Source: Gammaproteobacteria bacterium (GTDB taxonomy: Bacteria > Pseudomonadota > Gammaproteobacteria > JAKDMP01). From it: a DNA stretch of 64,000 nt. The DNA is taken from the NCBI GenBank assembly GCA_027018875.1, contig JALUYA010000009.1, positions 34,019 through 98,018 of the forward strand. Reading direction: 5' to 3'. The position numbers and the translations under genes were made by a program. Below the pieces are notes generated by a model. That model was given only the letters and a program-made list of their open reading frames with translations. It was not told the origin of the DNA and did no database searches. This document shows positions 1-64,000 of the stretch, in pieces (positions within the stretch are counted from its first letter, which is position 1; each line of letters begins with the position of its first letter).

Positions 1-209
1 CCATACCCGGCCACCCGTCCAGGATCGAAATCTGCGAAGGCCACCCGCAAGGCCTCGCGCTTGTAGAGTACCGTACGCCAGGAAAGTCCGGCCTGAAAGG
101 CTTCGAGGCACAAGCGCTCGTACATGCCGCGCTCATCAGTAACCGGGCACCCCCACTCCTCGTCGTGATAGCGAAGCATCAGCGGATCACCGGAGCCGAA
201 ACAGCGCAT
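1..209 (-). CDS. tag: DNA-3-methyladenine glycosylase I, truncated by the window edge
   Basis: Minus-strand translation from ATG at 209 reads MRCFGSGDPLMLRYHDEEWGCPVTDERGMYERLCLEAFQAGLSWRTVLYKREALR, a Tag-type N-terminus. It overlaps the upstream gene's stop (TAATG). Confidence 0.85.
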   Translation of the reverse strand, partial: MRCFGSGDPLMLRYHDEEWGCPVTDERGMYERLCLEAFQAGLSWRTVLYKREALRVAFADFDPGRVAGY

Positions 210-1414
210 TAAACGCCTGTTTCCCGGGGATTCTCCATCCCTTTCCCACCACCCGGCACGCTTTTTGGATCATCGGCCAGGACATAACAATTTCTCCCCT
301 TGCGCTTGGCCCGGTAGAGCGCGGCATCGGCACGGCGCAGAAGTTGATCCACCGACTCGCCCGGGCGATAACAGGCAAGACCCGCAGAAACCGCCAAGGG
401 AATCGGACCATGTGAGGTCGGGATCGGGGAGCCGCTCACGGCCCGCAGGATGCGCTCGGCTACCCTGGCACCCCCCTGGATCCTCGTATTCCCGAGGAGC
501 AGTAAAAATTCCTCCCCGCCCCAACGGCTGCAATCCCCACTGGGGCTGTCCACCCCCAGCCGATCAATACAACGGATTTCGGCGCTTACCCGGCAAACGA
601 ATTGCTGCAGCACCTCATCCCCCACGGCGTGCCCGTAGGTATCGTTGATCCGCTTGAAATGATCGAGGTCAAGCATTACCACGACAAACGGGGATCGTGC
701 TCGTTCGGCCCGATCGCGCTCCTCGTAAAGCAGCTCGTCCATGCGCCGGCGGTTGTAAAGACCGGTGAGCCCGTCATGGGTGGCCACTTCCCGGAGGCGC
801 TTCGTCGTCTCGCGAAGCTCCCGGTTGCGCTCCGCGATCCGGACACGTAGGCTGCTCACATAGGCCGCAAAAAATGTGACCCAGGCCACCAATATGCCAT
901 ACATGGCAATCCGAGCTACCGAGTCATGAACCGTAAGGCCCACCTCGTGAGAGTGCAGAAAAAAGGCCGCGGAATAGCCTCCGTAACCGAGAACGGCAAT
1001 CGGCACCAGTTCCCGCAGGCCAAGCTTTAAGCTCCCGAACAAGAGCGTGATGATAAGCCCCAAGAGGAAAAAATCCTGGCTTAGCAGAGTTTGCGCAAAC
1101 CACAACAGTCCCAGCAGAAACGCGATCGCAACCGAGATATGTATCCCGGTGAAACTGGGATCGCGCAGCCGCAAATTAAGCCCACTGAGAATCCAAACCA
1201 CAAAACCAAGATTGACCGCCAGCACACCGAATGCTATGCCCACAAAGATGGGAGGAGCCAGCACCAGGGCCCCAGTCGAACGAAAATAGGCCGCAATGCC
1301 CAGGTACATGAGCCAACCGAAACTTGCCAGCAACAGGCGCCGCAATCGCAGCCGCTGCGCGGCGGCAATGCGCCGCGCATCCGGTTTCGTTGCCACTGCC
1401 GCTTGCAAATTCAC
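209..1414 (-). CDS. Membrane-anchored GGDEF diguanylate cyclase
   Basis: Several N-terminal TM segments, then THDGLTGLYNRR...DLDHFKRINDTYGHAVGD...RWGGEEFLLLL, a canonical GGEEF active site. Confidence 0.93.
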   Translation of the reverse strand: MNLQAAVATKPDARRIAAAQRLRLRRLLLASFGWLMYLGIAAYFRSTGALVLAPPIFVGIAFGVLAVNLGFVVWILSGLNLRLRDPSFTGIHISVAIAFLLGLLWFAQTLLSQDFFLLGLIITLLFGSLKLGLRELVPIAVLGYGGYSAAFFLHSHEVGLTVHDSVARIAMYGILVAWVTFFAAYVSSLRVRIAERNRELRETTKRLREVATHDGLTGLYNRRRMDELLYEERDRAERARSPFVVVMLDLDHFKRINDTYGHAVGDEVLQQFVCRVSAEIRCIDRLGVDSPSGDCSRWGGEEFLLLLGNTRIQGGARVAERILRAVSGSPIPTSHGPIPLAVSAGLACYRPGESVDQLLRRADAALYRAKRKGRNCYVLADDPKSVPGGGKGMENPRETGV

Positions 1415-1645
1415 GCCTGGTCTCCAATCATTCTGGAATCAGTTTAGCCAATTCTTTGACGTTGCCGCTTTCGATCTCTCCTTTGCGCTCCGGTGCAGCC
1501 CCGCTACACGCAAAACCCCGCGGCGGGAGCCCCATTGTGATTGCTCCGCTTTTTTACTTCCCCGGTTACAGACTCTCGTTCAATGGCTGCAGAAATAGGT
1601 AATAACGACAACCCAGATCCAAGTACACTCTGTAAAATCAGGTGG

Positions 1646-2854
1646 TTACTTCACCTGGTGCTCGCGGCCACAATTGGGGCAAATCACGGTATTCTTGGGG
1701 AAATCCGGCGGCGCCTTGAGTGTATTGCCGCAGGGACAGGCGATGAAGCGGTACCCCCGGGCGCGCCACAAGGCATCGGTGCTTGCCCGCACCCGTTCCC
1801 CATGGCTGGCCAGGGATGGTTCGGCGTGCGCCGGCAGCGGCATCGAGTCCGGCTGCCCGGGAGCGATGATCCCCAATCCCTTGACGCCGACGGTGCGCCC
1901 GGTGACTTGGCTAAATGCCGTCGCGTAGCCCGCAAACCCAGCCTCTCCCGCCATCGAGCGCAAGATCCGGACCCGCTCGGAGATGGGCGGGTGGGTGCTG
2001 GTCAAATCCGCCAGTCCCCGCTTGGAAGGCTTGAGCGGATTGGCAATATACAATCCCGCCGTCGCCCGATTGGCCCGCGGTAGGGGCACGCTTGAGGAGG
2101 AGATCTTCTCCAATGCCCGCGCCAGAGCTTCCGGGTTACGGGTATAAAGCGCCGAGGATGCATCGGCCAGGTATTCGCGTCTTCGCGACAAGGCAAAGTA
2201 AAGCAATTGGGCGAAGATCGGTGCCAGAATCATTAAAGCCAGCGCTACCACGAGCAAAATCATCTGCCCCTGTCCACCGCCATCGGAGGAGGTGCGCCGG
2301 CGCCCGCCCATACCCCCCAGAAAAACTCCATACACGCCCAGGTCCGCCAGCATCACGATCGCGCCCAGCATTACGGTGGCAAGCGTCATATAGAGAATAT
2401 CCCGATTGGCCACATGGCCCATCTCATGGCCGATCACCCCCTGCAGCTCATCCCGGTTGAGGCGCTCCAGCAAGCCCGCGGTGACCGCGATCTTGGCATG
2501 TTCGGGATCCCGCCCGGTTGCAAAGGCATTCGCAGCATCGGCGTCGATAATATACACTTCGGGGGCCTTAGGCAGCCCCGCGGCAATAGTCATCTCCTCG
2601 ACAATATTGAACAGCACCGGGTGGTCATCGTGTTTGATTCGGCGTGCGCCGCTGGCCTGGAGAATCATCGCGTCCCCGCCATACCACGAACCGATCCCAA
2701 TAAAAAATGCAGCCACCAGCGCCAACCCGACCCCCGTGACCGGTGAGCCGAGAAACGCCCCGCCGAGTGCATAGCCGAGCCCTACCATGAGCGCCACCAT
2801 CAGGATCATCAGCACCAGCGCCCGACGCCGGTTGGCGCGAATCAATTCAAACAT
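1646..2854 (-). CDS. M48-family (HtpX-like) membrane zinc metallopeptidase with C-terminal zinc-ribbon-like tail
   Basis: HEMGHVANRD (HExxH), N-terminal and internal TM segments, and C-terminal CPCGNTLKAPPDFPKNTVICPNCGREH. Confidence 0.88.
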   Translation of the reverse strand: MFELIRANRRRALVLMILMVALMVGLGYALGGAFLGSPVTGVGLALVAAFFIGIGSWYGGDAMILQASGARRIKHDDHPVLFNIVEEMTIAAGLPKAPEVYIIDADAANAFATGRDPEHAKIAVTAGLLERLNRDELQGVIGHEMGHVANRDILYMTLATVMLGAIVMLADLGVYGVFLGGMGGRRRTSSDGGGQGQMILLVVALALMILAPIFAQLLYFALSRRREYLADASSALYTRNPEALARALEKISSSSVPLPRANRATAGLYIANPLKPSKRGLADLTSTHPPISERVRILRSMAGEAGFAGYATAFSQVTGRTVGVKGLGIIAPGQPDSMPLPAHAEPSLASHGERVRASTDALWRARGYRFIACPCGNTLKAPPDFPKNTVICPNCGREHQVK

Positions 2855-2991
2855 ATTCCGCCCCCCTCACCCTTTTTCATAATCCGCTGCCTAGCCCGAG
2901 GCCAACGCCCCGGCCCCGGCCTTGTCGAAACCCCGGGGTTGCCCCGCCCGCCGCGGTGTTCTCCGGCAACTCCCGGTCTCAACCTTTGACC

Positions 2992-3570
2992 TCAAGAACC
3001 GCCTCCGCCGGGGAAGCTGACCTTGGGTACTTCACGTTCCGCCGGCGCCTCGATCTCGAAAGATTCAGACGGCTTGAAGTGGAACATACCGGCCATAAAA
3101 TTAGAGGGAAACATCTGGATCTTGTTGTTGTAGTTCATCACCGAATCGTTGTAGAACTGACGGGCAAAGCTGATCCGATTCTCGGTCGAGGAGATCTCTT
3201 CCTGTAGCGCCAAAAAGTTCTGATTTGCCTTCAGATCCGGATAACTCTCCGCTACCGCAAACAAGGATCGCAGTGTTTGCGTCAGCATGTTTTCCGCCTT
3301 TGCCTGCTCGGCGACGGATCCTCCTGACAGATTGATCGCCTGCTGGCGGGCGGCGGTCACGCTTTCGAGCGTCTGGCGCTCATGGCGCATATATCCCTTG
3401 ACCGTCTCCACCAGGTTAGGAATCAGATCATGGCGTCGCTTGAGCTGAACATCAATCTGTGCCCAGGCATTTTTTACCTGGTTCCGTAGTTTCACCAACG
3501 CGTTGTACATGCCGATCATCATTAGAATCAGCAGTACGACGACGCCTATACCTATCCACCCACCGATCAT
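2992..3570 (-). CDS. LemA family protein
   Basis: Single N-terminal TM followed by [43 protein letters not shown], the LemA signature. Confidence 0.93.
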
Positions 3571-3983
3571 GGTTTTTTCTCCTCATTAAGCGACGGCCGG
3601 AAAATCCGCCCTAAAAACGCATGAACACGGTGCTCGGCTGTATCGCCGGGTACCAGCCCCTGCAAAAAAATACCCAGTTCGCCAGCATCGAACCATATCC
3701 CATGCTCCGAACAACGGTCGATCAAAACCATTTGATCCCCACCGATCCGGCGCTTATTCATTTTCCGCCGACAGCGGGGACAATGCCGAAGTTTCTCGGT
3801 ACCCGGACTCGCCGGTATTCCGCCCAGCGCCGCGGGATCCGGCATCGCGTGCAGCTGTTCGGCGAGCAACTCCAATTCTCCGGCATCGAACCATACGCCG
3901 CGGCAGACAGCGCACCAGTCGAGTTCGATGCCGTCGCGTTCAATGACAAGCAATACTTCGCTACAGGCGGGACATTTCATCGC
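3567..3983 (-). CDS. Protein with two zf-TFIIB-type zinc-ribbon domains
   Basis: [39 protein letters not shown] and a second CPRCRRKM...[14 protein letters not shown]. Start placed at the internal Met (3983), because the longer ORF overlaps hutU. Its stop overlaps the lemA ATG. Confidence 0.85.
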
Positions 3984-3990
3984 GGTGAAC

Positions 3991-5652
3991 TCAATCCACC
4001 ATGGGTAAATCGAGGCCGCGGGCCCGCGCCGTCTCGATCGCCCGGGGATAACCGGCATCGGCATGGCGCATCACTCCGGTTCCCGGATCGTTGACAAGCA
4101 CCCGCGCCAGGGCCCGCTCGGCCCGGTCGCTGCCGTCGGCCACAATCACCACTCCCGCGTGCAACGCATACCCCATGCCGACCCCACCACCGTGATGAAA
4201 GCTCACCCATGAGGCACCGCTGGCGGTGTTGAGCAAGGCATTCAGAATCGGCCAGTCGGCCACGGCATCGGAGCCGTCGCGCATCGCCTCGGTCTCACGG
4301 TAAGGCGATGCAACCGAGCCCCCGTCTAGATGATCCCGCCCGATCACGATCGGGGCCTTAAGCTCCCCCTTGCGCACCATCTCGTTGAAGGCGAGCCCGA
4401 GCCGGTCGCGTTCGCGATACCCGAGCCAGCAGATACGGCAAGGCAGGCCCTGGAAATGAATCCGCTCGTGGGCCATATCAAGCCAGTTATGCAGATGCCG
4501 GTCATCGGGAAACAGGGCCTTGGCCTTGGCATCGGTGCGATAGATATCCTCGGGATCTCCCGACAGCGCCGCCCAGCGGAAGGGCCCCTTGCCTTCACAG
4601 AACAGCATGCGCATATAGAGCGGTACGAACCCCTTGAAATCAAAGGCATTTTCCACCCCGGCCTTGCGAGCCATGGCGCGGATGTTGTTGCCATAATCGA
4701 AGGTCGGAATCCCCCGGGCATGAAACCCGAGCATTGCCCGTACGTGACGGGCAATGGAGCGCATCGCCAGGTCGGTGTATTTTTGTGGATCGGAGGCACG
4801 CAGACTTGCCGCCCGGGTAACGTCATAACCGACCGGGATGTAACCGTTCAACGGATCATGCGCCGATGTCTGGTCGGTGACCAGGTCCGGCTGCATCTCA
4901 CCCGCCCCGATCTCCTCGAACATTTCGGCGGCATTGCCGAGCACCCCGACGGAGACGGCCTCTCCCCGGCCACAGGCATCACGAATTATGTCCAGGGCTT
5001 GCGGCAAGGAGTCGGCACGCCGGTCAAGATACCCGCTCGCCAGGCGTTTTTCGATCCGCGCCGGATCCACCTCGACGGCAAGACAGCAAAGCCCCGCAAA
5101 CACGGCGGCAAGGGGTTGCGCGGCCCCCATGCCGCCCAGGCCGCCGGTGAGCAGCCAGCGCCCCCGCGCCTCGCCGCCATAGTGGCGGCGCACCGCCTCG
5201 GCAAAGGTCTCGTAGGTGCCCTGAACGATTCCCTGCGAGCCGATGTAGATCCACGATCCCGCGGTCATCTGCCCGAACATCATCAATCCCTTGCGATCCA
5301 GTTCAAAAAAGTGTCCCCAGGTGGCCCACTTCGGCACCAGATTGGAATTGGCGATCAGCACCCGGGGGGCATCCTCGCGGGTGCGAAACACGCCGACCGG
5401 TTTGCCCGACTGGATCAACAATGTCTCGTCGTTCTCGAGTCGCTTCAGGGTGGCCACGATGGCGTCAAAGGACTCCCAGTCCCGCGCCGCGCGGCCAATA
5501 CCACCGTAAACCACGAGTTCGTGGGGATTCTCACCTACCTCGGGATCGAGGTTGTTGTGCAGCATCCGCAGCGCGGCCTCCTGCACCCAACCCTTACAGG
5601 ATAAATCCGGCCCCGTCGGGGCCCGCAACTCGACATCACGAAAACGTGTCAT
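3991..5652 (-). CDS. hutU: Urocanate hydratase
   Basis: Full-length 553 aa; [57 protein letters not shown] and [23 protein letters not shown]. Confidence 0.96.
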
Positions 5653-6293
5653 TGTTCATCTCCTTGGATGCTATACCGAACCGTTGTGGGTTACGGGAAA
5701 TAAAGCACGCCGCGGCGGTACCACTCCAATCGAATCACCACGGTACTTGCTCTGTTTGCCTCCGCACCCATCAGCCCCGGCCAATTTCGAAACGCGCCCA
5801 CCGCGATGCGCGTGCCAACCTTGCAGAATCATATCGCGCGCCCGACCGGAACGCTGCTCCAGCCGCCGGGTGCGCCTTGAGCCAGCCGTCACCTTACCGA
5901 TACCCGCGCCAGAAGCGCAACCCCCATCGTGCATCCAGCGGCACCTGGGCCTAAGACCTGCTCTGACCGTGCAAGGGACAGCCGATCTGATGCGCACGGC
6001 ACCGAAAACAAGGAGTTCGCATTCTCCCGAAACCGTGTTTCGCGATGCGCGCGCAGTACCCCCCGATTTGCCGCGATCTATTGGAAACCGCGAAAATCTG
6101 TTATTTTTATAAAAAATGACCTGGCAGATTGCTAAATCGACAGCCTGGGGATTACAAGCGACGGAGACCACCGCGAATCGCGGATCCGTTCATTTTGCCC
6201 GAGGGCAATAGCATAATTCCCGGGCCGGATCCGGCCCCTGGGCAGCCCGGGGATCCAGGATATCGATTCCGATCGCCACGGATACGGGACGAA

Positions 6294-9200
6294 ATGATGG
6301 ACAAAGAAGATGGTATGGAAACCCGGCGCGGCATTTGCGGCATCTGCCCGGCGGGCTGTTGGGTCAAGGTAGGCCTGCGCCACGGTAGGCTGGAGACGAT
6401 AGCCGCCGATGAGGGTCACCCGCTGGGGATGATCTGCCGCCGCGGGCAACACGCCGCGGAAATCATCTATTCCGAAAACCGCCTGCGTTATCCGCAAAGG
6501 CGCGTCGGCTCCAAGGGTGGTTTCAAGTTTAAGCGTATCAGTTGGGATGAAGCCTATGCTCATATCGTCCAGCGCCTGAACGCCATCAAGGCCGAATCCG
6601 GATCCGAGGCCCTGGCCGTGTACACCGGGCGCGGGGCCTTCGAGCTTTCCCTGTGTGACATCTTCCAACCCAAGGGCGTGGCCGTGTCCTCGGCCTCCAG
6701 CGTGCTGTTTCCCTTCGGTTCGCCCAACACCATGGGCGTAGGGGCGCTGTGTTATGTCTCCTTCGCCATGATGGCGCCGCACCTCACCATGGGCCGCATG
6801 CTGATCAATATGTTTGCCGACATGGAGAACGCGCAGCTGCTGGTGGTCTGGGGAACCAACCCGGCTACCGATTCGCCGCCGCTGGACATGCAGCGCTTGG
6901 AACAAGCGCGAAAACGGGGCGCCGAGATCGTGGTTATCGATCCGCGGCGCACCGAGACGGTGCAGCGCTGCGCGGCCGAATGGATCCCTCTCCGGCCGGG
7001 TACCGACGGGGCGCTGGCCCTGGGGCTGATTCAAGTGATGCTGGAAGAAGAACTGTACGACGAGCACTTCGCCGAGAATTGGACCCTGGGCTTCGACGAG
7101 TTGGCACAATATGCGCAGCACTTCCGTCCCGAAGTGGTGGAGTCGATCACCGGCGTGGCAGCGGCCACGGTTCGCCGCCTGGCCCGGCGCATCTGCACCG
7201 CTACCGGTGCGGCACCGGTGATGTATACCGGGCTGGAGTATTCCAACTCCGGCATCCAGGCCATCCGTGCGGTGTTCACCTTGTGGGCCCTGGCGGGCCA
7301 ACTGGATGTGCCGGGCGGCTTAGGGCTGGCCATGCAGGGCTCCCATTTCCCCATCAATCGCTCGGGGCATCTAGCCAATCCCGATCTGTCCCGGGCCGTC
7401 GCCCGCGACCGTTTCCCCCTCTATAGCAAATACCGCGGTGAATCCCACGCCAGCGGGTTGGTGGACGCGGTGCTGCATCACCAGCCCTACGCCATCCGTG
7501 GCCTCATTGTCCACGGCGCCTCGGTACTCACCTCCTGGCCGGAGACACCGCGCTGGCGCGAAACCCTGGCCAAACTGGATTTCCTGGTGTGTATCGACCG
7601 CCAACTCACCGCCGATGCGGCCTACGCAGACATCGTGCTGCCGGCCACTACCCTATTCGAAATTAATTCCTATATGACCTATGGCCCCATCTTCCGCCTG
7701 CGTGAACGCCTTGTCGAGCCCGTGGGAGAGGCCCGCAATGATTACCTGATCATGGCCGAGCTTGCGGCGCGGCTTGGCTATGGCGAAGCCTATCCGCAAT
7801 CGGAAGAAGCCTTGCTAAGGCACGTACTGAAAGGTTCTGGTTTCAGCCTCGACCAGGTACGCCGGCGAGGTGGAACCGTCAAGATTCCCACGCCCATGAT
7901 GGAATACAAGAAATGGGAGAAGGGGGGGCTGCGCCCGGACGGGACGCCCGGTTTCGACACGCCCTCGGGCAAGTTCGAAATCCACTCTACCATCCTCGCG
8001 GACTACGGCTATGAGCCTCTGCCCAAGTACACGGAACCGGTGGAAGGTCCACTGGCACGCCCGGACCTGGCGCGGGCCTTCCCGCTGGTGTTCAACTCCG
8101 GCGCTAGGCCGCAGACCGATTTCCGTTCCCAGCACCACGGCATCTCGGGGCTGGCCCGGGACAATCCCGAACCCACGGTGGAGATCAACCGCGTGGATGC
8201 CGAGGCCCGAGGCATCCATAGTGGTGACAAGGTGGAGCTGCGCACGCCCCGCGGCACGGTCCGTTTCCGCGCCCGGGTAACGGACGATATCGTTGCGGGC
8301 GCGGTGGAGGCCAACATGGGCGGCGGCGGACCCGTGGGTCCCGAGGCCTGGCGCGAAACCAACGTCAACGAACTAACGGACCTGGGAAACCACGATGAAA
8401 TCTCTGGCTTTCCGGTATATAAGGCCTTGCTTTGCGAGGTGCTCAAGGTGGCGCCGGGCACCGCGGTCGGGGGCCGTCCCGAAGAGGTCCCGGAGATTTG
8501 TGGCGCACAATGGCGGCGGTCGAAGAAGGCCGAGCCCCGGCGACGTATCTACCTGGACAACAATGCCACCACAGCCCTGGATCCGGGAGTCCGCCTCGCC
8601 ATGGCACCTTATTTGGAGGCGGGGTATGGCAATCCCTCCAGCATCCACGATACCGGCAGGCAGGCGCAGGAGGGACTGGAGCAGGCCCGCCGCCGGGTGG
8701 CACGGCTGATTAACGCCAAACCGCGGCGGGTGATCTTCACCGGCGGCGGTTCGGAAGCGGATAACCTGGCCCTTAAAGGGGTGGCCTTCGCCGCCCAGGG
8801 CCGGGGGCGGCACATCATTACCACCCAGGTGGAACACCCGGCGGTGCTGGGCGCATGTCGCTTTCTCCAAGGCCGAGGTTTCCGCGTCACCTACCTGGAA
8901 GTGGACGCCACGGGCCGACTCGCCCCCGACACCTTGGAGAAGGCGTTAAGCGATGACACGCTGCTCGTCTCGGTGATGGCGGCCAACAACGAAACCGGAA
9001 CGATCTTTCCCATCAGGGCATTGTGTCGCCTGGCTCATGCCCGCGGCGCCCTGTTTCACACCGATGCGGTGCAGGCCGCCGGAAAGATTCCAATCGACGT
9101 GGAAGACTGGGGCGTGGATCTGTTGACCCTATCCGGGCACAAGTTCCACGGACCCAAGGGCGTGGGCGTGCTCTATATGCGCAAGGGAGTGTTACTGGAG

Positions 9201-9698
9201 CCGTTGGTACATGGTGGCAAACAGGAGCGCGGTCTGCGGGCGGGAACCGAAAACGTGGCCGCCATAGTCGGCCTGGGCGCGGCCACGGAAAAGGCCCTGA
9301 ACGATCTTGCCGACATGCACCGGGTGCAGGTTCTGCGCGATCGGATGCAAAGCGGTATCGAGGCGCTGATTCCTGATGCGCGCCTGAACGGCCATCCGCA
9401 AGCGCGTTTACCCAACACCCTCAACATGACTTTGCCGGCGCTACGCGGCGAGTCGCTGGTGGTGGCCCTGGACCAGAAGGGAATCGCCTTGTCGTCCGGC
9501 TCGGCCTGCAAATCCGGCTCCCCCGATCCCTCCCACGCGCTCATGGCCATGGGGATGAGTGCCGAGGATGCGCACTGCGCGATTCGGGTGTCACTCTCCC
9601 ACTTAACCACGGAAGAAGAGATAGATCGAACGTTACAGGCCCTGGCCGAGGTACTGGAGGAGATGGAAACCACGGTACGATTTCTTCCCTGCAAGTAG
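6294..9698 (+). CDS. Fusion protein: molybdopterin (bis-PGD) oxidoreductase fused to IscS/NifS-type cysteine desulfurase
   Basis: One ORF (track 6129-9698; start re-placed at MMDKEDGMETRRG). N-terminal [4Fe-4S] motif CGICPAGC...GMIC, Mo-ligand-type SPNTMGVGALC (Cys codon 6750-6752), and a molybdopterin-dinucleotide-binding C-domain. Then RRRIYLDNNATTALDP from about 8538, PLP Lys in LSGHKFHGPKG (codon 9141) and active-site Cys in SSGSACKSGSPDPSHAL (codon 9507). Confidence 0.93.
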   Translation: MMDKEDGMETRRGICGICPAGCWVKVGLRHGRLETIAADEGHPLGMICRRGQHAAEIIYSENRLRYPQRRVGSKGGFKFKRISWDEAYAHIVQRLNAIKAESGSEALAVYTGRGAFELSLCDIFQPKGVAVSSASSVLFPFGSPNTMGVGALCYVSFAMMAPHLTMGRMLINMFADMENAQLLVVWGTNPATDSPPLDMQRLEQARKRGAEIVVIDPRRTETVQRCAAEWIPLRPGTDGALALGLIQVMLEEELYDEHFAENWTLGFDELAQYAQHFRPEVVESITGVAAATVRRLARRICTATGAAPVMYTGLEYSNSGIQAIRAVFTLWALAGQLDVPGGLGLAMQGSHFPINRSGHLANPDLSRAVARDRFPLYSKYRGESHASGLVDAVLHHQPYAIRGLIVHGASVLTSWPETPRWRETLAKLDFLVCIDRQLTADAAYADIVLPATTLFEINSYMTYGPIFRLRERLVEPVGEARNDYLIMAELAARLGYGEAYPQSEEALLRHVLKGSGFSLDQVRRRGGTVKIPTPMMEYKKWEKGGLRPDGTPGFDTPSGKFEIHSTILADYGYEPLPKYTEPVEGPLARPDLARAFPLVFNSGARPQTDFRSQHHGISGLARDNPEPTVEINRVDAEARGIHSGDKVELRTPRGTVRFRARVTDDIVAGAVEANMGGGGPVGPEAWRETNVNELTDLGNHDEISGFPVYKALLCEVLKVAPGTAVGGRPEEVPEICGAQWRRSKKAEPRRRIYLDNNATTALDPGVRLAMAPYLEAGYGNPSSIHDTGRQAQEGLEQARRRVARLINAKPRRVIFTGGGSEADNLALKGVAFAAQGRGRHIITTQVEHPAVLGACRFLQGRGFRVTYLEVDATGRLAPDTLEKALSDDTLLVSVMAANNETGTIFPIRALCRLAHARGALFHTDAVQAAGKIPIDVEDWGVDLLTLSGHKFHGPKGVGVLYMRKGVLLEPLVHGGKQERGLRAGTENVAAIVGLGAATEKALNDLADMHRVQVLRDRMQSGIEALIPDARLNGHPQARLPNTLNMTLPALRGESLVVALDQKGIALSSGSACKSGSPDPSHALMAMGMSAEDAHCAIRVSLSHLTTEEEIDRTLQALAEVLEEMETTVRFLPCK

Positions 9699-9772
9699 CC
9701 GCCCAGGCGGTTGGCATCGGAAAACCAAGTTTTTCCCGCCGCTGGTCCCCATAACGCAATTGAACGATGACT

Positions 9773-10618
9773 TTACTGCCTCACGCAGGATCGCCCGGGC
9801 GCCACTTCATCCCCTGTGGCAAGGGTGGCGTCGCGCATAGACCGCAGCCAATCCTGCATTGCAGAGATGCCGAGTTCACCCGCTTCCAGTTCCCGGAGTC
9901 GGGTAACCACCGCCGAACCCGAGATGACTCCCGCCGCCCCGGCGGCAATCCCTCCGGCCACCTGCTCCGGGTTGGAAATCCCGAACCCCAGGACAGGGGG
10001 AGCCGCTCCGCGGCGGGCCAAAGCTTGGAGCCATTCGCGCACCGCCCGTCCCGCCCCCTGCTCGGCGCCGGTCACCCCGCTGCGCGTCAAGACATAGGTA
10101 TATCCATCGCCCAGTCTGGCGATACGCTCCAGGGCCGCACCCGGGGCATTGGGCGGGGCGATGAATACCGGCGAAATACCGGCCCGACGGGCCGCCGCGG
10201 CGAACGGCTCCCCCTCCTCGCTCGGAACATCGGCTACCAATACCGAATCCACTCCGGCCTTGGCGGCCGCGGTATAGAAGGCATCGACACCTCGGCGCAC
10301 CACAAGATTGGCGTAAACCAGAAGCCCGATAGGCAAATCCGGGTGCCCTCGACGCAGCCCCGCGCACAGATCGAAGCCTCGGCGCACGGTAGTCCCCGCA
10401 GCCAGAGCCTCGGCGCCGGCCCGTTGTAGCGTCGGGCCGTCGGCGACGGGGTCGGAAAACGGCATGCCCAGCTCCAGCGCATCCGCCTGTGCCGCCAACA
10501 GTTCAAGATGCCCGATACAGCTCCGCGGATCCGGAAATCCAAGTACGGTAAACGGAATGAAAGCACCACGGCCGGAACGCGACAGCGCGGCAAAACATTC
10601 CCGGTAGCGACGAGTCAT
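9773..10618 (-). CDS. trpA: Tryptophan synthase alpha chain
   Basis: [42 protein letters not shown]. Confidence 0.97.
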
Positions 10619-11808
10619 GGCTTGACCCCTCCCAGCAAGCCTCGCACATGGGTCAAATCCTTATCTCCCCGTCCTGACAATCCGACCAGGATCACGGTTT
10701 CACGCTTTACCCGCCGTGCCTCTTCCAAGGCCCATGCCAGGGCATGGGCCGACTCCAGCGCCGGAATAATCCCCTCTTCGCGCGACAAGGCCTGAAATGC
10801 GTCCAGGGCGGCGGCATCCTTGACGGGTACATATTCGGCGCGGCCAAGCTCTGCAAGGTAGACATGTTCGGGACCAACGCCCGGATAATCCAGCCCCGCC
10901 GAGATCGAGTACGATTCCAGAATCTGCCCGTCATTATTCTGCATGACATGGGTGCAGGCCCCGTGCAGTATCCCCGGAGAACCCGCCGAAATGGTGGCAC
11001 CGTGGCGCCCCGTCTCGACCCCCTCGCCGCCCGGTTCGGCACCGACGAGACGTACGGATTCATCGTCGATAAAATCGGCAAACAGTCCAATGGCATTCGA
11101 CCCGCCGCCGACACAGGCGACCGCCACGTCGGGCAGCCGCCCTTCGCATTCCAGAATTTGGGCCCGGGCCTCCCGCCCGATGACCCGCTGAAACTCTCTG
11201 ACCAAGGTCGGAAACGGATGCGGCCCGGCGGCGGTTCCCAAAAGGTAGTGTGTGTCGGCATAACTGGATGCCCAGTCGCGCAAGGCTTCGTTGATGGCAT
11301 CTTTCAGCGTGCCGCTGCCGTTTTCGACCGCCACCACTTCGGCACCGAGCAATTCCATGCGGAAAACATTCGGTTGCTGGCGCTCACAGTCACGCACCCC
11401 CATGTACACTCGCACGGGAATTTTCATGAGGGCTCCCGCCAGCGCGGTAGCCACCCCGTGCTGCCCGGCACCGGTTTCGGCAATGATTCGGCGCTTCCCC
11501 ATGCGCTTGGCCAGCAACGCCTGGGCCAGCACCTGGTTGGTCTTGTGGGCCCCGCCATGGAGCAGGTCTTCACGCTTTAGGTAGATCCGCGCCGGGGTCT
11601 GCGCGACCAAGTTGCGGCACCGGGTAAGCGGCGTCGGTCGGCCCGCATAATCCCGCAGCAGCTCGTTCAGCTCGACCTGGAATTGGGTATCGGTACGGGC
11701 CGACTCGAAGGCGGCCTCGAGTTCCACGAGTGGAGGCACCAAAAGTTCCGGCACGTAACGCCCCCCCCAGCACCCAAAACGCCCGGGCTTGGTTTCACTT
11801 GTCTCCAT
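10615..11808 (-). CDS. trpB: Tryptophan synthase beta chain
   Basis: [37 protein letters not shown] (PLP Lys), [22 protein letters not shown]. Confidence 0.98.
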
Positions 11809-13180
11809 CGAGTCTCCTGCGGCCCGGTGCGCCGCGCAGTGTTTGCATCAGGGTGAAAAGCCTAGCCTCATCCTTGATCCCAGGACTCGCCTCGACCCCG
11901 GAATTCACATCGATCGCCCACGGCTCCAGGTGCCGGGCCACGAGCACATTCTCCCGGCCGATACCACCGGCCAACACGCACCGCGACAAATCCGTTCCCG
12001 CAAGAGCGGCACCGGCGAACACGAGACCGCTGCCGCCCAATACGCCATCCCGGCCCGTGTCGAGCAACAACCGGTCCGCTCTCCAAGCCTCGGGTTGCGG
12101 CAAGGGAGGCCGGCCCGCAACGGCCTTCCAGATTTCGCATTTCGCCGGTAGCAGTTCACGCAACCGTCCGGCGTATTTGCCATCTTCACGACCGTGGAGC
12201 TGTACCGCCGTAAGCCGCAGCAATGCCGCCGTGGCTGCCACTTCTTCAAGCGCCTGATCGCGAAACACGCCGATCCACTCCAGGGGCGCCGCGGCGCGGA
12301 TTTCGCGGGCCCTGGCGATAGCGATGCGCCGGGGAGAATCCGGGGCAAAGATCAATCCACCCATCACCGCTCCCCGACGCCAGGCCATGGCGGCATCTTC
12401 GGGCCGGGTGAGTCCACAAACCTTGACCCGGCCGAAGATCAGCCGCCGTGCCACATGCCCCGGTCGGCCACCGCGCGAGAGCCCGGTTCCTATCAGGAAT
12501 CCGTCCACCAGCGGCGCCAGCCGGGCGATCTGCTCGCGGGAGGTGATACCCGATTCACTCACTACCCGGCGCTCGGCGGGAATTTGCGGGGCCAACCGTT
12601 CGGTAACGGCCAGATCCAGCGCCAGCGTCTTCAAATTCCGATTATTTATTCCGATGATCGGCGCTTCGATCCGGATTGCCCGCTCAAGCTCCGCCTCGTC
12701 GTGGATCTCGGTCAGGGTATCCATACCCAATTTTTGCGCAACCTCATAACAGGCCCGCCAGCGGGCATCGTCGAGTACCGAGAGCATCAGCAGCACGGCA
12801 TCGGCCCCGTGTGCCCGCGCCTCGAGTACCTCGTCGGGTCCCAGGATGAAATCCTTGCGGAGCACGGGAACCCGGGTCACCCCGCTTACCTGGCGCAGGT
12901 GAGAGATCTCCCCTCCGAAAAACTCGGGTTCGGTCAATACCGAAACGGCGTCGGCAATCTCCTCGTATTGTTCTGCTAATTCGGCCGGATCATAGTGCTC
13001 TATCAATACCCCCGCCGAAGGTGAGGCCGCCTTGCATTCTAGAATAAAGGTGGGCCACGGTCGCTGCAACGCATCCCGAAGTCCCGCGCCTTCCCGCGCG
13101 GCGATGGGCAAGCCCATTGTCCCGGGCGCGACCCCCGGCCGACGACGGCGCTTCGCGGCTAAGATTTGTTCAAGCACCAT
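11795..13180 (-). CDS. trpCF: Bifunctional indole-3-glycerol-phosphate synthase / phosphoribosylanthranilate isomerase
   Basis: N-terminal IGPS ([28 protein letters not shown]) and C-terminal PRAI ([48 protein letters not shown]) in one 461-aa ORF. Confidence 0.96.
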
Positions 13181-14180
13181 GGCTTAGTTTTCGCAGCCGT
13201 TCGAGCCGCTTTGCGGCCTCGCCGTTTGCCAAGGCCGCCAGGGCCATCTCGACCCCCTGGCGCAAGTTCTCGACCCGCTCGGCAATCCACAACAAGGCCC
13301 CGGCATTGAGTGCGATGGCTTCGCGGTAGGCCACAGAGCCCCTGCCTTCGAGCACGGCGGCCAAGGCCGCCGCATTTTCCTCCGGCGCTCCGCCGCGAAG
13401 CACGGCCAATGGGCGTGACGCAAGCCCGGCGCCCTCGGGGGTCAATTTCAGTGTTTCGATTCCTCTCCCGGTAACCCGGGCGGCCAGCGTGGGGCCATGC
13501 AGGGCGATTTCATCGAGCCCGCTGCCGTGGACCACGAGCGCCCGCTCGGTGCCCAGCGCCCGCAGCGCCTCGGCGACCGGGACAACCAGTTCCGGCGCAT
13601 AGACTCCCGCGAGCTGGCAGGGAGGGGCCGCGGGATTGACCAGGGGACCGAGGACATTGAACAAGGTTCTCGTCGCCAGGCTGCGCCGTACCGCCATGGC
13701 ATGGGCGATCCCCGGGTGATAGTCCGGCGCGAACAAAAAGGCGACTCCGGCCTGATCCAGACAGCGTCTGGCCGTAACCGCGTTCGCCCGCACCTCCACT
13801 CCCAGAGCCTCGAGCACATCCGCGGACCCCGAGCGCGAAGACACAGACCGGTTCCCATGTTTGGCTACAGGCAGGCCACAACCGGCGACTACGAAGGCCA
13901 CGGCGCTCGATACATTGAGCGTTCCCAGGCCATCACCACCCGTGCCACAAGAATCCGCGAAAAAATAATCGGGACGGGGAAAGGGCTTGGCTGCGGACCG
14001 CAAGGCCCTGGCCGCGGCGGCGATTTCCTCTGCGCTCTCGCCCTTGATTTTCAGGGCTACCAGCAGAGCGGCGAGGAGAATCGGATCGACTTTCCCCTCG
14101 ATTACACGAGTGAACAGAATCTCAAGATCCTGCGCGGCGAGTTCCTCGCGGCGGTAAAGACGTTCAAGCATCTCGATCAT
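13170..14180 (-). CDS. trpD: Anthranilate phosphoribosyltransferase
   Basis: ADSCGTGGDGLGTLNVSSAVAFVVAGCGLPVAKHGNRSVSSRSGSADVLEALG and FNVLGPLVNPA. Confidence 0.97.
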   Translation of the reverse strand: MIEMLERLYRREELAAQDLEILFTRVIEGKVDPILLAALLVALKIKGESAEEIAAAARALRSAAKPFPRPDYFFADSCGTGGDGLGTLNVSSAVAFVVAGCGLPVAKHGNRSVSSRSGSADVLEALGVEVRANAVTARRCLDQAGVAFLFAPDYHPGIAHAMAVRRSLATRTLFNVLGPLVNPAAPPCQLAGVYAPELVVPVAEALRALGTERALVVHGSGLDEIALHGPTLAARVTGRGIETLKLTPEGAGLASRPLAVLRGGAPEENAAALAAVLEGRGSVAYREAIALNAGALLWIAERVENLRQGVEMALAALANGEAAKRLERLRKLSHGA

Positions 14181-14782
14181 GACGATTCATTCCGCGCCCA
14201 GGCAAACACTTGCCGGATCAGGCGACTGCCATCGCGTGTCAGGATGGATTCGGGATGAAACTGGACCCCGAGCAAGCGCCGCGCAGGATCCTCGATCGCC
14301 ATCGGCACCCGCACTCCCACCTCCTCGATCCAGGCGAGTTCCTCGAATCCCTCGGGGATTCTGCCGATCGCAAGCGAGTGGTATCTACCGGCCACGAAGG
14401 GATCATCCAATCCCCGGAACACGCTCGTCCCATGATGCCGAATTGCTCCCGCCTTGCCGTGCACCAGCCGCGGCGCCCGCTCGACAATTCCACCAAAGGC
14501 GGTGGCAAGGGCCTGGTGCCCCAGGCATACGCCAAATACCGGCTTACGCCCCGCCGCGAGCTTTAGCAGTGGAACCAGTACTCCCGCATCCTCGGGCCGG
14601 CCCGGACCGGGGGAAAGCACCACCAAGTCATGCCCCGACAAGCGCCGCTCCAGGGTTGCCATGTCGGCATCGTTGCGCCAGACCTCGACCGCAGCACCTT
14701 CGCGGCGAAATTCGTCTACCAAACTATAGCTGAAGGAGTCGAAATTATCTAAAAATAAAACTCGGAAGGATTTAACCGACAT
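14177..14782 (-). CDS. trpG: Anthranilate synthase component II (glutamine amidotransferase)
   Basis: LFLDNFDSFSYSLVDEF, VLSPGPGRPEDAG, VFGVCLGHQALA, VQFHPESILT. Start moved to Met at 14782 because the upstream part of the ORF overlaps trpE. Confidence 0.95.
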   Translation of the reverse strand: MSVKSFRVLFLDNFDSFSYSLVDEFRREGAAVEVWRNDADMATLERRLSGHDLVVLSPGPGRPEDAGVLVPLLKLAAGRKPVFGVCLGHQALATAFGGIVERAPRLVHGKAGAIRHHGTSVFRGLDDPFVAGRYHSLAIGRIPEGFEELAWIEEVGVRVPMAIEDPARRLLGVQFHPESILTRDGSRLIRQVFAWARNESS

Positions 14783-16322
14783 GAGTCGTCTCCCTGTCCA
14801 CACCCAATGTCTGTAATACGGCCTGCGCCTTGCGCCGGGTTTCATCGGCTTCCGCCACGGGGTTGGAATCGGCCACGATCCCCGCTCCCGCCTGAATGCG
14901 GGCACTTCCCGAACGCACCAGTGCCGAGCGGATCACGATCGCCGTATCGAGATCCCCTCCCGCCGTCAGGTACCCCACCGCACCCCCGTAGGGACCTCGT
15001 CGGCAGGGCTCATAGCGGCGCAAAAGCTCGGCGGCACGCAATTTCGGCGCCCCGGTCAAGGTACCCATATTGAGCGTAGCCTGGTAGGCGTGCAGCGCAT
15101 CCAACCCCGGCATCAGCTCGCCCGAAACCCGGGAAACCAAGTGCATGACATGCGAATAACGCTCGACCCGCATCAACTCGTCGACCCGCCGACTACCAGG
15201 AATCGCTACCCGAGCGATATCGTTGCGGGCCAGATCGACTAGCATGACATGCTCGGCAATTTCCTTCTCCGACAGCCTCAGTTCCAGTTCCAGCCGGGCA
15301 TCGAGTTCCGCATCAACGCTCGGGCGCCCCTGGCGCCACCCACGCTCCCGGGTACCGGCAATCGGACGAATCTCCACCCGCCGGGCGGCGGCATCCACCT
15401 TGAGCGCGCTTTCCGGCGAGGCTCCGAAAAGTATGCCATGGCGATCTTGCAAGCAAAACATATATGGACTGGGATTCTGGATTCTCAGCCGGGCATAGGC
15501 TCCCACGGGGTCCGCGCAAGCCGCGGTCCAGGCCCGCGCCGGTACAATTTGATAGATATCGCCTTCGTTAATGTGCTGCCTGGCCCGATCGACCAGCCGG
15601 GCATAGGCGGCATCGTCCAGTTCCAGGCAGGCGGTGACCGCCGTGGGTATCTCGCCGGGCCGGTAGGAACCGGCATCATGGCATAACCGCTCGAGCGCGG
15701 CAAGCCGGCGACGGGCCTCCAGCGCCTCGTCCCGCAGTGCCAGCGTATAGAGCGTAGTATGGGCATGACGATGATCGATGCGGACCAGACTGCCGGCAAG
15801 ATGCAGGCTGTAATCCGGGTAGCCCGTCGGGTCGCGGATTGCGCCCGGGAGCGATTCGAAGTCATCGAGCAAGTCATAGGCGAAGCAGCCGAAAACGCAA
15901 ACATTGGCCGCCTCTGCCGCATCATGAATGGGTAAATCGAAAAGCAGTCGCCGCAAGGGATCGAATACGGAGCCCGCCTGTAACCGGGTCGCGTCATTCC
16001 CCACAATGCCGCCACGGGGGTAGTCGAAAACCAGAGTTCCATCTTGCTCCTGTATCACCGGCATATCTACCGCGGCAGCGACTTTCGCCGAGATCTTTGG
16101 ATCGGCATGAGGATGTGCCACCAGCCGCACGCTTCCGTTTCGGGACTCTAGGCTGATCCAGGGATCCACGAAAATCAGGCTTTCCGCGCTTTCTCTTGCA
16201 CCGGAATCGGCGGTTTCGAACAGGGCCGCCACCTCCTGCTGGGCGGCAAGTGCGGCGTAGATCGACAGCGGATCGGGGGCTCCCTCTAAGCGCCGAGACA
16301 ATATACGCAACCCCCCGCTCAC
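14772..16322 (-). CDS. trpE: Anthranilate synthase component I
   Basis: [82 protein letters not shown]. Confidence 0.96.
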
Positions 16323-17335
16323 GGCCTCCGTCCCGCGGCTGCAATAAAGGGCTTCAGCTCCTGCATCAGTGTGGTAAAGGTGCTCGGATCGAGCGACTGT
16401 CGCCCATCAGACAAAGCCTCGGCCGGGAAAGGATGCACCTCGATCAATAATCCATCGGCTCCGACCGCGACCGCCGCCTTGGAGAGCGGCGCCACCAGCT
16501 CCGCCACCCCGGTTCCATGGGAAGGATCCACCAGAACCGGCAGATGCGTATTGCGCTTGAGCCATGCCACCGTATTGAGATCCAACGTATTGCGAGTCGT
16601 GGTTTCATAGGTGCGAATGCCACGCTCACACAAAATGACCTTTTCATTCCCCTCGGTAAGGATGTACTCGGAGGCCAAGAGCAGTTCCTCGGCGGTGGCC
16701 GCCAAACCCCGCTTCAATAACACGGGCAGGCCACTGCGTCCCACGGCCCGCAGCAGCGCATAGTTCTGCATATTCCGCGCGCCAACCTGCAACACATCGG
16801 CACGGCCGATAAAATGCTTGAGATCGGCCGTATCAAGTACCTCGGTCACCACCGGGAGCCGCCACCGTCTTGAGACATCGGCAAGAAGTTCCAGGGCTTC
16901 CGGCCCGTGTCCCTGAAAACTATAGGGACTGGTACGCGGCTTGTAGGCCCCACCGCGAAGCGCATGCGCGCCGGCGGCCTTCACGGCATCGGCCGCTGCC
17001 GTCAACTGAGCCTCGCTCTCCACCGCGCAAGGCCCGGCGATTACCACGAAGCGTTCGCCACCAACGCTCACCCCATGGCCCAGATCCACCACGCTATCCT
17101 CGGGATGCAGCGATCGGCTTGCCCGCTTATACGGCGCCGGGTCACGGATAACTTCCTCGACCAGTGGATGCTGTTCAAGCGCCATGGTTTCCAGCGCCAA
17201 GGCCGATCCCACCAACGCATAGGCGCGAGTGCCGTTGCCGCCAACGGTAAGTGCCGTGATTCCTCGTTCGCGCAGTTCCTCGATCAATCGCTCACGATCC
17301 GTTTCCGGTACGTTCGCTCGCAATACCAAAAACAT
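16319..17335 (-). CDS. aroF: 3-deoxy-7-phosphoheptulonate synthase (AroF / type I-beta, with N-terminal ferredoxin-like domain)
   Basis: [94 protein letters not shown]. Confidence 0.94.
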
Positions 17336-17356
17336 GCCTCATCCTCCCGACAGCAC

Positions 17357-17384
17357 AAAAAAGGCCCGCGATTCGCGGGCCTTT
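17357..17384 (-). terminator. Intrinsic terminator/attenuator hairpin of the aroF-trp leader
   Basis: On the minus strand: AAAGGCCCGCG-AAT-CGCGGGCCTTTTTT, an 11-bp stem followed by a T run, ending about 20 nt before the aroF ATG. Confidence 0.88.
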
Positions 17385-17421
17385 CCTACAACAAGCGCCG
17401 AAACGCATCATACAGGTAGGG

Positions 17422-17481
17422 TCAACCCGCGGATATGCTCCGGGGCCAATACCAAGCTTGATTTGTGAATACCCTATTCAT
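17422..17481 (-). CDS. trpL: Trp-operon leader peptide MNRVFTNQAWYWPRSISAG*
   Basis: Short minus-strand ORF upstream of the terminator hairpin: ATG AAT AGG GTA TTC ACA AAT CAA GCT TGG TAT TGG CCC CGG AGC ATA TCC GCG GGT TGA. It has two Trp codons flanking a Tyr codon. Not in the supplied ORF track (too short). No strong Shine-Dalgarno was seen. Confidence 0.78.
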   Translation of the reverse strand: MNRVFTNQAWYWPRSISAG

Positions 17482-17907
17482 GACGCAAAAGCTTGCGCCC
17501 CTGCCCGGGCAAAGTCAACCCCCCCTTGCCCATTGTCTTCGGTCCAATTCCAGGAACCTACCGGGCTTATAAGACTGGGCGGCTGTGAGAAAGCCCTTAT
17601 GGCCGGATTTCTCGTTTATTCGTGTTAAGCGGAACATTGGTCACACATTGGAGAAGACTGTTTCCGCCGCCGGAGACGCTATGGGTGTTTTTGGCGCAGG
17701 CGCTAAGTGCGGATCGTTCGTGCCAGCGGGCGGAGAACCAATAGGGGTGACAGATTGAGGCGCGCGCAGTGTTGCTTCGATCTACGCTTTTCAGGGCGGC
17801 TCCCGTGCCGTTACAATCCCGCAGCACGCGAGTTTCTAGTGTGGCATGAAGGGTATTACGAAAAAATCTGATTTTCTCTCTCGTCTCTCGTGAAGATCCG
17901 CCGAGCA

Positions 17908-18560
17908 TCAGCGCAGGGCTCCCGCATAACGCAGGAAAAAGATTGCGAACAGCGCCACGGCGAGCCATTCCAAGAAAAAGATCACCAGCATAGTGGCCGC
18001 CATCACGCCGAGGAACTTCACCCAGGGACGGGTTCCGCGCAGAGCGGCCCGCGCGGCGGCAGTGAGCGGGATAGAGGCGGGTTCTCCGGGTATTTCCACG
18101 ACCTTTCCCGGTGACATCATCGCGGCGATTGGGATATTATCCCGAGTACCACACCGCCGGCTACGAAAAGCACGAAGATTAGGATAGCCAGCAACACCAA
18201 TTGTCCCTGGAGTTTCCAAAATCGCCGGGCATTGAAGGCACGAACGAGACCGGTGTTTACACCGTCGCTGAGGACGAAGCCAAGCCCCGGGCAAAGCGCA
18301 GGGCGAAAAACGAGCATGGCAGCAATCGGCAAGGTAAATGCTTGAATGCCCGGAATCATGACTCGTAGCAACTTCGCTGTAGCCCCACGCGCGTAAAGGG
18401 AAATACCATCAGTGAGAAATACACCAGCCAGACCGCATTGCCTATGGCGTTGCGGAGGAGAATACTGATGCCCCAGGCCCAGCCCCGAGTAGTTCACAGC
18501 GCCTCAAGCGCGGGTCCGAAAATAGTGTATATTTCGGTTTCCTCGAAAGCGGCCATGCAG
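17908..18560 (-). pseudogene. Decayed membrane-protein remnants, DUF5362-like in part
   Basis: Minus-strand coding-like fragments in different frames: MAAFEETEIYTIFGPALEAL* TTRGWAWGISILLRNAIGNAVWLVYFSLMVFPFTRVGLQRS..., then ...RAFNARRFWKLQGQLVLLAILIFVLFVAGGVVLGI, then ...ALRGTRPWVKFLGVMAATMLVIFFLEW...FFLRYAGALR*. An in-frame stop and frame changes break the series. Confidence 0.5.
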
Positions 18561-18924
18561 ATCCTCCCGATTTTTGGGGATTCTACGGCGCACCGAACTG
18601 GGATGAAAGGGTCGGTTTCCCCCGATGATACAAATCCGGGAAACAGGGCCTAGCATGGAATTCTCTCCTTGTGCCCGGCGTTGTGGATTCACAAATTTCT
18701 GGGCCGATTCACGACGCAAAGCTTTGCGTAGCCCTCCCAACGCGGAGCGGTGTCATCAGAGGTCGAAGGAGGTTCGGGGTTGGTTATAAACTCGTGCTAT
18801 CGCTTCAAAGTGGCGGTGTATCGGCGGATGATGCCTTTGCCGCTTTGCGAAGGTTTAAACCAACCCCCTACCCATTGGCATATTTCGCCGTATACTGAAT
18901 ATACACACTTCATTTTCCTAGGTC

Positions 18925-19509
18925 ATGGAACGCCTTCAGATACGGCCACTCCCCCCGCAAACGAGAATTACCCACCCGGCCGCGCACTACCCTCGCATCG
19001 GCCTGGATGATCCCGCCACTACTGTAATGACCGACTTGCACCACGAACGCCCCGTCATCATTCGCCCGCAGGAAACCCTGGCTACGGCGGAAAAGCTCAT
19101 GGTGAATGCCGGTGTTCGCCTGTTGTTGGTCGCAAGAGACGGTGGCGAACTTGCCGGCTTGATCACCTACCGGGATATTATCGGAGAAAAAGCCATGACC
19201 ATCGCGACGGCCACGCGTACCCCACATGATGAACTCGGCGTAGGGGAAGTCATGACGCCGGCGAACGAGATCGAGGCACTGGACCGTTGTGCCGTTGAAC
19301 GCGCCCGCGTGCGCGAATTGATCACCCTCATGCGTGAACGCGGGCGCCAGCACGCATTGGTGATCGAAACCGTCGCCGCTGACGGCTCAGCGCAGGTATG
19401 CGGTACCTTCTCCATAACCCGAATCGGGGCTCAACTGGGGCTCAAGATAGACGCCAGCGGGTCCATACAAAGTTTCGCCGAGATAGAACGGCTAATCGCC
19501 CACAATTAG
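18925..19509 (+). CDS. CBS-domain-pair protein
   Basis: IRPQETLATAEKLMVNAGVRLLLVARDGGELAGLITYRDIIGEKA plus a second VGEVMTPANEIEALDR... repeat. The start codon is uncertain. Confidence 0.85.
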   Translation: MERLQIRPLPPQTRITHPAAHYPRIGLDDPATTVMTDLHHERPVIIRPQETLATAEKLMVNAGVRLLLVARDGGELAGLITYRDIIGEKAMTIATATRTPHDELGVGEVMTPANEIEALDRCAVERARVRELITLMRERGRQHALVIETVAADGSAQVCGTFSITRIGAQLGLKIDASGSIQSFAEIERLIAHN

Positions 19510-20207
19510 GCGCTCGCCCCGATGTTGCGGTCGCCGAAACACCGGGCCATCCATCGCCCCAGCGCCTGCATTTCTTCACCGATCACCTGATGCGCCATCG
19601 GATAAGAGTGCCACTCTATGCGATAACCCGCTGCCACGAAGGCGTCCCGCGTCCGTTTACCCAGCGCATAGGGCACCACCGGGTCACTCAGACCGTGGGC
19701 ACCAAACACCGGCGGCGCCCCTTCTGGAGCGGTATCCAGCCCCGCCACGGCGGCGGGATGAAATGTCGAAAGGGCCACGATACCCGCCAACCCAGCACCA
19801 TGGCGGCGAAGATACTCCAGCGCCAGCGCGCCACCCTGGGAAAACCCCACCACCATCAAACTGGAGCGGGGAATCCCGCGTTCCTGCTCGCGCTGCACCA
19901 ATCCTTCCAGTCGCCGCATAGACTCCTCGACCCCCCGCTCGTCCCAGCCGGTCTCGAAATCGAGATGGGTCAGGTCGAACCAGGCGCGCATCCGCATGCC
20001 TGCGTTAATGCTTACGGGGCGAATGGGGGCATGGGGAAACAGAAACCGCACCTGCAATTCCCGGGGCAATTTAAGCTCGGGAATAATCGGGACAAAATCG
20101 TGCCCATCGGCACCCAGTCCGTGCAGCCAGATGACGGATGCGGCGACCGCCCCCCCGGGAGTCGATTCGAGCACTCCCGGGTCAAGTTCCCGCTCAGGTT
20201 GATCCAT
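19506..20207 (-). CDS. Alpha/beta hydrolase, carboxylesterase/phospholipase family
   Basis: VIWLHGLGADGHDFVPI, VVGFSQGGALAL (GxSxG), GLSDPVVPYALG, WHSYPMAHQV. Start re-placed at MDQPERELD. Confidence 0.92.
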   Translation of the reverse strand: MDQPERELDPGVLESTPGGAVAASVIWLHGLGADGHDFVPIIPELKLPRELQVRFLFPHAPIRPVSINAGMRMRAWFDLTHLDFETGWDERGVEESMRRLEGLVQREQERGIPRSSLMVVGFSQGGALALEYLRRHGAGLAGIVALSTFHPAAVAGLDTAPEGAPPVFGAHGLSDPVVPYALGKRTRDAFVAAGYRIEWHSYPMAHQVIGEEMQALGRWMARCFGDRNIGASA

Positions 20208-20288
20208 GCCTACATTGTAACGGTCCGGAGCCCAGCGCGACATTCCACCATTCTGCTGCTACACTGATTCCTCCTTTGGAGGCCTGCC

Positions 20289-20921
20289 GTGAGTACGATC
20301 CTGGATTTTTTACTCCATCTCGATACCCATTTGGCAAGTTTTACCGCGGCTCATGGCCCCTGGGTATATGCCCTCCTATTCATAGTGATATTTGCTGAAA
20401 CCGGGCTGGTGGTAACCCCGTTTCTTCCGGGGGATACCCTGCTCTTTCTCGCCGGCGCACTCACCGGCTCCGGCCTGCTTTCCGGCCCGTGGACAGCCAC
20501 GGTACTGGCCGTGGCCGCGGTACTGGGAAATCTTTCGAACTATGCAATCGGGCGCGCCATCGGCCCGAGAGTATTTTCCCTGGATAACCGCTGGCTTAAC
20601 CGCCGACACCTGCAGCAGACCCATGCGTTCTTTGAACGCCATGGGGGGAAAACCATCATTCTCGCTCGTTTTCTACCGATCATCCGTACCTTTGCTCCCT
20701 TCGTGGCCGGGGTCGCAGCCATGCCCACCGCCTCATTCACGATCTACACCGTGGTCGGTGCCACGGCCTGGGTCGGGTTGGTTTTTACCGGTGGCATTTT
20801 CTTCGGCAACCTGGCCTTCGTGCGCGATCACCTCACCGAGGTGATCCTCGGCATCGTGATCCTCTCGCTGATACCGGCCGGCATAGCCGGATTTATTCAT
20901 CGCCGCGGCGCACGCGCATGA
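20289..20921 (+). CDS. DedA family membrane protein
   Basis: FAETGLVVTPFLPGDTLLFLAGAL, FFERHGGKTIILARFLPIIRTFAPFVAGVAAM. Confidence 0.95.
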   Translation: MSTILDFLLHLDTHLASFTAAHGPWVYALLFIVIFAETGLVVTPFLPGDTLLFLAGALTGSGLLSGPWTATVLAVAAVLGNLSNYAIGRAIGPRVFSLDNRWLNRRHLQQTHAFFERHGGKTIILARFLPIIRTFAPFVAGVAAMPTASFTIYTVVGATAWVGLVFTGGIFFGNLAFVRDHLTEVILGIVILSLIPAGIAGFIHRRGARA

Positions 20922-21688
20922 GTCGCCCGAGATTCCCGGGCCAAGCGGTCCTGGTAACCGGTGCCTCGCGCGGCATCGGCGCCGCCGTCGCCCTAGCCTT
21001 CGCCCGAGAGGGTGCCCGGGTGGCCCTGCAGTATGCACACGATGGCGCAGCCGCACGGCAAGTCCACGGTGCCCTTCCCGGGGGAGGGCACCTCACGATA
21101 CGAGCCGATCTTGGGCGCCGCGAGGAGGCAACCGGCTTGGTCGAGAAGGCCCGCCTCGCCCTCGGCGGGCTGAACATCCTCATCAACAATGCGGGAATTT
21201 ATCGCACTCGCCGCTTCGAGGCATACGATCCGCTCAGTTGGCGCCAAGATTGGGACGATCTACTGATGGTCAATCTGACCGCGCCTGCGGAACTCGCCTT
21301 TCATGCCGCAAGCGCGATGATCCGGGCGGGCCACGGCGGCAAGATCATCAATATCTCTTCGCGGGGTGCCTTTCGGGGAGAACCCGAATCCCCCGCCTAC
21401 GGTGCCGCCAAGGCCGGCCTAAACTCCCTGACCGGGTCCCTCGCGGTCGCCTTGGCGCCGTACCGAATCAGCGTCTGCGCCCTGGCTCCAGGATGGGTCG
21501 AAACCGATATGGCCCAACCCTATCTCAGCGGCAAACCAGGTCGCCAACGCCTCGCCGACGTTCCACTCGGCAGGGCGGCACGAACAGAGGAGATCGCCGC
21601 GGCAGTCCTGTTTCTCGCTAGCGAAGAGGCAGCCTATGCCAGCGGGACGATCCTCGACATGAACGGCGCTTCCTACCTGCGCACATGA
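20918..21688 (+). CDS. SDR-family short-chain dehydrogenase/reductase
   Basis: VLVTGASRGIGAAVALAFA, ILINNAG, YGAAKAGLNSLTGSLA, LAPGWVETDM. Confidence 0.95.
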   Translation: MSRPRFPGQAVLVTGASRGIGAAVALAFAREGARVALQYAHDGAAARQVHGALPGGGHLTIRADLGRREEATGLVEKARLALGGLNILINNAGIYRTRRFEAYDPLSWRQDWDDLLMVNLTAPAELAFHAASAMIRAGHGGKIINISSRGAFRGEPESPAYGAAKAGLNSLTGSLAVALAPYRISVCALAPGWVETDMAQPYLSGKPGRQRLADVPLGRAARTEEIAAAVLFLASEEAAYASGTILDMNGASYLRT

Positions 21689-22374
21689 GCATTCGCGCCA
21701 TGCTGTCATGGAGCGGCGGCAAAGATAGTTTCGCCGCATTGCTGCGTCTTGAAGCCAATCCGAACATCCGGGTTGCCGCCCTGGTGACTACCCTTGCCGA
21801 ATCCTATTGCCGTATCAGCATGCACGGCGTTCCCGAATCGCTGCTGGATGCACAGGCCCAAGCACTCGGACTGCCCCTGGCAAAATGCCTCTTACCCGAC
21901 CCCTGTGACAATGATACCTATTGCTCGCGATTTTCCGCGACGCTCGCGCCCTGGCATGCAGCCGGTATTCACGGCATCGCTTTCGGCGACCTGTTTCTTG
22001 TCGCTATCCGTGCCTTTCGGGAAGAACAGATGCGGGAGCTTGGTCTCGAACCCATCTTTCCCCTCTGGGGAGAGCCGACGGAGCGCCTGGCCCGCGAATT
22101 CATCACCACCGGGCACCGTGCCATACTTACCATGATCGATGCCGAACAACTGGACCCCGCCTTTCTCGGCAGATCCTATGACGACGCCCTGCTGCATGAG
22201 TTGCCGCCGACGGTGGATCCTTGCGGTGAAAATGGGGAGTTCCATAGCTTTGTCTGGGGCGGACCGCGGTTTCCCCAACCCTTGAACTTTCATCCGGGGC
22301 GCAGGGAAATTCGGGCGGGCCGCTTCCATTTTCTCGACCTGATCCCCGGTGTTGGCATATCCCAAGTCGTATAA
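21685..22374 (+). CDS. Dph6/MJ0570-type ATP-binding (adenine nucleotide alpha hydrolase) protein
   Basis: MLSWSGGKDSFAALLRL (PP-loop), GIHGIAFGDLFL, ENGEFHSFVW. Start overlaps the SDR stop (ATGA-type). Confidence 0.85.
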   Translation: MSIRAMLSWSGGKDSFAALLRLEANPNIRVAALVTTLAESYCRISMHGVPESLLDAQAQALGLPLAKCLLPDPCDNDTYCSRFSATLAPWHAAGIHGIAFGDLFLVAIRAFREEQMRELGLEPIFPLWGEPTERLAREFITTGHRAILTMIDAEQLDPAFLGRSYDDALLHELPPTVDPCGENGEFHSFVWGGPRFPQPLNFHPGRREIRAGRFHFLDLIPGVGISQVV

Positions 22375-22426
22375 TCCCGCCCAGCATGAGTCAGACTGCT
22401 TCCGGCACGAATCCGAGGAAAAACAA

Positions 22427-23176
22427 ATGCGCAACTGCCTGATTCTCGGCTGCGGGCGCAGCGGCACCAGCATGCTTGCCGGCACCCTGCACCATACCGG
22501 TTATTACATGGGCGGCAAGCTGTATGGGCCGCGCAAGGCCAATCCCAGGGGGTTTTTCGAGGCACTGCCCATCAATGCCATCAACGAACGATTGTTGGCC
22601 CCCCATGCCCCATCACGCAGCCGCTACCTGTTTCTGCGCATTTGGCGCGCCAATTTCCCCTCCGAACGCTGGCTTGCGCGGCTGCCCGTGGGGACGCCCA
22701 TCAGCGTACCCGGTCGAATTGCGCGACGCATCCAGAACCAGGTATCCCATCGCCCGTTTGCTTTTAAGGATCCCAGGTTTTGCTATACCCTCCCCGCCTG
22801 GCGCAAGTTTCTCCCGCCGGGCACGGTCTATCTGTGTATTTTTCGCGAGCCGGGGCGCACGGCAAGCAGTATCCTGAAAGAAGGCCGCCGACAGTATCCG
22901 GATATCCCCCTGACCGAGGCGGATGTCTTCGGTATCTGGAACGATATGTATCGTCACATACTCGATACTCACCGGCACCGGGGCAAGTGGCTTTTTGTTC
23001 ATTATGACCAAGTGCTCGACGGCTCCGCGGTGGCCCCCGTCGAGGCCCTTCTAGATGCCCAAATCGATCGCGATTTTCCCGATGCGAGCCTCAAGCGCGC
23101 CGCCTTGATTCCGGCCCCTCCTTATACCGTGGCCACCTACAGCGAACTATGCCGTCTCGCCGGGTATCGCAACTGA
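22427..23176 (+). CDS. Sulfotransferase-family P-loop protein
   Basis: LILGCGRSGTSMLAGTLHHTGYYMGG (PAPS-binding-type P-loop), FAFKDPRFCYTLPAWRKFLPPGTVYLCIFREP. Start re-placed at MRNCLILG. Confidence 0.82.
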   Translation: MRNCLILGCGRSGTSMLAGTLHHTGYYMGGKLYGPRKANPRGFFEALPINAINERLLAPHAPSRSRYLFLRIWRANFPSERWLARLPVGTPISVPGRIARRIQNQVSHRPFAFKDPRFCYTLPAWRKFLPPGTVYLCIFREPGRTASSILKEGRRQYPDIPLTEADVFGIWNDMYRHILDTHRHRGKWLFVHYDQVLDGSAVAPVEALLDAQIDRDFPDASLKRAALIPAPPYTVATYSELCRLAGYRN

Positions 23177-24183
23177 ACCGCCGGCACTCCTCGCGCCGTT
23201 GGCGTGGGACCATCCTGGTACTACTGGCAATTGCCACCAGCATGGCGGTGCCCGTTCTGCTCGGTGGCGCCACCGTGTTCCGACGTCTCGGCAGCGTGCC
23301 GCCCTGGGTACTCGGGGGGGCGCCGGCACTTATGCTTCTGGCCTGGCTTCTTAACGCCTTTCGCGTCAAACTGCTGGTAAGCGCCAATGGCTTCCATCTG
23401 TCACTGGGCCGCGCCTGGCTAATCTCGGCGGGAGGAGACTTCGGGGCTGCGCTCGGCCCCGGTATGGTCACCGGAATCGCCTCCTATGTTTTCCTGATCG
23501 TGCGCACGGGGATCGATTCGGCGATTGCCACCGCTCTTTTTACCCTGGAAAAACTTCTGGATCTACTGATTTTTTCCGCCACTCTGACAGCCAGTGCCAT
23601 CTTGATCGCCCTCACCGTGAGAGGAGAACATCCTTGGCGACTGGTCGCAATCGGCTTCGCCCTATGCGCCGTCTTTCTCGTGGGGATTGTGATCGGTCTG
23701 GTGTATTACCGGCGGTTGCTGCGGATCGCGGCCTGGGCCATGACCCGGATTCACATCGGCTTTCGGCGGCGGCGGCGCTTCCTGCGCTGGGGGTTCGACT
23801 TTCGCCGCGGCATGATACAGGTCTTGACCATGCCCAAACTGCGCCTTGCTCTGTTGCTGACACTGGCGGGAGGCTACTGGGCGGCACGCTTCACCATCCT
23901 GCCCCTAGTCGCGCTGGGCCTCAATGTTCCGGTTCCGTGGAGTTACCTGATCGCCGTACAGGTTCTAGCGCTTTTCGCGGGCCAGGTGTCCGTTCTTCCC
24001 GGCGGTACCCTGAGTGTTGAGGCGGTGTTTGCGCTGCTGCTACTGCCCTGGGTCGATCGCCATACCCTGGGACTCATGCTGCTGCTCTGGCGCGGAGGGG
24101 TGTTCTATTTCACGCTGACCGCCGGCGGACTGGCCTTTCTGGCCGCCACCAAACGGCAGACGCAACCCGGCCATTCGGAGTAG
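23149..24183 (+). CDS. Lysylphosphatidylglycerol synthetase TM/flippase-like (UPF0104) membrane protein
   Basis: Polytopic protein with LLAWLLNAFRVKLLVSANG...SAGGDFGAALGPGMVTGIASYVFLI...LEKLLDL, and FAGQVSVLPGGTLSVEAVFALLL. Confidence 0.8.
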   Translation: MPSRRVSQLNRRHSSRRWRGTILVLLAIATSMAVPVLLGGATVFRRLGSVPPWVLGGAPALMLLAWLLNAFRVKLLVSANGFHLSLGRAWLISAGGDFGAALGPGMVTGIASYVFLIVRTGIDSAIATALFTLEKLLDLLIFSATLTASAILIALTVRGEHPWRLVAIGFALCAVFLVGIVIGLVYYRRLLRIAAWAMTRIHIGFRRRRRFLRWGFDFRRGMIQVLTMPKLRLALLLTLAGGYWAARFTILPLVALGLNVPVPWSYLIAVQVLALFAGQVSVLPGGTLSVEAVFALLLLPWVDRHTLGLMLLLWRGGVFYFTLTAGGLAFLAATKRQTQPGHSE

Positions 24184-24191
24184 AAATCCTT

Positions 24192-24683
24192 ATGAGTATC
24201 TGGTTCCAACCCCCCGACCTCAAAACCCTGAACGAATGCGGTGGCGCCACCTTGGCGCGGCATCTGGGCATCCATTACACCGCGGTCGGGGCCGATTTCC
24301 TTGCCGCAACCATGCCGGTAAATGCCAAAACCCGCCAGCCCTTCGGCATTCTGCATGGCGGCGCATCGGTCGCCCTTGCGGAGACCACTGGGAGCATCGC
24401 CGGTAACCTGTGTGTGGATCCGGAGCGCTTCTATTGTGTAGGGCTGGAAATAAACGCCAACCATATCGGTTCCGTACGTGCCGGCCTCGTCACCGCCATC
24501 GCCCGAGCGCTGCACCTGGGCCGTAGCACCCAGGTCTGGGAGATCCGCATTCGCGACGAAACCGAACGCCTGGCCTGCGTATCGCGGCTGACCCTGGCCG
24601 TAATCGGGAAAAGTCCGGCTGAACGCAAGCGGACGGCCGGGGAGGGAGCATCGCAAGTCGCTAGGAGTTGCGGCCCGGAGTAG
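24192..24683 (+). CDS. Hotdog-fold PaaI-type thioesterase
   Basis: MPVNAKTRQPFGILHGGASVALAETTGSIAGNL, EINANHIGSVRAGLVTAIA. Confidence 0.93.
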   Translation: MSIWFQPPDLKTLNECGGATLARHLGIHYTAVGADFLAATMPVNAKTRQPFGILHGGASVALAETTGSIAGNLCVDPERFYCVGLEINANHIGSVRAGLVTAIARALHLGRSTQVWEIRIRDETERLACVSRLTLAVIGKSPAERKRTAGEGASQVARSCGPE

Positions 24684-24765
24684 GCCCATAAAGTGTAAGC
24701 CGGATTTGCGCTTGCCGGTAGATCTAGGGACCTCTTTCAGCCCATGGCTTCGCTCCCCACGGGCT

Positions 24766-25665
24766 TTACCGTGGCATCGGCTTGGCGGCTCCGGGCCTCG
24801 GCCCGCAATCTGAATCAGGCGGCAGGGGCTCGTAACGGTAGAGCCGCTCGATTTCCCCGGGCCAGCACTTGCGATCCGGCGTTTCGAGAATCAGGGGAAT
24901 GTCATCGAATCGCACATCCTGCATGATGTAGCGAAATACGGTCATGCCCAGTTTTCCCCGACCGAGGCTTTCGTGGCGGTCCACGCGGCTTCCCAAATCG
25001 GGCTTGGCGTCATTCAGATGCATCCCGCAAAGATAATTGAACCCGACGATGGCCGCGAATTCGGCGAAGGTGGCATCGCAGGCAGAGCGGGTGCGCAGGT
25101 CGTACCCGGCGGTGAAACTGTGGCAGGTATCGAGGCAAACACCGATCCGGGAGCGATTTTCCACCCTCTGAATAATATGGGCGAGATGCTCGAAGCGATA
25201 GCCGACATTGGCACCCTGTCCGGCGGTATTTTCGATCACGGCGGTCACGCCCGGAGCCCGATCCAAAACCCGGTTAATGGACTCGGCCACCCGATCCAGG
25301 CAAGCTTCCAGGCTGATTCCGCCGAGATGGGCGCCGGGATGAAAATTGAGCTTATCCAGTCCGAGCCGGGCGACCCGTTGCATCTCGTCGAGGAAGGCCG
25401 CCCGGGATTTTTCCAGGCCCTCCCGATCCGGATGACCGAGATTGATTAAATAGCTGTCGTGGGGCAGGACGTGGCGCGGATCAATATCGACCGCCGCTAA
25501 ATTGTTCCGAAAGGCCCGGATGCTTTCTTGTTCGAGCGGCTTGGCCTGCCACCGGCGCGGGCTCCTGGTGAACAGGGCGAAAGCCCGGGCGCCGATTGCC
25601 CGGGCGTTGAGCGGGGCATTTTCCACCCCGCCGGCGATACTGACATGGGCGCCGACATATTTCAT
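24766..25665 (-). CDS. nfo: Endonuclease IV
   Basis: [84 protein letters not shown]. Confidence 0.96.
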
Positions 25666-25767
25666 GGGTTCAGGATCCGGCCAAGGGAGACGGGTTGATC
25701 GAAAATCTCGGTAGCGGGTTCCCCAAACCAAGGCGGAGGAACCCGTAAAAAACCATGAACTTCCGGC

Positions 25768-26658
25768 TCAGTGGTCACGCACGACGATCATTTCGGCCAG
25801 GCTGCGGAGCGGTTCGGAACGTTCTCCAAAAGGCTCCAGGGCTTCGAGCGCTTCCACGTAAACGGCGTTCAAGGCTTTACGTGCACCTTCTAGTCCCAGG
25901 ATGGCCGTATAGGTGGGTTTACCACGCGCCGCATCCGCGCCCGCAACCTTGCCCAGTTGTTCTGATTTTCCGGTGGCATCGAGAATATCGTCTTGAATTT
26001 GAAAGGCGAGGCCTATGTGGTGGGCATATCGGTCCAGGGCGGCTAGAGCCGTTTCGTCTGGATCATTGGCGCTATTAGCCCCCATCAGTACACTGGCCCG
26101 GATCAGGGCGCCGGTCTTCATCATATGCATCCGCTCAAGAGCTTCGCGCCCAAGCACCTGGCCCTCGGCTTCAATGTCGACCACTTGCCCCCCGACCATG
26201 CCGCGGGAACCGGAGGCCTGAGCCAGCAGCCATATGAGCCAAAGGCGTTTCTCGGGCGATGGGTTGGTGGAGCGGTCACTGGTCAACACCTCGAAGGCGA
26301 GTGTTTGCAGGGCATCGCCGGCGAGAATGGCGGTTGCCTCATCGAAAGCACGATGACATGTCGGTCGCCCCCGGCGCAGGGCATCGTCGTCCATGGGCGG
26401 CAGATCGTCATGCACCAGGGAATAGGCATGAATCAACTCAACCGCCGCGGCTGACCCGTCGAGACGGTCGGGCGGGACATTCATGGTCTCGCCGGTGGCA
26501 TAGACCAGAAGCGGCCGAATCCGCTTGCCGGGGGCCAAAGCAGCGTAGCGCATGGCCGAATGCAGGCGTTGGGGGAACTCGGTTGCAGGTGCCAGTCGGC
26601 GATCCAGGGTAGCCTCGACCCGCCGGCGATAATCCGGTATGCGTGTGATAAAGCTCAA
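25768..26658 (-). CDS. ispA: Geranyl/farnesyl diphosphate synthase
   Basis: GKRIRPLLVYATGE, HAYSLVHDDLPPMDDDALRRGRPT (DDxxxxD) and FQIQDDILDATG. Confidence 0.96.
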   Translation of the reverse strand: MSFITRIPDYRRRVEATLDRRLAPATEFPQRLHSAMRYAALAPGKRIRPLLVYATGETMNVPPDRLDGSAAAVELIHAYSLVHDDLPPMDDDALRRGRPTCHRAFDEATAILAGDALQTLAFEVLTSDRSTNPSPEKRLWLIWLLAQASGSRGMVGGQVVDIEAEGQVLGREALERMHMMKTGALIRASVLMGANSANDPDETALAALDRYAHHIGLAFQIQDDILDATGKSEQLGKVAGADAARGKPTYTAILGLEGARKALNAVYVEALEALEPFGERSEPLRSLAEMIVVRDH

Positions 26659-26661
26659 GCT

Positions 26662-26928
26662 TCAATCCTCTGGTTCAAAGGGGTGGGGGACGGCCTGTAC
26701 AGAGTTCGTCAGCAGAATTTCGATCCGTTGCTCGGCGCGTTTCAGGGCGGCTTCGCAACGGCGGAGCAAAATGGTTCCCGTCTCAAACTGCTTAAGAGCG
26801 GCCTCCAGCGGTATATCCCCCTGTTCAAGGGTCCGTACGCAGTTTTCCAGTGCCGAAAGATCCGCTTCGAAACCGGTTGCGGCCTCCGAGGAAGAGGCAC
26901 TATTTGATTCAGTTTTCCGGTCGGGCAT
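26662..26928 (-). CDS. xseB: Exodeoxyribonuclease VII small subunit
   Basis: FEADLSALENCVRTLEQGDIPLEAALKQFETGTILLRRCEAALKRAEQRIEIL; directly upstream of ispA as usual. Confidence 0.93.
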   Translation of the reverse strand: MPDRKTESNSASSSEAATGFEADLSALENCVRTLEQGDIPLEAALKQFETGTILLRRCEAALKRAEQRIEILLTNSVQAVPHPFEPED

Positions 26929-27002
26929 GGGCAGATAAAAAGTTGGTGTTTATGGCGATGCACACTATACGCTGCGAGCCATGGGAGTCAATACCTCGGG
27001 GC

Positions 27003-28274
27003 ACTGCTATCCCGTTAACGAACAAATAAGGAGGCCTGATTCAGCCGTAATTGGTACAATGAGTTTGACGATAACTTGTTGAACCAGATAGGAGAATCAG
27101 GCCATGGCTCATTGTAATACAATCTTCTCCCAAATACTAAAACTCGTGCCGAGACATGAATTCGAGACCCTTGCAAAACGGCACCATTCGGGGCGTTCTT
27201 TCCGCACCGCCTCGCGCTGGTCGCAGTTTGTGGCCCTGGCCATGGCCCAACTGGCCGGGCGGAACAGCTTGCGCGATATTGTTGAGAATATTTCCGCGCA
27301 GGCCCACCGCCTTTATCATCTGGGGAGTACAAAATTGTCTCGATCCAATTTATCCCGCATCAACGACGGGAAGCCATATGCGCTGTACGAAGCCTTATTT
27401 GGAAAGCTGTTGAGTCGCTGCCAGGGTGTCGTACCCGGGCATACTTTCCGCTTCAAAAGCCCGCTGTATTCGCTGGATGCCTCGACGATTGACTTATGTC
27501 TGTCGGTTTTTCCCTGGGCGGATTTCCGAACCACGAAAGGCGCTATAAAACTCCATGTTGGGCTGAACCATGCCGGGTACTTGCCCGAGTTTGTAACCGT
27601 AACAGAAGGCAAGAAACCCGATGTGACGGTGGGTCGCACGCTGGAATTCCCCAAGGGCAGCATGGTTGCGATTGATAGGGGCTACAACGACTACGGCTGG
27701 TATAAGCAACTGACAGAGAAAGGGATATCCTTTGTCACCCGACTGAAAACCAATGCAACATATCGCCCGGTAAGTCGCCGACCCGTCTTGAAAAGCAAGG
27801 GCTTGATTTGCGATCAAACCATCGAGTTCACCGGGACTCAAACCGCAAAGAAGTGCCCCGTTCAGTTACGTCGCATCGGTTATCGGGATGCGGAAACCGG
27901 GAAGCGTTATGTGTTTCTGACCAACCACTTCAAGCTATCGGCCAGAACCATTGCCGATATTTACCAGGCAAGATGGCAGGTCGAACTGTTTTTCAAATGG
28001 ATTAAACAAAATCTGAAGATCAAATCGTTTGTGGGTACAAGCAAGAATGCGGTCATGACCCAGATCTGGATTGCCTTGTGTGTGTACTTGCTGCTGGCCT
28101 TTCTCAAGTTCCAGTCGAAGCTGCAGAAAAGCACGCAACAAATCTTACGATTATTGCATCTCAATCTGTTTGAAAAACGGGACTTGATGGCGTTGCTTCG
28201 AGGCGAGCTGCCTGGCGATATTCAATCCAACGTCAACCAGATGGCTTTGCCGTGAAAGTTAGCGGGACAGCAGT
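27003..28274 (+). mobile_element. IS4-family insertion sequence (about 1.27 kb)
   Basis: Imperfect terminal inverted repeats ACTGCTATCCCGTTAAC (27003-27019) and ACTGCTGTCCCGCTAAC (reverse complement of 28258-28274) flank the transposase. No matching target-site duplication was seen. Confidence 0.88.
27104..28255 (+). CDS. IS4-family DDE transposase
   Basis: YSLDASTIDLCLSVFPWADFR, MVAIDRGYNDY, and YQARWQVELFFKWIK, matching the IS4 Y-(2)-R-(3)-E-(6)-K signature. Confidence 0.95.
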   Translation: MAHCNTIFSQILKLVPRHEFETLAKRHHSGRSFRTASRWSQFVALAMAQLAGRNSLRDIVENISAQAHRLYHLGSTKLSRSNLSRINDGKPYALYEALFGKLLSRCQGVVPGHTFRFKSPLYSLDASTIDLCLSVFPWADFRTTKGAIKLHVGLNHAGYLPEFVTVTEGKKPDVTVGRTLEFPKGSMVAIDRGYNDYGWYKQLTEKGISFVTRLKTNATYRPVSRRPVLKSKGLICDQTIEFTGTQTAKKCPVQLRRIGYRDAETGKRYVFLTNHFKLSARTIADIYQARWQVELFFKWIKQNLKIKSFVGTSKNAVMTQIWIALCVYLLLAFLKFQSKLQKSTQQILRLLHLNLFEKRDLMALLRGELPGDIQSNVNQMALP

Positions 28275-28382
28275 AATCATGCATAAAACAATCGAGCCCC
28301 AATGAACAAGCGGCAGTTCATCGAATCGCAGGGTGCGACATCTCGCAATGCCCAGATAGCGGCGTTCCTCGGGACGAAGCCG

Positions 28383-29009
28383 CTATTTACGGGGGCGGGC
28401 TCCATCGAGGAAGATCCGCACCGCCGACTTCACATAACGTCGGCGCTCATCCGCACCGGGAGACGGCCCGATTCCGAGCAGGCGGCGCAGCCGCAAATGC
28501 CCTATGAGCATGGTGGTAAACTGCTCGGATGCGATCCGGGGGTTATCTAATTCCAAACGCCGGGCACGAACCTGAATCCGCAGGTACTCGGCAATAATCG
28601 TTACGATCCGGTTGGGACCGAAGCTATAGAATTCGTTGGCGGTTTGCGGAGATCTGCGCCCCTCGGAATGCATCAGGCGGTGCAGTTCCATGGTTTCTTC
28701 GTTCAGCATGATATCGAGAATTTGTTGCCCGATGCGGGTCAGTACCGCCTCCGGAGAGGCCTCGAGGTCTGTCATGTCCAGCTCGAAGGTCAGGCTGAGC
28801 CGCCGGGTGCTTTCCCTCACCAGTTCGCGAAATAACTTTTCCTTGCAACCGAAGTGGTTATACACGGTCTGCTTGGATACCCCGGCCTCTTGAGCAATGC
28901 TTTCCATGCTGGCGCAGGCATAGTGTTCCCGCAGGAATACCCGGCGGGCCGCGGCCAGGATCTGTGGGCGTTTTTCGCTGGAAGGAGCAGTGTGGGCTAC
29001 ATCATTCAT
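28383..29009 (-). CDS. TetR/AcrR-family transcriptional regulator
   Basis: RPQILAAARRVFLREHYACASMESIAQEAGVSKQTVYNHFGCKEKLFRELV, an N-terminal HTH. Confidence 0.94.
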   Translation of the reverse strand: MNDVAHTAPSSEKRPQILAAARRVFLREHYACASMESIAQEAGVSKQTVYNHFGCKEKLFRELVRESTRRLSLTFELDMTDLEASPEAVLTRIGQQILDIMLNEETMELHRLMHSEGRRSPQTANEFYSFGPNRIVTIIAEYLRIQVRARRLELDNPRIASEQFTTMLIGHLRLRRLLGIGPSPGADERRRYVKSAVRIFLDGARPRK

Positions 29010-30334
29010 GGTTTATTCGGAAGGCTGGCCTCCGCTGGAGGAAGGTTTAATGTTTGGGCGGAAAGCCGTCCACTGGCTGCGAGCAGCGCATAACCGGTGC
29101 GGATACGCTTGGCGCGGGCCCGGATCAAGGCGAGGCGGGCGTTGCGTAATTCTTGCTCGGCATTGAGAACCTCGAGCAGGGTGCGTTCCCCGTGGCGATG
29201 TGCCTGCTCAACCCCCAGGTAGGCGATCCGTGCAGCCTCGACCTGGGACCGAAAGGCCATCACGGTGGCAAGGGTTCCGGTGTAGTTTTGCCATGCCGAC
29301 ACCGCTCGATTGACGGCGCTGCGCCGAGCGTTTTCTATCTCCAGCCGAGCCGCCCGTGCGCGGTGCCGGGCGGCTGCGGATTGGGCCCAGTGCGCTCCGC
29401 CTTCCCAGATGGGGACGCTGAGTCGGATACCGATAACCCGATTTTCCACTATGCTGAAACCGTACTGGGGATCGCTCTCGCGGTTGACTTCGGCGTAGAG
29501 ATCGAGCGCGGGGCGCAGGTTTGCGTTGACGACGTTGACCCGGTCGGCGGCGGCCTGGGCTTGGAAACGTGCGGCGACAACCGGGTAATTTTCCGTGGCC
29601 AGGGTTTCGGCTTGATGTAGATTGGTAGGCAAGCCCGGAATTCCGGTGGGCAGCTCGAGGATTCCCGGGTATTGGCCGACGATGGCGCGGTAATCGGCAC
29701 GGGCTTGTGCCAGTCCGCTGACGGCCGCGATGCGGCTGGCAATTGCCCCTTCGAGTCGGGCCTGGGCCTGGGCAACATCGGTGCGGGTTCCCTCGCCATG
29801 GCGGAGCGAGTCCCGCGCCGCCTTGAGGTGGTGCTCAAGCACGCGGATATTGTCGGTTTGAACTTTCAGGGCAGCCTTGGCCTCCACGACGCCGAGGTAA
29901 GCGCCTACGGTCCGCAAAAGGATTTTCGATTCCAGCGCCCGGGTCGAGGCATGCAGTGCCGACGCGGCGTTTTCAGCAACGGAAACACGCGCCGAAAGGC
30001 TGCCGCCCGCATATAGGGGCTGATCAACACGCAGGGCAATCCGGCTCTGATTGAGAATCGCGCTGAAATTCGATGGTCGGGGAAAAAAGGTTATGGTTCC
30101 AGAAGTATTATCCCGCGATAAACCGCCGACCAGGGAAAGTTTTGGGTACCAGCCGCTTTTGGCGGCCTGGATGTCGCTTTGCGTCGCGCTTTCGTTGGCC
30201 CGTGCGGCCTCCAGCAGTGGATTGTGTAGATAGGTGTAAGCGAGGGCGGCTTGCAGTGATTCGGCTTGTGCTGCGCCACTCAGCAGGGCAAGGCATGGCC
30301 CAAGCAATAGAAGAACAGAGAATTTTAGGCGCAT
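29006..30334 (-). CDS. TolC-family outer membrane efflux protein
   Basis: Signal peptide; ESLQAALAYTYLHNPLLEAARANESATQSDIQAAKSGWYPKLSL; C-terminal EQELRNARLALIRARAKRIRTGYALLAASGRL. Confidence 0.95.
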   Translation of the reverse strand: MRLKFSVLLLLGPCLALLSGAAQAESLQAALAYTYLHNPLLEAARANESATQSDIQAAKSGWYPKLSLVGGLSRDNTSGTITFFPRPSNFSAILNQSRIALRVDQPLYAGGSLSARVSVAENAASALHASTRALESKILLRTVGAYLGVVEAKAALKVQTDNIRVLEHHLKAARDSLRHGEGTRTDVAQAQARLEGAIASRIAAVSGLAQARADYRAIVGQYPGILELPTGIPGLPTNLHQAETLATENYPVVAARFQAQAAADRVNVVNANLRPALDLYAEVNRESDPQYGFSIVENRVIGIRLSVPIWEGGAHWAQSAAARHRARAARLEIENARRSAVNRAVSAWQNYTGTLATVMAFRSQVEAARIAYLGVEQAHRHGERTLLEVLNAEQELRNARLALIRARAKRIRTGYALLAASGRLSAQTLNLPPAEASLPNKP

Positions 30335-30344
30335 GGAGATACCT

Positions 30345-30365
30345 TGGACTAGACAGTCTAGTCCA
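30345..30365. promoter_or_regulatory. Probable TetR-family operator: 21-bp perfect palindrome
   Basis: TGGACTAGAC-A-GTCTAGTCCA: 10-bp perfect arms around one central base, starting 11 bp upstream of the tolC ATG and ahead of tolC-tetR. Confidence 0.8.
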
Positions 30366-30588
30366 TTCTAGCCTTCCTCCCGGTACGAATCAAGATCAGG
30401 ATATCGATCCAAGGAGCAAATACATACCTGCGCCAGCCCCCCCCCCGGTATTTGGGCAAAGCGGCCTGTAGTGGGGTGCATATTATTGCGCCCGGGGGCT
30501 TGAGCGGCTAATATTGCGGGACTTTAACTTGACTTGCCCGGCGATGATAGATAAAATTTTCTATTCTCTTGTGAAATATATGAAAGTT

Positions 30589-30906
30589 ATGTACGCGGTT
30601 ATCGTATCGGGTGGCAAGCAGTACCCGGTTACCCCAGGTGAAGTTATTCGGCTTGAAAAACTGTCCCCCTCCGAGGGTAATGCGGTTGAATTCGATCGGG
30701 TGGCGCTCGTAGCGCAAGATGATGGCCAAGTTCTGGTAGGTACTCCCTGGGTTGAAGGAGGGCGGGTTCGTGGCGAAATTGTGGCGCAGGGGCGGGGGAA
30801 GAAAATTCATATAATCAAATTTCATCGACGGAAAAATTATCGCCGTCATCAGGGGCATCGCCAGGCCTATACCGAAGTCAGAATCAATGAGATTCTAGCC
30901 AAGTAA
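30589..30906 (+). CDS. rplU: 50S ribosomal protein L21
   Basis: [25 protein letters not shown]...[28 protein letters not shown]; start re-placed to MYAV. Confidence 0.97.
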
Positions 30907-30926
30907 TCGCAGCGGAGAGTGTAACT

Positions 30927-31184
30927 ATGGCACATAAGAAAGCAGGTGGAAGTTCACGCAACGGCCGCGATTCGGAGTCCAAGCGCCTAGGGGTCAAACG
31001 CTATGGCGGTGAGCGGGTCGACGCCGGAGCGATCATTGTGCGTCAGCGTGGTACTCATTTCCACCCCGGTGAAAATATGGGTTTGGGGCGCGACCATACC
31101 CTGTTTGCGCGTGCTCCCGGACGAGTTGAGTTCAGGGTTCGGGGGCCACATGGGCGCAAATTTGTTTCTATCCTTACAGACTAA
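30927..31184 (+). CDS. rpmA: 50S ribosomal protein L27
   Basis: [48 protein letters not shown]. Confidence 0.98.
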
Positions 31185-31212
31185 TAATTTTCTTAATTTG
31201 CGTGTGTGTAAG

Positions 31213-31240
31213 ACCCCGGTACTGCCGGGGTTTTCTTTTT
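31213..31240 (+). terminator. Intrinsic terminator between rpmA and obgE
   Basis: ACCCCGG-tactg-CCGGGGT followed by TTTCTTTTT. Confidence 0.8.
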
Positions 31241-31247
31241 CCGGTAA

Positions 31248-32291
<1,044 letters not shown>

Positions 32292-32299
32292 ATTTTTCC

Positions 32300-32572
32300 T
32301 TAGACCTTATCGGTCAATTGCTTGATTTGCGCGTTGAGACGATGCTTGTAGCGGGCTGCGGTATTCCTGTGCAGCAGGCCTTTAGTGACCATGCTGTCGA
32401 TTTTAGGTACGGCAGCCTGAAATGCGGCTTGTGCCGCCGGGACGTCGGCACTTGCAGTGGCTTTATTCACCTTTTTGATCGATGTGCGAAGGCGTGAACG
32501 CAGGGTCTGATTGTGTTGGCGACGGTTTTCCGCCTGTCGCGCACGTTTTCGTGCCTGTGGCGTGTTGGCCAA
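32300..32572 (-). CDS. rpsT: 30S ribosomal protein S20
   Basis: (M)ANTPQARKRARQAENRRQHNQTLRSRLRTSIKKV. The initiating codon appears to be TTG at 32572. Confidence 0.95.
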   Translation of the reverse strand: MANTPQARKRARQAENRRQHNQTLRSRLRTSIKKVNKATASADVPAAQAAFQAAVPKIDSMVTKGLLHRNTAARYKHRLNAQIKQLTDKV

Positions 32573-32651
32573 GAGGACTCTCCAAAAGAATAAAAATAAC
32601 CGTAATAGTATGCCTCGAATTGGGTTTAGACTCAAGGGCACGGAGATTTGA

Positions 32652-34229
32652 GTGGCGCTGAAACGCGGCTTGGCGACTAACCTGTCCACCGTCGGTGGCT
32701 TTACCATGCTGTCGCGGCTGCTGGGTTTTGCCCGTGACGTGATTTTCGCAACCTATTTCGGCGCCGGATTTGGCATGGATGCTTTTCTAGTGGCGTTCAA
32801 GATCCCCAATTTCGGTCGCCGCCTGTTTGCCGAGGGGGCCTTTTCGCAGGCCTTCGTGCCGGTATTGTCCGAATACCGGGCGCGGCAAGACAAGCAAGAG
32901 GTACGGGCCTTGATCGCGCAGACCGAGGGGGCCTTGGGGCTAGCCTTGATGTTATTGGTCGGGTTGGGGGTGTTGGCCGCGCCGTTATTCGTGTGGGTTT
33001 TTGCCCCCGGGTTTCATACCGACCCGGCAAAGTTTGGATTGACCGCGAATTTATTGCGGCTGACCTTCGCCTATCTCCTGTTTGTTTCCCTGTTGGCATT
33101 GGCTGCGGGAGTATTGAATACTTACGGGCGCTTCGGCACGCCGGCCTTTGCTCCCGTACTCCTCAATGTGGCCTTTATCGTGTCGGCCTGGATCGTGGCG
33201 CCTCACCTGAATCAGCCGGTATATGCGCTCGCCGGTGCCGTATTGGTTGCGGGAGCGCTGCAACTCTTGCTTCAACTCCCTTCTTTGTATCGGCTGGGTT
33301 TACTCGTGTGGCCCCGGTTACGCTGGCATGATCCGGGGGTACGACGTGTCTTTCGCCTGATGCTTCCGGTGGCCTTCGGAGCCTCGGTAACGCAGGTCAA
33401 TCTCCTGGTCGACACGCTGATCGCCTCGTTCCTGGCCGGGGGAAGCGTGAGTTGGCTGTATTATTCCGACCGGCTGATGGAATTCCCCTTGGGGGTGTTT
33501 GCCGTGGCTCTGGGAACGGTGATTTTGCCGGGCCTTGCCCGTTATCATGCACGGGGGCAACTCCGGGATTATTCGGCACTGCTGGAGCGGGCGCTGCGCT
33601 TGACTCTGTTTGCCATGCCGGCCGCAGCGGCGGGCCTTGCGGCACTTTCCGGGCCGATTGTGGCAACGCTTTTCGGGTATGATCGCTTTACCCCCTATGA
33701 TGTGATGATGACCCGGGCGAGTCTTGTTGCTTATGCGTTGGGGTTGACCGCTTTTTCCTTGATTAAAGTATTCGCACCGGCCTATTTTGCGCGCCAGGAT
33801 ACGCGTACCCCCGTCCGGGCGGGAATCGTTGCGGTCGCGGTGAACCTGGTCCTCAATGTGGCTTTAGTCGTGCCCTGGGCGCTACGAGGTGGCCCGGCTC
33901 CCCATGCCGGGTTGGCATTGGCCACCTCGATCGCAGCAGGAGTAAACGCGTTGCTACTGTGGCGCGGTTTACGCCGCCGGAGTATATACCATCCCCGGCC
34001 AGGCTGGGGTCCGTTCGCTGTACGTGTCTCCCTGGCAACGGTGGTTATGGGACTGGGGCTCTGGTTGGCGGCGGGCTCGATGCAACACTGGATCGCCTGG
34101 TCTGCCTGGGAGCGGATCGGGCATCTGGTGCTATTGATCGTAGGAGGCGTGTTGGGATATCTCTTTACTCTTGGCCTGTTGGGTGGACGTCCCCGGCATT
34201 TCGGACTGAATCGGCATGAACCCGTATAA
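32652..34229 (+). CDS. murJ: Lipid II flippase MurJ
   Basis: TMLSRLLGFARDVIFATYFGAGFGMDAFLVAFKIPNFGRRLFAEGAFSQAFVPVLSEY. Confidence 0.97.
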   Translation: MALKRGLATNLSTVGGFTMLSRLLGFARDVIFATYFGAGFGMDAFLVAFKIPNFGRRLFAEGAFSQAFVPVLSEYRARQDKQEVRALIAQTEGALGLALMLLVGLGVLAAPLFVWVFAPGFHTDPAKFGLTANLLRLTFAYLLFVSLLALAAGVLNTYGRFGTPAFAPVLLNVAFIVSAWIVAPHLNQPVYALAGAVLVAGALQLLLQLPSLYRLGLLVWPRLRWHDPGVRRVFRLMLPVAFGASVTQVNLLVDTLIASFLAGGSVSWLYYSDRLMEFPLGVFAVALGTVILPGLARYHARGQLRDYSALLERALRLTLFAMPAAAAGLAALSGPIVATLFGYDRFTPYDVMMTRASLVAYALGLTAFSLIKVFAPAYFARQDTRTPVRAGIVAVAVNLVLNVALVVPWALRGGPAPHAGLALATSIAAGVNALLLWRGLRRRSIYHPRPGWGPFAVRVSLATVVMGLGLWLAAGSMQHWIAWSAWERIGHLVLLIVGGVLGYLFTLGLLGGRPRHFGLNRHEPV

Positions 34230-34250
34230 TTTAAAGTTTGAGGATAAGCG

Positions 34251-35237
34251 ATGCGGCTGATCCGCGGGCAAGCCGGCCGGGCGGCGGTTCCGGGCGGCGC
34301 GGTTGTTACCATAGGCAAGTTTGATGGCCTGCACCGGGGCCACCGGATGCTGATTGCCGCGGCCGGGCGTGAGGCCCGACGGCGCCGGTTGCCACTCGTG
34401 CTGCTAAGTTTCGAACCGCAGCCCGAGGAATTTTTCGGTGGCCGATTGCCACGCCTGTCCCGCTTTGTGACCAAGTGGCGTTTGGTGGAAGAGACCGGGC
34501 AAGTGCAAATATTTGCTTGCCTGCGATTCGATCGGAATCTGGCTAGGCAGAAGGCGGAGGATTTTGTGCACCATGTCCTGGTTGAAGGGTTGCAGGCCCG
34601 CGGGGTGGTCGTCGGGGAGGGTTTTCGATTTGGTGCCGAGCGGCGAGGTGATATCGCTCTTTTGCAGCGATTGGGCCGAGTCCACGGCTTTACGGTAAAG
34701 GCCGTGGCCCCCGTGGTCCTGGCAGGTTCACGGGTGTCGAGTTCCCGGGTGCGACAGGCGTTGTTCGCCCACCGGTTTGACGAGGTTTACCGGCTTCTCG
34801 GGCGGCCTTATCGCCTTTATGGGCGGGTAATACGGGGCGACCAGATAGGGAAAACCTTGGGGTTTCCCACCGCGAACATGGCCTTGGGGCGGCGACCGCC
34901 ACCGCTTGCGGGCATCTATGTGGTGCGGGTCGAGGGCATGCCCGGGGGACTTCGCCACGGACTTGCCAATGTGGGGACGCGCCCGACGTTGGGAGTGAAG
35001 GGCAGGCGTCTGCTCGAGGTCTATTTGCCCCGCTGGCGGGGGCCGCTTTACGGCGACTTGCTGGGTGTGGATTTTCTTACCCACCTGCGGCCCGAGACCA
35101 ATTTTAGGGGTTTGAGCCCACTGGTTGATGCCATGCGAGAAGATGAACGCCGGGGGGCCCGGTGGCTTGCCGAGCACAATCTGGCGTGGGGGACACCGGT
35201 TGCCGAGGGGCAGGAGCAGAGGTCACAAAATGCGTAA
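34251..35237 (+). CDS. ribF: Bifunctional riboflavin kinase/FAD synthetase
   Basis: VVTIGKFDGLHRGHRMLI, VVVGEGFRFGAERRGD, SSSRVRQALF, GKTLGFPTANM, GLANVGTRPT. Confidence 0.96.
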   Translation: MRLIRGQAGRAAVPGGAVVTIGKFDGLHRGHRMLIAAAGREARRRRLPLVLLSFEPQPEEFFGGRLPRLSRFVTKWRLVEETGQVQIFACLRFDRNLARQKAEDFVHHVLVEGLQARGVVVGEGFRFGAERRGDIALLQRLGRVHGFTVKAVAPVVLAGSRVSSSRVRQALFAHRFDEVYRLLGRPYRLYGRVIRGDQIGKTLGFPTANMALGRRPPPLAGIYVVRVEGMPGGLRHGLANVGTRPTLGVKGRRLLEVYLPRWRGPLYGDLLGVDFLTHLRPETNFRGLSPLVDAMREDERRGARWLAEHNLAWGTPVAEGQEQRSQNA

Positions 35238-35322
35238 TATGCCAATCCAGGTACGAGCGATATGGAAATACGGCGGAGTATGAGAATGCCAGGGTTCAAC
35301 AGTCAAACAGCGGGACAGGCGG

Positions 35323-38124
35323 GTGAATGATTACCGGGATACCTTGAATTTGCCGCGTACCGGTATGCCGATGCGCGCGGGACTTGCAAAGCGTGAACCA
35401 CAAATGTTGGCCGAGTGGGAACGCAGTGACTTGTATGGGCAGATCCGCCGGGCGGCCCGCGGGCGGCCGAAGTTTGTACTGGCTGATGGCCCCCCCTATG
35501 CAAATGGGGCTATTCACATCGGTCACGCAGTCAACAAGATCCTCAAAGACATCGTGGTGCGTTCCCGAACCCTGGCCGGTTTCGATGCGGCTTTTGTTCC
35601 GACCTGGGATTGTCATGGTCTGCCGATCGAGCATGCCGTGGAAAGAAGGCTCGGGCGCAAGGCGCGCGAATTGCCACGGGGTGAATTTCGCCTCGCTTGC
35701 AGAAAATATGCCGCCGAGCAGGTCGAGCGGCAGCGGGCCGGGTTTGTGCGCCTGGGCGTGCTGGCGGATTGGCATAATCCAGCGCTGACGATGGAACCGG
35801 GCTATGAGGGGTGCGAGATTGAGGCGTTGGCGGATTTGTTCGCCGCCGGCCATATTATTCGGCGCGATATGCCGGTACACTGGTGCTTCGATTGCCGTTC
35901 GGCCCTGGCCGAGGCCGAGGTGGAATATGCCGGGCATGAGTCGACGTCATTGGATGTTCGATTCCCGGTGATCAATCCACCTGTCTGTGCGGACCGATTT
36001 GGCGTGACTGTCGCTCTGCCGGTATCGCTTCCGATCTGGACCACGACACCCTGGACCCTACCGGCCAATCAGGCGGTGGCGCTGCATCCCCGGCTGGACT
36101 ATGTGCTTGTCGCGGTCAATATTGGCGCGAGGCGCGAGGCGCTGATCGTGGCCGAAGGGCTGATGACGACGGCGCTCGAGCGCTTCGGGGCAACGGATCC
36201 GGAGATACTCGGGCGGGTACGTGGCGATGCACTGGCCGGCGTCGTCTTGCAACATCCCTGGCTCGAACGCCAGGTTCCGGTCGTCCTGGGCGAACACGTG
36301 ACCCTAGAGATGGGTACCGGTGCCGTGCATACCGCGCCGGGACATGGCCAGGATGACTTTCATCTAGGAGTTCGCTACGGGTTGCCGGTGGAAAATCCAG
36401 TGGATGATGCGGGGAGATTCCTTCCGGGTACCGTCCTGGTGGGCGGGGAAACCCTTGCGACGGGAAACCGAATCATTCTGGCTGAACTCGAACGCCGCGG
36501 CATGCTCCTTGCCCACGCGCCCTATCGACATAGCTACCCGCATTGTTGGCGCCATAAGTCGCCGGTGGTATTTCGCGCCACGCCTCAGTGGTTTATAGAC
36601 CTTGCGGCGAATTCCTTGCGCGCTCGTACCCTGGAGGCGATCGAGCAAGTCGATTGGACCCCGGATTGGGGTCGGGAACGGATGCGCGGGATGATCGCGG
36701 GACGCCCGGACTGGTGCATCTCGCGACAACGCATCTGGGGAGTGCCGCTGGCCCTGTTCGTGAATCGCCAGACCGGTGCGGCCCATCCCGATAGTGCCCG
36801 GCTGCTGCGTGAGGTGGCACAGCGGGTGAAGACACGGGGCCTGGAGGCCTGGGATGCCCTGGATCCGGCGGAATTACTAGGGGATGAGGCAAAAGATTAT
36901 CGCAAGAGTACCGATGTACTCGATGTCTGGCTGGACTCCGGGCTGAGCCATCGGTGCGTGTTGGGACGGCGCGAAGGGCTGGGTTTCCCGGCCGACCTGT
37001 ATCTTGAGGGGTCGGATCAGCACCGGGGCTGGTTTCAATCTTCGTTGCTGACCGGGGTCGCCCTGACGGGTAGTGCGCCTTATCGTCGGGTATTGACCCA
37101 TGGATTTACCGTGGATTCCGAGGGGCGCAAGATGTCGAAGTCCCTGGGTAATGTAGTTGCCCCGCAACAAGTAGTGGACGGCCTCGGCGCCGATATTCTG
37201 CGCCTGTGGGTAAGCGCAACGGATTACCGCCGCGAAATGGCGGTATCCGGCGAGATCCTCAAACGTACCGCAGATGCTTTTCGGCGTATGCGTAATACCT
37301 TGCGGTTCCTGGTTTCCAACCTCTACGATTTCGATCCGGCACACGATACCGTAAGTACGGATGAACTGCTGGCACTCGATCGCTGGTTGCTGATGGAAGC
37401 GCGTGAACTGGGGGTTCAGGTCGAACGCGCCTATGAAAATTACGATTTTCATATCATCTACCAGCGGGTACACAACTTCTGCGTCTCCGAACTGGGAGCC
37501 CTGTTTCTGGACATCACCAAGGATCGCCTCTATACCATGCCGGCGGCCAGCCGGGGGCGGCGCTCGGCGCAGACGGTCTTGTGGCAGGTGGCGGAGGCAC
37601 TGACTCGTTGGCTGGCCCCGATACTCTGTTTTACCGCCGAGGAGGTTTACGCGCATCTGCCGGGGGAGCGCAAGCTGTCGGTTATGATCGAGACTTGGCA
37701 TGAGCTGCCACAGGCAACGGCCACCGATGTCGATTGGAAGGGGGTGTTTACCCTGCGTGAAGAGTTGCTGCGAGGGATTGAAAATCTCCGCCGAGAAAAC
37801 AAAATCAGGGGTTCTCTCGAGGCCAAGGTGACTTTTTACCTCAATTCCACATGGCTGGCGGTGCTGGCGCCCCTAGGCGGCGAGGCCCGGTTCGTGTTTT
37901 TGGTGTCCGAACTAAATCTGCGCCCGGCCGCAGAGCGCCCGAGCGATGTGGAGGTAGGCACGGTTCCGGGAATCTGGTTCCGCATCGAAAAAAGCCCTGA
38001 GGCTCGTTGTGTCCGGTGTTGGCATCATCGCGTGGATGTAGGGAGTGATCCGGGCCACTCCGGGCTGTGTGCCCGCTGTGTGGATAATCTTAGCGGCACC
38101 GGGGAGGATCGCCGGTGGGCATGA
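35323..38124 (+). CDS. ileS: Isoleucyl-tRNA synthetase
   Basis: [22 protein letters not shown] (HIGH), [11 protein letters not shown] (KMSKS), C-terminal CVRCW...CARC zinc site. Confidence 0.98.
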
Positions 38125-38720
38125 GCCTCCATGGTATCCGGTCCCGGCTGCGTTCCTGGCTGGGTCGCTTCCGGCTGGAATCCTTTTTGTGGCCGACACA
38201 CCCTCCGGTACGTTGGCTGGTACTCTCGGTAGCGGTACTGGTGGCGGATCAGTTCACCAAGTTGTTGGTGCTTTACTATCTGCAGCCTTATCAGCATGTT
38301 TACTTGCTGCCGGTTTTGAATATGACATTGCTCTTTAACCGGGGCGTGGCGTTTAGCTTTCTCGCCGCTGCCAACGGTTGGCAACAGTGGCTGTTCGTTG
38401 CCATCGCATTGGGATTTGTCGTGGTGATAATCGCCTGGATGCGCCGATTGCCGGCTCAGGGACAGGCCTGGTTGGCTGCGGGATTGGCCCTAATTCTCGG
38501 AGGGGCACTGGGGAATGCATTGGATCGGGTATGGCATGGCTATGTGATTGACTTTATCCAGGTGCACTATTCCGACATTTGGTACTTCCCGGCCTTCAAC
38601 ATCGCCGATTCGGCGATCACGATCGGGGCGATTATCGTTATTGCGGATGCCTTGTTCCACCATCGTCGCGTGCCCCCGCCGACCCCGGTCGACCCCGAAA
38701 GGAGGGTTGAGCAGAAATGA
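38115..38720 (+). CDS. lspA: Lipoprotein signal peptidase II
   Basis: [62 protein letters not shown]. Confidence 0.96.
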
Positions 38721-38907
38721 TCGGGAAAGGATTATTATGGAACCATGGTTTACTCGCGGCGGGAATGCCGAACGGCACAATATTCGGAGGATTTCCCGGA
38801 TTTCTATTCGTAGAAATTTTTTGGCGGCAAAAAGAACCGTAGATTGCAAGTATTTGGATTGATTTAAGCTAGCTTATTCAGTATACCCAGGTATGGAGGA
38901 TTTTTTG

Positions 38908-39489
38908 ATGCATCATGAGTTGCCTGAATTGCCCTATGACCTGAATGCCCTCGCCCCGCACATTTCCGAGGAAACGCTTGAGTACCATTATGGCAAGCAT
39001 CACCAAGGCTATGTCAATAATTTAAATAAGCTGATAGCGGGAACCGAGTTCGAGGCCATGAATCTGGAGGATATCATCGGCAAGGCAAACGGGGTTATTT
39101 TCAATAATGCCGCCCAGGCCTGGAATCATGCCTTCTACTGGACTTCATTGTCCCCGAATGGGGGCGGTGAACCCGGTGGACCTTTGGCTCGGGCCATTGA
39201 CGCGGCTTTCGGCTCCTTTGCCGAATTCCGCAAGGAATTCACTGCCCAGGCTGCCGGCTTGTTCGGTTCCGGCTGGGTCTGGTTAGTTAAAAATCGCGAT
39301 GGTTCGCTTGCCATTATGAAAGGGCAAAATGCGGAAACCCCTTTGCGTACCGGAGAGACCGCCCTGTTGACCTGCGACGTCTGGGAGCATGCCTATTACA
39401 TCGACTATCGCAATGCCCGTCCCAGGTATCTCGAGGCCCTATGGGAGATCTTCGACTGGGACTTTGCGACCAGGAATTTCACCGGTTGA
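38908..39489 (+). CDS. sodB: Superoxide dismutase (Fe/Mn family)
   Basis: MHHELPELPYDLNALAPHISEETLEYHYGKHHQGYVNNLNKLI...DVWEHAYYIDYRNARPRYLEALW. Confidence 0.96.
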   Translation: MHHELPELPYDLNALAPHISEETLEYHYGKHHQGYVNNLNKLIAGTEFEAMNLEDIIGKANGVIFNNAAQAWNHAFYWTSLSPNGGGEPGGPLARAIDAAFGSFAEFRKEFTAQAAGLFGSGWVWLVKNRDGSLAIMKGQNAETPLRTGETALLTCDVWEHAYYIDYRNARPRYLEALWEIFDWDFATRNFTG

Positions 39490-39718
39490 CGCCCGGGGCC
39501 GGAATAAATGGGGATTGATTTTTCTGCAAGCCGAAATGTTTTCCAAAGCCTCGGTAGCGGGAGGCATGTTGCGCGAGGTACAGGAAAGTGCCTCGGCGGA
39601 TCGACCACGGTCGGATCCGCGACTCCGGGGGCCCAGGGACGGGCTTTCCCGGGGCCATTGAGACCTTTTAAGGATTTTCTGGTTTGGACAATAGGCCGCG
39701 AGGCCGGGAGTAATAAAT

Positions 39719-40036
39719 ATGAACGTTGAAGACAGGATTCGGGACTATTTGTCCAATCCGGCCGTGTTGTTTATAAAGGGAACAGCGGATTCCCCGCAAT
39801 GCGGATTCAGTGCCCAGGCGGTGCAGATATTACGCGCGCTCGATGCCGATTTCGTCTCCGTAAATATTCTTGAAGACCCCGAGTTGCGCGAGGCGCTCAG
39901 GCATCATTCCGACTGGCCGACCTACCCCCAATTCTACCTGCGGGGAGAGCTGCTTGGGGGGGCGGATATTTTACTGGAAATGTATCGTTCCGGCGAGCTG
40001 GCAAAAAGACTTGAGTCGATTAATGATCCCGGTTGA
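39719..40036 (+). CDS. grxD: Monothiol glutaredoxin, Grx4 family
   Basis: VLFIKGTADSPQCGFSAQAVQIL, WPTYPQFYLRGELLGGADILLEM. Confidence 0.95.
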   Translation: MNVEDRIRDYLSNPAVLFIKGTADSPQCGFSAQAVQILRALDADFVSVNILEDPELREALRHHSDWPTYPQFYLRGELLGGADILLEMYRSGELAKRLESINDPG

Positions 40037-40201
40037 ATCGGCTGCATACAATCGAAGCCGTAGCGAGTAGATCGGAAGCAACCGCGGGCTTTTAAAAAAT
40101 AGGTTTTTTACCTTGGTAGAGCCGACTTGCGGTAGGGTATTTCTTGCCGGTGAACCGTTAATCACTATAATCGACCTATTCGCCAGAATCGGGGCCAGGC
40201 C

Positions 40202-40390
40202 ATGTTTTTTTCTTGGATACGCAGTCTATCGCTCCGCTTGTCGGCTGCTTGTATTTTGCCGCTTGCACTCGCACTCGCCGGCTGTGGCCAAACGGGGCCG
40301 CTATCCTTGCCGCCCGCGAAGAAAAAACTGGGGATAAAGAGCCCGGTTTCGCGGACGCTTCCGGCTCCACAAAGGGTGCATCATGAATAA
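40202..40390 (+). CDS. lptM: Small lipoprotein, LptM (YifL)-like
   Basis: Lipobox ALAGCGQTGPLSLP, the characteristic LptM N-terminus. Confidence 0.85.
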   Translation: MFFSWIRSLSLRLSAACILPLALALAGCGQTGPLSLPPAKKKLGIKSPVSRTLPAPQRVHHE

Positions 40391-43049
40391 CCCAGTGTTG
40401 CTAGTGGTGGATGGATCGTCCTACCTGTATCGTGCGTTTCATGCCTTACCCCCACTGGAAACCACGGATGGACGGCCTACCGGCGCAATCTACGGGGTTG
40501 CCAGTATGCTCAACCGGCTGCGGCGAGATGAACGTCCGAGCCGGGTCGCGGTGGTGTTCGATGCCCCAGGCCCGACTTTTCGTGACCGACTCTATACCGC
40601 TTATAAGGCTAATCGAGCCGCCATGCCCGAGGATCTGGTCGTACAGGTCGATCCCCTACTGGAGTTGATCGAAGCCTTGGGGCTGCCTCTTTTGCGTCTA
40701 TCCGGGGTAGAGGCCGATGACGTGATTGCAACCCTGGTTCGGCGCCATGCCGCTTTGGGGGAACAGATAGTAATCGCCAGCGGCGATAAGGATCTGGCCC
40801 AATTGGTCGATAACGGGATCGTGATGGTGGATACCATGCGCGGGACCCGAATGGGGCGGGCGGGGGTCGAGGAGAAATTCGGTGTGCCTCCGGAACGGAT
40901 CGTCGATTTGCTGGCTCTCATGGGAGACAGCTCGGACAATATTCCAGGTATTCCGGGCATTGGCCCGAAGACGGCCGCCAAATGGCTGTCCAAGTATGGC
41001 AGTCTCGATGCTTTGCGCGAACACGCGCACGAGATTAAGGGCAAGGCGGGGGAACGGCTGCGCGAGCATCTGGCAGGATTGGATCTTTCGGTTCGCTTGG
41101 CTACCGTACGGGATGACCTTGATTTGCAAATTACTCCCGAGGCGTTGATTCCCCGGGCTCCGGATATCGGGCGACTCCGAAAAATTTACGCCGATCTTGG
41201 GTTCAGACACTGGCTCGATGAATTGAACCGTACAGATCCCCCGGCGCCGACACGGAACTACACCTTGGTGGAAAATCGGGAAAATATGGAACTGTGGCTC
41301 GAAAAGGTTCGTGCGGCGCAGTGGTTTGCATTCGATCTGGAAACCACCAGTCTGAATTACCTCGAAGCCCGCATCGTCGGCATCGCGCTGGCCGTGGCTC
41401 CTGGCGACGCGGCCTATATTCCCCTTGCCCATACGCAGGCGCAACCACTGGATCGGGATGAGGTCCTGATGCGGTTTAAGCCGCTATGGGAAAACCCCGC
41501 TTACCCCAAGTTGGGACACCACCTGAAATATGACGCCCATGTTTTGGCTAATCACGGCATTCATCTGGCGGGGATCCGTCACGATACCCTGCTCGAATCT
41601 TATGTGCTCGATCCCACCGCGGGGCGGCATGACCTGGATTCCCTGGCCGCGCGGGTGCTGAAGGAAAAAACCATCACCTACGAAGAGGTCGCAGGGAAAG
41701 GGGTAAAGCAGATCGGTTTTGCCGAGGTGCCTCTCGATCGGGCCGGGGTTTATGCCGCCGAGGACGCGGACGTAACCTGGCGCCTGCACCAGGCCCTGTG
41801 GCCGCGGTTACGCCGGGTACCGGCCCTGCAGGCGGTTTATGAGGAGATTGAAATACCGCTGGTGCCGGTGTTGCTGTCCATGGAACGCCGCGGGGTGATG
41901 ATCGATAGCAACCTGCTCAAGATTCAGAGCCGGGAACTGGCCCAACGGATGGAACAGGTTCAGGCCGAGGCCTGGCGGCTGGCCGGGCGGGAGTTCAACC
42001 TGGATTCTCCGGCCCAGTTGGCCGTGGTATTGTTTTCTGATTTACACCTTCCGGTGATTCGCAAGACCCCCAAGGGACAGCCCTCAACCGCCGAATCGGT
42101 GCTGGGTGAATTGGCCGCCAAGCATCCCTTGCCACAGCGCATTCTCGATTACCGCTCCCTGGCCAAGTTGCGTTCCACCTATACCGAGAAACTACCTGCG
42201 AGCGTTAATCCAGGGACCGGTAGGGTGCATACGCTATATAACCAGAGCGGAACCTCTACCGGGCGGCTTTCCTCTTCCGAACCCAATTTACAGAATATCC
42301 CCATTCGCACGGCCGAGGGCAGAAAGATTCGTCGTGCCTTCGTTGCGCCTGAAGGCTGGAGCATCGTGGCTGCGGATTACTCGCAGATCGAGTTGCGCAT
42401 CATGGCGCACCTGTCGGGCGATGCGGGTCTGCGTCGCGCCTTTGCCGAAGGGCGGGACATTCACCGAGCCACGGCCGCCGAGGTTTTCGGGCACCGCCTC
42501 GAGGAGGTCGGCCCGGCGGAGCGGCGTGCGGCCAAGGCCATCAACTTCGGCCTGATCTACGGCATGTCGTCTTTTGGGCTGGCGCGGCAATTGGGCATAG
42601 GCCGGGAGGAGGCACAAGAATATATCGAGCGCTACTTCGAGCGCTACCCCGGCGTGCGTGATTACATGCACGCAACCCGGCAGCAGGCAAAACGTGAAGG
42701 CTACGTGGAAACGATTTTCGGGCGCCGATTGTATGTGCCGGAAATCAAGAGCCGTAATGCCCACCGCCGCCAGGGTGCGGAGCGGGCGGCAATCAATGCG
42801 CCGATGCAGGGCAGCGCCGCCGATATCATCAAGCGGGCGATGATTGCCATCCATGCCTGGTGCGCTACAGAGAACAGCGATGTCCATTTGGTTATGCAGG
42901 TGCATGATGAGCTGGTTTTCGAAGTTGCCGCGGCAAAGCTTGAGTCGGCCGTTACCAAGATTCGCGAGAAGATGGGATCCGCCGCGGATCTAGCCGTGTC
43001 GCTGGTGGTTGAAATCGGGGTTGGGGCGAATTGGGACGAGGCCCACTAA
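40383..43049 (+). CDS. polA: DNA polymerase I
   Basis: 5' nuclease (VFDAPGPTFRDRLYTAYKANR), 3'-5' exonuclease (FAFDLETTSL), polymerase (AADYSQIELRIMAHLS, QVHDELVFEV). Confidence 0.98.
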   Translation: MNNPVLLVVDGSSYLYRAFHALPPLETTDGRPTGAIYGVASMLNRLRRDERPSRVAVVFDAPGPTFRDRLYTAYKANRAAMPEDLVVQVDPLLELIEALGLPLLRLSGVEADDVIATLVRRHAALGEQIVIASGDKDLAQLVDNGIVMVDTMRGTRMGRAGVEEKFGVPPERIVDLLALMGDSSDNIPGIPGIGPKTAAKWLSKYGSLDALREHAHEIKGKAGERLREHLAGLDLSVRLATVRDDLDLQITPEALIPRAPDIGRLRKIYADLGFRHWLDELNRTDPPAPTRNYTLVENRENMELWLEKVRAAQWFAFDLETTSLNYLEARIVGIALAVAPGDAAYIPLAHTQAQPLDRDEVLMRFKPLWENPAYPKLGHHLKYDAHVLANHGIHLAGIRHDTLLESYVLDPTAGRHDLDSLAARVLKEKTITYEEVAGKGVKQIGFAEVPLDRAGVYAAEDADVTWRLHQALWPRLRRVPALQAVYEEIEIPLVPVLLSMERRGVMIDSNLLKIQSRELAQRMEQVQAEAWRLAGREFNLDSPAQLAVVLFSDLHLPVIRKTPKGQPSTAESVLGELAAKHPLPQRILDYRSLAKLRSTYTEKLPASVNPGTGRVHTLYNQSGTSTGRLSSSEPNLQNIPIRTAEGRKIRRAFVAPEGWSIVAADYSQIELRIMAHLSGDAGLRRAFAEGRDIHRATAAEVFGHRLEEVGPAERRAAKAINFGLIYGMSSFGLARQLGIGREEAQEYIERYFERYPGVRDYMHATRQQAKREGYVETIFGRRLYVPEIKSRNAHRRQGAERAAINAPMQGSAADIIKRAMIAIHAWCATENSDVHLVMQVHDELVFEVAAAKLESAVTKIREKMGSAADLAVSLVVEIGVGANWDEAH

Positions 43050-43074
43050 GAGTGGCCGATCCAAGAAGTACAGT

Positions 43075-43881
43075 CTATTTCTCGGCCCCGGCTGTGTCGC
43101 CAACCCGTGCGGCTGGGACGAGCCGGCCCGGGGCCAGGCGGGCTCCCTGACGCCAGGTGATGCCACTGCGGTTCAGCTCACGGGTAAATTCACTTTGCGC
43201 CGCTTCGACTGCGGGGTCGGAGCCTTTCAATCCGATCTCAACCCGCCAGGGTCGTCCACCCCGTGGCAGACTCGAAAGGCGGATTTCGGGGCAGGCGGCC
43301 AGGAGCCTCTCCATGATCGGCACCAACTCGCTTTCCGCTACGTCGTAAACTTCGAACAATTGTTCCACTACGGGTTCGCGCCGCAACGAGGCATAGCGCT
43401 CATCGAAGATTTGGCTCATCATCGCGGCCGACATCTCCGGAAAACCCGGCAGAAAATGATGATCTCCCAGGCTGAAACCCGGGATCAACCCGGAGGAGTT
43501 GGGGATTAGTGATGCACCTTGCGGTACCTCGGCCATGCGAATGCGGTTGGGGTAGGCCGCCTTGCCGAACCGGGTTTCCAGCAGCCGAACGACTTCGGGA
43601 TGACGCATGAGTGGTACGCCGGCTGCTTGAGCGGCGGCGGGTCGGGTAACATCGTCCGGGGTGGAACCGATTCCCCCCAGACTAAAGACCAGGCTGGTGC
43701 TGTGCAGCGTTTCGCGAAACACCGCGCTCAGGCGAGCTAGATCGTCACGCTCGATCCGCACCCAGCTCAGTTCGAGGCCACGTTCACCCAGCAGCCGTGC
43801 CGCATTTTCTAGATGTTTGTCCCGGCGTTTGGCGGATAACAGCTCATCGCCGATGATGATAAGTCCGATATCGGGATTCAT
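43075..43881 (-). CDS. CinA N-terminal-like molybdopterin-binding (MoaB/Mog) domain protein
   Basis: IGLIIIGDELLSAKRRDKH, VFSLGGIGSTPDDVTRPAAAQAAGVPL, LPGFPEMSAAMM. Confidence 0.9.
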   Translation of the reverse strand: MNPDIGLIIIGDELLSAKRRDKHLENAARLLGERGLELSWVRIERDDLARLSAVFRETLHSTSLVFSLGGIGSTPDDVTRPAAAQAAGVPLMRHPEVVRLLETRFGKAAYPNRIRMAEVPQGASLIPNSSGLIPGFSLGDHHFLPGFPEMSAAMMSQIFDERYASLRREPVVEQLFEVYDVAESELVPIMERLLAACPEIRLSSLPRGGRPWRVEIGLKGSDPAVEAAQSEFTRELNRSGITWRQGARLAPGRLVPAARVGDTAGAEK

Positions 43882-44153
43882 AATTCAGGCCCTGTCAGTT
43901 GGCCCCTTCCGGGGACGTAAAAGGGATGATTTTCCGAGGTGGGAGCGGGCGGTCAAGCTCCAATCCTCGAGGGATCGGCCCGGAAATCCCGCTTCCCCCA
44001 ACGTACAGCAAAGAGGAAATCATAGGACACACCGTCGTGCGGCTGCCCGATTGCGCTCGCCCGGGGGGTGAAACCGGGCCGTTGCGGTCCAGACCCGAAC
44101 CACGCCCAAGGAGGTGGACGGGCATTGATGCCAATTAAGGCCGAGAAATCGGG

Positions 44154-45068
44154 CTATCTCGGTTCCCCGGCAAGCCAGTCACGCGGCTTAAGAAAGTAGG
44201 CCGTCAGTCGATCCTCGGGGCTACCGGGAGCAGGCCGCCAATCATAGCGCCAATGAGCCTCGGGAGGCAGAGAAGCCAGAACCGACTCGACCCGCCCGTC
44301 CGACTGCAGGCCGAAGCGGGTACCGCGGTCATAAATCAGGTTGAACTCCACATAGCGGCCCCGGCGGTAGAGCTGGAATGCCCGCTCGCGTTCGCCCCAG
44401 GGGTGGGTCTTGCGGTGCTCGAAGATAGGCAGATAGGCGGGTAGATAGTGCTCGCCCACCGCGCGTACAAAGCGAAAGCACCGTTCGAAGCCCCATTCGT
44501 TAAGGTCATCGAAGAAGATTCCGCCGATACCACGGGCTTCGCCGCGGTGAGGAAGGTAGAAATACTCGTCGCACCAGCGCTTGAAGCGCGGATAAATATC
44601 ATCGCCAAAGGGGGTACAGGCAGCGCGTGCCGTACGATGCCAGTGGCGGCAGTCCTGCTCGAAACCATAGCAGGGAGTGAGGTCGAATCCACCACCAAAC
44701 CACCACACCGGTGCTATGCCGGGTTTCTCGGCAAGAAAAAATCGCAGATTAAAATGCGAAGCGGGTACATAGGGATTGCGGGGGTGGACGATCACCGAGA
44801 CGCCGGCGGCGTGAAAGTCGTATCCGGACAGTGCCGGGTGCAACGCGCTTGCCGCGGGCGGCAAGCCGTTGCCGGAGATGGCTGAAAAATTTACTGCGCC
44901 CTTTTCGATCATCCCGTCGCCTTCTATCGTCCGGGTGATACCACCGCCGCCTTCGCGGCGCTCCCAGCGGTTCTGGCACAGGCGCGGGTTGTCATCGAGG
45001 CTTACCAAGCCGGCGACAATATCGATTTGCAGCCTTCTTAGCCAGGTTTCCACCTCGGGATAGTTCAC
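44154..45068 (-). CDS. hemF: Oxygen-dependent coproporphyrinogen III oxidase
   Basis: [91 protein letters not shown]. Confidence 0.98.
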
Positions 45069-45604
45069 GAGGTTTTCCCCGGAGCCGGGCGAATTACGCG
45101 CCCTCCCGCCAGTTCGCGGATTTCGGAGGGACCGGCGAGGCCGCCCAGGCAGCCATCGAGGAGGCCTGCAAGCGCACCGCCGAAACGCTTGAGTACCGCT
45201 TCCGCCGTCGGCTCGGGCGGCTCACCGCTTGAATTGGCGCTGGTGGAAACAATGGCCGTGCCGGCCGCCGTGGCCAGATCGCGTGCCACCGGGTGGGCAC
45301 TGACGCGGACGGCAACCGTCGAACGGGTGCCGGTGATCCAAGCGGGGCAGTCCGCCGCAGCGGGGACGATCCAGGTCACCGGTCCCGGCCAGGTGGCCTC
45401 CAGCCGCGCCCGGGCGACGGAATCAAGCGGTGCGATCCAGGGCTCCAATTGCTTGAAATCGGCCGCCAGCAGGACCAACCCCTTGTTGCGATTGCGCCGC
45501 TTGAGGGCAAGCAGTCGCCCGACCGCATCGGGGTTGGCCGGGTCGCAGCCTAGCCCCCATACGCCTTCGGTAGGGTAGGCGACGATGCCACCCGCCAACA
45601 GCAT
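45065..45604 (-). CDS. tsaC: Sua5/YciO/YrdC family threonylcarbamoyl-AMP synthase
   Basis: [57 protein letters not shown]. The ORF extends to 45688 overlapping topA; the start is uncertain. Confidence 0.9.
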
Positions 45605-45627
45605 CCGCGCCCCCGCCGCCGCTGAAT

Positions 45628-47928
45628 CTATTTTCCCTTGCGGCGGCGGGGGCGCTTGGCGGGAGCTTGGTTCAGAAGTTCTTGGCATTGTTCCCGGGTC
45701 AGGGCGGCGGGATCGGTGCCCTTGGGGATACGGGCGTTTTTCTTGCCATCGGTAATGTAGGGGCCATAGCGGCCGTTGAGTACCCGAATACCATCGAAGT
45801 CGTGGATAAGGCGTTTGGCATCGGCCTCTTTTTTCTCCCGGATCAGCTCCAGTGCCCGCGGCAGTTCGACGGTGTACGGGTCGTCTTCCTTGAGGGAAAC
45901 AAATTGGCTGCCGTAGCGCACATAGGGTCCGAAACGGCCGACGTTGGCCGATACCTTTTCACCCTCCGGAGTCTCCCCTAATTCGCGCGGCAGTTTGAAT
46001 AACTCAACCGCTTCTTCCAGAGTGATGGTTTCAAGCTTTTGCCCCGGACGCAAGCTGGCAAAACGGGGTTTTTCCTCCTCCTCGGCGGTACCGATTTGTA
46101 CGAACGGGCCATAGCGGCCGAGGCGTACGGATATTTCGCGCCCGCTCGCGGGGTCGATGCCAAGTTTCCGGGCCTTGAGGACATCGCGGCGACTAACATT
46201 TGTGTCGATTTCATGCACCCGGCGTTCAAAGGGGGTCCAGAATTTACCGAGAGCGCTTTTCCAGTCGCACTCGCCACGGGATATGGCATCGAGCGTATCC
46301 TCCAGGCGTGCGGTGAAGGCGTAATCCATATAGCGCTCAAAATGTTCGGTTAAGAAACGGTTAACCACCCGGCCCACATCGGTGGGCACAAAATGGCGGT
46401 TTTCAAGCAGAACATATTCCCGCGACAGCAAGGTCTGGATGATCGAGGCGTATGTAGAGGGACGCCCGATATCGTTTGCCTCCAGCGTCTTGACCAGGCT
46501 GGCTTCGGTATAGCGTGGCGGCGGTTCGGTAAAGTGCTGGCTCGTCTGCAGGGAATCAAGCCCGATTTTTTCTCCCTGTTCAAGTGCCGGCAGGCGACTT
46601 TCCTGCCGATCGTCACCGCCGGGTTCGTCACGACCCTCCAAATACACCTGCATGAAGCCGTGATGGCGGATGGTAGAGCCGGTGGCGCGAAAGATGGCAA
46701 CCTCTCCCGCCGCGAGATCGACGGCCACTTGATCGAGCGTTGCGTGGATCATCTGGCAGGCGACTGTTCGGTTCCAGATCAACTCATATAGGCGGGCCTG
46801 CTCGTGATTCAGCCGTTTGGCATTCGCGCGCGGCTCGCGTCGTACCGAGGTTGGGCGGATGGCCTCGTGCGCCTCCTGGGCGTTTTTGCTTCGCGTCTTG
46901 TAGTGCCGCGGCTTGGACGGCAGATTTTCCGGGCCGTAACGCTCGCCAATGTAGCTCCGAAGCTCGGTGATCGCCTCGGGAGCCAGGTGGGTGGAGTCGG
47001 TACGCATGTAGGTGATCAGCCCGACCGGCCCGTCGCCGAGATCGATGCCCTCGTAGAGTTGTTGCGCGATCTGCATGGTACGCCGAGCCGAAAAGCCGAG
47101 CTTGCGGGCGGCTTCCTGTTGCAGGGTCGATGTAATGAAGGGGGGGGCGGGATTGCGTTTGCGGGTCTTGCGCTCAATCGATTGAACACATAATTTTCCA
47201 CCTGCGGCCTGTTCAATTGCCGCGTGGGCTGCCCGGGTGCTGACGCCGTCTTCGAAACTGAATTGCTCGACTTTTTCCCCCTGGTAACGCGAAAGCCGGG
47301 CGCCGAAAGTCTGTCCTTCCTTAACCAGTATTGCCTCGATCCGCCAAAATTCCCGGGGCTCAAAGGCCTCTATTTCATCTTCTCTCTCCGCGATCATGCG
47401 CAATGCCGGGCTCTGAACCCGTCCAGCCGACAGACCGCGGCGGATCTTTTTCCATAGCAGCGGAGACAGATTGAACCCAACCAGGTAGTCGAGCGCACGC
47501 CGGGCCTGTTGCGCGTTAATCAGGTTATCTGCAAGCTCGCGTGGGTGCTCCATGGCTTCGTGGATCGCCCGTTCGGTCACCTCGTGGAAAACCACCCGCT
47601 CGACTTGCATGCCCTTTAGCTTGCCACGCTCCTTGAGCATTTCATACAGGTGCCAGGAAATCGCCTCCCCTTCACGATCCGGGTCGGTGGCGAGTACAAG
47701 CTTGTTCGCATGGGCAAGTGCCCGGGCGATCTCGCTAAGATGCCGGGCGTTTTTCTCGATGGGTTGGTAGTGCATCGAAAAGTTTGTGCTCGGATCGACG
47801 GCCCCCTCCTTGGGAATCAGATCCCGCACGTGGCCATAGGAGGCGAACACTTCGACATCTTTACCCAGAAATTTTTTCAGGGTACGAGCCTTGGCCGGAG
47901 ATTCGACCACAACTACGGATTGCGCCAT
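45628..47928 (-). CDS. topA: DNA topoisomerase I
   Basis: VVVESPAKARTLKKFLG, ATDPDREGEAISWHL, SAGRVQSPALRMI, GLITYMRTDSTHLAPEA. Confidence 0.97.
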   Translation of the reverse strand: MAQSVVVVESPAKARTLKKFLGKDVEVFASYGHVRDLIPKEGAVDPSTNFSMHYQPIEKNARHLSEIARALAHANKLVLATDPDREGEAISWHLYEMLKERGKLKGMQVERVVFHEVTERAIHEAMEHPRELADNLINAQQARRALDYLVGFNLSPLLWKKIRRGLSAGRVQSPALRMIAEREDEIEAFEPREFWRIEAILVKEGQTFGARLSRYQGEKVEQFSFEDGVSTRAAHAAIEQAAGGKLCVQSIERKTRKRNPAPPFITSTLQQEAARKLGFSARRTMQIAQQLYEGIDLGDGPVGLITYMRTDSTHLAPEAITELRSYIGERYGPENLPSKPRHYKTRSKNAQEAHEAIRPTSVRREPRANAKRLNHEQARLYELIWNRTVACQMIHATLDQVAVDLAAGEVAIFRATGSTIRHHGFMQVYLEGRDEPGGDDRQESRLPALEQGEKIGLDSLQTSQHFTEPPPRYTEASLVKTLEANDIGRPSTYASIIQTLLSREYVLLENRHFVPTDVGRVVNRFLTEHFERYMDYAFTARLEDTLDAISRGECDWKSALGKFWTPFERRVHEIDTNVSRRDVLKARKLGIDPASGREISVRLGRYGPFVQIGTAEEEEKPRFASLRPGQKLETITLEEAVELFKLPRELGETPEGEKVSANVGRFGPYVRYGSQFVSLKEDDPYTVELPRALELIREKKEADAKRLIHDFDGIRVLNGRYGPYITDGKKNARIPKGTDPAALTREQCQELLNQAPAKRPRRRKGK

Positions 47929-47961
47929 ACGGGAACTCGGTTTAAGTGTGAAGGGCTGAAA

Positions 47962-48432
47962 TCAATGAGCCGTTAGCTCAAGGTCGGCGTAAAGCATGTC
48001 TTCCATGCGGGCAAAGGCGGCCTCCTGGCCGGGTTGGCGAAACAGCGTCAACAGGACCACCCACTTGACCTCCTCGATGCCGCTGCCTTCATCGAGTGCC
48101 ATGAGGCGCTCGATTACCACCTCACGCTGCGCCGGATCGAGAACACCGATCTGCTCCAGATGCAGCAGGAAACCACGGGCCTCGGCATTCAGTCGGGCGA
48201 GTTCGAACTCGGCGAAAACGCGGTGACTCGACCCGGTTATGGCCAGAGGCGACGACCGTTGCTGTTCGTGGGCCAACGCTTCCAGCCAATCGAGCGCCTG
48301 GGTAATGATTAGCGGAGGAAAGCCGGAATCGCGTAGCAGTTCCTCCAGGATGGGGCGCGGTGGGGATTCCTCCGCATCTTCCAGGTGTTGTTCAAATAGG
48401 TAAAGCAAAACATCTAGCACAGTCGGGTTCAT
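47962..48432 (-). CDS. smg: Smg family protein (DUF494)
   Basis: VLDVLLYLFEQHLEDAEE...L..SGFPPLIITQALDWLEAL; position between dprA and topA. Confidence 0.92.
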   Translation of the reverse strand: MNPTVLDVLLYLFEQHLEDAEESPPRPILEELLRDSGFPPLIITQALDWLEALAHEQQRSSPLAITGSSHRVFAEFELARLNAEARGFLLHLEQIGVLDPAQREVVIERLMALDEGSGIEEVKWVVLLTLFRQPGQEAAFARMEDMLYADLELTAH

Positions 48433-49544
48433 CGGGTTCCTTCATTGCGTCGAATTCTGGCATAACGGGCTCCGGGAAGCGCCTCGACCTCGCCCTGGAG
48501 TTCGAGGAGCAAAAGCATGGACGAAATCGCCTGGGACGTCAAGCCGCATCGCTCGCTCAGAGCGTCGATGCCGACCGGGTTGAATCCAAGTGCATCGAGC
48601 AGCAAGCGGTATTCCGGATCGCATTCATTTGTCTGTTCCACCTCGGTTGAGGTCACGCTGGATGGGGGCATTATTGTACCCAAGCTTTCCAGGATGTCGG
48701 CGCCGCGCTCGATCAAGGTGGCTCCCTCGCGAATCAGGGCATGGCAACCGCGCGAGAGGGGAGACAGGACCGAGCCAGGTACCGCGAACACTTCTCGGCC
48801 CTGTTCCAGGGCATATCGAGCGGTGATCAGGGAGCCGCTTCCGAGGGTGGCTTCGACCACCAGCGTGGCGAGGGAAAGCCCGCTGATAATACGATTGCGG
48901 CGCGGAAAATGTTCGGGTAGAGGGGGAGTTCCTGGAGGAAATTCACTGATCAGTGCGCCCGTGGCGACAATTTTTTCGGCGAGTTTAACGTGACGTCGAG
49001 GATAGACTCGGTCCGGTCCGGTACCCATGACGGCCAGGGTTCGGCCGGATACCTCAAGAGCACCGGAATGAGCTGCGGAATCGATCCCCAAAGCAAGTCC
49101 GCTGGTAATGACGAACCCTGCACCGACAAGAAAGCCGGCGAATTCCGCAGCGATTTCCCGCCCGCTCATGGTCGGATTACGCGCACCGACTATGGCGATT
49201 TGGGGGCGGGAAAGCAGGTCAGGATCGCCGCTGACGAACAAGGCCGGGGGCGGATCGGGGATTTCACCGAGCAGCGCAGGGTAACCGGCCTCGCCCCAAA
49301 GGAGCAGATGGTGATTTGCGGTGTTGGCCCAGGCGAGGTCACGCTTTTCAGGGCGGGCCTCCAACACGGTCCGCAGCGCCGTTTCCGGTAATCCTGCGAG
49401 CTGGAACTCCCGGCGGGAGGCCCCGGACCATTGCTCCGGGGGGCCACAGCGTTCCAGTGCCCGCCGGGCCTTCCGGGCACCGATGCCCGGAATTCGTAGT
49501 AGCGCGCATACCGCGGCCACCCGTTCGATAGCTGGTGCCGGCAC
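48429..49544 (-). CDS. dprA: DNA-processing protein DprA
   Basis: IVGARNPTMSGREIAAEFA, VITSGLALGIDSAAHSGAL, RNRIISGLSLATLVVEATLGSGSLITARYALEQGREVFAVPG. Confidence 0.97.
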   Translation of the reverse strand: MPAPAIERVAAVCALLRIPGIGARKARRALERCGPPEQWSGASRREFQLAGLPETALRTVLEARPEKRDLAWANTANHHLLLWGEAGYPALLGEIPDPPPALFVSGDPDLLSRPQIAIVGARNPTMSGREIAAEFAGFLVGAGFVITSGLALGIDSAAHSGALEVSGRTLAVMGTGPDRVYPRRHVKLAEKIVATGALISEFPPGTPPLPEHFPRRNRIISGLSLATLVVEATLGSGSLITARYALEQGREVFAVPGSVLSPLSRGCHALIREGATLIERGADILESLGTIMPPSSVTSTEVEQTNECDPEYRLLLDALGFNPVGIDALSERCGLTSQAISSMLLLLELQGEVEALPGARYARIRRNEGTR

Positions 49545-49564
49545 GCTACCGCCGTGGCTCCGGT

Positions 49565-50725
49565 TCAGGGATTGCGGATCGGGTCGTTCACCCGGATCGG
49601 CTGCGTTGCCCGCATGACCAGGGCGAAGGATACCTGCGGGTAGGCGCGAAAGACCACCAGATCGCCAATGCGCCGCTCGGGCAGTTTGACCTCGTGCGTC
49701 AGGTTGCCGTGAGCATAGGGATCGAAGACGTGTTTGGCCTTGGTGTAAACGGCCAGCATGGTGCCGGGTTTAAGGCCGTTTCGGGTTCCCCGATCCAGTA
49801 CCACAGCCTGGTATTGCCCCACCTCATTCATGCCTCCGATCACGCTGATGATTTCGCCGGCGACCGGAACCGTGGGCGCCAACAGCGGAAACCGGGAGGG
49901 GATGGTTCCTGCTTCAATCGGTACCAGCCGATTGCCGGGGACCACTTCCTGGATTGAACTGTCGAGTTGGAGCGTACTGGGGTCGCCACCGGCGGTGACC
50001 GTGGCGCGAGCAAGGTAGATGACTTCATAGCCCAGCAGTTCGTGGGTCTTCGGATCATACAAGGGATGGCTTTTTTTCACGACGGCAAAGCGGGTGCCAG
50101 GCCGATTTTCGGCGGCGGGGATACCGCGGGCATAGATACCGCCCGGGGCTGCAGCGAGCAGCCGCTCGGTCGCGCGCAATACATACGGGGCGGCCTGGTA
50201 TTGCTTGGCGGTCATGACCCGGGGCTTGGACAACAGCGCGGCAATGTCGTCATAGGGAAGGGTCGAAATGGCTTTTCCGAGGGGAATGCGTTCAATCCTG
50301 GGCCGAAGCATGCGGGGCCTCAGGAGCGGCGATGTGGTGGCGATCAGGGTGCCGGCGCGATGGATAGAAAGAACCGGGTGATTTCCCAAACGCGAAAGGG
50401 TGATGACATCACCCGGGTAGATCAGGTGCGGATTCTTGATATAGGGATTTTCGTACCAGATGGTTGGCCAGTACCAGGGATCGCGAAGAAATCGGGATGA
50501 AATTCCCCACAAGGTATCGCCTTTCTTGACGATATAGCGCAGGGGCGCGGTCTTTTTCACCGGTATCGGATGAGGTTTGATGCCGGCTGGGGCGGGCGGA
50601 GCAATGCTCTGCGGCACCGGTGCCGGTTTGGATGACGGCGGTTTAGGGCTGGCGCAACCGGCCAGTGTCCCAATACCCACCGCTACTGCGATCAATCCCA
50701 ACTTGCGCAATCCGACCCCCTGCAT
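49565..50725 (-). CDS. LysM-domain lipoprotein/peptidoglycan-binding protein
   Basis: LAGCASPKPP lipobox; YIVKKGDTLWGISSRFLRDPWYWPTIWYENPYIKNPHLIYPGDVI. Confidence 0.93.
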   Translation of the reverse strand: MQGVGLRKLGLIAVAVGIGTLAGCASPKPPSSKPAPVPQSIAPPAPAGIKPHPIPVKKTAPLRYIVKKGDTLWGISSRFLRDPWYWPTIWYENPYIKNPHLIYPGDVITLSRLGNHPVLSIHRAGTLIATTSPLLRPRMLRPRIERIPLGKAISTLPYDDIAALLSKPRVMTAKQYQAAPYVLRATERLLAAAPGGIYARGIPAAENRPGTRFAVVKKSHPLYDPKTHELLGYEVIYLARATVTAGGDPSTLQLDSSIQEVVPGNRLVPIEAGTIPSRFPLLAPTVPVAGEIISVIGGMNEVGQYQAVVLDRGTRNGLKPGTMLAVYTKAKHVFDPYAHGNLTHEVKLPERRIGDLVVFRAYPQVSFALVMRATQPIRVNDPIRNP

Positions 50726-50825
50726 GCCGTTTCTCCCGAATTTGTGTTGCCGCGTCCGGATGATGCCGGACGGATACTCCGCTATACTTTGATAACTTTA
50801 GCAGCAAATTGTTGAATTCGGCTAC

Positions 50826-51350
50826 ATGTCTCTTTTAACCATACTGCATTACCCCGATCCCCGCCTACACCAACGGGCCAGGCCGGTCGAGCACATCGAC
50901 CCTGAACTTCAGCGCACCTTTGACGATATGCTTGAGACCATGTATGCCGCACCGGGCATTGGCCTGGCGGCGACGCAGGTCGGCATCGGCTTGCGTTTTA
51001 CGGTGGTGGATGTGTCCGAGGCGAAGGATGAGCCTCAAGTGTTCATTAATCCTGAAATTATCACCCGGGCGGGAAAATGCAAGAGTGAGGAGGGCTGTCT
51101 TTCGGTTCCCGGATACTCCGATACCGTGATACGTTCACAACAGGTGCACGTCCGGGCACTGAATCGAGCGGGAGAGCCTTTTGAGGTGGAAGCCGAGGAA
51201 TTGCTTGCAATTTGCCTCCAGCATGAGATCGATCATCTCGACGGCCGGCTTTTTATCGACCGCCTCTCCGATCTCAAGCGCCGCCGCGCCCGGCGCCAGA
51301 TCAGACGGGCGTTACGCGAAGCACAGCAGGATAAAACCGGCGCAGGTTAG
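50826..51350 (+). CDS. def: Peptide deformylase
   Basis: GIGLAATQVGI, EEGCLSVPG, LLAICLQHEIDHLDGRLFIDRLS. Confidence 0.97.
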   Translation: MSLLTILHYPDPRLHQRARPVEHIDPELQRTFDDMLETMYAAPGIGLAATQVGIGLRFTVVDVSEAKDEPQVFINPEIITRAGKCKSEEGCLSVPGYSDTVIRSQQVHVRALNRAGEPFEVEAEELLAICLQHEIDHLDGRLFIDRLSDLKRRRARRQIRRALREAQQDKTGAG

Positions 51351-51501
51351 CCGTTTTGGGGGGTGAGGTGAATACGCAGTGGTTTGCGGCCGTTAGGAAC
51401 GGGCCATTGGGCCGGTTAAGTGCCCGGACCCGGGAAGGGGGCGCTTGCCCCGGAGCCTTGGCCGAATGGTTTCCCGGTCATTGGGCTTGTGCTCCGGCAT
51501 C

Positions 51502-52419
51502 ATGCGACTGATATTTGCCGGCAGCGGTTCTTTTGCGGTACCGGTGCTTAATCGGCTCATGGCTTCAGGCCATGAACTGGCGTTGGTACTGACGCAACCC
51601 GAACGCCCCGGGGGACGCGGGCGGCGGTTGCGGCCCACGCCGGTCGGTGTTGTAGCCGCGGCGGCGGGGTTGCCCTTGATGGCGACTTCCGATCTCGCCA
51701 TACCCGGGATATTGGCCGCACTCCGGTCCGCATCTGCCCTGGTGGTCGCCGACTATGGTTGCATTCTTCCCGCAAGCCTACTCGATCTGCCATGTCATGG
51801 AGGAATCAATGTGCATCCGTCGCTGCTTCCCCGGTGGCGCGGAGCGGCTCCCGTGGAACGGGCCATTCTCGCCGGCGATTTGGAGACCGGCGTGGCCATC
51901 ATGCGGATGGAAGCCGGGCTCGACACCGGGCCGGTTTATACCTTGGAAAGAACCCGGATCGATCCCGATGAGACCGCTGCTGCGCTCGCCGCACGACTTG
52001 CCGAGCGGGGCGCGGCGTTGTTATGCAAGGTGTTGGATGCCCTGGAGCGGGGCACGGCGCAAGCTGTGGATCAGCAAGGCGAAGTGACCTATGCCTCACG
52101 ACTTGAGAAAAGCGAGGCCCGGCTCAATTTCAGCCTCGATGCCGCTGGTCTGGCTCGCAGGATTCGCGCGTTCAACCCGCGTCCGCTGGCCTGGTGTGAA
52201 GCCGGGGGCGAACGTTTGCGTTTGCTTAAGGCACGTGCCGTCGACGCGCCGGTTCACGATCCGGTGGGAACGATTGTTGCCGTGGGTGCCGCGGGCCTGG
52301 ATATTGCCACGGGTAAGGGCTTGCTCCGGGTGAGCCAGATGCAGCGTGCCGGGCGGCGGCCCCAGCCCGCAATCCAGGTGGCGCGGGGATGGAAATGGCA
52401 GGGCCTGCGCCTCACCTGA
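51502..52419 (+). CDS. fmt: Methionyl-tRNA formyltransferase
   Basis: MRLIFAGSGSFAVPVLNRL, LTQPERPGGRGRRLRPTPV, HGGINVHPSLLPRWRGAAPVERAILAGD. Start re-placed to 51502. Confidence 0.96.
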   Translation: MRLIFAGSGSFAVPVLNRLMASGHELALVLTQPERPGGRGRRLRPTPVGVVAAAAGLPLMATSDLAIPGILAALRSASALVVADYGCILPASLLDLPCHGGINVHPSLLPRWRGAAPVERAILAGDLETGVAIMRMEAGLDTGPVYTLERTRIDPDETAAALAARLAERGAALLCKVLDALERGTAQAVDQQGEVTYASRLEKSEARLNFSLDAAGLARRIRAFNPRPLAWCEAGGERLRLLKARAVDAPVHDPVGTIVAVGAAGLDIATGKGLLRVSQMQRAGRRPQPAIQVARGWKWQGLRLT

Positions 52420-52574
52420 CTTCGTTTCGGTGCGTGTCACCTCGCGCGCTTGCGCCGGCACTGTCGGGTCGATGGGAATGAATCGTGAACCCGAGGTATC
52501 GGTTCTGCCGGGCGAAACCGCCCGGGATGGAGCCACCCCATTATGATCAAGTACAAACCCAAGGGGATCAAGGC

Positions 52575-53174
52575 GTGAAGCGGTTACGCGGAAAAGTCCT
52601 GGGCCGGCTCGGTGTGCGCGGCGCTTTCGCTGCGGTCATCCTGGGTACCGGACTATTCTACGTCCCGCATGCGCTTGCGCGCCGCCCTGCTTTCGCGGTG
52701 ATGCGTGTCCATAGTTACCTGCGTCGCGGTGTGTATTATCTGGATGCAGATTTGAGTTTGCGGCTCAACCCGCGGGCGCACCGGGCGTTGGTTCATGGTG
52801 TGGCACTGACTTTTATAGTAGAAATACACATTATTCGCTACCGACGCTTTCTATGGAATGAAATTATTGGACGTCTCCGCGAACGCTATCGGCTAAGCTA
52901 TCGACCGCTGACTCGAACCTACCGGGTAGAGAACCTCAACATTGGGTCATCGAATGCCTATGACAGCCTCGCCGGGGCACTGGATTCGCTCAATCATATT
53001 CGGCGCTTGCCGCTGATCGATGCAAGCCTACTGGCTCGTCATACCCGCTACTTGGCCCGTATTCGGGTAGGGTTGGATGATCAAGCCCTGCCCGGACCGC
53101 TGAAACTGGTGTCGCTGCTTCTGCCGGGGTGGCAACTGGAGAGCACCTGGAACCAATGGGTATTAGTGCAATGA
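52575..53174 (+). CDS. DUF4390 domain protein
   Basis: YLRRGVYYLDADLSLRLNPRAHRALVHGVALTFIVEIHIIRYR...LTRTYRVENLNIGSSNAYDSLAGALDSLNHIRRLPLIDASLL; position upstream of ntrY. A GTG start at 52575 is likely. Confidence 0.85.
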   Translation: MKRLRGKVLGRLGVRGAFAAVILGTGLFYVPHALARRPAFAVMRVHSYLRRGVYYLDADLSLRLNPRAHRALVHGVALTFIVEIHIIRYRRFLWNEIIGRLRERYRLSYRPLTRTYRVENLNIGSSNAYDSLAGALDSLNHIRRLPLIDASLLARHTRYLARIRVGLDDQALPGPLKLVSLLLPGWQLESTWNQWVLVQ

Positions 53175-55303
53175 GACAGTTGCGGCCTTGGGGCCTGTTG
53201 GTCGTCTTGATCGTAGTCGGCGTGGCCTTGTATCTGCTCAGCCTGAGTACCACCCGCTCGGTGGTTTTCGGCCGCTGGCAACTGTGGCTGATCGGCGCCA
53301 ATATCCTCGTGGGACTACTGCTTATCGTGTTGATTGCGGTCAACCTTTATCGGCTGTACCGGGCCTTGCGGCAAGATACGCCCGGGGCCCGGCTAACCCG
53401 CCGCTTGGTGGTGCTGTTTGGTGTTCTCGCGGTACTACCGGTCGGTGCGGTGTTCTATTTTTCGCTGCAATTCATCGATCATGGCATCGATAGCTGGTTC
53501 AACCTGAATCTGGATCGAACCTTGGGCGATGCGTTGACGTTATCACGCCGGGCGCTGACGAGCCAGACCGGACTTTATGCCGGGGCGAGTGCCCAGGCCG
53601 CACGTATGCTGGCCGATCGTGGCCCCGAGCCGATCGGCCCAGCGCTCGATCGCTTACGCAAGGAACTGGGTGCCGTGCGGGTTGGTATCTTCAATACCGC
53701 GAACGGACGGCAAGCCCTGAGCCGCAATGAACCTCGAGTGCCGGCTTTCCCACCATTCCCGGAGGGTAAATCCACTTATCCGGTGACCCCCTCGGCGCGG
53801 CTCTACGTGCCCAGCGACGGTAATTTATATGTTCTGGCCCGGGCTCCGATTCCGGGTAAGGCAGGGCACCGGCGGTGGCTCGAGGCCCTGTACCCCGTCA
53901 AGGGCCGGGCCAGTAAGCTCGCCCGGCGGGTTGAAGCCGGCTATAGTCGCTACCACGAACTTAGTTATCTACGCCGACCGCTGAAATTAAGTTTTGCTCT
54001 CACGCTGACCCTGGTGCTACTGCTTTCCCTGTTGGCGGCAATGTGGGCAGCCTTTTTTGCCGCGCGACGAGTGGTTGAACCGATTCAAGATTTGGCATAC
54101 GCTACCAGGGCGGTTGCCGCGGGCGATTTTGCGGTCAAGGTTCCGGAACACAGCCAGGATGAAATCGGCTTTTTGGCGCGGGCATTTAACCGCATGACCG
54201 ATCGGTTGGCACTGGCTCGCGCCGAGGCCCGGCAGGGCGAAATTACTCTTGAACGCGAACGAACCTGGCTTGCAACCGTATTCGGTGCCTTGCCGACGGG
54301 CGTAATCACGTTGGATGCCGCCGACAACCTGCGCAGCATCAATGCCGCCGCGGCCGCCATGCTCGAGCTGGACCCCAAGTGTTGGCAGGGGGTAGCACTG
54401 GAGAATTTGCTGGACCAACGTACCGAGTTGAAACCGTTGTTCGAACGGGGGCATCGCAATGGGAGACGCGACCTTGAGGTTCGTCTTTCCCGGGGGATGT
54501 GTACCTTGCGGGTGGGCTCAACCAAAATCGCGGGGGCTCAGACGCAGATCTCCGGCGGGTGGGTTCTGGTGGTGGAGGATGTAAGTGAATTTCTACACGC
54601 CCAGCGCAATGCGGCCTGGGGAGAGGTTGCCCGTCGCCTGGCGCATGAAATCAAGAATCCACTGACCCCGATCCAGTTGGCCACCGAGCGCTTGCGGCGA
54701 AAATGCCTGCCGAGCATGACGGGTGTAGAGGGGGAAGTTCTCGAGCGCGCCACCGCAACCATCATCAATCAGGTCAAGTCTATGCAGGGGATGGTCGATT
54801 CCTTTTCCGAATATGCCAGGAGCCCGATGCTGCAACTGAGCCTGGTCGATGGGGTAAGCCTAGTGCGCGAGGTGGCCGAACTCTACCGGGGACGCACCGA
54901 TGTAACGATAAAACTCCGAATTGCTTCACAGCGAGTTCACGTTCGAGCCGATGCGGCCCGGTTACGCCAGATTTTGCACAACCTGATCAAGAATTCGATA
55001 GAAGCCCAGGAGGGAACCGCGCGCCCGGCGTGGATCGAAATTGCGATTATGGCCTTGCCGAAGGGGGGCATGGAACTGCGAGTCGGTGACCGGGGGCCGG
55101 GATTCAGTCCCGGGTTACTGACCCGGGCATTCGAACCGTATGTAACCACCAAACAGGGAGGAACCGGGTTAGGCCTGGCCCTGGTGCACAAGCTGGTCGA
55201 GGAGCAAGGCGGACGGGTATGGCTCGGCAACCGCCCGAGCGGCGGTGCGCAGGTGGTTGTGCGCCTGGCGCAAGCCCGGAGTGAGCCGGAGCAGCAGGCA
55301 TGA
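53171..55303 (+). CDS. ntrY: NtrY-like membrane sensor histidine kinase (HAMP, PAS, HisKA, HATPase)
   Basis: Two TM regions; HAMP; AWGEVARRLAHEIKNPLTPIQLATERLRRK; GDRGPGFSPG; TTKQGGTGLGLALVHKLVEEQGG. Start overlaps the DUF4390 stop. Confidence 0.93.
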   Translation: MRQLRPWGLLVVLIVVGVALYLLSLSTTRSVVFGRWQLWLIGANILVGLLLIVLIAVNLYRLYRALRQDTPGARLTRRLVVLFGVLAVLPVGAVFYFSLQFIDHGIDSWFNLNLDRTLGDALTLSRRALTSQTGLYAGASAQAARMLADRGPEPIGPALDRLRKELGAVRVGIFNTANGRQALSRNEPRVPAFPPFPEGKSTYPVTPSARLYVPSDGNLYVLARAPIPGKAGHRRWLEALYPVKGRASKLARRVEAGYSRYHELSYLRRPLKLSFALTLTLVLLLSLLAAMWAAFFAARRVVEPIQDLAYATRAVAAGDFAVKVPEHSQDEIGFLARAFNRMTDRLALARAEARQGEITLERERTWLATVFGALPTGVITLDAADNLRSINAAAAAMLELDPKCWQGVALENLLDQRTELKPLFERGHRNGRRDLEVRLSRGMCTLRVGSTKIAGAQTQISGGWVLVVEDVSEFLHAQRNAAWGEVARRLAHEIKNPLTPIQLATERLRRKCLPSMTGVEGEVLERATATIINQVKSMQGMVDSFSEYARSPMLQLSLVDGVSLVREVAELYRGRTDVTIKLRIASQRVHVRADAARLRQILHNLIKNSIEAQEGTARPAWIEIAIMALPKGGMELRVGDRGPGFSPGLLTRAFEPYVTTKQGGTGLGLALVHKLVEEQGGRVWLGNRPSGGAQVVVRLAQARSEPEQQA

Positions 55304-56577
55304 GGGCAGCACGCATTCTGGTGGTGGACGATGAGCCGGAGATTTGCAGCGCAATCGCGGAGATACTGACCGACGAGGGTTATACCGTGAGCCTGGCTGC
55401 GAATGCACAAGCCGCCCGTAAAGAGGTTCGGGATGCGCGCCCGGACCTGGTGCTGCTGGATATCTGGATGGATGACGAGGACGGAATCACGCTGCTCAAG
55501 GAATGGGTGTCCGAGCCTTCAGGCGCACCCGCGGTGGTGATGATGTCGGGACACGGCACGGTGGATACGGCCATAGAGGCCACCCGCTTGGGAGCCCTGG
55601 ATTTCATTGAAAAGCCCGTTTCACTCGGCAAGCTGCTGCATGTGGTGGAACAGGCACTGAAGACTCACCCGGTCCATCGCGAGCCGCTGGGAATCGCACC
55701 ACTATTCGACCTGCTGGCCGACCGGCTGCCCTGGAAGCCGCTGATGCAGACACTGCGGTCATTGGTAGGCGGCGACGAGCCGGTGCTATTCCTCGGTGAA
55801 TCCGGGAGTGGGCGTCGCACCCTGGCGCGACAACTGGCGGTGCGGGACGGGCGGGAATTCTTCGCCGTATCGCTGGCAGCCATTACAGCGCCACAACTGC
55901 ATGCCGCCATGGAGGATACCCCGACTCCAGGGCTTCTCTATCTGGGTGAACTGGATGAGGCGCTGCCCTCCGTTCAGGAAACGCTGCTGGCTCGCTTAAC
56001 ACGCCGCGATCTCGGGTCGGGACTGCGGTTTGCGGCCGGTGCCGGGCCGGGGGTTCAAGAGCGGCTGGACAACGGTCGGTTACGGCGCGATGTCTATGAT
56101 CGGCTGCATGCACAGGTGATCGTCGTCCCCTCGTTATGCCGCTATCGGGAGCATTTACCGACCATTATTCGTTATTCGGTGGATCGTCTGATCGCCCAGG
56201 AGGGGTTGGCTTTCCGGCGCTTCGAGGTGGCGGCGCTGAATCGCATGCGGCGCCATGATTGGCCGGGTAATCTACGCGAATTGGAAAATGTAATCCGCCG
56301 CCTGCTTGCCGTCGGCGGCAATGAGGCAGTAAGCCTGGCCGAGGTGGATGCCGTGCTGCGGCCTACGGAAACGGCGGGGCGTCTCGGCGATGACCTGCTT
56401 TCACTGCCATTTCGAGAGGCACGCGAGCGGTTTGAGCGCAACTATCTCCAGGCTCAACTCGAACTTGCCGAAGGGCGGGTGGCAAAGCTTGCCGAGCGGG
56501 TCGGGCTGGAGCGCACCCATGTGTACCGGAAATTAAAAGCGCTCGGCATCGAATTACCCAATGAGGAAAAGGAATGA
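55300..56577 (+). CDS. ntrX: NtrX-like response regulator with degenerate AAA+ domain and Fis-type HTH
   Basis: Receiver ILVVDDEPEI...LVLLDIWMDDEDG...EKPVS. AAA+ Walker A is GESGSGRRTLA and Walker B is LLYLGELDEALP. C-terminal Fis HTH RVAKLAERVGLERTHVYRKLKALGI. Confidence 0.9.
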   Translation: MRAARILVVDDEPEICSAIAEILTDEGYTVSLAANAQAARKEVRDARPDLVLLDIWMDDEDGITLLKEWVSEPSGAPAVVMMSGHGTVDTAIEATRLGALDFIEKPVSLGKLLHVVEQALKTHPVHREPLGIAPLFDLLADRLPWKPLMQTLRSLVGGDEPVLFLGESGSGRRTLARQLAVRDGREFFAVSLAAITAPQLHAAMEDTPTPGLLYLGELDEALPSVQETLLARLTRRDLGSGLRFAAGAGPGVQERLDNGRLRRDVYDRLHAQVIVVPSLCRYREHLPTIIRYSVDRLIAQEGLAFRRFEVAALNRMRRHDWPGNLRELENVIRRLLAVGGNEAVSLAEVDAVLRPTETAGRLGDDLLSLPFREARERFERNYLQAQLELAEGRVAKLAERVGLERTHVYRKLKALGIELPNEEKE

Positions 56578-56726
56578 TGCCGCCCCGGGAAGGCATAGTC
56601 CTTGCCGTATTGGGGCCGTACGGGGTGGGGGTCGCTTGATGGAGCCCGCGCGCCGTTGCTGGATATGACTGTGCCGGTTCTGATATCGGTCTTCATGAGT
56701 GGTGCCTTGCCATATACCCCGCGGGG

Positions 56727-58259
56727 TTACCCGCGTGCCACACCCGTTTTTCGTGTGCGGCCTGCACGCCGCGATGACGGGCTTTGCCTGCGCGTTGCTC
56801 GGCTGGATGCCCGCGGGCGGGGCGTAATCAGCGAGGTAAACACCACCGCCAGGGTGGAAAACGCGACTCCGGGGATCATCTCGTAGAGGCGAAAGATTCC
56901 CCCCAGGCCCGCCAGTTGATGCCATGCCAGAACGGTTACACCGCCGACGATGATCCCGGCGAGCGCCCCGTTCCAATTCATACGCTTCCAGTACAGCGCC
57001 AGCATGATCACGGGACCGAAGGCGGCACCGAAGCCCGCCCAGGCATAAGCCACCAGCGACAGGATCATGCTTTGGGGGTTGATTCCGGCAAAAAAGGCCG
57101 CGGCTGCGATCGCAACCAGAGCCAAGCGGCCGATCCACAGCAGTTCGCGTTCACCGGCTCGGCGACGCAGAAAACCACGGTAGATATCTTCGGCAAAGGC
57201 GCTTGCGGCAACCAGAAGCTGGGCCGAAGCGGTCGACATGATGGCGGCGAGAATACCCGAGAGGGCAATCCCTGCCGCCACCGGAGGCAGGAGTTTGAGT
57301 GCCATGTAGATAAATACGCGTTCCCGATTATCGCCCTGCAGATGCTGACTCACGACACCGAGTCCGGTCACCCCGACGAGCAGTGCGGCCAACAGGGCAA
57401 CAATTACCCAGAACATGGCGATCCGCCGCGCCGTGGCGATAGCCTTGGGATCCTTGATTGCCATGAAACGGGCGAGGATATGCGGCTGACCGGGATACCC
57501 CAATCCCCAGGCGAGGAGCGAGGCAATACCGATCCAGGTGAAGGCCCGGCCTTGTTCCACATTGTAAAATGGGTGCATTAAACCGGCATTCACGGCGTTG
57601 AGCGTGTGTTCCAGCCCGGCAGCTCCGCCCACAAATACCAGGCCCATGACCCCCACCAGGATCAGGGCGAAGAACATGAGCGTACCCTGGAGCACATCGT
57701 TCCAAGCAATGGCGAGAAACCCACCGATGAAGGTATAGCTCATGACCGTGAGCGCACCGAAAAACAAGGCCCAGTGATAAGGCACGTGAAACAACGACCG
57801 GAACAGATCCGCGCCGGCGACGAAGCCCGAACTGGCATAGATCGTGAAGAAAACCAGAATGACGATGGCGGTGATGCCGCGCAGCAACCCGGAGCGGTCA
57901 TTGAAGCGGCGCTCGAAATAATCAGGTAGGGTGAGTGCATCGCCGTGGCGTTGGGTGTCTTCGCGCAGACGGCGGGCGACGATCAGCCAGTTGAGATAGG
58001 TGCCGACGACCAGGCCGAGTATCATCCAGCCATAACCGAGCCCAAAGGCATAGGCCGCGCCCGGCAGGGCAAGAAGCAGCCAACCCGACATATCCGATGC
58101 CTGAGCGGAAAGTGCAGTGACAAAACTGCTCAGTCCGCGCCCGGCGAGGATATAATCCTTGAGATTCTTGTTACGCCGCCAGGCTAAGAAGGAAATCACA
58201 AACACCGCCACCATGTAGGCGGCAAAGGTGTAAATGATGGCGGTGTTGATTCGATTCAT
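56727..58259 (-). CDS. putP: Sodium/proline symporter (SSS family)
   Basis: DYILAGRGLSSFVTALSAQASDMSGWLLLALPGAAYAFG...GLGYPGQPHILARFMAIKD. Start re-placed at MNRINTAII. Confidence 0.92.
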   Translation of the reverse strand: MNRINTAIIYTFAAYMVAVFVISFLAWRRNKNLKDYILAGRGLSSFVTALSAQASDMSGWLLLALPGAAYAFGLGYGWMILGLVVGTYLNWLIVARRLREDTQRHGDALTLPDYFERRFNDRSGLLRGITAIVILVFFTIYASSGFVAGADLFRSLFHVPYHWALFFGALTVMSYTFIGGFLAIAWNDVLQGTLMFFALILVGVMGLVFVGGAAGLEHTLNAVNAGLMHPFYNVEQGRAFTWIGIASLLAWGLGYPGQPHILARFMAIKDPKAIATARRIAMFWVIVALLAALLVGVTGLGVVSQHLQGDNRERVFIYMALKLLPPVAAGIALSGILAAIMSTASAQLLVAASAFAEDIYRGFLRRRAGERELLWIGRLALVAIAAAAFFAGINPQSMILSLVAYAWAGFGAAFGPVIMLALYWKRMNWNGALAGIIVGGVTVLAWHQLAGLGGIFRLYEMIPGVAFSTLAVVFTSLITPRPRASSRATRRQSPSSRRAGRTRKTGVARG

Positions 58260-58426
58260 TGTGACTCCTCTAGAAACCAGTCGGACTTGAGAAAAATCTC
58301 CCACAACGGCAGGCCAGTGGCCTTTCCGATTTCTCGTTGTATAGGCCCGCTATATACCTCAGAATCAGAAATACCTTGACTCCCGTTTCTACCGTCTCGC
58401 TACGCTTGCCTGAGCCCGGTAGGCTC

Positions 58427-60577
58427 CTAGGCAATCGGTTCCAGCCGAGCCAGGGCCGCGACCAGCCACTTGGTGCCCCCGTTTTCGAAGGCAACCTTGA
58501 TTCTCAGGTGCGCCCCGTTGCCTTGCTGCTCGAGCACGACTCCTTCACCAAAACTTCGGTGCCGTACCCGGCGGCCGAGCCGGATCGCCGGGGACGCGGG
58601 GTTGCTTACTCCAGGGGATAGGCGGCGAGGGCCGGCTTGTGTGATCGCCTCCGGCGGTAATTCGAGCAGAAAGCGCGAGGGGCGAGCGTAATGCAGTTGC
58701 CCATGGAGGCGGCGCTGTTCGGCATAAGACAAAACGAGTTGCGCGCGGGTCCGGGTCATGCCCACATAAAACAGACGCCGCTCTTCTTCCAGGCCACGGG
58801 GGGTATCGATGCTTTTCTGATGGGGAAACAGGCCCTCTTCCAGTCCCGTGATCAGAACCAGTGGAAACTCGAGCCCCTTGGCCGCGTGCAGGGTCATCAG
58901 CTTCACCGCGTTAGATTCATCCCCGGCCTGGGTATCACCGGCCTCGAGTGCGGCCTGGGCGAGAAACGCGGTAAGCGGCGATAATTCAGGTTCAGCGATA
59001 AACTCACTTGCGGCACTGACCAGTTCGGCAAGGTTTTCCAGCCGGGATTCGGCTTGTTCGTCATCGGGGCGGCGATAATGCGCATCCAGCCCGCTGGCGG
59101 TAATCATATACTCGATCGCTTCACCCAGGGCGCCCGGAGTCGCGCCGGTATCCGCCAAGCGTGAGGTAACTCCCGCGCTCAGGCGTTCAATAAGCTCGAT
59201 AAAGCCTGCAAGTGCGTGGTTTGCCCGGGTGCCCAGCACGGTATTGGCGCGAACCGCCGCCTGCCACAGTGAAATATTTTCCTGCCGGGCCGTGGCGCGT
59301 AGCGTCTCCAGGGTTCGTGCCCCGATGCCACGGGCAGGCAGATTCACGATGCGCTCAAATGCGGCATCATCTTCCCGCCGCGTGACCAAGCGCAGATAGG
59401 CCAGGGTATCCTTGATCTCGGCGCGTTCGAAAAAGCGCAGTCCGCCATAAACCCGGTAGGGAATGCCGCGGGCCATGAAGGTCTCCTCGAATACACGCGA
59501 CTGAGCGTTGGCGCGATATAAAATTACGGCATCCTCGTTACTGCCTCCCTCGTGCACCCAGCGCTCGATTCGGGCGACGGCATGGGCGGCCTCATCGCGG
59601 TCGTCGCTTGCGGCATAGAGTTCGATGGGAGCTCCCGGAGCGCCGGCGGTCCACAGCGTTTTCCCCAGCCGTTCGCTGTTTTTCGCGATGAGTGCATTGG
59701 CGGCGTTAAGTATATTTCCGCTGGAGCGGTAATTCTGCTCCAGGCGCACAACGCGCACCGGAGCAAAGTCGTGCTGGAGACGTTGCACATTTTCGATCCG
59801 TGCTCCGCGCCAGCCATAGATCGATTGGTCATCGTCGCCTACTACAAAGGGCTGAATCGTTTTTCCCGCCAGTGCCCGCAGCCACAGGTACTGGATGGTG
59901 TTGGTGTCCTGGAATTCATCCACCAGCAGATGGCGAAATCGGGCCTGGTAATGGGCTGCAATATCGGGCTGCTCCAACAGCAGCCGGGTCGTTCGCAGAA
60001 GCAACTCGGAAAAATCCACCAGGCCGGCACGTTCGCAGGTCTTCTCATAGGCGGCGAGAATATGGGCGAGATCCCGTTCGTAGGGTGCATTGCCATGCTC
60101 GAGTTCCCCGAGCTTGTGCCCTTCGTCCTTGGTGCGGTAGATGATATTGGCAATTTGGCGTGCCGGCCAGCGTTTTTCATCGTATCCTAATTCGCGCACG
60201 ATACGGCGGAGCAGCCGCGCTTGGTCGTCGCTATCTAGAATCTGAAAGCCCGCGGGAAGCCGTGCGGCCTCGGTGTGGATGCGCAAGAGGCGATGGGTGA
60301 GACCGTGGAAGGTGCCGATCCACAGCGGGCCGGCCGGCCGGCCCAGAAGTCGCTCCAGGCGGGAGCGCATCTCGGCCGCGGCCTTATTGGTAAAGGTGAC
60401 GGCGAGTACGCGTTCGGGTGGCAGATCATCGGTTGCCATCACCCAGGCGATACGCCGGGTCAGCACGCGGGTCTTGCCGCTTCCCGCGCCGGCCAGCACC
60501 AGCACTGCGCCGTCCGGAGCGGTTACCGCCTCACGCTGGGCGTCATTGAGATCATCGAGCAGTAGTTCACAGTCCAT
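58427..60577 (-). CDS. uvrD: UvrD-family DNA helicase II
   Basis: LNDAQREAVTAPDGAVLVLAGAGSGKTRVLTRRIAWV, VDEFQDTN, VGDDDQSIYGWRGA, MTLHAAKGLEFPLVLITGLEEGLFPH. Confidence 0.95.
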   Translation of the reverse strand: MDCELLLDDLNDAQREAVTAPDGAVLVLAGAGSGKTRVLTRRIAWVMATDDLPPERVLAVTFTNKAAAEMRSRLERLLGRPAGPLWIGTFHGLTHRLLRIHTEAARLPAGFQILDSDDQARLLRRIVRELGYDEKRWPARQIANIIYRTKDEGHKLGELEHGNAPYERDLAHILAAYEKTCERAGLVDFSELLLRTTRLLLEQPDIAAHYQARFRHLLVDEFQDTNTIQYLWLRALAGKTIQPFVVGDDDQSIYGWRGARIENVQRLQHDFAPVRVVRLEQNYRSSGNILNAANALIAKNSERLGKTLWTAGAPGAPIELYAASDDRDEAAHAVARIERWVHEGGSNEDAVILYRANAQSRVFEETFMARGIPYRVYGGLRFFERAEIKDTLAYLRLVTRREDDAAFERIVNLPARGIGARTLETLRATARQENISLWQAAVRANTVLGTRANHALAGFIELIERLSAGVTSRLADTGATPGALGEAIEYMITASGLDAHYRRPDDEQAESRLENLAELVSAASEFIAEPELSPLTAFLAQAALEAGDTQAGDESNAVKLMTLHAAKGLEFPLVLITGLEEGLFPHQKSIDTPRGLEEERRLFYVGMTRTRAQLVLSYAEQRRLHGQLHYARPSRFLLELPPEAITQAGPRRLSPGVSNPASPAIRLGRRVRHRSFGEGVVLEQQGNGAHLRIKVAFENGGTKWLVAALARLEPIA

Positions 60578-60821
60578 GGGCGGGCATTCTATCGCCCGTC
60601 GTGCCTTTCTGCGCAATTGGTATGGTTTGCTTCTTGTAAACCGCTAAATTCTTACACATGGAATTTTGCATCCTTGCCCCCAAGCGGCTCAGCGGATGAT
60701 TTATCTGAATCCGGCTTTCCCAGGCACATCTTAAGGAAGAGATATACCTTTCGCCCACGAGGTGATGCCACATTAGCTGGATTCAGTCGGGCGCCCCCGG
60801 GGCGGAGCACCCGGGCTTAAG

Positions 60822-61466
60822 ATGCAATCTCTTCCTCCACAGGAGAATTTGATGCTGCTGTACGACAATCCTACGGCTCCACATCCACGCATCGTGCGCC
60901 TGTTTCTCGCGGAAAAGCAGATCGAGGTCCCCCGGCAAGAGATCAACCTTACGAAAAGGGAAAATGAACAGCCCTGGTTCCTCGCACTGAATCCCCTGGG
61001 CCGGGTACCGGTACTGGTACTCGATGACGGTACCGCAATTGCCGAAACACTCGCCATTTGCCGCTACTTTGAATATGAACGGCCGGAGCCGCCGCTATTC
61101 GGTCGCGATGCCCGCGAACAGGCGCTGGTGAGCATGTGGCAACGGCGGGCGGAACTCGAGATTGCGCGCCCGATCATGTTTGCCTTCCGCCATACCCATC
61201 CATGGGGCGCGGATCGGGAGCCGCGCCAGGTGCCGGAATGGGGCGAGATATGCCGCGCCCGGGCGCTCAAACGGCTAGACTGGTTTGATATCGAGCTGGG
61301 CAAGCGGCCCTGGCTTGCCGGCGAAATACCGAGCGTAGCCGACTTCACGCTATTGTCTGGGCTGGACTTCGGGCGGGTCATCGGGATTAAAGTCGACGCC
61401 GAACGCTGGCCGCGGCTCGCGCGCTGGCATGCGTCCATGCGCCAAAGGCCATCGGCCGAAGCTTGA
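60822..61466 (+). CDS. Glutathione S-transferase family protein
   Basis: N-terminal thioredoxin-like LYDNPTAPHPRIVRLFLAEKQIEVPRQEINL...NPLGRVPVLVLDDGTAIAETLAICRYFE. The ORF could also start at the in-frame Met at 60852. Confidence 0.92.
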   Translation: MQSLPPQENLMLLYDNPTAPHPRIVRLFLAEKQIEVPRQEINLTKRENEQPWFLALNPLGRVPVLVLDDGTAIAETLAICRYFEYERPEPPLFGRDAREQALVSMWQRRAELEIARPIMFAFRHTHPWGADREPRQVPEWGEICRARALKRLDWFDIELGKRPWLAGEIPSVADFTLLSGLDFGRVIGIKVDAERWPRLARWHASMRQRPSAEA

Positions 61467-62299
61467 GCGGAGGCAGGATGACGGCCTCTTATGGTCGCGG
61501 CTGGCGCGGCTGGAAGCGGCGGCGGTTTCTCCGTCGGCATCCCCCGCCACCGGCACTCGATGCGCATATCGGGCGGGTACCGATTCTGGGTGGCTTCGCC
61601 CCATTCGAGCGTAAACGTTTGGCGGCGCTTGCCTGGTTGTGGCTCCATGAGAAACAATTGACGCCACATCAGGGGCTGCGCCTTGCACCGGACGAACGGT
61701 TCCATCTTGCGCTGCTGGCCGCGCTGCCGATACTCGGCCTGGATCCGGACTGGTACGCCGGCTATCGGGAAGTGATCCTCTACCCGGGCAGGTTCAGAAC
61801 CCCACGGCGCTACTTCGACGGCGCCGGAGTGAGCCACCCGGACGGGCGGGTATTCTCCGGCGAGGCTTGGCACTACGGCCCCCTAGTGCTGGCCTGGGAG
61901 GCGGTCGTGGCGGCGGGGTTTGGCACGGGGCACAATGTGGTCATTCATGAGTGCGCCCATCAGCTCGATATGCGCAACGGCCAGGCCAATGGCTTTCCTC
62001 CGTTGTCCGCGGGCATTGATATCAAAGAATGGAGCGGGGAGTGGATGTCGGCTTGGTGGGCCTTCCATGCCACTCCCCACGCCTGGCCGGGTATCGATTC
62101 CTATGGGGCCAGCGCGCCGGCGGAATTCTTCAGCGTACTGTGTGAGTTGTTCTTCGAGGCTCCCGACCGGGTCATCGATGCCTGGCCCGGGGTGTATATG
62201 TTGTTCACGCGATTTTTCCGTCAGGATCCGTTGGCGCGATTCAATGCCGGCCCTTGGCGGCCGGGGGCGGATGAGCCGGGACCCGGCCATGCCGTATGA
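61463..62299 (+). CDS. mtfA: M90-family zinc metallopeptidase (MtfA-like)
   Basis: VILYPGRF, GPLVLAWEAV, NVVIHECAHQLDMRNGQANGFPPL (HExxH), SYGASAPAEFFSVLCELFFEAP. Start could also be 61478. Confidence 0.92.
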   Translation: MSGGRMTASYGRGWRGWKRRRFLRRHPPPPALDAHIGRVPILGGFAPFERKRLAALAWLWLHEKQLTPHQGLRLAPDERFHLALLAALPILGLDPDWYAGYREVILYPGRFRTPRRYFDGAGVSHPDGRVFSGEAWHYGPLVLAWEAVVAAGFGTGHNVVIHECAHQLDMRNGQANGFPPLSAGIDIKEWSGEWMSAWWAFHATPHAWPGIDSYGASAPAEFFSVLCELFFEAPDRVIDAWPGVYMLFTRFFRQDPLARFNAGPWRPGADEPGPGHAV

Positions 62300-62538
62300 T
62301 GAAATTGGGCTACTCGCCGCAGGTAGCGGGGAATGAGACCGGCCCCACAGGGAGGGCGGCATTTGTCTACTATGATGAACTAGGAATGTGTCGGGCTCGG
62401 GCAAGCGCAGCGGCCCGGCCCTTTCCCTTGGAGTGCATCCGGTGCTGATTTCTGTTCGGATAGATGGAAAGCCCGGGGCGCGGAAGAATGGCACGGCATG
62501 GTCTTACATGCCAACTTGATGTGCTAAATGGGGGAATC

Positions 62539-63267
62539 ATGCGTGAAAACTTGATCGAGGTGACACGCCGCCTGGCCCGGGAATTGAGATCGTTTTCCCC
62601 CGCGGCGGCGAGCCATGTCTACAACCCGCTTGAATATGCCTGGGACGCACAGCGGCAATACCTGGAACGCTATGGCGTCAAGCGCGGGCGGGTGCTTTTG
62701 CTCGGTATGAACCCCGGGCCCTGGGGCATGGCGCAGACTGGGGTTCCCTTCGGCGATGCGGTCATGGTGCGGGACTGGATCGGCATTGAAACCCCGCTGG
62801 GATCGCCGCTTCCGGAACAGCACCGGAAATACCCCATTCTCGGTTTCGACTGTCACCGCCACGAAGGCAGCGGCCGCCGCCTCTGGGGGTGGGCACGGGA
62901 ACGATTCGGCACCGCGGAAAATTTTTTCTCCCGTTTTTTTGTAGGGAATTACTGCCCCCTGCTGTTTGTGGCCGAAGGACGCAATCTGACTCCCGAGCGC
63001 CTGGGGCATACCGACACCAAAGTGCTGACCGAAATTTGTAATCGAGCGCTGATCGCCACGGTTGCAGCGCTTGAGCCGGTGCGACTGTTCGGAATCGGCC
63101 GGTACGCCGAGCGGAGGGCCCGCGAGGTGCTCGATGGCCGGGTCCCCATCGATTATCTGCCCCATCCGAGTCCGGCGAGTCCAGCGGCGAATCGGGGTTG
63201 GTCCGCACTCGCCGATGCCGCCCTCGGACCCTGGCTGGATCACAGCGCCTGCGGGCCGCAAAGTTGA
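62539..63267 (+). CDS. SMUG1-type single-strand-selective uracil-DNA glycosylase
   Basis: VLLLGMNPGPWGMAQTGVPFGD, FFVGNYCPLLFV, YLPHPSPASPAAN. Start re-placed at MRENLIEV. Confidence 0.88.
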   Translation: MRENLIEVTRRLARELRSFSPAAASHVYNPLEYAWDAQRQYLERYGVKRGRVLLLGMNPGPWGMAQTGVPFGDAVMVRDWIGIETPLGSPLPEQHRKYPILGFDCHRHEGSGRRLWGWARERFGTAENFFSRFFVGNYCPLLFVAEGRNLTPERLGHTDTKVLTEICNRALIATVAALEPVRLFGIGRYAERRAREVLDGRVPIDYLPHPSPASPAANRGWSALADAALGPWLDHSACGPQS

Positions 63268-63649
63268 AGCCGAATCCAATTCGCAAGTTGTGATTTTAGA
63301 TAGTGGTAGTGACGGAGGATGGCTGTCAACGCAGGTTTAATGAGGCGGAGCGCCTTTCCTGGCTTGTTTGCCGAGGGGGTGGTGGGATGACTATCGCATT
63401 CCCGCCTACTGTCTGATAGACAATCCCGTTTACCTCGGTACATGCTGGTTTGGCGGATACATCTGAAGATTACCAGGCATATCTCGATCGTGAGACTGTC
63501 CCCGGGGTGGTTGGCGATTGGTCCCTGTCCCATTTTTTTCTTAATCCGGGAAAGGAAGACACCCACGGCACCTTCCATGGACTGCACCTACACCCCAATT
63601 GTTCTCGTTATAGAATTGTCGGAGTTCAACCCCTCGATAAAGCAGTCGC

Positions 63650-64000
63650 ATGTCGCTAAAGCCTAAGAGCTTACTGCGGGGGCGTCGAGGCGGCGCCCCC
63701 GGTTATATTGCCCTCGCCGGCGTGTTGGTCGCCTCCCTTGCGCTCGGTGCCTGTGCCCATCTACCCGGGCAATCGCCGCAGCATGCCTCGGCACCTCCTT
63801 CGAGCAGCAAACCTGCGGCTTATGTCTATCCCGATCTCACCACTTACACCGGCATGCATGGATTGCTGTTCATACGCCTGGTAAAAGCCGGTGCTTACTG
63901 GCCGCCATTGCCGGGGCTGCATCCCCACCACAAGCTGCATTTCGTGACGCTCACCCACGGGCGGGTGAAGAACTGGCGCTGGACGATTCTTGCCGACAAG
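63650..64000 (+). CDS. Putative lipoprotein, truncated by the window end
   Basis: Open frame from ATG at 63650 to the window end: MSLKPKSLLRGRRGGAPGYIALAGVLVASLALGACAHLPGQSPQ... (lipobox LGAC). Not in the ORF track because it has no stop. Confidence 0.7.
   Translation, partial: MSLKPKSLLRGRRGGAPGYIALAGVLVASLALGACAHLPGQSPQHASAPPSSSKPAAYVYPDLTTYTGMHGLLFIRLVKAGAYWPPLPGLHPHHKLHFVTLTHGRVKNWRWTILADK

Follow-up and report, generated by a model that had tools for sequence, protein, structure and literature searches.

A single open frame of a gammaproteobacterial genome joins a molybdopterin oxidoreductase to a complete cysteine desulfurase, which raises the question of what reaction such a chain would catalyse. 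The frame lies at positions 6294-9698 (+) of the window, by which we denote the entire analysed stretch of 64,000 nucleotides. Its architecture is already catalogued and characterised in the metallopterin-dependent ergothioneine synthase (MES) of Caldithrix abyssi (Beliaeva & Seebeck 2022, PMC9516567), an enzyme described also from Candidatus Abyssubacteria and a euryarchaeote (PMC9516567), and the reading of the window gene is MES, an assignment which we regard as almost certain on the basis of its sequence features. What may be new here is the possibility of finding an O2-dependent and an O2-independent ergothioneine synthase in one and the same cell.

Architecture of the fused protein

The preliminary description of this DNA had proposed a single chain uniting a Mo oxidoreductase with a complete desulfurase, and this is confirmed. 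Translation gives one stop-free frame of 1134 residues in which four Pfam domains succeed one another in order, namely Molybdop_Fe4S4 (residues 9-60; 22.6 bits compared to a cut-off of 22.7), Molybdopterin (63-492), Molydop_binding (605-711) and Aminotran_5 (752-1112; 290 bits). The Mo/W-bisPGD oxidoreductase module, assigned from Pfam and from its closest fold, acetylene hydratase, comprises about residues 1-720 (6294..8453, +), while residues 750-1134 (8541..9695, +) make up the NifS/IscS-type cysteine desulfurase module according to domain profiles and structure match. The linker between them (residues 725-749; 8466..8540, +) is predicted to be disordered and is unconserved, as there is not a single invariant position in columns 721-749 of the alignment of relatives. 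It had been argued that no internal ATG precedes the desulfurase domain. Although an in-frame ATG is indeed absent between residues 676 and 769, this argument is not decisive because GTG or TTG codons are present at 681, 712, 716 and 719. NCBIfam holds no model naming the whole MES chain, the top matches being NifS (below cut-off) and Fdh-alpha; a fusion lacking a whole-chain name in that collection is now assigned to a characterised enzyme.

In the AlphaFold2 model of the window protein (mean pLDDT 84.7) both modules are predicted confidently. Confidence is low in three places, namely the desulfurase Cys loop (1072-1075), the tail (1126-1134) and the loop of the Mo ligand, which would be expected of mobile relay parts and of a site modelled with its cofactor missing. 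The top PDB match of the model is acetylene hydratase (2E7Z), followed by IscS/Nfs1 structures.

Conservation of catalytic residues

In C. abyssi MES (CaMES) Cys153, the PLP-binding Lys952 and the relay residues Cys1074 and Cys1135 are required, while Cys1097 is dispensable (PMC9516567). All of the essential residues have counterparts in the window protein. Cys153 (codon 6750..6752, +) corresponds to the Mo/W ligand whose exchange in the C153S variant renders CaMES almost inactive (PMC9516567). Lys950 (9141..9143, +) is equivalent to Lys952 as PLP Schiff-base lysine, Cys1072 (9507..9509, +) to Cys1074 as desulfurase persulfide cysteine, and Cys1133 (9690..9692, +) to Cys1135 as C-terminal relay cysteine within an FLPCK tail which is predicted to be flexible. 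These four residues, together with the [4Fe-4S] ligands Cys15, Cys18, Cys22 and Cys48 (6336..6437, +; Cys14/17/21/48 in CaMES), are invariant in all 76 sequences of the conservation alignment, in which one genome is represented twice (L039 and L084). C1095, the counterpart of the non-essential C1097, is kept in 72 of the 76. The motifs quoted in the preliminary description are present, and the desulfurase cysteine codon which it placed at 9507 is exactly that of Cys1072. The penultimate residue Cys1133, whose counterpart is essential in C. abyssi and which in the relatives resides in a tail reading RFLPCK or a close variant thereof, is absent from that account.

Occurrence and inheritance of the fusion

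Among 369 genomes belonging to the class of the window genome, two others contain the full-length fusion, at 69% identity, and a third contains a piece of it on a chimeric contig. Scanning named genomes for the Mo module by itself yielded 107 relatives, the best 80 of which were analysed. Of these 80 loci, 78 continue in frame into the desulfurase, and the remaining two contigs stop inside the Mo domain; all 78 best-scoring named-genome relatives with a contig of sufficient length are fused likewise. That an assembly artefact joined two separate genes is practically inconceivable, and we consider it refuted since the fusion recurs in independently assembled loci of this best-scoring set, its two exceptions being cut by the contig end. 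The domain combination, for which an architecture query had been recommended, is recurrent: MES is found in at least 80 contigs from more than 12 phyla, its hosts including Gemmatimonadota, Calditrichota, KSB1, Chloroflexota, Acidobacteriota, Myxococcota, Thermodesulfobacteriota, Nitrospirota, Latescibacterota, Actinomycetota, Gammaproteobacteria and two archaeal groups. Among the relatives compared, the nearest MES comes from a Chromatiales MAG, and the closest relative, L056, shares 77% identity with the window MES.

The phyla are mixed in the tree of the fused proteins (35 label changes compared to a minimum of 15), which is consistent with frequent transfer. In a further tree, the desulfurase modules of MES form one clade, separate from 37 free-standing desulfurases, and the distances among Mo modules agree with those among desulfurase modules (Mantel r 0.92, 53 sequences). 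The single clade and the concordant distances would fit one fusion event with subsequent joint inheritance of both modules.

Some loci do not contribute to this picture. In G127 an apparently unfused relative (L041:1486-3056) changes over, partway through the MES gene, to a Uup-like ABC-transporter gene on the reverse strand, indicating a chimeric contig or a rearrangement, and is uninformative on fusion. The same-class Mo homologues L048-L054 (33-38% identity) are unfused and distant and were not counted as MES. The MES frames of L094, L115, L066 and L058 extend over 1280-1450 residues from stop to stop; the surplus, located ahead of the first Cys motif, could represent an N-terminal extension or mere open frame.

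Assignment as ergothioneine synthase

The assignment as MES rests on architecture, numbering and residues. It is supported by the same two-module architecture and a length of 1134 compared to 1136 residues in CaMES, by the invariance of the residues essential there, and by the fold of the N-terminal module, for which acetylene hydratase is the best match, as reported for CaMES (PMC9516567). The clade formed by the fused desulfurases and the agreement of the module distances point in the same direction, as does the genomic association with EgtD, the histidine methyltransferase. EgtD is encoded in the window genome (G000:C14:80424-81311; 387 bits compared to a curated cut-off of 290.9) and is enriched in MES genomes, exceeding this cut-off in 45 of the 53 searched (one of them counted twice, as G266 and G397, and three more holding EgtD fragments) as opposed to 113 of 339 for the class as a whole. 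In 34 loci, L056 included, the distance between EgtD and MES is no more than about 6 kb. Four MES homologues have yielded ergothioneine in E. coli (PMC9516567), and from its sequence we infer that the window gene product would likewise be active as MES.

In C. abyssi the sulfur of cysteine is relayed by two cysteine persulfides, reaches a Mo=S site and ends up on trimethylhistidine (PMC9516567). By analogy, the C-terminal PLP domain of the window protein would draw sulfur from L-cysteine onto Cys1072, and the resulting persulfide would hand it over to Cys1133, which is part of the flexible C-terminal tail. From there it would be transferred to Mo(IV) (or W), the reduced metal which Cys153 holds in the N-terminal bis-MGD site, so that Mo(VI)=S is formed. 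Trimethylhistidine, which EgtD produces from histidine, would then attack the Mo=S sulfur with C2 of its imidazole and be released as ergothioneine in an O2-free reaction. The Mo=S chemistry itself is presumed, in C. abyssi as well as here. EanB (a rhodanese using polysulfide) and EgtB (a non-heme iron enzyme using O2) accomplish the same overall step, the placement of sulfur onto trimethylhistidine, with folds unrelated to that of MES (PMC9516567).

The Mo module also matches formate dehydrogenase and thiosulfate reductase models, with 270 bits for Fdh-alpha and 259 bits for PhsA. It might accordingly be read as a formate-dehydrogenase-like or polysulfide/thiosulfate-reductase-like enzyme whose fused desulfurase matures the cofactor once, but the curated cut-offs, 666 and 694, are much higher than these scores. 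Moreover, the genes checked between 0.2 and 20.2 kb in the window (GGDEF, M48 protease, LemA, urocanase, trp operon, CBS-domain protein and alpha/beta hydrolase) include neither an Fe-S or membrane component nor fdhD or an isc/suf gene, a range for which the preliminary description's remark on missing partners holds. Finally, a desulfurase-dead CaMES mutant retains an active Mo site which exchanges sulfur between ergothioneine and trimethylhistidine (PMC9516567), from which it follows that the desulfurase supplies sulfur for turnover and not for maturation. Such an enzyme is therefore extremely unlikely, and MES remains our reading.

Two known systems illustrate the difference. In E. coli, IscS, FdhD and formate dehydrogenase are separate proteins, with FdhD as sulfur-transfer chaperone in maturation; an IscS-type desulfurase supplies sulfur to a bis-MGD site as in MES, but via a chaperone and not during turnover. 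The eukaryotic Mo cofactor sulfurase ABA3/MOCOS carries a NifS-like domain fused to a MOSC domain and acts once, in the maturation of xanthine-oxidase-family enzymes. Its NifS-like domain hands sulfur to a Mo cofactor as well, yet the fusion partner differs and the transfer is a one-time event, in contrast to the turnover of MES. ABA3 is cited also in PMC9516567. The analogy to formate dehydrogenase and FdhD drawn in the preliminary description was the wrong frame, as the Mo=S sulfur is a turnover substrate for ergothioneine (PMC9516567). Its proposal that the chain sulfurates its own Mo site agrees with C. abyssi insofar as transfer there is intramolecular, within one chain only (PMC9516567), but errs if one-off maturation is meant, since transfer occurs in every turnover. 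A desulfurase-dead mutant with full activity, named there as counter-evidence, is contradicted by CaMES K952A, which forms about 2000-fold less ergothioneine (PMC9516567).

Coexistence with EgtB and the host

The window protein resembles CaMES in its acetylene-hydratase-like bis-MGD N-terminus, its desulfurase C-terminus, its identical essential residues and the presence of EgtD in the genome. The setting is different: the host is a gammaproteobacterium with EgtB, a terminal oxidase and an NO reductase, and EgtD is not adjacent to MES. The O2-dependent EgtB (G000:C14:81386-82588; 561 bits compared to a cut-off of 360) and EgtD form an overlapping, side-by-side pair (G000:C14:80424-82588; L138:503-2733) on a contig other than that of MES (C9). 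The tetranucleotide make-up of the egtB-egtD contig agrees with that of the window contig (mean r 0.92 compared to 0.24 to 0.82 for foreign loci). In G001, a genome of the same family, the EgtB-EgtD pair is present and MES is absent.

This arrangement could in principle speak against a role of MES in ergothioneine formation here, as EgtD might serve EgtB alone. MES would then not be strictly needed for ergothioneine, and the window protein could be a paralogue sulfurating another heterocycle. We consider this very unlikely, given that the protein retains every essential residue and shares 77% identity with L056, where EgtD follows downstream of MES at a distance of about 600 bases and no EgtB exceeds the cut-off, as well as about 70% with many MES of genomes which contain EgtD but no EgtB over cut-off.

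Retaining the assignment as MES, we note that the genomes in PMC9516567 were chosen by absence of EgtB and EanB, a selection through which an overlap of MES and EgtB would have been missed. The window genome does possess EgtB; absence of EgtB is a matter of host context and not a defining property of the enzyme. EgtB also exceeds the cut-off in 10 of 79 other MES genomes, including Thiodiazotropha, Thiodictyon, Polaromonas, a Bdellovibrionales and a Microthrixaceae MAG; one of these ten, L133, has a contig which breaks off within the Mo module. Most of these genomes are MAGs, and single cases may be binning errors, but the number and spread of the cases make this unlikely for all of them. The window genome further contains a COX1-COX2-SCO1 terminal oxidase cluster adjoining a Crp-type regulator (Pfam neighbours), the two COX1-type proteins receiving no name from NCBIfam, and a NorB-type NO reductase with NnrS, on account of which the host looks facultative rather than strictly anaerobic. 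While PMC9516567 states that MES is exclusive to anaerobes, the oxidase, the NO reductase and EgtB in this host, along with EgtB in the ten other genomes, indicate that it is not confined to strict anaerobes.

It is likely that in some bacteria, the host included, EgtB and MES share one EgtD and provide ergothioneine with or without O2, and that MES, having been transferred widely and not among strict anaerobes alone, joined an EgtB-EgtD pair which is the older of the two in the host's family. The cell would presumably use MES without O2 and EgtB with O2. Among the papers searched, none on MES with EgtB and EanB phylogeny was found. The occurrence of MES across more than 12 phyla and its co-occurrence with EgtB bear on the question of whether ergothioneine serves as an antioxidant in aerobic life or has an O2-free role, for which an organism with both enzymes constitutes a natural test case. 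In G127, a MES genome, two EgtB-like proteins (G127:C38:43080-44357 and G127:C15:21302-22429; 342 and 260 bits) both fall below the cut-off, and one of them could be SenA- or OvoA-like.

Genes adjacent to MES

Divergently from MES, the urocanase HutU (934 bits) is encoded at 3991-5652 (-). A urocanase gene beside MES occurs in none of the best 80 of the 107 relatives. A HutH-family aromatic-amino-acid lyase is encoded on another contig of the window genome (C44). Between urocanase and MES a 166-codon open frame (5671-6171, -) matches neither Pfam nor NCBIfam and is probably not a gene. Among the conserved neighbours of MES loci, cluster 1 matched no NCBIfam family. Directly downstream of MES, on the opposite strand, a complete trp run (9773-17335, -) comprises DAHP synthase, TrpE, TrpG, TrpD, a fused TrpC-TrpF, TrpB and TrpA.

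Follow-up and report, generated by a model that had tools for sequence, protein, structure and literature searches.

The question raised by this locus is how one operon, which joins the gene for a DAHP synthase, aroF, to the trp genes, is controlled, and whether the short open reading frame (ORF) and the terminator in front of it form a tryptophan-responsive switch, one which is without annotation in the source record though it is kept in relatives. From comparison with related leaders and from predicted folds we consider it about 93% probable that the leader in the window (the whole 64,000 nucleotide stretch of DNA that was analysed) is a ribosome-mediated transcription attenuator for the aroF-trpEGD(CF)BA operon. 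The type of switch, Trp attenuation, is a known one, and its placement before aroF is unusual. The features of the leader are:

17513 to 17518, minus strand: -35 element TTGACT, matched by TTGAC(A/T) at this position in 11 of 13 related leaders
17490 to 17495, minus strand: presumed -10 element CAAGCT, a weak match (2/6), with a better one, TANNNT, at the same spacing in relatives
17422 to 17481, minus strand: leader peptide ORF MNRVFTNQAWYWPRSISAG-stop, read directly from the sequence and homologous to MNALRVNQAWWWRPGGPAAG-stop and MNGIHPDRTWRWPGRKLRDDSV-stop
17446 to 17454, minus strand: regulatory codons TGG-TAT-TGG (Trp-Tyr-Trp), both Trp positions conserved and the middle codon not
17440 to 17445, minus strand: region 1 (CCC-CGG) of the 1:2 pause hairpin proposed in a preliminary description of this DNA, -9.7 kcal/mol alone, the specific helix not conserved
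17424 to 17431, minus strand: region 2, CGCGGGTT, 5' arm of the antiterminator, overlapping the leader stop codon, its CGGG core present in 22 of 22 leaders compared
17374 to 17384, minus strand: region 3, AAAGGCCCGCG, common to antiterminator and terminator according to the fold, covariation and pairing analyses
17357 to 17370, minus strand: region 4, CGCGGGCC, with the T6 tail of the intrinsic terminator, the 3:4 pairing covarying in relatives

The preliminary description had placed a leader ORF at 17481-17422, followed by a terminator with a T6 tail at 17384-17357, and both are read directly on the minus strand. The ORF runs from an ATG at 17481 to a TGA at 17424-17422 and holds Trp codons at 17454-17452 and 17448-17446 with a Tyr codon (17451-17449) in between, so that a short ORF with paired Trp codons stands upstream of trp genes. 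An intrinsic terminator lies between this ORF and the first gene, and consists of AAAGGCCCGCG (17384-17374), the loop AAT and CGCGGGCCTTT (17370-17360), with the T6 at 17362-17357; 21 nt separate the T run from the aroF ATG (17335), and the Shine-Dalgarno (SD) sequence of aroF is GGGAGGA. When both strands of the window were scanned for this layout (a short ORF with paired Trp codons, followed 35-130 nt later by an intrinsic terminator) a single match, this leader, was found, compared to 1 match altogether in 25 dinucleotide-shuffled windows (about 0.04 per window), and the fold of the whole leader is more stable than those of shuffled sequences (z = -3.87).

Downstream of the leader the genes are arranged as follows:

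16319 to 17335, minus strand: aroF, type I-beta DAHP synthase (PRK08673/TIGR01361), no second DAHP synthase having been found in the assembly
14772 to 16322, minus strand: trpE, whose GTG start overlaps the aroF stop
14177 to 14782, minus strand: trpG, start inferred
13170 to 14180, minus strand: trpD
11795 to 13180, minus strand: trpC-trpF fusion
10615 to 11808, minus strand: trpB
9773 to 10618, minus strand: trpA

This gene content bears out the idea that a DAHP synthase gene and all of the trp genes would lie downstream of one attenuator. The genome to which the window belongs (G000, a fragmented assembly that is 95% complete) yielded two proteins with PF00793, AroF and one other, and we read the second as KdsA because it resembles AroF little and is encoded after pyrG; a search for the other type of DAHP synthase (PF01474) gave no match in this assembly, nor in G001, G234, G119 and G330, each of which has one further PF00793 match. 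The I-beta type has been described as unusual in Gram-negative bacteria (PMC1173090). That the genome is gammaproteobacterial is suggested by its TrpCF fusion, by its type of TrpE and by the closest relatives that have a name. The switch thus appears to govern, besides all trp genes, the enzyme that opens the whole aromatic pathway, and, if the gene content holds, one Trp-sensing RNA switch (Trp attenuation itself being textbook) would set the supply for the other chorismate products, including Tyr via the chorismate mutase-TyrA (CM-TyrA) protein present in G000. A search for TrpR (PF01371) in G000, G001 and G388 found none, suggesting that attenuation may be the main Trp control.

Two side observations were made on gene content. 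Prephenate dehydratase (PF00800) gave no match above cut-off in 14 genomes, some of them incomplete (G000, G001, G041, G119, G234, G330, G369, G370, G372-G375, G384 and G388), while 14 of 14 control genomes were positive; a reading of these hosts as Phe/Tyr auxotrophs was dropped, as G000 has CM-TyrA and PF00800 covers homologous dehydratases only. Elsewhere in the window, at 6129-9698 on the plus strand, a 1189 amino acid frame combines a molybdopterin oxidoreductase (PF00384, PF01568) with a class-V aminotransferase/cysteine desulfurase (PF00266) in an apparent fusion.

Attenuation was also assessed by comparison with relatives. Clustered Trp codons, a GCGGG arm and a terminator are found together in 12 leaders from 11 genomes of four families (the window's leader included), of which 11 stand before aroF-trpE and one stands between aroF and trpE, and in these 12 the GCGGG arm matches the 5' arm of the terminator. 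G001, the only other genome of the same order in the comparison set and of the same family as G000, has an aroF 71% identical to that of the window, preceded by MNGIHPDRTWRWPGRKLRDDSV-stop and a GGCCCGC/GCGGGCC terminator. The leader closest to the window's is MNALRVNQAWWWRPGGPAAG-stop from G388, of another family (aroF 72% identical), and GCGGGTTGACCC across the stop codon is common to the two; the G375 leader reads MSRIENKMIARRWWWWTHSPAGVRA-stop, and seven genomes of a further family (f119) have longer leaders with WW, WWW, WWWW, WAWW or WTWW near the stop codon. In all of the compared genomes (G001, G388, G375 and the seven of f119) trpE accompanies aroF in the locus, and the full seven-gene order was checked and is present in G001, G234, G119 and G330. 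Leaders with runs of Trp codons also precede aroF-trpE in Photobacterium, Enterovibrio, Salinivibrio and Kangiella, whose AroF proteins are 51-56% identical. Some loci carry more than one unit: in G001 a second Trp attenuator (locus L138, 10440-10640, minus strand), with MKTQFINQTWWWQHDTTAAGIAVPD-stop and a terminator of its own, separates aroF from trpE, and two Kangiella loci (L041 and L047) have two tandem units of Trp leader plus terminator, about 330-400 and 190 bases before aroF. The Trp codons and the competing arms are therefore conserved in relatives, the point on which sequence comparison could have told against the preliminary description, and the classic trp attenuation layout which that description proposed is well supported.

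Over 19 distinct leaders the terminator (3:4) positions are 89.5% paired, with 14 double-change cells, a number reached by 0 of 500 shuffles. The antiterminator (2:3) positions are 80% paired in the same number of distinct leaders, compared to at most 49% when the arms were slid, and their covariation is weak (score reached by 54 of 500 shuffles), there being little of it because the core of the pairing never varies. One position does change in all three arms, as C-G-C in the window, U-A-U in G388 and G-C-G in G375. The duplex between region 3 and the upstream spacer is stronger than the shuffle mean in 22 of 22 leaders and in the best 5% in 14 of them, counts which relatedness inflates. For the window's leader alone, 18 of 200 shuffles match its 2:3 complementarity, which is modestly better than chance, and thus it is the comparison with relatives that makes this pairing convincing.

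Predicted folding agrees with mutually exclusive 2:3 and 3:4 pairings in a ribosome-mediated Trp attenuator, as had been proposed. The calculated energies are -19.6 kcal/mol for 3:4 and -24.1 kcal/mol for 2:3 with its inner stems. The proposed 1:2 hairpin fared less well, since it can form (-9.7 kcal/mol alone, -13.0 with flanks) but differs from the ribosome-free minimum free energy (MFE) fold, in which region 2 pairs just downstream with ACCTGT. Prefix folds, in which the RNA stops where region 3 ends and the nucleotides that a ribosome covers may not pair, were calculated for 12 leaders. When the ribosome is set on the Trp codons, pairing of region 3 to the region 2 segment is predicted in 12 of 12, and a ribosome set at the stop codon prevents it. 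The predicted folds therefore change with ribosome position as expected, and the modelled antiterminator is one that a stall at the Trp codons frees and that a ribosome at the stop codon blocks. In full-length MFE folds of eight leaders the terminator forms at nearly every ribosome position tried (the exception being G375 when the first of its Trp codons is occupied), and antitermination must therefore be a kinetic effect that depends on the order of synthesis. Switching by order of synthesis is how other attenuators work. A promoter and terminator scan of the window called neither the leader promoter nor the leader terminator, the former because of its poor -10 and the latter probably because the T run is itself paired, with A's in the stem.

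From these features we infer the following course of events. The leader peptide would be translated while RNA polymerase moves ahead; with plentiful Trp-tRNA the ribosome would reach the stop codon (17424-17422) and cover region 2, leaving region 3 to pair with region 4 and transcription to end at about 17357. With scarce Trp-tRNA the ribosome would stall at 17454-17446, and region 2, remaining free, would capture region 3 before region 4 is made, allowing the polymerase to continue into the operon from aroF onwards. Transcription probably begins on the leader ATG or directly beside it, with the leader read as a leaderless mRNA.

The position of the promoter is what suggests this last point. 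The presumed -10, poor as it is in the window, lies 17 nt from the -35 and 8 nt before the leader ATG, and 11 of 13 leaders have TTGAC(A/T)-N17-nAnnnT with its end 6-9 nt ahead of that codon; from a promoter so close, transcription should begin on the ATG or no more than about 2 nt away from it. The leader mRNA is thus probably leaderless, as in Sinorhizobium trpL, although an SD-like AAGGTG in the first G001 leader counts against this. A leaderless trpL is established in Sinorhizobium meliloti, where the mRNA of the trpLE(G) attenuator begins at the trpL ATG and the operon is not repressed at initiation (PMC7298713), but that attenuator is alphaproteobacterial, has one Trp codon and controls trpE(G) only. 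Leaderless trpL has also been reported in Streptomyces (PMC8079986), where trpL1 of Streptomyces lividans (MFAHSTRNWWWTAHPAAH) combines a leaderless Trp leader peptide with a terminator but precedes a monocistronic trpE in an actinobacterium.

The leader bears a clear likeness to the Rfam family Trp_leader (RF00513), the attenuator of enteric-type trp operons. A search of the whole window at gathering cut-offs gave no match; RF00513 was nevertheless the best of 4227 Rfam families for this leader, matching at full length (1-100 of 100) with 21.1 bits, short of its cut-off of 41 bits. Full-length matches below the cut-off were also obtained for the second G001 leader (28.7 bits), G388 (26.6 bits) and the first G001 leader (22.6 bits), while six loci before aroF passed it with 41-55 bits (L033, L035, L038, L039, L040 and L041, from Photobacterium, Enterovibrio, Salinivibrio and one Kangiella). 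This suggests that the leader works like Trp_leader while falling outside formal Rfam membership. Shared with the family are the Trp-codon peptide, the pause, antiterminator and terminator arms and the trp operon downstream; in contrast to it, the window's leader precedes aroF and not trpE, its promoter abuts the leader ATG and its Trp codons are split by Tyr. The Photobacterium, Enterovibrio, Salinivibrio and Kangiella leaders have the same operon head, Trp codons and CGGG/CCCG/CGGG arms as the window, but those of Photobacterium and Enterovibrio differ in having a trp-operator-like CTAGTTnACTAG and a longer 5' leader, several with an SD-like sequence. The 22 leaders, including the tandem attenuators of G001 and Kangiella, could extend the Trp_leader family, and the probably leaderless type among them is missed by Rfam's model.

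That the terminator is an ordinary constitutive one, with the Trp-rich ORF a coincidence, is very improbable: it is very stable and dominates the full-length folds, but the Trp codons, their spacing and the arms are conserved in 11 genomes, chance would give the layout about 0.04 times per window, and an operon with a constitutive terminator 21 nt ahead of its first gene, aroF, would be silent. We also think it improbable, if less so, that the main action of the leader is in trans, through its peptide or a terminated small RNA, comparable to peTrpL and rnTrpL of Sinorhizobium. The probably leaderless layout and the lack of a detected repressor do resemble S. meliloti (PMC7298713), but the conserved features fit attenuation in cis, the peptide outside its Trp codons varies widely between families, and any action in trans would be additional to cis attenuation and not an alternative to it.

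The Tyr codon between the Trp codons had suggested dual Trp/Tyr sensing, through which the operon with the only detected DAHP synthase would answer Tyr starvation too, and the relatives do not support this. The geometry would allow it, as a ribosome stalled at TAT would likewise leave region 2 free, the CM-TyrA protein means that the DAHP synthase may also feed Tyr synthesis, and within the same class a Phe/Tyr leader precedes another, separate operon, aroF-tyrA. However, the window's leader has just one Tyr codon, and a Tyr inside the Trp block is unique to this genome among the leaders compared: G388 and the second G001 leader have TGG as the middle codon and the first G001 leader has CGG (Arg), and nothing in the relatives points to selection for Tyr sensing. 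Dual sensing is thus unlikely, and equally doubtful is the fuller proposal of a leaderless, repressor-free attenuator that senses Trp and Tyr via Trp-Tyr-Trp and gates the only DAHP synthase and thereby the flow of carbon into all aromatic synthesis. The reading we prefer remains a cis-acting attenuator that senses Trp.

Attenuation has been proposed for other aromatic supraoperons (PMC1173090), and a survey of Shewanella lists predicted leaders both at trpE and at other DAHP synthase genes (PMC2659441); our literature search turned up nothing on an aroF-trp operon under Trp attenuation, older key papers lying outside its reach. Leaders of another specificity were seen before DAHP synthase genes of the same type, in Firmicutes and other phyla, as short Phe/Tyr-rich ORFs with a terminator, for example MASSSKKGYYYYYRYYRSGLL (loci L044, L045, L048, L056, L059, L069, L073, L079, L089, L092, L093, L096 and L102); the four Phe/Tyr leaders that were scanned had no Rfam match at gathering score. 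At L142 (3392-5700, minus strand) and L151 an aroF-chorismate mutase-like fusion is followed by tyrA, and upstream lies a Phe/Tyr leader, MRYPFATTYGYYVFPPAGKRAHIV, with a terminator and a promoter that abuts its ATG.
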